DNA of 34,406 bases from Saccoglossus kowalevskii (lineage: Eukaryota > Hemichordata > Enteropneusta > Harrimaniidae): assembly GCF_000003605.2 (NCBI RefSeq), contig NW_003133346.1:145906-180311 (forward strand). Direction: 5' to 3'. The translations under genes and the position numbers were made by a program. Positions within the stretch are counted from its first letter, which is position 1. Every line of letters begins with the position of its first letter. Under the pieces are notes generated by a model that saw nothing but the letters and a program-made list of their open reading frames with translations, was not told the DNA's origin and ran no database searches. This document shows, one piece after another, positions 1 to 34,406 of the stretch.

Positions 1-2446
1 CCATACAGTGTACAGCCATACAGTGTACAGTCACACAGTGTACAGCCACACAGTGTACAGCCATACAGTGCACAGCCATACAGTGTACAGCCAGTGTACA
101 GCCATACAGTGTACAGCCATACAGCCATACAATGTACAGCCATACAGTGCACAGCCATACAGTGTACAGCCATACAGTGTACCGCCATACAGTGTACTGC
201 CATACAGTGTACAGCCATACAGTGTACAGTCACACAGTGTACCGCCACACAGTGTACGGCCATACAGTGTACGGCCATACAGTGTACAGCCATACAGTGT
301 ACAGCCATACAGTGTACAGCCATACAGTGTACAACCATACAGTGTACAGCCATACAATGTGCAGCCAGTGTACAGCCAATGTACAGCCATACAGTGTATA
401 GCCATACAGTGTACCGCCATACACTGTGCAGCCATACAGTGTACAGCCATACAATGTACAGCCATACAGTGTACAGCCAATGTACAGCCATACAGTGTAC
501 AGCCAGTGTACAGCCATACAGTGTACAGCCAGTGTACAGCCATACAATGTACAGCCATACAGTGTACAACCATATAGTGTACAGCCATACAGTGTACAAC
601 CATACAGTGTACAGCCATACAGTGTACAGCCATACAGTGTACAGCCATACAGTCATACAGTGTACAGCCATACAGTGTACAGCCAATGTACAGCCATACA
701 GTGTACAGCCAGTGTACAGCCATACAGTGTACAGCCATACAATGTACACCCATACAGTGTACAGCCATACAGTGCACAGCCATACAGTGTACAGCCATAC
801 AGTGTACAGCCATAGTGTACAGCCATACAGTGTACAGCCATACAGTGTACAGCCATACAGTCATACAGTGTACAGTCATACAGTGTACAGCCATACAGTG
901 TACAGCCATACAGTGTACAGCCAGTGTACAGCCATACAGTGTACAGCCATACAATGTACACCCATACAGTGTACAGCCATACAGTGCACAGCCATACAGT
1001 GTACAGCCATACAGTGTACAACCATACAGTGTACAGCCATACAGTGTACAGCCATAGTGTACAGCCAATGTACACCCATATAGTGTACAGCCATACAATG
1101 TACAGCCATAGTGTACAGCCAATGTACAGCCATACAGTGTACAGCCACACAGTGTACAACCATACAGTGTACAGCCATACAGTGCACAGCCATACAGTGT
1201 ACAGCCATACAGTGTACAGCCATACAGTGTACAGCCATATAGTGTACTGCCATACAGTGTACAACCATATAGTGTACAGCCATACAGTGTACAACCATAC
1301 AGTGTACAGCCATACAGTGTGCAGCCAGTGTACAGCCAATGTACAGCCATACAGTGTACAGCCATACAGTGTACCGCCATACACTGTGCAGCCATACAGT
1401 ATACAGCCATACAATGTACAGCCAGTGTACAGCCATACACTGTACAGCCATACAGTGTACAGCCATACAGTGTACAGCCATACAGTGTACAGCCAGTGTA
1501 CAGCCATACAGTGTACAACCATACAGTGTACAGCCATACAGTGCACAGCCATACAGTGTACAGCCATACAGTGTACAGCCATATAGTGTACCGCCATACA
1601 GTGTACAACCATATAGTGTACAGCCATACAGTGTACAACCATACAGTGTTCAGCCATACAGTGTGCAGCCAGTGTAAAGCCAATGTACAGCCATACAGTG
1701 TACAGCCATACAGTGTACCGCCATACACTGTGCAGCCATACAGTGTACAGCCATACAATGTACAGCCAGTGTACAGCCATACAGTGTACAACCATACAGT
1801 GTACAGCCATACAGTGTACAGCCATACAGTGTACCGCCAAACACTGTGCAGCCATACACTGTGCAGCCATACAGTGTACAGCCATACAGTATACAACCAT
1901 ACAGTGCACAGCCATACAGTGTACAGCCAGTGTACAACCATACAGTGTACAGCCATACAGTGTACAGCCATAAAGTGTACAGCCATACAGTGTGCAGTCA
2001 TACAGTGTACAGTATACAGCCATACAGTGTACAGCCATACAGTGCACAGCCATACAGTGTACAACCAGTGTACAGCCATACAGTGTACAGCCACACAGTG
2101 TACAGCCATACAGTGCACAGCCATACAGTGTACAACCAGTGTACAGCCATACAGTGTACGACCATACAGTGTACAGCCATACAGTGTACAGTCACACAGT
2201 GTACAGCCATACAGTGCACAGCCATACAGTGCACAGCCAGTGTACAGCCATACAGTGTACAGCCATACAGCCATACAATGTACAGCCATACAGTGCACAG
2301 CCATACAGTGCACAGCCATACAGTGTACCGCCATACAGTGTACCGCCATACAGTGTACAGCCATACAGTGTACAGTCACACAGTGTACAGCCACACAGTG
2401 TACCGCCACACAGTGTACGGCCATACAGTGTACGGCCATACAGTGC
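1..2446. repeat. 15-bp minisatellite array
   Basis: About 2.45 kb of tandem copies of CCATACAGTGTACAG, running off the left edge of the window. The unit contains the palindrome TGTACA, so both strands look alike. Common variants are single substitutions (CACAG, ACCG, ACAA, CACACAG) and shortened units: 11 bp (CCAGTGTACAG or CCAATGTACAG, loss of TACA), 13 bp (CCATAGTGTACAG) and 8 bp (CCATACAG). The shortened units break the three-base phase repeatedly. No stop codon exists in any frame of the consensus unit, so long open frames here (for example minus 31-2448) are a property of the repeat and not evidence of a protein. The array ends sharply at about 2446 in unique AT-rich DNA. Confidence 0.98.
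1137..1790. repeat. higher-order duplication inside the minisatellite
   Basis: The variant pattern from 1235 recurs from 1579, an exact offset of 344 bp. Both copies carry CCATATAGTG, then a GTGTGCAGCCAGTGTA junction (1317 and 1661), then CCGCCATACACTGTGCAGCC. The same marker order also occurs near 361, offset 960 bp from 1321. Because 344 is not a multiple of 15, the shared irregular 11-bp units show that blocks, not single units, were copied. Confidence 0.85.
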
Positions 2447-2975
2447 ATAGTAAATAAACATATGACGATAAAATGCTAGTATGGTTTCTAGTTTTCGACG
2501 ATTAATCGATTGAATGATTTGCTGGTTGTCTAATTTATTAAGCAACTGACTGGTAGCCCGACTTACTTACTGACCGTTCGATTATTTTATTGTCTTGCAA
2601 CAAAATTTGTAGTCATAATTATATAGTTATTCTAAGAACAATTATATATTCATACAAACCATGTAGACATTAATACTTCTACTATAAAATTAAATATCGT
2701 CGGAGTAACATTCTGGAAATTCAATAGTATGTTTAACATATGTGTCATGTGCCCCTCTAATTAACCCTAAATACATTTTAACAATTTGGTTAATTACAAT
2801 ATGTTTGAGGTATTGAAGATTTCCACATAGACTTTTGCCAACTGTCGTGGAATGCCTCTATACTGTATGTTTAGGTTTCACAAGACCAAGGTAAAATATA
2901 GTTTAACAATTATTTGTGTTAGCGAAGTGCTGTTATTTGTATAAACAGCCAATGTTTATACTTACATTCTACGTT
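2447..2975. other. AT-rich unique sequence, no gene seen
   Basis: Right flank of the minisatellite. No repeat, hairpin or convincing open frame was found. Confidence 0.6.
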
Positions 2976-3600
2976 CCCGTGACGGGATCTCGGAATGTGC
3001 CGAAAATTTTAATCTTTCATGTTTGTAGAGGGGTTACAGCAGTTGCGTTCACGTCAGTCGGGTCCCACATCGGGACCCACTCGGTTCGTCCCGAAATCAC
3101 GCCCTCACATCATCGATCTGTTATTTGACCCACACATGGAAAACTATACGCAGACGATGATAATATTAATTGTTTTATTCAAATTATACACATTTGTTCA
3201 CGTCGATGTAGCATTGCAAGAAAATAAAACAGTTGCAGCAGTATATAAATATGCGTCACTGACGACGGTTTGTATTCATTACTACAGCATCCGACCATAT
3301 ACAGCTGCACTTCCCTCCACCGTCCTGTCGTACTATAGTGTGAATTAGTATATGTTCTATTAAATTCACCACCGAGGGCGTGATTTCGGTTCGTGCTGAG
3401 CGTTCAGGCAGTAAATCCCGGCACATGCCGAATTTCGGTTCCAAACATTTATCGGGACCGAGATCAAGTTTTTTTCGGCACGTGCCGACTCGATCCGATC
3501 GTCCACACACACGTTTCGGCACGTACCGACTCGGCCCGAGTCTCGAAACGAGCCGAGATCTCTAACGTGAACGCCACTACGTGTCCAAGCATTGATGTTG
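2976..3600. mobile_element. CpG-rich inverted-repeat element, possible non-autonomous transposon
   Basis: A CpG-rich island in AT-rich DNA. GCGTTCACGT near 3047-3056 is answered by ACGTGAACGC near 3566-3575. Further in, CCGAAATCACGCCCTC near 3092 is answered by GAGGGCGTGATTTCGG near 3373-3388. Subterminal motifs of the type TCGGCACGTGCCGA recur at about 2990-3004 (variant), 3420, 3475 and 3513. The interior (3125-3365) is AT-rich. Opposed arms with subterminal repeats and an AT-rich core fit a MITE-like element. I could not find a target-site duplication, so the ends and superfamily are uncertain. Short open frames inside it are CpG-rich repeat translated, not proteins. Confidence 0.45.
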
Positions 3601-4613
3601 GTGCAAATATATACACTATTAGACACCAATTGTCGGACTTTAAAATAAAGCGTTAGAAATATACATGATGTATAAACACTAACGATCAATGTCACCATAC
3701 GTCACGTATACTACATCCGAATAATAATGATTACAATATTCTTAAGGTATTAATGACAATGTGAATGCACGTCAAATAATTGAGTCGCGTATCAAATACA
3801 TACTTTTCAAATACAGAAGTTATTAAAATCAAAATTACCTCTTTTCACAATTGTTATTAGCTCATTATTCTGGACGTGCTATATTTGCTTCTTAATATCG
3901 CAAAAGCAGATTTTCCATAATGATTGGTGCGTTATCTGTATCTTATCTTTGTTGTAAATTACAGTATCAATTGAAGATCAATGCGATATAATTATAGTTT
4001 GAATAATTTAATAAAATAATCTAATATCTACGAACTACCTTAAGAATTCTGTCAAACAGTACAAATAAGCAATAAATATGTGAATATACAACCAGTTTGG
4101 TATCTAGGTTCGTTCGATGTTACGGGAGTATGAGTAAAAAAAGTATGAATCCTACACTCTTACACAATCGTAAGACTCGTTCTTAGCCGTCGTATAATGA
4201 TCCAAATCGATAGTGCCGTCCATCAAACAAACACAAATCTGCTAGGCATTCGCCGGAGGGCTGACACTTTTAACAGCCTGAGTATACTTTCCACTTAGAT
4301 AGAATATTATATTACAGTACGCGACTAAAGACTCTAAACGTTGTGAACGATAACATTTGATTATTCAAAATGGCTACCCAACAATTGTCTGAATATTAAT
4401 ATAAATAAATTGACAAATATATCAATATTGGCAATTTCCTGTGAATGCCAAGTCTCACTCATATTACTCAGGATGAATAACTTTTTAACATCTGAGACCC
4501 TAGTGCGCCTTGTTTTGTTCACGAATTATTCAATACGATAAAGAGTAATGTGGCATGTTTTAGGTAGCTTGAAATGGCACGCAATTTTAGCTTAGCCTAG
4601 TTATTTAAGCCAC
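3601..4613. other. AT-rich intergenic or intronic sequence
   Basis: No coding, RNA or repeat feature could be supported here. Confidence 0.6.
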
Positions 4614-4685
4614 GTTTAACCATAGACAGTATAGTAGGATCAGAGAAGTTGCTTGTCCTTCCTACTATATTGTCTATGGTTTAAC
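4614..4685. mobile_element. 58-bp palindromic mini-element with 7-bp target duplication
   Basis: Arm CATAGACAGTATAGTAGGA (4621-4639) is answered by TCCTACTATATTGTCTATG (4660-4678), with a single mismatch that would be a G-U pair in a plus-strand RNA. The loop is 20 nt. The element is bracketed by exact direct repeats GTTTAAC at 4614-4620 and 4679-4685, as expected of a target-site duplication. It is too short to encode anything. A pre-miRNA-like hairpin is the alternative reading, but the flanking direct repeats favour a transposon. Confidence 0.75.
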
Positions 4686-4904
4686 AGTATGTAAAAAATG
4701 GGAAACTTTCCACAATCTCATACAATGACACTGTTATTTGGAGCTTCGACAAAAACACTGAGAAATGTTCTACATGCAAGATTTTGTAAATGCTTATAAT
4801 ATGTTAAAATTTCTTGAAACCACAGACTTCAGATCCGTAAATTAGGATTGAAAAGATCGTGGTGTCAAATAATTTAAATAGGGCTCTCTCAAATTAGTGA
4901 CTTT

Positions 4905-4998
4905 CAAGGGCGGTGGTCGTCGCGACACGCATGCGCGATGTATGGGACTCAAAAGAACAACTATGGCGACCTTGACTGTTGCGCAGAGTACAAATTGA
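4905..4998 (+). promoter_or_regulatory. CpG-rich promoter-like patch with NRF1-type site
   Basis: A short CpG cluster contains CGCATGCGCG (4928-4937), close to the NRF1 palindrome. It is followed by CTATGGCGACC, a YY1-like sequence around an ATG in fair Kozak context (4963). That ATG opens only 11 codons (stop at 4996-4998). The combination resembles the 5' end of a housekeeping-type transcript, but no downstream exon was recognised. Confidence 0.3.
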
Positions 4999-5590
4999 GA
5001 CGTTACCGAGCAGTCCGAGCTTTAACTATGTAATTTCTGTGGTGTTGAAAGGTATCAAAGGAGTCGCCGGCGGTAATTAGTGTACATTGCACCTTTGTTA
5101 AAACACGTACTTGTGATTTCCAGGGTACTTTTGCCGTAATTTAGAGAGGCAACTCTGACATGCATTCGGACATGCATTATGGCGGTGTACTGCACATCAA
5201 GCCAATGAAACGGAATAAACTGAATCGACTTCGACTTGCAGTTTACATGTGCTCAGATATTCGCAATCTTTGTGAAACACGAAACATAATTCCCATAACC
5301 ACTTTGCGTTTCCGCTAAATCAACGTGTGAGTAGACGACACATTGCTTAATTTGCATACTTGCTATGAGTATTCGGATTACATAGTTTGATATAGTGAAA
5401 ACCCCCACCAATAAGCTGACATGACAATAAGCTGTACCCCATCAATATGCGCGCTCGACGTCAGTTTGGGCATATTCGATATTCGGACTACACAGTATAA
5501 AATGATAAAACGTAACCACTGATATACTGACAAATATTATGTTGGATTCCCGCCAATTTATCTGAACAACATATTGATCAATTCGCAAAT
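4999..5590. other. no gene seen
   Basis: Moderately AT-rich. A minus-strand frame of about 60 codons is open between roughly 5050 and 5240, but it has no recognisable family features. It could hold a downstream exon of the gene starting at 5824; this is not supported. Confidence 0.4.
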
Positions 5591-5634
5591 TTTCTATTCG
5601 AACTGCAAAGTGTACGAACAAACAAATGACTTAC

Positions 5635-5824
5635 TTCCGTTTGCGTCCTCGGGATACGATTCCAAATAAAAGCTCAACAGACATACGTGCGCTGCGTCAC
5701 TAAGGTTAAAACCCAACATTTCGTAGAATTTGTAAGCCTCCTCGTCGACTATGTTGACGTCCTCGTTCTCCATTGTCACCGTGCCAGCAACTACTACAAC
5801 AACCACAGCAAATAGTACCTGCAT
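5635..5824 (-). CDS. first coding exon of a small secreted protein, faintly lysozyme C-like
   Basis: ATG at 5824-5822 opens 63 codons and ends at a perfect splice donor, GGAA|GTAAGT (intron begins at 5634). The N-terminus MQVLFAVVVVVVAGTVTM is a hydrophobic signal peptide without a basic n-region. The mature part contains EEAYKFYEMLGF, then HVCLLSFYLES and PEDANG. The order LGF...CL...ES...NG is loosely like the start of C-type lysozymes (LG...CL..ES). However, the Glu lies seven residues after the Cys instead of five, and the first conserved Cys is missing, so that assignment is weak. There is a single Cys in the exon. Downstream exons, at lower coordinates, were not identified. The longer frame to 5848 begins with GTG, so the internal ATG is preferred. 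I infer an extracellular product; function is unknown. Confidence 0.5.
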
Positions 5825-5849
5825 GTGCAAAAAATACGACTCAGTCACA

Positions 5850-6775
5850 GAAAAAAAATATCAAGTTCGTCAATATCATCAATACCAAAATATGAGCACG
5901 GCACAGCAGCGACCATGTGCGCAGCAACCATCTAAAATATGATTCTTCAGCAGACGGCCCTACGTCACAGGCGATAATGATTGTTGTTCACAATTCGCCT
6001 CATTGCGAGCTTATTATAATAACGACGTGTTAAATTAAATATTTTGATATGGGTATGATATTTTTCTGATCGAAGAGAGTAAAAACTGTAGCTCTGGTAG
6101 ATTGTGTCACGCCACATTGTACCTAGGATTAAATCGGTAGACGTAACCTAGAAACTAATTCCCAAATAAACATATCTCATGATATAATATATATTTATAT
6201 CTCCTATATTTTAAGATAAAAATGTTCTCCAATTGTTTCTGGGAATGGACATATGTACTTAAAATCGAGAAATGTTTGCGCCCAGCTTTTTTTTAAATTG
6301 TTCTATTATCAATTACAAAAAATATCAATAACTGCGAATTATTAACGCTAGCTTACACCTTGACAATAATTGCAAACTAATTCCAATTATCTCCGACCAC
6401 TCCATGGAACCCAGCACTACACACCGAATTAAGACAATCCGGGAAAACAATGACGTTATTTTTTTTAACTCGAACCGAAACCTTCACTGAAATGTAGCCG
6501 TTATTTGCGTAGCAATCCGCCATGCAAAACTAATTTGCCGTAAAATTCAGCTATAAAACTTTATACAGAGATTGTTAATATTGTTATGTGGTCCCTGCAA
6601 AAAAATCGTTCGTGTGGTGATTATTTTTATGAAGAAATGATCTAGATAGCGAAAGTTTAATGACCCAGCTTTGTATATTGGAAGATCCTAATTTCATTGT
6701 AGATTAAGATTATTGTATATTATATGTATATCTTATTTGCAACTCATTGGTCTGAGTGCAGATCCTAATTTACAT
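5850..6775. other. AT-rich, presumed upstream region of the 5824 exon
   Basis: No additional exon or recognised element. TTATTATAATAA near 6013 could act as an AT-rich core element for minus-strand transcription, but nothing else supports it. Confidence 0.35.
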
Positions 6776-6780
6776 CTCCC

Positions 6781-6888
6781 TTAATTATTTATAATGTCGC
6801 AAATTACTTTTATAAATTTGAAATGTTCGATATAAATCTTACTACCATAATGTAGTTCCGATGCGCACGTGGAACACGCATCAACCAA
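6781..6888 (-). pseudogene. diverged duplicate of the exon-like frame at 6903-7255
   Basis: A 35-codon minus frame between stops. It contains CASELHYG and IEHFKFIKVICDIINN, which align with CASTLSNR and IESFEFIKVVYDLIED in the adjacent frame. At the DNA level TACTTTTATAAATT recurs at 6805 and 6981, an offset of 176 bp. The copy has no start codon, is shorter by three residues in the middle, and ends in TAA. It may be a decayed second copy or an alternative exon. Nucleotide identity is high enough that protein-level similarity alone does not prove coding. Confidence 0.4.
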
Positions 6889-6902
6889 TTACAGTACTTT
6901 AT

Positions 6903-7255
6903 CTAAATTTGAATAATACATAGGGTCATACATATGACTATACTAATGTTCTGTACACTGTCCTCTATTAAATCGTAAACTACTTTTATAAATTCGAAGC
7001 TTTCGATAGTCATTAAACACCAAATTGTCCGGTTACTGAGTGTTGACGCGCATTGGGAATGAATTTGTTTGAGAGATATCCACGTTCCCATCTGTGAACC
7101 ATTGAGTCGTCTTGATTGGATAAAAGTAATTCTCGTAAACAGTTTTGGAAACTGGCACTGTTCTAAAAGACTAAATATTATGTATCCTTCCGAGAAAAAC
7201 AATATAGTTTGCCCGTACTTATCATTGCTCTTATTAGAATGCATGTTATACTTCT
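6903..7255 (-). CDS. exon-like open frame, 113 codons from ATG, unrecognised
   Basis: The frame starts just inside an acceptor-like sequence TTTTACTTCAG (exon from 7255). An in-frame ATG is at 7244-7242, and it runs to TAG at 6903. Residues include MHSNKSNDKYGQTILFF, a Cys/Phe-rich middle, and a C-terminal part with IESFEFIKVVYDLIED. I recognise no domain. The last part is duplicated immediately downstream (6781-6888), suggesting a tandem exon duplication. The composition is AT-rich, and 113 codons is within what chance allows in this window, so it may not be expressed. Confidence 0.25.
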
Positions 7256-7343
7256 CTGAAGTAAAACTAGACTATTTTATAACTTGTTTGCCATTCCTGT
7301 ATAATCATAATATGATTATGGGATGCATAATTTCCACACTAGT

Positions 7344-7535
7344 TTAGGTCAGAAAATATCGTATGCTAGTCAAATGTGCGGATCCCCAGCTTCTTGAAAG
7401 GCTCGTCTCTCCGAACCAATTTCCTGTATTCGCTAAATGTGTTTCTACTGCCGTACCGCTTTCACCTATCGTACAAGTGTGACACAGGATGTTGTCAAAA
7501 TAGCTTGTCGTCACTCGGTATTTCACAAAATTGAG
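7344..7535 (-). CDS. possible terminal exon, 63 codons, unrecognised
   Basis: An acceptor-like tract, CCCTTAGTGGCAG, precedes 7535. The frame begins LNFVKYRVTTSYFDN, continues with CHTCTIGESGTAVE and NTGNWFGETSLSR, and ends at TAA (7344-7346). The amino-acid mix is balanced and less AT-driven than neighbouring frames, which is why it is listed. There is no in-frame ATG, so it can only be an internal or terminal exon. It lies on the same strand as the 7255 frame and 88 bp upstream of it. No family is recognised. Confidence 0.25.
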   Translation of the reverse strand, partial: LNFVKYRVTTSYFDNILCHTCTIGESGTAVETHLANTGNWFGETSLSRSWGSAHLTSIRYFLT

Positions 7536-7544
7536 CTGCCACTA

Positions 7545-8935
7545 AGGGTTACATGCAAATAATCAATAGAACAAGAGAACTCTAGAACATGATCTATTCG
7601 GAAAGACATTCAAAACTAGAAATTCGAAACCAAAATTTCAGTACCTACATGAATGTGTTATGTTTTTCGCTAACATGTTGTAATCAGCACTGGCAATTCG
7701 AACCTCACATTTCATCATATTGGATAAAAACCTCGGCGTAATTTTACATCAATCTCTACACAAGCTCAACAGCTGTACAAACAGGTGCACACATACATTG
7801 TAATGCAGTATTGTAAGCTATGCTTAGGGTGAATAACACGAACAGCGAGAATTGCAAGGCCTTGCTGCTCAAAATATAGCAAAGTTGGATTTGTGTTCAA
7901 CCTAAAACTGTTGCAGTTGATCTGTGAATCAAAATATTTGTAGTAACTTCACCGAGAGGGTTCAATGTCACGTGATTGTTTGATCCTAGTACGTCATCAA
8001 GTACGCCATCTTGTTCAGCCGAGTTCGTAACTAGGCTCTTATGTTTTACTTATAAGTCAGGTCCTCTAAATATTGATCTATTTTCTATGCTGAAGTCTCG
8101 CAAAATTCAAACAGTTTTTGTCACCTAATCAAAGTTTAAGTAAACATGCTAATGACAACGAACGTCGCGAACCAACTATACTAACCTACAAATAACAGGT
8201 GTTACAGTACAAAGGTAACCTAGAAATTATCCATTATATTCCCTAACACGTATACTATATGAGTAAAACCTCTTCCTAATGATCCTGAGAAGACAACTAC
8301 AATAAATGATAGCATATTTCCGCTTACGAGATGTTTGAAGAACTCGAGTGTCAGAGTGTAGAAAACACACACAAGTGATAAATTGAATTGTACGTTTTAT
8401 TTTTCATGTACCAATAAACCATTGTTCATGTGTCTGTAATGCAATAATAATAAGATTGCGACAGTGATGTTGTATTTTTCTACAAATCAGTATCGTTGCT
8501 ATCAACAATCTCCATCGCCATTATTATCTACTATCATCGCGTCGCACCCCATTAACCTAATGACAACTCAATTTTAATCTACTTTCATGTTCATACATTT
8601 CCATCTTTCTGCTCTGTTTGTAAGTGTAAATGTCTATTAAATGCGTTAAAAATAAAAACAAAATAAATACTAGTTAAAAACCAAAATGCTATAGATGCAT
8701 ACAGTTTGAATAATATCAAGGGAAATCACAGGAGATAACATCGTAGCGAATGCAGCTGATAACCCAATATAATGAGAGCTGTCATTAAGATGCAACAGAA
8801 CACTGAAATGGAATACTAAATCTTCATCGCCTATAATATATTCTAAGTATGGTGCGACTCATTTTAGGATTCAAAACCAGTTTCTATTATAAATACCGGC
8901 ATAGTATATACAATAATAGAGACAGCGTCCAATTT
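7545..8935. other. AT-rich, no gene seen
   Basis: Apart from the E-box/YY1-like pair near 7967-8010, nothing could be supported. Confidence 0.5.
7967..8010. promoter_or_regulatory. GTCACGTGAT E-box next to a YY1-like site
   Basis: GTCACGTGAT (7967-7976) is a USF/MiT-type E-box. GCCATCTTG about 30 bp downstream is a YY1-type core on the reverse strand. A similar pair occurs at 9773-9826. This is motif evidence only. Confidence 0.25.
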
Positions 8936-9084
8936 TCTGGCGTGAAAGTAAGAAATTAATTCGGGTCGCCCAAAATTGTTGGAAATTATCGTCTATTTCG
9001 TCATTGCGGTTCAGCAGACGATGATCACTTTCGAGAATTACACTTTCTGAAACGAGACTGAAATAGCAAGGAATGACGAGTTGA

Positions 9085-9384
9085 ATGAATTGTTCTGTTA
9101 TGTTATGTTCTTATCGCTTGGCAACTGGGAAAAGATATCTACTTTTTATGCGAAGCTTTTCGGAACCACTCCAATGTAGACATGTGGCAGGTCTTTCGAA
9201 TAGTCTGAAAGGTTATGAGACATTACAGCAGTTCAAACCCTCTCGAACCAGACAGTCTGTGAGACAACCTCATCCGGCAGCTCTTGAGCCTACTATCTGC
9301 CAAAGAATGACACAGTCGTGTCATACGAAACCTCTTAGGACCGTGAAACCGGTTATAGAATCTGCTAGTTCGACATTTAAGTGA
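9085..9384 (+). CDS. 99-codon open frame, unrecognised
   Basis: ATG at 9085, TGA at 9382-9384. The product is basic, rich in Ser/Arg/Gln/Pro (for example QQFKPSRTRQSVRQPH), without membrane or known domain signals. A related sequence, GGTTATGA..TACAGC.GTT, recurs downstream at about 9452, so the frame may lie in a repeat. It is followed by a GC-rich patch (9480-9620) containing a G10 run at 9509-9518. A chance ORF or part of a decayed repeat is as likely as a gene. Confidence 0.2.
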   Translation: MNCSVMLCSYRLATGKRYLLFMRSFSEPLQCRHVAGLSNSLKGYETLQQFKPSRTRQSVRQPHPAALEPTICQRMTQSCHTKPLRTVKPVIESASSTFK

Positions 9385-9639
9385 TATACTAGTAATTCTT
9401 TTAGAGTTGTACTGTTGATACGAGGTAGCTGCACTTATAGAATTTCTTTAAGTGGTTATGAAATACTACAGCTGGTTTGAATGTAGCCCTGCGTACATGG
9501 GCTGTGTCGGGGGGGGGGCTTAGCATCACACTACGGGCAGACGATTCCCCAGACCACAGCCACGCAGAGTGATCATAAGAATGCGTTCGATCTCCGCAGT
9601 CACTTTGGAGGTGGCGGGATATCAACATTTACTTATAGT

Positions 9640-11455
9640 GTCTTCACAATAAATAAACTAGGATCGATCGACAAAAATTTGATTTTTACCATTCCGTGCT
9701 GTCTCGAAGCTGTATTTCTTTAACAAATAACATGCTACATTATCGACAGAAAATGATCTTCAACGACAATGTCGCCATTTTGATAACGCGAGACTTTAGT
9801 GCGCATCAGCTGATCAGTCACGTGATAACTTCCAGCCTGTTTATTTAAAAAAGAACACGGCCTCATGCGAACAACAAGAATACACATTGGATTATGAAAT
9901 GTCAATTTGTACGAGTATATGTAATTTATGAGTGTTTTTTTAATGTGAGCGGAGTTAACATTATTTGAATGCTAATAACTTCAATTCTTATAACAAAATA
10001 TTTTTGAAATATTTACTAATTCTCATGTTATAGCTGGAAGTTTAGACACGTGAAGCATTCTGGGTATAGGGAAGAAAAGTGTTAATTCCATATTTGATTT
10101 TGCAATAGAGCCCCATGTTAAAATCAGCTTTAAACCTCTCCTGTTTTCAAGCAACGCGTAAGATTTTTTTATATATATATATTGTTGGACTTTCAATTAA
10201 TTTTACTGGGATGATTGTTTTGAAGATTTTTTTTTACACACTTTTTACAAATTATCGTAAACATTGTTATCTAGCAATATTTTCGAGTTATATCTTGTTC
10301 ACTTCTACAGTATACATATATGAGATATATAAACATTTACTTCAAACTTAAAACCTTCCACGCCGAACCACGCCACACAGCGTAGGCAGACATTGGGGCA
10401 AGGAACCTCAGATAAGTCTGTACAGATAATGTAACTTATGAAAGTAACAGTAAATACATAATTCCCGTGTTCATTAAAATATACATCGATTGTATAACAT
10501 AAAGTAACCAAGGTGTCTTCAACAAATTATATCGTCTTACAAAATATATTATCCAATACATATGTCGTGTTTTTTTTTCATGAGTTGAATGTGATACAGT
10601 ATTTATAAATAGATACATCGCCAGACGGTCGATTATTGAACATTTCAAATAACGTATTCAATATGGTTGGTTACAAGAAATGTTCATTTGTATCATATTG
10701 CAATATATCAATAATATTAATAACTCAGATATACCGATTCAGTACGACATGAATGCAGTAAATTATAAAAATCCAGAAATAAAAGTGAATCTATGTAGAC
10801 ACAATTGGATAGCGTATACAGGAACGTACTTCATTACCGGTTTTCATATTAATCCATTTAGCGTCAATTTTTCTTTGCGTCAAATTGTTGATGAACATTT
10901 TGTAAATATTTTATCTACGATGTATTTGACTATAGGGGTGATTTTAGCGAAAATCAATATAATTGACCGTTGCCTACAAGTCGTGATCCAAATTTGTGAA
11001 ACAAATGTGTAATGCGCAATGTTACAAACAGTACCAAACACTGCACAAGGCCTAGCGACCGGGCATGTTTAACATCAGACAACACCTATTTTAATCAAGT
11101 AGAAACCATGTTTCGCGAAGAACATGACAATTATAACCTTGTCTTCAGATAGCATGCATCTTGAATTATAGTAAAATTAAGCAACGTCAGGAAGTACCGG
11201 AAATGACTTCACAATTGCAAGATAAACGATGTTTGCAATTGTGCCATCTTAAAAAAATCGATGATTGGTGGCTGTAACAAATCAAATTAGGATATTTTTA
11301 CGATTTAGCAATTATAAATTTTCCGGAACTTGATGAACGTCAGTGGTGATAATTATTGTAATTATCGCATTTGCATAATGTTTTGACAAAAGGTCAGGTT
11401 ATTTTTTGTTGTACAAAATTGAAATTTGATTCAAGCACAATGATTGTCTCCAGTT
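9640..11455. other. AT-rich, no gene seen
   Basis: Contains a second E-box (GTCACGTGAT, 9817-9826) beside CGCCATTTTG (about 9773). Several short AT-rich frames (10115-10351, 10680-11012) show no exon signals or recognisable content. Confidence 0.45.
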
Positions 11456-11466
11456 TGTTTGATTTG

Positions 11467-11489
11467 GTTTGTTTGTTTGTTTGTTTGTT
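11467..11489 (+). repeat. (GTTT)n microsatellite
   Basis: Five to six uninterrupted GTTT units. Confidence 0.95.
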
Positions 11490-11803
11490 ATGGGAGTATT
11501 TTGGGGGTCATCAGTCAAACTAGGATAATTAGTACCTAAATATTGTCATGGTTTGTATAATTGCAGATGCTAATGTGGATATAGTATGATATTATTGCGA
11601 GGATGCCGCAAAGTATACACGAAGGCAGCATAGAGTATCAACCGACGTGCAGCGGAGTTCGACACGATCATGTAGATACTAAAAGTAAAATGTTGAAATG
11701 AACTAAGGACCTGATATGATTCAATTTTGGCATTTGTTATTTTTGAATGGTACTTCTAAAACAAGAGTATTGGGCAGTATGTAATTTACATTTAATAGAT
11801 TTT

Positions 11804-11984
11804 CTAGTTGTGTTGCACGCCAATATGTCGGCATGACTGGCGCCGGAATTGAGTTGAGTTCACCAGCTGTCCGGGCTCGGCAAAATCCAATACAAAAAGC
11901 TGGTCCAGTCTCCTCTCGGCGGCAGACAATACACTTCCGTCAAGGTTAAAGGCGCCTCTTCGTACCAAGGAGCCCAGCACGCGT
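11804..11984 (-). CDS. possible terminal exon, GC-rich, unrecognised
   Basis: An island of CpG- and GC-rich sequence in AT-rich surroundings. On the minus strand it follows an acceptor-like CTTTGCATTTTGAG and encodes about 60 residues ending in TAG at 11804-11806. Content includes VLGSLVRRGAFNLDGSV, LSAAERRLDQLFVLDF and AEPGQLVNSTQFRR. ATTAAA, a polyadenylation-signal variant, lies just beyond the stop (11796-11791). There is no in-frame ATG. The base composition contrast and amino-acid mix make it one of the better exon candidates, but the 3' UTR would be very short. A transposon fragment is an alternative. Confidence 0.35.
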
Positions 11985-11999
11985 CTCAAAATGCAAAGA

Positions 12000-12960
12000 T
12001 TCCGATTACGATAATGAAAAAAATATTTATTTGAAATTTATAATTGTTCGGGTATATTGGTTTTGATTTCACAAGGTGGTTGAGTAGATGAAAAATTAGT
12101 CAATTGATGTGAATATGCGGTTTGTTGGGAATAGATACTGTAAATGTATTGACTAATCACTGGGTTTTAATTTCGCTATTTTCACTGATAAGTAAAATCC
12201 ACTAAATTAATTGTACGTGAACATGTAAAATAACAATAAACCTCACTGTTTCTGTGATAAATATGTGAAATTAGAATACAGTGAATATGCAAAAAACATG
12301 GAAATAGTGGGATTAAATGTCAGTGAAAACAAATGGTTTTACAGTATAGTAATTACCATGCCGATTAGTAGTCGTCGCTGTATAGCAATATCTCAGGCAA
12401 TATTGCACAGGCGAATTTGATTGTTAAAAAAACATATTACTGCTGCTTCCGTTTGAGGTTTGAAGCTTTATTGATTTTTCTTTTGTTTCATTTGTTTGCT
12501 ATTGTTCATTGTGCAGGTCTAATACACGTTTATTTGTTTAATTTCAATAATGAATTTTAAGAACACATAATAATTGTGTCCCGTGAATTGAAACTCAGCC
12601 ATCACGATATAGTCATAAATATGATTTAATAGGGAAACATGGTTTTCATAAACTGCACGTAGTTGTGGAGATGCAAGATCATTCCTCGTGGATGATGGTT
12701 TCACGAATGTTCCTAGTTTGCACTACGAAAGATCGGTCAGAGTCCCGAGGTAACTCTTAGCAGTGGTTTAACACTAGAGGGACTGCGATTGGCCTGGAAT
12801 ACACCCGAATAAGTGAAGCCACTTGTGTAATTTAAGCCCATGTATAAGGGGGTCCGCGGTGTTAAGATTTTAAATTTAATATTAACTTAGCTTTACGTGT
12901 GTGTGTATACCGCCCCCTCCATCCCTTTTCACAACCCTCGTTGCGCACACTTAAATATAT
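12000..12960. other. AT-rich, no gene seen
   Basis: At 12741-12786 a short imperfect inverted repeat (AGTCCCGAGG...CTAGAGGGACT) vaguely recalls the CACAGTCCCTCTA mini-elements found elsewhere, but no flanking duplication was found. Confidence 0.4.
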
Positions 12961-12965
12961 TTAAA

Positions 12966-13054
12966 GTTCCATTTCCTTAAATTTAGCTTAATGAAACTTA
13001 ATTAAAACGCAGCCCAATCTATATTGAGTTTATTCAAACTTCAATTAAATGGAA
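12966..13054. repeat. imperfect AT-rich inverted repeat
   Basis: GTTCCATTT (12966-12974) is answered by AAATGGAAC (13046-13054). The arms continue inward with TTAATTAAA-type sequence. The sequence style matches the AT-rich tandem repeat at 32683-32884. Confidence 0.4.
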
Positions 13055-13182
13055 CATACAGTAATTTAAGTTAAAGATGCAGGTTAGTGGGCACTTGGAG
13101 TGAATTTTCATTTTTTTGTTTGTATTTTATTACCCAGACAGTCTTGACTATATACTTATGGCCTCACTCTTTGCATGGGGAG

Positions 13183-13319
13183 TCTGTACGCGTGTGTCCA
13201 CCGTAGATTCAATGCGGAGGCCAACGCCGCTAACGTACGTGTGTCTTTCCATAATGCCATCAAGAACAAGAACTATGATTGTTGTGGCCAATCTGTTCTG
13301 AGAGTGTCAAAAGCTCCCA
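13183..13319 (+). CDS. possible internal exon ending at GTAAGT, unrecognised
   Basis: The frame reads through RRFNAEANAANVRVSFHN and YDCCGQSVLRVSKAP to a strong donor, CCCA|GTAAGT, at 13320. It can start at the ATG at 13175 or, as an internal exon, after the AG at 13181-13182 (preceded by CCTCACTCTTTGCATGGG). Read through without splicing, the frame stops at 13355-13357. The segment is richer in GC than its surroundings, and the residue mix looks protein-like. No family is recognised. The acceptor side is weak. Confidence 0.3.
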
Positions 13320-13359
13320 GTAAGTCCATAAACCCTTGTGGATACGTTAATTTATGAGC

Positions 13360-14820
13360 TATGATTCCAATTGACAGAGACAGCTTAAGTAGAAAGAGGC
13401 ACACGTTTGCTGACGTATGTAGTCGTGTGAAAATACGTAGTGAAAGAAAACTGTCACACTCCAGTGGTGGTGACGCAAACCTGATAATTGTTCTGACTAC
13501 TAGTATAATGGCGTTCTAAGTTCCGGTCTGCACAACACAACGTTTAAGTGAACTTCCGAAAGAGTGCGGCATCGTATATAGTATTAATTGGCATCAAAGC
13601 GCTTGGCAAGGACAGCAAATCATACCATGCATCATGCTATGTACATCATCAAGAATTTATAAGATAAGTTTATGCAACTCTCATACCAATGTACGGTGTT
13701 ATGCGAGATTTCGTGCTGCTTGATTTCCATACTCATGAACTGTGTACATTATACACAACAGCATCATAAAACGCCACGAGCGCCTGTAAAATGAGCCATG
13801 TTGTCGCAATTCTCTAAAACGGCGGGGAAAAAACATGAAGAAACCCACAAAAAAATCCCGTGACGATCACTATCCGGTTCTTTTGCAACCAAGCACATTT
13901 CCATTACTATTTTCTAGAAATGTACATGTTTGTTTTACGATTGGAGGATCTCGTTAATCGCGTGACTTCAATATGTTATCTTTATCGAATATCACACCCT
14001 GATATTACACAAATTCTTGAAATTGAATATATGCCGAATTGAACAAAGTGCATTTTTTGTGTACGCACAAAATGCATTACTGCATATTTGAATTTTTGAA
14101 CAAGCACGGTTAGATGATACGGACCGGTAATTCGACATCAGGAACTTAGCACATAACAGCACTTTAATGTCTGAAAACATGAAACTGATTTAACCACGTG
14201 GCAACGTATTAACTCGTAAGCGCCTCATGAGTTCCTATCACAAATCCTGGTGGGATTGTACATCCCTCCGCACTCACAAATCTAAGGCTTTGTTATTTTT
14301 TACATTATATTTATTCATTAAACAAGTTTGAAATAAAACTTGAAGCAAAGCATCCCTTGCCGAAAGTGTATTATGATAATCGATGGTATATGGCTAGGAG
14401 TGATTGTAGGTCAAGTCACTCGCAAGCAATATTACGTCCATTCGAAAATTATGTTTCACGTGAGCGTGAAACTCCCTGGTGGTACCGAATGTACTATATA
14501 TCATGAATTCCATCATAAGAGAGAAAGATCCACACTAAATAACAATATTTTTATTATATTAGACCGATTAAATAATCACTATGATATAATGGGATAAATG
14601 TTTCGTTGCACCGATGAAAAAACAGTTATCATTCAATTGGTTTGTTAGATGTGAGTATTATTCATCTCAAAAAATGTATGTGAATTTTAACAATTAGTAT
14701 AGACAGTGTTAACCATCATGCAAACATCGCAATCCGAGCTACTCACCCCTGAATCCAAGTGATGTGTTTTCAGCATACTTATCCAATACAGTGTTAAACG
14801 TTTTTCATCGTGTACAATTG
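13360..14820. other. no gene seen; small hairpins
   Basis: TGCATTTTTTGTG-TACG-CACAAAATGCA (about 14048-14078) and GTTTCACG-TGAG-CGTGAAAC (14453-14472) can fold back. An 85-codon frame at 14340-14597 starts with TTG and has no recognisable features. Confidence 0.4.
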
Positions 14821-14824
14821 AAGG

Positions 14825-15040
14825 TCATTTAAATACAGATTCGGAACTGGAATCACTTGAATCCCAAGACAAAAATAACACAACCCCGTTCACCGTATTC
14901 AACTCTACCGGGGGTGGCCGAAGAATGATGTTACGTGCGCCGGGGTTAGTAAACCCGTGATGCATCTGTATTTGTGAGACGTATCCGTATTCGAGGATGC
15001 TACGTCGGCTACGAGCAGAAGACAACTTAACAGCTGACAT
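14825..15040 (-). CDS. 71-residue open frame, unrecognised
   Basis: ATG at 15040-15038, TGA at 14827-14825. The product starts MSAVKLSSARSRRSILEYG and has a Pro-rich middle (ILRPPPVELNTVNG). It ends in a hydrophobic/Trp stretch followed by an acidic Ser-rich tail (SWDSSDSSSESVFK). The region is GC-richer than its flanks. It has its own ATG and stop, so it could be a small protein, the last exon of a gene, or a transposon remnant. No known domain. Confidence 0.3.
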   Translation of the reverse strand: MSAVKLSSARSRRSILEYGYVSQIQMHHGFTNPGARNIILRPPPVELNTVNGVVLFLSWDSSDSSSESVFK

Positions 15041-15342
15041 CTAACATATGCTAATCATAGCAAGTCCATTGTTGAATACGAGACCGTTTTTTTTCATAAA
15101 ACTTAACGTTATTATTTCGTCGCGAATATACTTTAATTGGGACTGTGATTATGATAAATAGTCCAGACGTTGCACATGTGGCTGGAAATATGTGCGCATT
15201 AGAGTTATTGGTCTCTCCTGAGGCCGATATCAAGAATTATTGTCCCAAAGTGGCAGTTATTGGCCGAAGCTGACAATTATTGTTATTGGCCGAAACCAAG
15301 GACAATATAGGTGTTTTATTACCCTCCAAAACAGACAGTAAG

Positions 15343-15563
15343 CGAAGTCATGCAGTGAGCCAAAACGCAAACTTTCAGAGTTAAAATCAAAATTGGCCAG
15401 TGAAGAAAAATATTCGAAAATGTCAACCCATTCTTTTAACGTCTGCAACAATCCAAGTGTCCCGGATGTTAATACTAAAGGCCAGAAGCGGACAAAATGG
15501 ACGCCAGCAGCAAGATATACGCTTGGAGAAACCAGTATCAACATTTATCAAACGATCACTTGA
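15343..15563 (+). CDS. Lys-rich frame, possible transposase-type DNA-binding fragment
   Basis: The frame is open from after the stop at 15339-15341 to TGA at 15561-15563, without an early ATG. It reads KSCSEPKRKLSELKSKLA, then STHSFNVCNN, and ends GQKRTKWTPAARYTLGE plus 12 residues. The Lys/Arg-rich lead and the RTKWTPAARYTLGE motif resemble the N-terminal helix-turn-helix region of some invertebrate transposase-like proteins. This is a faint impression, not an identification. The minus-strand frame over the same bases (15257-15544) is more hydrophobic and looks like its shadow. Confidence 0.3.
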
Positions 15564-15569
15564 CCGGTT

Positions 15570-16045
15570 TTTGACAATAGCAATGACTGGATAATATTTC
15601 ATGGTGCTGTTCAGTTGGTTATTGTATTTTATAATTTAGTTGCCAGTTTATCAAACACTCTAGATGCATATCAATATTGCAAATACTCCCGGGACAACGA
15701 ACCCGGACACCGATGACTCCAACGACATTCACACCGACCTGAATGTATCACGATCATTATATTATGTAATATATTGCCTGGCGGGAATCATAATTGTTAA
15801 CAAAATGACCTAGCAGCACTTTTACAGGTGCTCATTTAGTGTTTCTTAGTATTTTTTGTATTATCATATAACTGCAGTCAGCTCAATTTGACACTAGCGG
15901 GCAAATTCCCGAGTAGAACCTGTAGTATTATTAGACAATTAGACAGGCAGGGTATTAAGCAAACAAATCTTTCTTGTCTCAAGGTGCCAAAGCAATAGTG
16001 CTTTTGTGGGGGTATTTTTTCTTTCAGTTTGCTTGTCATACTTTG
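15570..16045. other. no gene seen
   Basis: AT-rich spacer without supported features. Confidence 0.5.
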
Positions 16046-16050
16046 GAATA

Positions 16051-16127
16051 CCCCCCCCCCCCAATGTGACGCGTACTGTTCAAACTGACGCGCGCGCTGA
16101 TCAGAAACAAAACCATGGGGGGGGGGG
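16051..16127. repeat. opposed C12 and G11 homopolymer runs
   Basis: C12 at 16051-16062 and G11 at 16117-16127, separated by 54 bp, extend as an inverted repeat (GGA..CCCCC / GGGGGTCC). The spacer is CpG-rich (GCGTACTG, GACGCGCGCGC). The runs could pair as a hairpin or form i-motif/G-quadruplex structures. Confidence 0.85.
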
Positions 16128-16196
16128 TCCTCGTGATACATATTTGCATAATATGCAGACGTATTTGACTTACACATTTATGAAAATCTTAGAGCC

Positions 16197-16281
16197 TTGT
16201 AACCATGGAAACCTGGTGATATGGTTTGTGAAAATAAACACGTTAATGGGAAGCATATCAGTTGTGTGACCATGGTTACAA
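16197..16281. promoter_or_regulatory. inverted pair of RFX X-box-like sites
   Basis: GTAACCATGGAAAC (16199-16212) fits the RFX X-box consensus GTNRCC(N2)RGNAAC fully. GTGACCATGGTTAC (16266-16279) differs by one base. They sit within an inverted repeat, TTGTAACCATGG / CCATGGTTACAA (16197-16208 and 16270-16281), with further matching inward (GATATGG / GCATATC). This could be a functional paired site or just the ends of a small palindromic repeat. GTAACCATGGTTTC at 18549-18562 is a third near-match. Confidence 0.4.
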
Positions 16282-16289
16282 ATTTATCC

Positions 16290-17560
16290 AACATAAATAA
16301 TAATAATAAATTAACATTCTTACGTAAGGGGCAGTGCGCTAACCGAAGTGACACAAGCTGTGTTTTTAAAGAACTATTTTTAACTAGTTGCGTCATCTAT
16401 GCAGTACAAGTAGAATAAACATTTTCTGAATTACTAGTTTCAGTTTTTATCATTTGCTGTAAAAAAAACTTAATCTTTTTATCATCGTATAACAAATCAT
16501 GCGGATAATCGTGTCATATGAAACGGTCAATAAACCGCGTATAATTGTGCAACACAAATCGCATAAAACTAATAACGCCCCTTCCCAGGGGATACAACAG
16601 ACAATACAAATGAAAAATTTATGACTATCGTATTTAATAATAGCGCACAGTGAATCATATCATTTGCAAGATGGTCGCCAGCCGATATGAAGGCGAGCCA
16701 AATTTGTGATTGCTGCATTCGACATCGTTGATGCTTTAAGTGAAAACAGCAAGTACTTTATTTATGGTGATGTATCTCTCAGATGTCATGTGACCTGTCT
16801 ATTAACTGGCTACAATAATCGAAACCGGCAGCTTTATGGTTAGCAATCTTGAACTTCGATTCGTAGGTGCTAAAAAAATTGATTGAATTCGAGTCAAATG
16901 TAATCAAAGTGCTGTCTCGTGATCTATATAATACAGTGGTTAGTGAGACAGCTTTCAACAGAAAACAGACCAGATTCATTCATATAATTGCAAAATGTAA
17001 TCTTTTTCGGTGTTTGTAAGTACAAGTACTTTCATAAAAACACATTTTTGACCCACTATTTAGGTCATACATCCTAGTACTCAGTCATGACCCCACACTA
17101 AAGGAAATATATTCTGGTAATTTCAGGGATGACACATCTACTAGCTATTTTAAATAAGAAACGTGGACTAAAATTAAACTTGATAAAACGTTTTCGCCAG
17201 GCAAACTCAAGGCTCAATATTACAAAAGCCGTGTTCACAAATATTATTGTTTCAATGCTTGTATTTACCTCAGTTCATATGTCCCTAATCTATATAAAAT
17301 ATATTTTGTAGTCAGTATGTGTACTATCCTGCTCACCTGATTTTGACCTTAACCAATGCCTTACAGAGAAAATGCACCTATAAGATGTTAATTGATTACT
17401 TGTTTTGGCTCGATTTCTTTTCCGTTTCAAAATTGAATACAAAGAGCGAAATCGATCCAAACACAATTAATGCCCGGGGGATATTTTGGTACTAAGAAGT
17501 TTTATAGTGTGTGTGTTTTTGAAAGTACGAATAACACAGATTCATTTAAATGAATATGAG
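16290..17560. other. AT-rich, no gene seen
   Basis: Only short chance frames. A 16-bp perfect palindrome, ATTCATTTAAATGAAT, lies near 17541. Confidence 0.5.
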
Positions 17561-17572
17561 ACATTTGTTTTG

Positions 17573-17778
17573 CTACAGCCCGAATGCATTCGCTGTGCGT
17601 GTTGTTTTTTTATGACATTTCAATTTTCTTGAGATTACACTCGATTGTGCAGCAATGCTTGCTGCTGTGTGAGTTTCTAATGATACACTCTTCGAACAGA
17701 CTGATACACAGTTAAGTTTCCCGTCATATGGTACAATTGTCAAGCTATTCAGAAGCATACACCAAGATGACATCATTT
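17573..17778 (-). CDS. possible terminal exon, 68 codons, unrecognised
   Basis: A good acceptor, CCTTTTTGAATACAG, ends at 17779. The exon then reads AAATGATG..., with in-frame ATG at 17776-17774, and continues to TAG at 17573-17575. Content: MMSSWCMLLNSLTIVPYDGK, VSVCSKSVSLETHTAAS, and a basic end KLKCHKKTTRTANAFGL. It is Ser/Thr/Cys-rich and has no recognisable domain. No polyadenylation signal was seen directly after it. Confidence 0.3.
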
Positions 17779-17784
17779 CTGTAT

Positions 17785-18545
17785 TCAAAAAGGCTACAAA
17801 AGACGGCGCATGCGTTGTGATTACGGGTATGTACTACTAATTGATTTGCGTAGTTTGTTATTTTACTAAACACACTATAAAAATTTAGAATCTGCAGAAA
17901 AAAATACACCATGAAGGGGACATACACAAAATTCTACAAAATAACGTTTCTTGAAACAAACAAACAAAAAGGTTTCTTTCGAAGTTAAACCCAGCACTCC
18001 TATCTGAAACAATGGGCCGCCCGAAACGACAATATAATAATACTAGTAATGCATATTCCATCTGTTCGGGGTAAAAACCAAACACGGGGAAAATATAACC
18101 AAAGGGGATATTACATCAGTGATACGGCAGGTGAAAAACATAAAAAAAAACTGAAATTATTACCTCCATATAAACATGCTACCTCATTTGATGGTGTTTG
18201 TACGGCTCTAATAAACAATCATACATCTTACAAGACAGTTTCTCTTTAAAATTACGTCATCGATAGACACGTTTTTATTGGTGTGTATTTTTGACAAAAT
18301 CGTGTAAATCATCTATCGACTTTCCGTTTGGTGAACAAGTCGGAGGTAACGGATTGAAGGGGTTGGCAACGAAAATGAAATATCCGAAATGAATTGTAAA
18401 TATGTAAGTTATTCTATCAAATAATATAAAGCCCCCAGCCAGCCCAGACAATAAACTTAAAACCAATTAAAATAATGCAAATGATTTTGATTACTTATAC
18501 TGCGTGGTTTATCCCCCTGTGTTACCACGATTACTAAACCCCTTT
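17785..18545. other. no gene seen
   Basis: CGCATGCG-type (NRF1-like) sequence near 17808; otherwise AT-rich without supported features. Confidence 0.45.
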
Positions 18546-18716
18546 TCTGTAACCATGGTTTCAGGCATAGTCCGAACCGACTGGTTTCGCGAAATCGGTG
18601 TGAACATGACTTTGAACCATTGAGTAATTGTATCGAGAGGTTGTTCGTGGCTGGTCTTGGTAAAATATATACATGTGATTTGACGCGCCTCTAAAACATG
18701 CGCCCAATCAGAGTTG

Positions 18717-19040
18717 ATGCAGCATTTGGCAACGGAAATAAAACAAAATGGCAGGAGGTCAAATTTTCCAAAGAGGGCGCACTTTGATACACAGTGGCAG
18801 AACAAGATCCCAGCGCCCCGCGGAGATGGCCGAACAAATGTTCAAACAAAGTCGAATATAAATCGTCAAATGTTAGAAGTTCAGGGGATATTGGAAATCA
18901 GATTATTTAGGGACTTTGAGGCAAATTCGTATTTTACACTACTGAACATTTTACATACATACAATGCATTGTGGGAAAGAACTTATAATAGACAAGTTTC
19001 AAGTTATAGCACCATCAGTCAGTTTCCGTGCGAGATTTAG
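18717..19040 (+). CDS. 107-residue open frame, unrecognised
   Basis: ATG at 18717, TAG at 19038-19040; the longest ATG-initiated plus-strand frame outside the minisatellite. It begins MQHLATEIKQNGRRSNFPKR and contains IPAPRGDGRTNVQTK. It ends with an aromatic, Tyr/Thr-rich segment (NSYFTLLNILHTYNALWERT). There is no signal peptide or known domain. The 5' part is GC-rich. A ZNF143-type site lies inside it (18962-18977), which argues the region may be regulatory instead. Chance remains plausible. Confidence 0.25.
   Translation: MQHLATEIKQNGRRSNFPKRAHFDTQWQNKIPAPRGDGRTNVQTKSNINRQMLEVQGILEIRLFRDFEANSYFTLLNILHTYNALWERTYNRQVSSYSTISQFPCEI
18962..18977 (-). promoter_or_regulatory. ZNF143/Staf-type binding site
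   Basis: The minus strand reads TTCCCACAATGCATTG, very close to the SBS consensus of the activator ZNF143 (Staf). Such sites occur in bidirectional mRNA promoters and in snRNA-type genes. No snRNA gene was recognised nearby. CpG-rich sequence at 19045-19065 and an inverted CCAAT-type context at 18703-18708 fit a promoter-like neighbourhood. Confidence 0.4.
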
Positions 19041-19044
19041 AGGG

Positions 19045-19600
19045 TGTGATTTCCCGCGCGCGCAATTTATTCGCTGGTTACCCTGGTTAATGGCCTCTTG
19101 ATGAACTATCGAACGTTTACGCGGCGAAATCAAAACTACTACGCAGACGAAATTAGAATGACAGTACCCAAAACTTGTCTATTGTAAATAATCACAATTA
19201 TGGAAAAATACTGAACTAAAATGACAGGATTTATATCACCAATAATATCTGAACCTTTCATTCCCTGTCATCGAACAGTAATAAATAGGACGAAGAAATA
19301 ATTACAGCATAGAATCTTAAATTTAAAGTTTTCCGTAACATTTCAATTTATTCGGTTTCTCTAAAAAGATGTTCGGTGACCCAGATTTTGTTTTCATTCG
19401 TGGTATCCTTGAATGTAGTAACCGTGGTCCAGGCTTGGGATAGAATGATATCGATCGTTCGGTGCGCATCACTGTGTGTATGTACTGATTTCAGGTCTGC
19501 GCATGCGTGCACGCACTTAGCCTGATTTTTTTTTTGATAAAAACAGTGAGACCAAGCAAAATGTATGCGCCTTTCTAACGAATGGAGTATTCTTGCCTCA
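19045..19600. other. no gene seen
   Basis: CGCGCGCGC near 19056 and scattered AT-rich sequence; no exon signals supported. Confidence 0.45.
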
Positions 19601-19602
19601 AC

Positions 19603-19806
19603 CTATAACCTTCTAGTGTGGTATTCATAGGTTAACTTTACAACCTCAATCGAAAAGTAACACATCACTCGGAGACCTCGTGCACCTCTAGATAAGACTG
19701 CTGAAATTAGACGACCAACAGATACAGATTTAGATAAGGATTTGATTATACCGCTTCGGTTGATTTTAGTCTCCTGAGGGCGTATCGCTTTCCATTCAAT
19801 TCTCAT
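19603..19806 (-). CDS. 67-residue basic open frame, unrecognised
   Basis: ATG at 19806-19804 with A at -3 (ACGATGAGA), TAG at 19603-19605. The product is basic and Ser-rich (MRIEWKAIRPQETKINRSG, SLSKSVSVGRLISAVLSRG), ending in a short hydrophobic and then charged stretch. The amphipathic basic N-terminus could suit mitochondrial import, but this is inference only. No family is recognised. Confidence 0.22.
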   Translation of the reverse strand: MRIEWKAIRPQETKINRSGIIKSLSKSVSVGRLISAVLSRGARGLRVMCYFSIEVVKLTYEYHTRRL

Positions 19807-19809
19807 CGT

Positions 19810-21090
19810 TGCCCCGAGGGATGAATGTAATATTTACAGCGCAACTATCTTCTAACAAGTGCTTCATGAATTTGAATTGAAATAACTGTTTTATCGTCAT
19901 AGTGTATTGCACATCGCTCCACGGTGGATAACATTCACTGTCCTCTGGGATATCGGAAAGATTGTACTCAGTATCACGTAATGAGATTTGTCAAGAATCG
20001 CTCTGACGTAATACACTCGCCGTTATTGAAACTAGGCCTTAATAACACGCAGTATATTGCAATGTGTACGTTGGTTTATCCCATTTAGAAACATTGTCTT
20101 ATTGGCCACGACCAGGCTTGGAGTGCTGGTACAAATATAATAAGTACTCGTTCACCGACGTCGCCGTCGTCCGAACTACTTGTATCTTCAGTATTACTCC
20201 TCGATTAGTCGCAGATGTATTATAACGCGTATACGTCAGAGAAAAAAGTAGCACGTGACACATAACCTTCACAATTACGGAAAACAGATGTAGATAAAAT
20301 TGAAAGTCATTACTTACATTATTTTGAAAATGTCAAAGAGGGAAATCCGTAGAAAATGTACAATAAAGAGAAAGTGTTATGTTTGAATATTGATTTCTGT
20401 CGTATATAAATTACAAATTTTCATAAATTAATAATACATCTGTCATAAATCTGTAATGAACACGTTTTACTGTTTATGTTTATAAATTATTTAACTGAAC
20501 AATGAGTATGTCCGTTCTAATTTGAAAATAAATGTGCGCAACTGTAGATAGTATCTGGTTTTTACAGAGAAAAAAAACGACATGTTAACAATGACATGTG
20601 CAGATTTTCTCTTAGATAATTGAAAATCAGATAACCATAACTCCGGGTTAATGACTCATGGACAACTACAATTTCAATTCTATTTTCAAACATCGTGAAC
20701 GCACATGCTGCAGCCTTGGGTCACGCTTTCAATGCAATTTCAAAATTAATTAATTAAGGTGTTTATGTTTATCCATGAGCAAAACATATTATTCGCGTCA
20801 GTTGTGTTGAGGAGTCCTAGAAAAAAAACGGCTAAATACCACCTGCGTTTAAAAATAGAAGTTAATCACCGCTAAATGTTGAATGCTGAATAACGTTTTG
20901 TAAATAATTGTTGAGTTGAGATACACAATGCATGAGCTAAAGTAGTTAAACACACGTCTGTTACATGGCTGCATTGTTCGTTCCGTCGTTCCTAACTTAA
21001 ATATCGGTAGTTGTTCTTTTAGACAATATTCCGTTCACTGCGAGATCCCGCGTTATGCGTGAAACCGAACGTAAAAACAGGACAAACAAA
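19810..21090. other. AT-rich, no gene seen
   Basis: No repeat or exon signals could be supported. Confidence 0.5.
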
Positions 21091-21092
21091 GA

Positions 21093-21383
21093 TCATAGCG
21101 TTGTAGTGGCGACAAACATCGCGCGGGATTCGACAAACGCGAAAATATTTTGGGGGATATTTCCATGATTAATAATGTGCTGTGCACATTTCACGATGGT
21201 AAATTTCGGTGTAGTAAGTGTATTGAAATGCAATATTCCCCGGTCAAAGATTGGTGTTTCGATGTGAGCTACGCAATAATGCAATTCGAGTTCAAAATCA
21301 AATTGTTCGATTTCTGCGGCCGACGTTCGGCGCGCGTCTTTCACGCAACTCGTACGAAATCTTGCAGTTGAACGAAGAATCAC
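21093..21383 (-). CDS. 96-codon open frame without ATG, possible exon
   Basis: The frame runs from an AG-preceded GTG (21383-21381) to TGA at 21093-21095. Content includes KDARRTSAAEIEQFDFELEL, HIETPIFDRGILHF and PKFTIVKCAQHIINHGNIPQ. The residue mix is protein-like and the bases are CpG-rich at the 5' side. The opposite strand is also open over much of it (21150-21371, starting with TTG). The minus frame is preferred on composition only. No domain is recognised. Confidence 0.25.
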   Translation of the reverse strand: MILRSTARFRTSCVKDARRTSAAEIEQFDFELELHYCVAHIETPIFDRGILHFNTLTTPKFTIVKCAQHIINHGNIPQNIFAFVESRAMFVATTTL

Positions 21384-21389
21384 CTATTA

Positions 21390-22010
21390 GAACTATGTTA
21401 GCAACTAACTGTATTTATATGCCATTACATTACACAATACATTATTGCAACACTAAAAAGTGCAATTGTAAAGACCATGCACATTTATACGTCATCACTA
21501 CTCCAGTAATATTCCCGTTTCGTCTGTTGCGAATATGCTGAATATAAAGTCTGTGTGCAGTGATCACCCACCTGCTTACATTAAACCTAGATGAAACTTA
21601 CTAAACCGAGAAACACCGATTTTTACACTGGCAACAGAGAGCATATATAATCACCGTTATTTATCACAAACTATTCGCAAAACAGTGTTCATGAAAAAAT
21701 GTAAAATAGAGCAGCGCAACATGGGTATTTTTTTTTAGTTAACTGCGTACACAGTTCAATGCGATGAGTAGATAAGTCGCTTTAAAATAAAATCCCCATT
21801 CATCAACCCTTCAACATGAACTTCAACAATTCATAACACACATAATGCAAAGAACACACTTTCTTTCATAATTCCAATGCAAAATGTTATAGTTTGGGTA
21901 TATTTGATTTCAGAATTTTAGGTGTTAATGGCTGTTAAAATGGGCCTTTCGTTTATGTTATTTGGTACAAATTGTATGATTCTACGTCCAATATTCTCAA
22001 TACGGCCCTT
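21390..22010. other. no gene seen
   Basis: AT-rich; only short chance frames. Confidence 0.45.
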
Positions 22011-22013
22011 TAA

Positions 22014-22352
22014 TGTCAAAAGAACGCACATAATCCTTCGTACAGTGGGGCTCAGCATGAAACACTCAATGGCAATGAGAGTACAAAAAGACGTCAAAAT
22101 CGTTTTCATTTAAAAAGTACAAGGACGCCGCGATTGTTTGCAATTGTATTTGTTGAGAATGAATGGCAGGCTGAATCGCAATGCACAGGGGGTAAAGTAA
22201 AAGGCATTGTATTGTCTGAAAATACCGGTACACTGAATCGAACCTTCACACACTGTCAACATACATGTACGAAGTTCACTACGCCGTCGCCATGGTTCAA
22301 GCTATATAAAATAACAATTCTCTCGGTAGATACTACGATTCTATTGTATTAA
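22014..22352 (+). CDS. 112-codon open frame lacking ATG, possible exon
   Basis: Open from after the stop at 22011-22013 to TAA at 22350-22352, with no Met anywhere, so it could only be an internal or terminal exon. Residues include NPSYSGAQHETLNGNESTKR, then RLFAIVFVENEWQAES and KGIVLSENTGTLNRTFTHCQ. The hydrophilic, Asn/Thr/Ser-rich mix with NES and NRT sequons looks like an extracellular segment. No clean acceptor or family is recognised, and length alone is not significant. Confidence 0.25.
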   Translation, partial: CQKNAHNPSYSGAQHETLNGNESTKRRQNRFHLKSTRTPRLFAIVFVENEWQAESQCTGGKVKGIVLSENTGTLNRTFTHCQHTCTKFTTPSPWFKLYKITILSVDTTILLY

Positions 22353-22354
22353 TC

Positions 22355-23905
22355 ACTGATTCATGCGGTTGACACATTAGCCAAACTCACAAAGAAAACG
22401 TTTCTGTGATTAAGGAATCTATAATGATTACAATTAAAACATCGACCTGACATCTCCCTAAGTACCTCCTGGTTACGCGCAAGTGTTCGTATTGTCGTTC
22501 ATCAATGCTGTAAAAGTTTGTTTGATCATGTAGTCCACAAAAGACATATCATACTATCTGCACTTCTGTTAACGTCAAACAGGGTTCAATTTTAAAAGTG
22601 GTCATCACTTCGGTGGCTATGATGGGTTACTTACTTACTGTCACAGGGCCTATCAGTACAATGTTTATAGAAGTTTTCGTTGTTATTTATTTACCTTCAA
22701 GTTGATCAAAATTGTTGAAAAGGATGATAGGCAGGTTTATTTTGTGAAATATAACAAAAGTTCACTTCAAATGGTTAAACAAGCTGGTATTTAATAGACA
22801 GCTAAAATAATATAAATAATTTTCAATATTAATATTTGTTTAATTCATACAGATCACAGCGTAATATAATAATTTGTTCGATTGTGGCTTTATCCATACG
22901 TTTTCTAAAATTGTAAAACTTACTATGTTCGAAGAATAGTGTGTGTTGCATAAACAAAACTGACAATATCATGCAAATCAATAATCAATAATCAGCTGCT
23001 GTCAAATCTACTTATCGCTTCCAGTGTTCGCATCCAGTGTTGCGTGAGTTAATCTAATTAATCAATGCTATAGATGTAATTATGAATGACGTTTAAATTA
23101 ACTATGACGAAATGTGCAGAATAATTAATAATTACAGCTTACGTAAACTCTAAATAAGACGTCAATCATGATTTTTGCTGTTTCAATATGTATCGTCATT
23201 TTAGATTGAGTTCGTTACTGGACAGTGGTACATCGCGAATATTTAATATTCTGTTTGCTCTGTTGTAATACAAAAGAGATGTTTTCCCCGAACAACAACT
23301 TGAATGATGGGGTGGAAATAACTTGGGTGTAGATTTTACATACATTTTGAAATAGAATATTTGCAAGAAAAATAACTATATTTATTTGATAGATATGTGA
23401 TTATAAAAACGAATCATTACAACAGGAGACGAGTTAAATAGAGAAAGTTGCAATATTGTGGATATATTGTATGTGTGTAGGATCTTCACGGGGAAATGTT
23501 ATGTGTAGAAACTGAGACGTGAGAGGAATAAGAGGCGTGGTTGATGTGAACAAAAAAGAGAGAAGGTTACAACAACGACTTAAAGATAGAAAATGGTAAC
23601 GGAAACCGTCGGTAAGTGATACCGTGCCAAATAAGTAGGATATCACATAGACCGAATACAAAGACATGGATGTCGACTACCGTACTGGGTGGTAAAATGA
23701 CGATGAATAGCAGGATGCTGCTCGATTAGTAGTGTAACGATGCTGTAACACGTGTGTGTTTTTCTCGGCAAGAAACAAGCGTAGTGATATCAAATTAAAT
23801 TGAATTTATTTCGACTATCGATTGTTCTCGGGCTAAATCTGATAAAATACCTTATATCCAAACGCCAACGTCCTTGCGCCATTCGCTGGGAATTCCCATG
23901 GCATT
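22355..23905. other. AT-rich, no gene seen
   Basis: No supported features. The segment 23860-23910 becomes GC-rich toward the hAT-like fragment. Confidence 0.5.
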
Positions 23906-23910
23906 TTATA

Positions 23911-24193
23911 CAGAGGCTGCGGCGCGAAATCTTGCGTGGGGAGAAATCTGCTCACCAACTCTCGCGCCGAAGTCTCGAGTGGCACTAGGAGGTCCGAGGG
24001 CTTGCTCCCCTGGAAAAAATGAAATCTAGACCCTCTGAAACGCTATTTCCTGTATTTTGAAGGCCATATTTTGCAGTACATAGCGTTGGATTTAAGTAAA
24101 AAATACACAAAGGGTTTCAGCTTGATTGGGGTGGGGCGACGCCACCAACATTTTTTTCCAGGGGCGACCACCCCCTTCTTGCCACCGCCGCTG
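23911..24193. mobile_element. hAT-like transposon fragment (about 283 bp)
   Basis: The left end, CAGAGGCTGCGGCGCGA (23911-23927), and the inverted right end, CAGCGGCGGTGGCAAGA (minus, from 24193), agree at 12 of 17 positions. They match the CAGNGGCGG-style termini common in hAT elements. The interior is GC-rich near both ends, with a TTTTTTTCCAGGGGCG motif. No convincing 8-bp target duplication was seen (ATTTTATA versus TTATAGAA), so the left boundary may be wrong or the element decayed. It has no coding capacity. Confidence 0.4.
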
Positions 24194-24199
24194 TTATAG

Positions 24200-25030
24200 A
24201 AAACACGGAACAAATTAAAGAAACACATTAAACCTGAGAACGTCAAACGTCGGCAGACTACTTTTTATTGTACGCGAATTTGAACGCAATAAATAGCAGT
24301 GTCAAGACACTGAAACAGCTCATGAAAGGATGTATTTCAAAAATGAATTCAAACAATGTGATACAAAACATTAGTATGCAAACTCGTGTACAATAATTTC
24401 CACTCAGTCGAAGCTTGAACATGTTGTCTTTGCCGACAGCTCTTGACTGAAAAAAACACCGTCAGCCTGAGCATCAACGCTTGCCATCGGTGACAGTGGA
24501 CATACTACGAATGCCATTAAATACTGTTACGTAATAGTGAAGTTGTATTGAGTTATAACTAAATTTCGACATTAAATTAATTAAAAATAGAACGAGCTGA
24601 AAATGAAACACGAGATCTGTACACTATTCCCAATAAAAACAGAGTCAAAGCAATGAACGGGTAACATAATAAATACACAGGTAAAAAACAACTACGTCAC
24701 GTGGACCTTTAAGTTCTCATTAGATGTAGATGTTACATTTAATGACAGGCCACTTAGCGACCAAAACAAACGATATCAATTATCTTTCAGAAGATTGGTA
24801 CACTACTCTGTGACATGCATTTTTAAAAAGAGAAAATGTCGGAAGTGACTAAATAATGATAACAAAACCCACCTGTAGAAATCTGTTGAACATGTAGAAC
24901 ATTTGGGAAAACTGCCACGAGCGCCGATTCATGTTTACTGTTTGCTTCGCCCCTGACTTCTAATTGGTATATGATATACCACGCACAGTCGGTTTACTAG
25001 TCGGCCAAATGACGCAGTATAGACACCGCT
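24200..25030. other. AT-rich, no gene seen
   Basis: Contains GTCACGTGGA near 24697; otherwise nothing supported. Confidence 0.45.
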
Positions 25031-25036
25031 GAATAA

Positions 25037-25531
25037 GTTTGGTTCACTTCACTCGTTATTTCCCACGCAACTGCATGTACTGGTACTTTCTGGGACGAAG
25101 ATCGTCGGTATCCACAATTGGTCGATCGTATCCGTTCTATCGGCACTTCTGAAGGAATAGGTGTTGGCGCTGGTGTTGTTATAGACCGAAGCAAATACGG
25201 AGAAACATGCACGTCTGTGGATAAAATGGTAAAGCACGGATATGTCAAAACACTCTCTTCATTAAGCGAGTCTGTAAGTCGATGCGAGATTCGCACGATG
25301 TGGTCATCAATGCTGAGTGCTAGATCGTTATATGGCAGAGATAATCACACTAGACAACCCGCGATTTATTCGCTGTTGTCACTGAATATCATCAGCGTGC
25401 CGCTACGTTGCTTGCAGCACGAGTGTCAGAAACATTCACATGCTTCAGAATGTCAACTGTCTGTCGAAGCGATGCTTATGTCTAGAGTCTGCGCGCGCAC
25501 TGTTGTAGACATACCCCCGCCTCCGACTTAA
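25037..25531 (+). CDS. 165-codon open frame, possible exon, strand uncertain
   Basis: Open from after the stop at 25034-25036 to TAA at 25529-25531; the longest non-satellite open stretch here. It reads TFWDEDRRYPQLVDRIRSIG, then GIGVGAGVVIDRSKYGETC, SVDKMVKHGYVKTLSS, and later a Cys/His-rich part (CLQHECQKHSHASECQ), ending DIPPPPT. There is no ATG before codon 62. A perfect donor-like GTAAGT at about 25273 could end an exon there. The minus strand is also open for about 110 codons (24997-25325), with a Pro/Thr-rich product. One of the two is likely the shadow; I slightly favour plus. No family is recognised. Confidence 0.3.
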   Translation, partial: VWFTSLVISHATACTGTFWDEDRRYPQLVDRIRSIGTSEGIGVGAGVVIDRSKYGETCTSVDKMVKHGYVKTLSSLSESVSRCEIRTMWSSMLSARSLYGRDNHTRQPAIYSLLSLNIISVPLRCLQHECQKHSHASECQLSVEAMLMSRVCARTVVDIPPPPT

Positions 25532-25534
25532 TCA

Positions 25535-25700
25535 ATTGACTTGTTAGGATACTTGTACATCACCCGTAAATGCTCAAGGTTTTACTTAAATGACACGCTC
25601 CGTTTCATAATCGCTTTTCATTTTGTCTTATTTCATATCATCCTGAGTCTGAAAATATTTTATGTTTGCTATATATTGATTCCGGGCTGGCGCTGAACAT
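25535..25700. other. no gene seen
   Basis: Short AT-rich spacer upstream of promoter-like sequence. Confidence 0.4.
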
Positions 25701-25705
25701 CTGCT

Positions 25706-25812
25706 CTTTCCGATTGGTTGACCGGGTCCGCCCCCGACGCTGAATTAAAAGGCCTCTTCCAGGCAGAGTTGACATTTAAAACAAGACAAAACAACCAAGA
25801 AAGCGGTAGGCA
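25706..25812 (+). promoter_or_regulatory. core-promoter-like cluster
   Basis: In order on the plus strand: inverted CCAAT (GATTGGTT, about 25711), GC-box-like CCGCCCCCG (about 25728), and a TATA-like TTAAAAGG (about 25745). A short leader follows, with the first ATG at 25812, which opens only five codons. The order is right, although the CCAAT-TATA spacing is tight. No coding exon was identified downstream. Confidence 0.3.
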
Positions 25813-25819
25813 TGTTTAT

Positions 25820-26560
25820 CACCAAATGACCGACTTTCTATTGAGCGTTTGAACGGAAGTGGGAGTGAAAGAGGGCAAGGGGTGGCAAGGCATAGAAATG
25901 TTAACCACTGTTGCCCCGCTATGAACCCTATGGGTAATATATTCAATGCACAACAGAGAACGATAGCGTGAGAACTGAAGAACAGCTCCACACTTTGATG
26001 AAAGGACACTCCACAAAACAAAACTTGTTATTTAGTGGAGAGTAAACAGCTGTCACAGTCAACACCAATCCACCTTACCAATAGCGGTATTCCTGGCAAT
26101 TTAATTGTTTTACTTGATGAAACACTAAACATTCTTATCATCGTCACTGAGCCAACGAATGTATAGACTGCCCTAGTCTCCGGCTCGGCAACGTTTCTGC
26201 AATATACACTGAAATATACTGCAATTAAACTTTAAACCAGTGCCACGTGGAACGGTAGATACATTGCTATTACGAGTAACTAAAGTATGTGCGAGGGTGT
26301 GGCATTGATTAAAATGTGAATAAATGAATAGACAGCACAACCTTCACCCCTGTATTATCCATCTCCATATTCTAGTTCAGAGTGAGGAATGGCGAGAGAT
26401 ATTACAAAACCCATTTGACAACCCAACCCCCCCCCCTCGTCGAAACTGCTCGTAATATTACTTTTCTGATTACATTTTCGAGATTGTACATAACCATGTG
26501 GCGTAGACAATTGTATCGTCTACAGAGTACGTATTGGCATGCCGTCAGCGTATCTTTGTG
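25820..26560. other. no gene seen; C10 run
   Basis: A C10 homopolymer lies at 26427-26436. Other sequence is unremarkable. Confidence 0.45.
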
Positions 26561-26565
26561 TAAAG

Positions 26566-26758
26566 AACACTCTTGAGGTCAAATCTGAATCTATTGTCCT
26601 TGTCTGGTGATCCTACTCACAGCGTCCAGTCCCGAGATAAACAAACAATTCGCGCCACGCGACGAATGACTCGGACCAGACTAATGGTGGATTTTAAACA
26701 GCCGAGTCGTGGAACTGTGTTCCGCCATAGCGGGAGAAGAAAAATAACAAATTCATGA
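26566..26758 (+). CDS. possible terminal exon followed by AATAAA, unrecognised
   Basis: An acceptor-like CGTATCTTTGTGTAAAG ends at 26565. The frame then reads TLLRSNLNLLSLSGDPTHS, SVQSRDKQTIRATRR and VDFKQPSRGTVFRHSG, ending basic (RRKITNS) at TGA 26756-26758. There is no early ATG. The region is GC-richer than its flanks, and a canonical AATAAA follows ten bases after the stop (26768-26773). That combination supports a 3'-terminal exon, although the UTR would be very short. No domain is recognised. Confidence 0.3.
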
Positions 26759-26767
26759 TGTTTACAA

Positions 26768-26773
26768 AATAAA
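26768..26773 (+). terminator. canonical polyadenylation signal AATAAA
   Basis: AATAAA ten bases after the stop of the candidate exon at 26566-26758. Such hexamers also occur by chance in AT-rich DNA. Confidence 0.25.
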
Positions 26774-26774
26774 G

Positions 26775-27480
26775 ACGTACACACATTTTTATTCCAGAAA
26801 ATCTTTTTTTTTATATTATGGCGTTTAATTTGATTGCGCTTAATTGATTTGTTTTGTTTTTTTCATACACAGACGACTTAAGTTGTTTGTCATGCTTGAT
26901 AGGTGGGTGTGTGTATAATAACTCAATAAATCTTATTCTCTAGACAGAGTCACTTTACGTGGCCGTGAATGAAGCATTTACATATTGCATTGACACGAAA
27001 CATGCCGTTTCCAAGGTGACGAAGCTTAACTCCTGTTCTGGAACATGGTGTATATTTATATTCTGATAAAACAAGTCGAGCAATAATTGTCGTTATCTTT
27101 ATGGCGTATGAAATCCCAGTGGAATAAAAGCTGATTGGTTCTTCAAAAAAGTTCAAACGTTTAACTTCAAATGCTTACTTTCTATGAAAGCGATGAAATG
27201 AAGATTGTTTGATGATTTGACCATAGATATGTTTTCTAAGGTCTTTGATTTAACACAATAATTTAATAATATGACAAATTGTATTTCTAGTAAGTTTCAG
27301 GTACCAGCTTACATCCCTCGAGGTCATTAACTCACTTGCACAATGGCTGGGAATGTCACATCTTTTTCAGATCCATGGTCGCATGCAACTCATGGCCATG
27401 AACTATCATGTTTGCACTGACATTTGACAGTGTCAAACTACGTTTTGATCAAAACAGGCATATTCTAGCTAGCATACAGA
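26775..27480. other. AT-rich, no gene seen
   Basis: Contains the 14-bp palindrome GTTTTGATCAAAAC near 27443. Confidence 0.45.
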
Positions 27481-27489
27481 AGCGCGTTT

Positions 27490-27850
27490 TCCGAGGTTAT
27501 ATATCAGGGGGATCTTCTTCTTCTCTCGGGGTTCTCCACACGTGTCAGAGGGGAAACTCGTCTCGTCTCTCTATCTCGTCCCCTTGAGGTATGGGATCGG
27601 GAAAGTCACTTTAACTTTACAGTCAAATAAGGCACACACAACGAAATACGTTTCAACTCTCGTCTTAGTCGATCTTTTGGAGCACTCTATAAGACACAGC
27701 GCCCTGGGAAAAGTCCCCAAGACTCTCACAAGGCTGACCCAAGGCTAGCCCAAGACTGGACTGCCTCAAGGCTCGCCCCTGGACTGGACTCTCGACTCGA
27801 CTCGACTACCTCTCTCTACTGCGTCTCTCGTAGAGTATTCGCCAAGACCA
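27490..27850 (+). repeat. pyrimidine-rich degenerate repeat tract
   Basis: Runs of TCTTCTTCTTCTCTC and CTCGTCTCGTCTCTC are followed by loosely repeated AAGGCT(G/A)(A/G)CCC units (27725-27775), TGGACTGGACT twice, and (CTCGA)3 at 27791-27805. A TATA-like TTATATATC lies just before (about 27497). This could be an LTR-type regulatory tract or a decayed satellite; no TG...CA ends were confirmed. The open frame 27542-27748 lies in it and is not trusted. Confidence 0.5.
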
Positions 27851-27899
27851 ACTCAAACTCTCTTTATTTATTTTCAAAACTCTAACCAATTACAAAACA

Positions 27900-28105
27900 G
27901 TAAAAGACTCTAGGGCGTAACCTTCAATCATAAAGCCAATCACACTAAGTACTGAATACTTCATATCTTTTGATTAATCGTTCACTACATTAATAACTAT
28001 GGATATAAACTGTCAGAATGGCGACGATTATCTGGTAATTAGTTCCAAACCACTGAGCCAAGTTCCGTCCAAAACTTCAAATAGACCTGAACGATGACAG
28101 ACATA
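27900..28105. other. no gene seen
   Basis: AT-rich; nothing supported. Confidence 0.4.
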
Positions 28106-28114
28106 ACACAGCAA

Positions 28115-28394
28115 TTCGCTAATAATCAACTAATTAAGTCGGTTAACAGATACGCGAAAACAAATTCATGACATATAACTGACTCGCTATAGCGTATATG
28201 ATTGTAAAACATGTCTTTTTCGAGAGCATGTCATTTTCGCGAATTTAGCGAGAGAACTGATTCGCTATTTCAAGATGTCGCTGATGACTTTATTTTCAAT
28301 TCAAAATGGCCGCCAAACAAAGAAATCAACAATGACAAGAGAGATTTGCTAAATCAACTTTTCGCTAATACGTCATTTTACCACAATTCGCTAA
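28115..28394. repeat. cluster of TTCGCTA(A) motifs
   Basis: TTCGCTAA occurs at 28115-28122, 28361-28368 and 28387-28394. TTCGCTA also occurs at 28261-28267, and the reverse form TTAGCGA at 28244-28250. TCGCTATAGCG, a related palindrome, lies at about 28184. This density of one octamer in under 300 bp is not explained by composition. An ATG frame (28211-28489, 93 codons, MSFSRACHFREFSERTD...) overlaps it but has no known domain and is probably incidental. AAAATGGCCGCC (YY1-like) lies near 28304. Confidence 0.5.
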
Positions 28395-28499
28395 AATTGC
28401 ATGTCTCTTTTTCAACATGTTTTACAGTAGTTTATAAAACAACTCTGATTGGAACTTGTAGCGATATTTCTAATTCATTTATTACTCAATAAGTATTTC

Positions 28500-29050
28500 A
28501 GAGTATTGTAAAAAAAAGCGTCAGGCAGAAGAGGGATAAGAAAGTGAGGAATTTCCTTTGATGTCAGTGAATCTTGTAATTTGGAAATTTAACTTTTTAT
28601 TTTGTGTCCACTTTTTATCTTTCACTGTTAATTATTTTTTTTCAGTTGTCTTGTAATTTTTAGTGACATTACTGCTGTACTTTCCAAATACATTGTTGAG
28701 TCAATAAATAAACGTACTAAGCTAATCGGAGCCAATAAAAATGTTATCCAAGTCGACAAAATGTCAAATGTGCAAATGTCTTGCATTTTGAGAGTCCCGC
28801 ATGAATTGTTGCCCACAGATCATGGATCAAAGATTGACGTGATTACAATGAGAAAGTTTACACGTCATGTTTTTTATTATAGAAAAAGTACCATAAACAA
28901 TATCTACACATTTTAGATTTCCTTATGACACGATTGTGTCATAGCTTTGTATGCCCATAACATTTGCAATGAAATGTTCAGACAGAAAGTTGACATTTAC
29001 GAATATGCTTCTCTTCTTTGCAACTTATGTTAAAACCATAGCTATAAGAT
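28500..29050. other. AT-rich, no gene seen
   Basis: No supported features. Confidence 0.45.
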
Positions 29051-29056
29051 TTTATT

Positions 29057-29130
29057 GTCAGACCACCGTTCCCCAACACCAGGACGGTGGTTAGACCGTA
29101 GAGCTTTTTTTTTAGCTCCATGGTCAGACC
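29057..29130. repeat. two adjoining hairpins sharing GTCAGACC
   Basis: GTCAGACCACCGTT (29057-29070) pairs imperfectly with AGGACGGTGGTTAGAC (29081-29096). GACCGTAGAGCT (29094-29105) pairs with AGCTCCATGGTC (29114-29125) around a T run. GTCAGACC occurs at both outer ends. The same CAGACCA arm appears in the hairpin at 30309-30330. Confidence 0.5.
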
Positions 29131-29162
29131 CACTGTGTCAGCACTACACATAGTATTTCCTT

Positions 29163-30303
29163 TTAGCCCCCACCCGGACAAAATCCGTGAGGGGCTTGTA
29201 GTTTTGTCTTCGTCAGTCTGTCAGTCCGTCTGGAGTGATTTCTCGGAGATGGCTTGACCGATTTTGTTGAGACTTGTTACAAAGACAAAGGGATCACCCA
29301 TACAGATGCACGTTGTTTTTCTTTTTTGAAATGATAAAATATGGCCGACTGGCAGCCATTTTGATTGTTAATCATGGCTTTTGTCTGCCCATTGATATTT
29401 CTCAGAGATGACTGATTTCAATGATACTAGGTACAAAGACACAGTGAGGAGGTATACACATACATGGATGTATTTCCTGATTTGATCTGGCGGCAATTTT
29501 CAATGTCAAAATCCTGTAAAATCCATTTTTTCGGTGTGTCCATCATCATTTCTCGGAGAAGCCTGGGCTGCCTGAAGCCTGCTGAGACTTGGTACAGAGT
29601 GACCACTAGTACAGATCACAGTCCCTCTATCCCTCTAGCGGGACTGTGTACAGATGCACATTGATTTATTTTTTCAAGAAATCAATTAATGAGCTCATTT
29701 GCATATTTAATTATTAATTTGAATTCTTGTTAATATCTTGTGAACTAATAGTTCAAATCAGACCAAACTTTGTGGAGACTTGATTTGTCAATATAAGATG
29801 TGTGCTATGCAATATTGACTTTCAACTTATTTAACAAGCTCATTTGCATATTTAATTAATTTTGAATTTTTCTTAAATAATATCTTGTGAACTAATTGAC
29901 CGAATGAGCCCAAACTTGGTATAGACTTACTTGATCTGTCAATATAAGATGTGGGCTATGCAATATTGACTTTCAACTTAATTAATGAGCTAATTTGAAT
30001 ATTTAATTCATTTTGAATTTTTGTTAATATCTTGTGAACTAATGGTTCATATATTTGCTATTTAATATTGACTCAATTGAATTTCCATATTCAATTGATT
30101 GTGCATTTTTGTTAAAATTGATGCAAATTTCACCAAATTCAATAGAGATGTCCTAGCTGTTAACTTTGAGTAACATACTTTTGATTTACAACTTAATTTT
30201 CCTACCCGATTTTATACATATATATTCAAACTTTATAATTCATAGTCAACTATAATCACATTTGACAAGTGGGGCTTTGTCATCTTCAGATGACTTGTTT
30301 TGT
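29163..30303. repeat. composite dispersed repeat built of about 140-150-bp units
   Basis: The left end is a foldback, AGCCCCCACCC...GTGAGGGGCT. Units then recur with ATTTCTCGGAGATG, GAGACTTGGTACA, TACAGATGCAC and GGCCGACTGGCAGCCATTTT markers (about 29240, 29395, 29545). A second unit type follows: GAGCTCATTTGCATATTTAA, TCTTGTGAACTAAT, ATAAGATGTGGGCTATGC. These copies start at 29692, 29837 and 29988 (spacing 145 and 151), then decay after 30060. The right end carries GTGGGGCTTTGTCATC, whose first part is inverted relative to the left AGCCCCCAC. It is probably a non-autonomous transposon with internal tandem repeats. Frames inside it (for example 29464-29664) are not genes. Confidence 0.7.
29610..29655. 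mobile_element. 32-bp palindromic mini-element inserted in a repeat unit
   Basis: CACAGTCCC...GGGACTGTG (29617-29648) is bounded by exact TACAGAT repeats (29610-29616 and 29649-29655). Counting the preceding G, GTACAGAT matches for 8 bp. The uninterrupted sister unit at 29301-29307 reads ATACAGATGCAC with one TACAGAT only. Removing the element plus one repeat restores the sister sequence, so this is an insertion. The family is shared with 34052-34080. Confidence 0.85.
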
Positions 30304-30339
30304 TTAACCTCAGACCACTATTGGTCTGAGATTTAACCT
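30303..30339. mobile_element. tiny hairpin with 8-bp flanking direct repeat
   Basis: CTCAGACCA (30309-30317) and TGGTCTGAG (30322-30330) form a perfect 9-bp stem with a CTAT loop. TTTAACCT occurs at 30303-30310 and 30332-30339. The direct repeat overlaps the stem start, so the exact element borders are ambiguous. It abuts the right end of the large composite repeat. Confidence 0.45.
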
Positions 30340-30344
30340 AAGTT

Positions 30345-30565
30345 AATCTAACCATAAATTACAAGGTTTACAAGGTAGATAATACAGCAAACATTATGAA
30401 TTATTGTTTGCCCCTGTTTCCTAATCTCCTGTCACGATTCCTATTTTATTTTTAGTAACCGTGCTTCTATAGAGTTTTTGCTGCAGCTCCGTTACGTGCA
30501 TGTTACCGGCGATTGTTATCGTGGTTGCTGTGATGTTTATCACACCGTGGAAGGTAGTACCATCT
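30345..30565. other. no gene seen
   Basis: Short spacer; nothing supported. Confidence 0.4.
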
Positions 30566-30570
30566 ATAAT

Positions 30571-30734
30571 CTGATCGATCACAACTCGACTTTATGCAAA
30601 TTTTAATCTTTGATTACACATCGTGAATGACCTCTATTACTATCAAAACATTTTTTTAGTTGCAGAGGTCGTCCAGAATACGTATTCAAGGATTAGAATT
30701 TGCATAAAATCTAGAGTCAACTACGATCGCTGAT
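30571..30734. repeat. long imperfect palindrome, arms about 65-70 bp
   Basis: The left arm (30571-30635) and right arm (30664-30734) are inverted copies. They share exact TTTATGCAAATT and GACCTCT, with substitutions and a few indels elsewhere. The loop is 28 nt. Each arm carries an octamer ATGCAAAT (30594-30601) or its inverse (30698-30705). No clear target duplication was found. It could be a foldback element or a transcribed long hairpin. Confidence 0.75.
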
Positions 30735-30739
30735 AACAT

Positions 30740-31780
30740 AACAGAAGAGAAGAGAATTGAAGGAATACGCCTCAGAGAATACACCAAATACTAGTAGTTA
30801 TAAATAATACATACTAGTATATTTATTTATTTTCTAACTGTACGTACGAGTTGATTGTTTTGCTGTGCGCGTAGTAAACAAACTATGTATTTCCCGTGAC
30901 ATGTATACGTCCTGAATCCGAGATACAACGCATATGGTCGGCATCGAATAAGATGCGTCACTACGCCTAATCAATAGATGCCGTTTTTTTTGCCTTTTAT
31001 GCTCAAGCAAGCCAGATTTCTACTAAGAGGACATGCTCAAATATTATTTTAAAATACAGAGAACTGAGGCACGCTTAAGTGATTAATTAAAATATCTGTT
31101 TACATTGTTCTTTGATTGACAATTCACTGTTGATGTTTGTTATACTAGTATGCAAAGGTCGATGGCCGCAGCGCGTGCAGCAGTATGTGACTTCCTGTTT
31201 ACTTCAAGTATTGATCAACCGTGGTCGAGGTTCGGACACGGTTAGTAATTGTGGTTCAGACTACAACCAACTATGGAACTACAAACCATGAAACACGAGT
31301 AAAAATGTAGACGCTTGCAGCATGCCTTGCGGAGAAAAAAGAAGACATCGGATCAAATGACAGAAAGAGTGAAACAAAATTGCATGACAGCGGTCCAGGG
31401 TCATATTACAATCAGTCGAATCAGTGATTTTCAGCTCTTCCGGGAGTGAACCTGGCTCTGTCGAATCGTTGTACAAATCAGGTGACGGTAATCTTCACTG
31501 GTTGTCACAAAAAACACCGTGTCACACAATGTATTGTTTATCGTAACACTACTTTTTGACTCTTGTTTTAACAGTCGGCTAACCTTTGATATCAGACTGG
31601 TTTTGTTCAGCATTACTAGGAAAGTACTCTTTCTCTGTTCCAAAAATTACCTGTTTACTAGTTTTTTTATTCTCAACAAACCCGTTTACTAGTAAATGAC
31701 TATTTTAGAACGATCTTGTTCTCACATGATCAAAGTGGATAATACAACATTTTTCCACTTTTCAAAAATTGAACATTTTT
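30740..31780. other. no gene seen with confidence
   Basis: A minus frame (31279-about 31492) reads LPSPDLYNDSTEPGSLPEEL after an acceptor-like CAACCAGTGAAG, and is the only hint of an exon. ATACTAGTAT palindromes occur near 30808 and 31144. Confidence 0.35.
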
Positions 31781-31785
31781 GCCAG

Positions 31786-31862
31786 TGGAGTACCCTTATT
31801 CGAACCAACGATTTCCGGATGGACGAGATGTGTGGATGCATCGTCATTACAGAAGATATTAG
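31786..31862 (+). CDS. possible 77-bp internal exon
   Basis: A strong acceptor (AACATTTTTGCCAG) and a good donor (ATTAG|GTATGT) bracket 77 bp. One open frame reads WSTLIRTNDFRMDEMCGCIV followed by ITEDIR. A second frame, GVPLFEPTISGWTRCVDASS, is also open. The interior is GC-richer than its flanks. Splice signals support an exon more than the sequence content does. No family is recognised. Confidence 0.3.
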
Positions 31863-31869
31863 GTATGTA

Positions 31870-32185
31870 CGATGTGGTAACACAAAATCTGCCATGGGGC
31901 TGTAGAAAAACCATCGAAAAACCATCGTATTTACATCTTGGCTGATCGTATTGAGATCGTATTTACAGGTTCAGGCTGAGGTTTACAGCGCAATTTACTC
32001 CTTATATTTTTAAAAAGAAAGATTTCTTGAACTTGAACCCATATTTGATTAGCAGCATATACATTAATGGAGGCCACTGATGGATGGTATCTAAGAGTGG
32101 GTATATACAACTGAATCAAATCTCAGTCATTCATTCATAGATGGATTCTGTACATAGCTTAATGCACGCCTTTTTATTTTTCGGA
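31870..32185. other. no gene seen
   Basis: Small direct repeats only: AAAAACCATCG twice and ATCGTATTTACA twice near 31910-31970. Confidence 0.45.
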
Positions 32186-32192
32186 GTTGGTT

Positions 32193-32361
32193 CAAAATGA
32201 CAGACTGGTGTCCATTTTGTTTCCTGATCTATATATTCCAGATGCCTGGATCGGAACGATCAAGTTCAAACTTGACATATGCATCATTCATTATATAAGA
32301 CAAACACATGTGTGCTTTTGCCACCATGTAATCCAAAACGGCTGACTGGCGGCCATCTTGT
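32193..32361. repeat. diverged relative of the 29.2-kb repeat units
   Basis: AAAATGACAGACTGGTGTCC (about 32194) and AAAACGGCTGACTGGCGGCC (about 32335) repeat with a spacing near 141 bp. They match the GGCCGACTGGCAGCCATTTT marker of the units at 29.3 kb. Intervening sequence is weakly similar. Confidence 0.6.
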
Positions 32362-32364
32362 TTA

Positions 32365-32680
32365 AATAACCCTCACACATGCATCATACATACATCACGC
32401 ATGAGGTCATAAATATATATTCCGCGTCTATAATTCAAACGGGGACTATGTCATTAAAAATGATAATTTAATATAATTTAGTTATAATTTTTTTTGAATT
32501 ACGTTTTCAGCCAGCATAGTGACCATTTTCAACGATTGGTTGATTTTACTTAGCATGTCCCTTGCATATGCGTACGTATGAACTGGTCCTTTGTACATTT
32601 TGAGTCACCCATGAACGTATTGAAGTTCTGATAACACAGTCACGTCTTATCCAGAATCCGCACAAGAGAGTGAAAGTACG
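32365..32680. other. no gene seen
   Basis: AT-rich spacer between two repeat tracts. Confidence 0.45.
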
Positions 32681-32682
32681 TT

Positions 32683-32890
32683 TATAGGAAACGCAATTTT
32701 ATTCGACTCAATTACAATTGTATATATAGGAACGCAATTTAATTAAATTTAATTAAACTCAATTAAAATGTGGTCCTAATCAGGGTTACAATTTAATTAA
32801 TTTAACTCTATAACATTGGAAAGCTGTATAGGAATGAAATTATATTTTAATTAAACTAAATTAAAATGCAATTCTATATAGGAATGGCAA
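32683..32890. repeat. AT-rich tandem repeat, period about 50 bp
   Basis: TATAGGAA recurs at 32683, 32725, 32827 and 32877 (spacings 42, 102 and 50). Each is followed by a GCAATTTAATTAAA-type stretch rich in short palindromes. A degraded copy probably occupies the double spacing. Confidence 0.65.
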
Positions 32891-32894
32891 TTAA

Positions 32895-34040
32895 TTAGCT
32901 ATATTAAGAAGTATCTAGTTACATTAACTTAAATTCAATGAATACAAATTTAACTTGGTTAACGGGCTTTGACAGTAGCATTAGGGTAAAGTGATAGGTA
33001 GGTAGATGCTTATCCAGTATATCAACTTAATCCCCTGAATTTATTGCCAAGACACGTATTTATTATCAATTCGTTTCCGTACTATTTCTGATTATTTTAT
33101 TATCTCCATGATTAGTGTACAAGTGTGTGTTTTTCCTTACGTATAAGGGGATCAGAAATCGCAAATAGCGGTGTAGTGGTGCCCTCCCCTCTCCATCATT
33201 GGCGATCGACCCCATGACAGATTTTACGCTCGGATACAACTTCACAATTTTCGCTCAATTCCTTCAAATTATAAATATTTTCTCTTATTTTTTTTCAATT
33301 GAAAATAAGTAAAATGTTTTCTAAAATTGATTCAAACTCAACCAAAACTTTGTGTGGACAAGATAGATAGATCCATGTTTATTTCAACTGTGACACGGAA
33401 AACCCCTAGAAAATGAGGGCATGCTCCCTGGCAGGTTGCCAACTTCAATTGTGGCTTGCATAAACTTTGCCACAGGAATGTTATTACTTATTCATGACCA
33501 TTGTACAGCATAAACATGAACGTGAATAGAATGGAGTGACACAAATAACTCTGAAAATAAGAAAGTTACTGGTATCTTTATGTGCATTAATGATCCATGA
33601 TAAAGTCAGGAGAAAAAATATCTCGTAAATGGAGATTATATTATGTTTGCACCATCTGCATTAACTTGCTTCGATTATAATGCCAAGCGAAAATACTTTA
33701 TTGCAATTTGTGCGAACCTGCATCTAATAGTGACCCAGAGTGCCTGAGAACACCTTAGGCCCGTGTCCATTAAGAGAATTTGTGTAATAATTCGATATGT
33801 CGTGTGTGTTTTTTCAATTAACCATTAGAACCGCTGGAAGAGCCGGTGAATCACTGAACCACAGAAAAAAAACATTAAAAAAGCATTTGATAAAAATGTA
33901 TTTTTCAGTCTTTCCAGTTGTCTGTGTTTAATCAATACAACCCACCATTTCAACGCGTTTTAAGCAAGCTCCGGTTCAAATTGCGCTGCGTTATATATGT
34001 ATCTTTGTGAGCCTAAATTCCGCAAATTCAACAGCTATGT
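32895..34040. other. AT-rich, no gene seen
   Basis: A GC-richer patch at 33150-33235 and another at 33395-33470 show no open frame or recognisable family. They could be fragments of dispersed repeats. Confidence 0.4.
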
Positions 34041-34044
34041 ATAG

Positions 34045-34087
34045 GTATGTTCACAGTCCCTCTATGTTAGAGGTACTGTGGTATGTT
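34045..34087. mobile_element. 29-bp palindromic mini-element with 7-bp target duplication
   Basis: CACAGTCCCTCTA-TGT-TAGAGGTACTGTG (34052-34080) is a hairpin with 13-bp arms and one mismatch. Exact GTATGTT lies on both sides (34045-34051 and 34081-34087); with the adjoining G the match is 8 bp. The arm CACAGTCCCTCTA is identical to that of the element at 29617. Confidence 0.85.
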
Positions 34088-34089
34088 AT

Positions 34090-34406
34090 TAATTGATAAC
34101 GTAGTACGTGTTTTCAACCAGCACCGCAGGTTTGCCACGCAACATTAACTCCCACAGTGCAGTACTGAAACCCTTCATTTCATCACGTATATGTTGTTTA
34201 TGAGAAAACAACGATGGCCAGACAAATATTATGAGAAAAGTTTAGATCCTTACCTTATATATATATATGATAATGATAATGTCCATAAATAAACAATTAC
34301 ATGTATTAATACAACCAATGCATCATGGACCACTTTTGTAATTTGCTTACATTCTGCATTCAAACTCTATTCAATTGCGTTGACGAAAAGATATATGCTG
34401 AAAAGT
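34090..34406. other. no gene seen; short AT microsatellite
   Basis: An (AT)n run at 34256-34268 is followed by GATAATGATAATG. Nothing else is supported up to the window end. Confidence 0.5.

Follow-up and report, generated by a model that had tools for sequence, protein, structure and literature searches.

Organization of the palindrome locus

The palindrome investigated here is found in a window of 34,406 nucleotides (the whole stretch of Saccoglossus kowalevskii DNA that was analysed; contig NW_003133346.1, positions 145,906 to 180,311 of the forward strand). It is 32 bp long, with arms of 13 nt that are 92% complementary, and is embedded in an interspersed repeat (the host repeat) present in many copies in the genome. 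The locus has the following features:

29230 to 30045 (edges approximate; strand not given): host interspersed repeat with internal units of about 150 bp
29610 to 29616, forward strand: left copy of the duplication TACAGAT, read in the sequence
29617 to 29633, forward strand: left arm CACAGTCCCTCTATCCC, exactly nucleotides 1 to 17 of the type-4 terminal inverted repeat (TIR; see below)
29634 to 29635, forward strand: two-base filler TC, read in the sequence
29636 to 29648, reverse strand: right arm TAGCGGGACTGTG, which corresponds to 13 nt of the opposite inverted repeat apart from one substitution
29649 to 29655, forward strand: right copy of the duplication TACAGAT, read in the sequence

The left arm was assigned by exact arm matching (17 nt, type 4) and by type-4 ends read elsewhere in the genome; exact matching counts only 9 of the 13 nt of the right arm. 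Loci L010 and L011 carry an otherwise identical palindrome with TAGAGGGACTGTG on the right arm. The window palindrome can be parsed into 17 nt from a type-4 end, the filler TC and 13 nt from the opposite end.

The first-pass annotation had described a 32-bp palindrome between exact TACAGAT copies, and a sister unit of the host repeat with a single TACAGAT at 29301-29307 as its empty counterpart. Both descriptions are accurate: the flanks of 29617-29648 match over 7/7 positions and the sister site is single and empty in the window sequence. The assembly searched has 572 Mb in 4830 contigs. A search with window positions 29560-29720 returned 41 rows (40 of 66 candidates scored), among which only the window's own spans the hairpin. 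Thirty-nine rows begin at query position 81-91, at or past the right end of the hairpin, and one covers query positions 21-57 directly beside a row for 89-161 on the same contig (C850), which corresponds to an empty site. No second allele of the window locus is among the matches listed for this search of one assembly. The TACAGAT site is likewise single and empty in the seven other host-repeat copies that were read (L002-L008). The hairpin, absent from every other copy seen, is not a fixed part of the host repeat, and the 7-bp duplication together with the empty paralogous sites bears out the earlier proposal that transposition occurred at this site. What inserted there was most likely a longer element of the P superfamily that has since gone.

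Matches to CACAGTCCC number four on both strands of the window, against 0.16 expected in shuffled sequence. They include a second palindrome:

34045 to 34051, forward strand: left 7-bp duplication GTATGTT
34052 to 34080, forward strand: second excision scar, 29 bp, made of a 14-nt left arm, GT and a 13-nt right arm with one substitution (exact matching counts 6 nt of this arm)
34081 to 34087, forward strand: right 7-bp duplication GTATGTT

Inspection by eye of the single matches near 15139 and 12787 revealed no 7-bp duplication, and they were left out of the scar count. The window has no tRNA match and no Rfam match. Its positions 1-2445 are occupied by a long satellite array with a 15-bp unit (CCATACAGTGTACAG; 171.7 copies, 83% match), in which several frames are open on both strands.

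Related palindromes in the genome

The 32-mer of the window, with up to three mismatches, is found at 11 places including the window itself (control, 0). Ten of them were displayed (L018 was not): the flanking 7-bp duplication is 7/7 in the window, L010, L011, L012, L013, L015 and L016, 6/7 in L017 and L019, and 5/7 in L014. One substitution aside, the window 32-mer is that of L010 and L011, whose duplications differ from it (ATTAGGT and GTTTAAC), and it is nearly that of L012.

A looser palindrome, CACAGTCCC N{4,34} GGGACTGTG, has 477 matches in the genome while its reversed control has none. Sixty-nine matches are longer than 34 bp, leaving about 408 of 22-34 bp; this figure is approximate because nested matches are counted apart and a start with two ends may fall in both sets. 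The sample used below comprises 92 of these palindromes, named scars hereafter: 49 places from the first 50 of the 477 in contig order (the nested row C310:61078 was dropped) and 43 from the first 50 of the 69 (seven were common to both lists). They have 86 distinct sequences, with different middles, so that many near-identical copies of one internal sequence, as expected of a MITE, are not found among them. Four sequences recur among the 92; like the 32-mer that the window nearly shares with L010 and L011, they may be repeated repair outcomes.

Flanks were read for 35 scars (15 loci and 20 further ones out of the 49 places, in contig order). The 7-bp duplication is perfect in 21 of the 35 and matches over at least 6/7 positions in 29, compared to 0 and 9, respectively, of 1190 cross-paired flanks (these pairs include one misplaced right flank, that of L025, at a contig end). 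Duplications of 4, 6, 8, 10 or 11 bp gave no perfect match in the 35 scars, and those of 5 and 9 bp one each. Six scars have no good 7-bp duplication (one with 5/7, five with 4/7 or less, among them L025 with 4/7). Other genomic copies flanked by 7-bp direct repeats, for which the first-pass annotation had suggested a search, thus exist.

A 21-bp scar (17 nt plus TGTG) at L035, L046, L058 and L059 has near-identical left flanks at the four loci and near-identical right flanks at three. This scar apparently spread by copying of its carrier repeat, with which it was inherited.

End types and length of the arms

Where an end is not part of a short palindrome, nucleotide 17 is followed by CGGT, in most cases with GAAACG a few bases further on. 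Such ends are of four types (the slash marks nucleotide 17):

Type 1: CACAGTCCCTCTATCAC / CGGTCTGGAAACG (L043; L049 and L052 have GGCAAC for GGAAAC)
Type 2: CACAGTCCCTCAACACC / CGGTTGGGAAACG
Type 3: CACAGTCCCTCCACAAC / CGGTTATGAAACG
Type 4: CACAGTCCCTCTATCCC / CGGTCTGGAAACG

The 184 arms of the 92 listed scars range from 9 to 17 nt when matched exactly, on both sides, against the four types; 29 are exactly 17 nt long and none is longer. Arms of at least 9 nt were required and those with a substitution score short, but palindromes up to 52 bp were allowed, so that longer arms could have shown. When substitutions are allowed, at least five of the six parental bases at positions 18-23 are found on one of 180 sides, where the sequence CCGGTG may equally be the full opposite arm.

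The same limit appears when ends are searched by their first 17 nt. These counts were made by eye, with the two ends of one scar counted separately. For type 1, the matches listed up to C2974 (100 of 163 for 17 nt, 100 of 166 for base 18, 100 of 126 for base 21) give 95 rows, of which 13 have base 18 and 12 continue through base 21; the thirteenth, L061, is an intact end with a substitution. For type 2, the matches listed up to C2949 (100 of 111) give 66 rows, 15 with base 18 and 13 through base 21. Base 18 is therefore missing in 82/95 and 51/66 listed ends, while 25 of the 28 ends that have it continue through base 21. Among 30 type-1 loci that were read, seven are intact ends and the eighteenth base is found in none of the other 23. 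This 17-nt ceiling is the reason to place the transposase cut 17 nt inside each end.

Junctions and the excision model

Filler between the arms is found in 73 of the 92 scars, 12 are flush and seven have an overlap of 1-2 nt. Filler is over-represented in this sample because 43 rows were contributed only by the search for palindromes longer than 34 bp; the 49 scars of the 477-match search alone have filler in 31, a flush joint in 11 and an overlap in seven, a tally made before type 4 was recognised, which shortens a few fillers. Fillers of at least 4 nt (n = 57) match TIR arms over 0.65 of their length against 0.46 when shuffled, and none of 1000 shuffles reaches 0.65.

We interpret the window palindrome as the excision footprint of a P-superfamily transposon rather than as a tiny mobile element, a reading to which we assign a probability of about 0.93. 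On this reading, a longer element whose left end, at least, was of type 4 would have inserted into the host repeat and duplicated TACAGAT, as shown by the duplication and by the empty host-repeat copies. The transposase would then have excised the element, cutting one strand 17 nt inside each end, and each chromosome end would keep the 7-bp duplication and a 17-nt 3' overhang of the inverted repeat. Being identical in sequence, the two overhangs are unable to anneal along their length, and the break would therefore be sealed by end joining, probably of the polymerase-theta type, using short microhomology and templated filler. The arms being inverted repeats of each other, the resulting scar is palindromic and does not exceed 34 bp when filler is absent. 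In the window joint, the 3' end TCCC may have primed on the complement of TIR positions 6-9 and copied TCTA, after which TA would pair with the other arm (17+4+13-2 = 32). The filler TC and the following TA may accordingly be a templated copy of TIR positions 10-13, and such a two-step repair would explain why the same joint is found at L010 and L011 with other duplications.

Conservation of both duplications, as expected of a footprint, is observed in the window (7/7) and in the sample (at least 6/7 in 29 of 35), and at most 17 nt of each inverted repeat are retained (184 arms by exact matching; the left arm of the window has 17). The likeness to P-type excision junctions is strong. Among the scars examined in the one assembly, no pair of occupied and scarred alleles was found.

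The first-pass annotation had instead taken the element of about 30 bp itself to have moved. As an ultra-short MITE, it would depend on a transposase acting in trans. Such an element would leave 7-bp duplications, as found at most of the sampled copies (at least 6/7 in 29 of 35), and near-identical 32-mers at loci with different duplications, of which there are a few. It does not account for the 86 distinct sequences in 92 scars with four end types, for arms that stop at 17 nt or less although the inverted repeat of L079 extends to 30 matching nt (see below), or for the fillers and tandem partial arms within the scars; moreover, movement of Drosophila P is said to require a minimum of 138 bp and 216 bp from its two ends (PMC1562414). 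Palindromes with these properties look like independent repair scars and not like copies of a micro-element, and we consider mobility of the palindrome itself highly improbable.

Parental elements

Four elements have both ends running past nucleotide 17:

C770: type 4, 1138 bp, duplication 7/7
C2229: type 4, 1130 bp, duplication 7/7
C1912: type 4, 1016 bp, duplication 6/7
L079: type 3, 1132 bp, duplication 5/7 by eye

In L079 the match between the two ends is 30 nt long, and the inverted repeat thus extends far beyond nucleotide 17. Four others have one intact end, the opposite one being cut back to 16-17 nt and followed by other sequence:

L043: 616 bp, duplication 7/7; right end matches 16 nt only
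L060/L061: 318 bp, duplication 7/7; left end 17 nt
L080: 347 bp, ATTGGTA on both sides; left end 16 nt
L081: 167 bp, CCATAAC on both sides; left end 17 nt

Target duplications of 7-8 bp characterize the P superfamily, and parental elements have them: they are 7/7 at L043, L060/L061, L080 and L081 (the last two by eye), L119/L120 and L123/L124, and 6/7 at L121/L122.

The one-sided elements bear on a further explanation, in which the scars would be extreme internal deletions left by interrupted copying from the sister chromatid, their break points being set by repair and not by the transposase. L080 and L081, in which one end is intact and the opposite arm gives way to other sequence after 16 or 17 nt, are derivatives that abortive gap repair would produce, as are L060/L061 and L043 with its 16-nt right end. 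Interrupted copying should nevertheless yield arms of any length, whereas none of 184 exceeds 17 nt. In the one-sided forms, too, the scarred side ends after 16-17 nt, which would follow if synthesis from one side had reached an uncopied 17-nt overhang and been joined to it. We give gap repair very little credence as the source of the scars, and retain excision followed by end joining.

L078, with two type-1 ends 2.4 kb apart, was considered as an autonomous element. Its left end is a 21-bp scar, flanked on both sides by GTCAGTC, and the two ends are therefore separate places. At C2613, three ends of a variant type (CACAGTCCCTCTATACCC; 153471, 153595 and 153657) point the same way in a stretch of about 200 bp and may form a tandem array of ends.

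Transposase and zinc-finger-like ORFs

L052 (C346) has a type-1 end and, 1.4 kb inward of it on the reverse strand, a fragment that matches PF21788, the GTP-binding insertion of P transposase (E=1.6e-7). A forward ORF beginning with MWK (L052:1692-2105) is found near the same end and shows one weak match to a C2H2 zinc finger that falls short of the Pfam cut-offs. In the genome search PF21788 has two matches, at C346 and C1630, both accompanied by a family end and by the MWK zinc-finger-like ORF. This ORF has nine matches in the genome. Six of these are located 190-270 bp inward of a listed end that continues through base 21, and share its orientation (C346, C172, C3164, C3482 and C3810, type 1; C3703, type 2). 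At the remaining three (C1630, CACCGTCCCTCAACACCCGGTTAAGAAACG; C2224; C2758) a diverged end, found with up to four errors allowed, is present at the predicted spot in every case.

C1630 carries, besides PF21788, a match to PF21787 (E=1.1e-27) in a 610-aa ORF (L065). Its transposase domains face the MWK ORF from 3.6 kb; at C346 the PF21788 fragment and the MWK ORF face each other 0.9 kb apart. The 610-aa ORF gave only PF21787 at E<=0.1, with no THAP domain, in a scan covering that ORF alone, and its similarity to the solved Drosophila P transposase (6p5a) is weak (E=0.0048), no single stretch being significant alone. The PF21788 match holds two stop codons at C1630 and one at C346, and no more than one end was found at C1630. 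PF21787 has 13 matches in the genome, of which 12 are not linked to family ends; in the 3.2-3.4 kb around each of the 13 only partial end-like matches were found, in L075 and L069/L072, and C1630 was linked to family ends later through its zinc-finger-like ORF. None of the loci read holds a complete element in which two ends enclose an intact transposase.

A P-type transposase combines an RNase H with a GTP-binding insertion. The P-type transposase domains beside family ends at C1630 and C346 suggest that the parental elements belong to the P superfamily, and the MWK ORF is possibly a second gene of the element. That the link between transposase and ends comes from these two loci, with no complete element among those read, would also suit footprints of a transposase from outside the superfamily whose cut falls about 17 nt inside by coincidence. 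Against this stand the P-specific domains beside these very ends, the 7-bp duplications known in the P superfamily (Galileo, PMC4168063) and the description of a 17-nt stagger as unusual among cut-and-paste transposons (PMC7776569). A transposase of another kind is thus very unlikely, and a P-type enzyme remains our preferred source of the footprints.

Comparison with known systems and implications

For P transposase, the cleavage site on the 5' strand is 17 bp within the 31-bp inverted repeats (PMC7776569), and after excision the ends keep 17-nt 3' overhangs (PMC2895639). Complex insertions at the excision junctions are more frequent in flies with polymerase theta (PMC2895639). The Drosophila melanogaster footprints (Chan et al. 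2010, PMC2895639) have the architecture found here: between the two duplications lie two stretches of inverted repeat, each of at most 17 nt, joined through microhomology or templated filler. No isolate in Table 1 of that work is listed as retaining more than 17 nt. That set has an 8-bp duplication and is experimental (Table 1 in a Rad51 (spn-A) mutant), whereas the S. kowalevskii scars have a 7-bp duplication and stand by the hundreds in one genome.

Galileo, of the same superfamily, also makes 7-bp duplications, with the consensus GTANTAC (PMC4168063); the 21 perfect duplications identified here have only a loose bias (position 6 is A in 17 of them and position 2 is T in 12). It differs by its long, internally repetitive TIRs in Drosophila, and the passages surveyed describe no footprint catalogue (PMC4168063). 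Zebrafish Pdre2/THAP9 is a non-insect P-superfamily transposon excised by its own transposase (PMC10983969), with a 13-bp TIR (PMC7776569) and an 8-bp duplication; its excision by zebrafish THAP9 in fly cells gave larger flanking deletions, and genome-wide scars are not described in the sections surveyed (PMC10983969). The P-MITEs of Anopheles gambiae (PMC1562414) are short non-autonomous elements with P ends, like the parental elements of about 1.1 kb found here, but have 8-bp duplications and just under 100 bp of P sequence per end, with no forms of 22-34 bp described in the part surveyed. Standing scars with filler were also read from genomes for rice DNA transposons, where 94 putative excisions came from the comparison of two rice species and the surveyed text describes no 17-nt arms (PMC4423477). 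In the open-licence literature searched, neither the 13-mer CACAGTCCCTCTA nor a recognisable footprint catalogue of P-type elements was found.

The following reading, taken as a whole, has in our opinion somewhat better than even odds. The lineage would carry, or have carried, a two-gene P-superfamily transposon, with the zinc-finger-like gene beside one end facing the P transposase. Its ends would vary mainly at positions 12-17, just before the cut, with positions 1-11 and CGGT nearly fixed. The hundreds of footprints would be a natural record that the 17-nt stagger of P transposase holds here too, and joining of the theta type would have repaired these germ-line breaks.

Excision footprints as a kind are already known. 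New are their presence by the hundreds in one genome, pointing to a 17-nt stagger, and possibly a two-gene P family. Palindromes of 20-35 bp with duplications, easily called micro-MITEs, can be footprints, and caution is warranted in their annotation. Measurements of where P transposase cuts come from Drosophila, and the generality of the unusual 17-nt stagger across the superfamily is not addressed in the passages surveyed; standing scars allow the stagger of the cut to be read straight from the genome and provide hundreds of repair junctions of one defined break.
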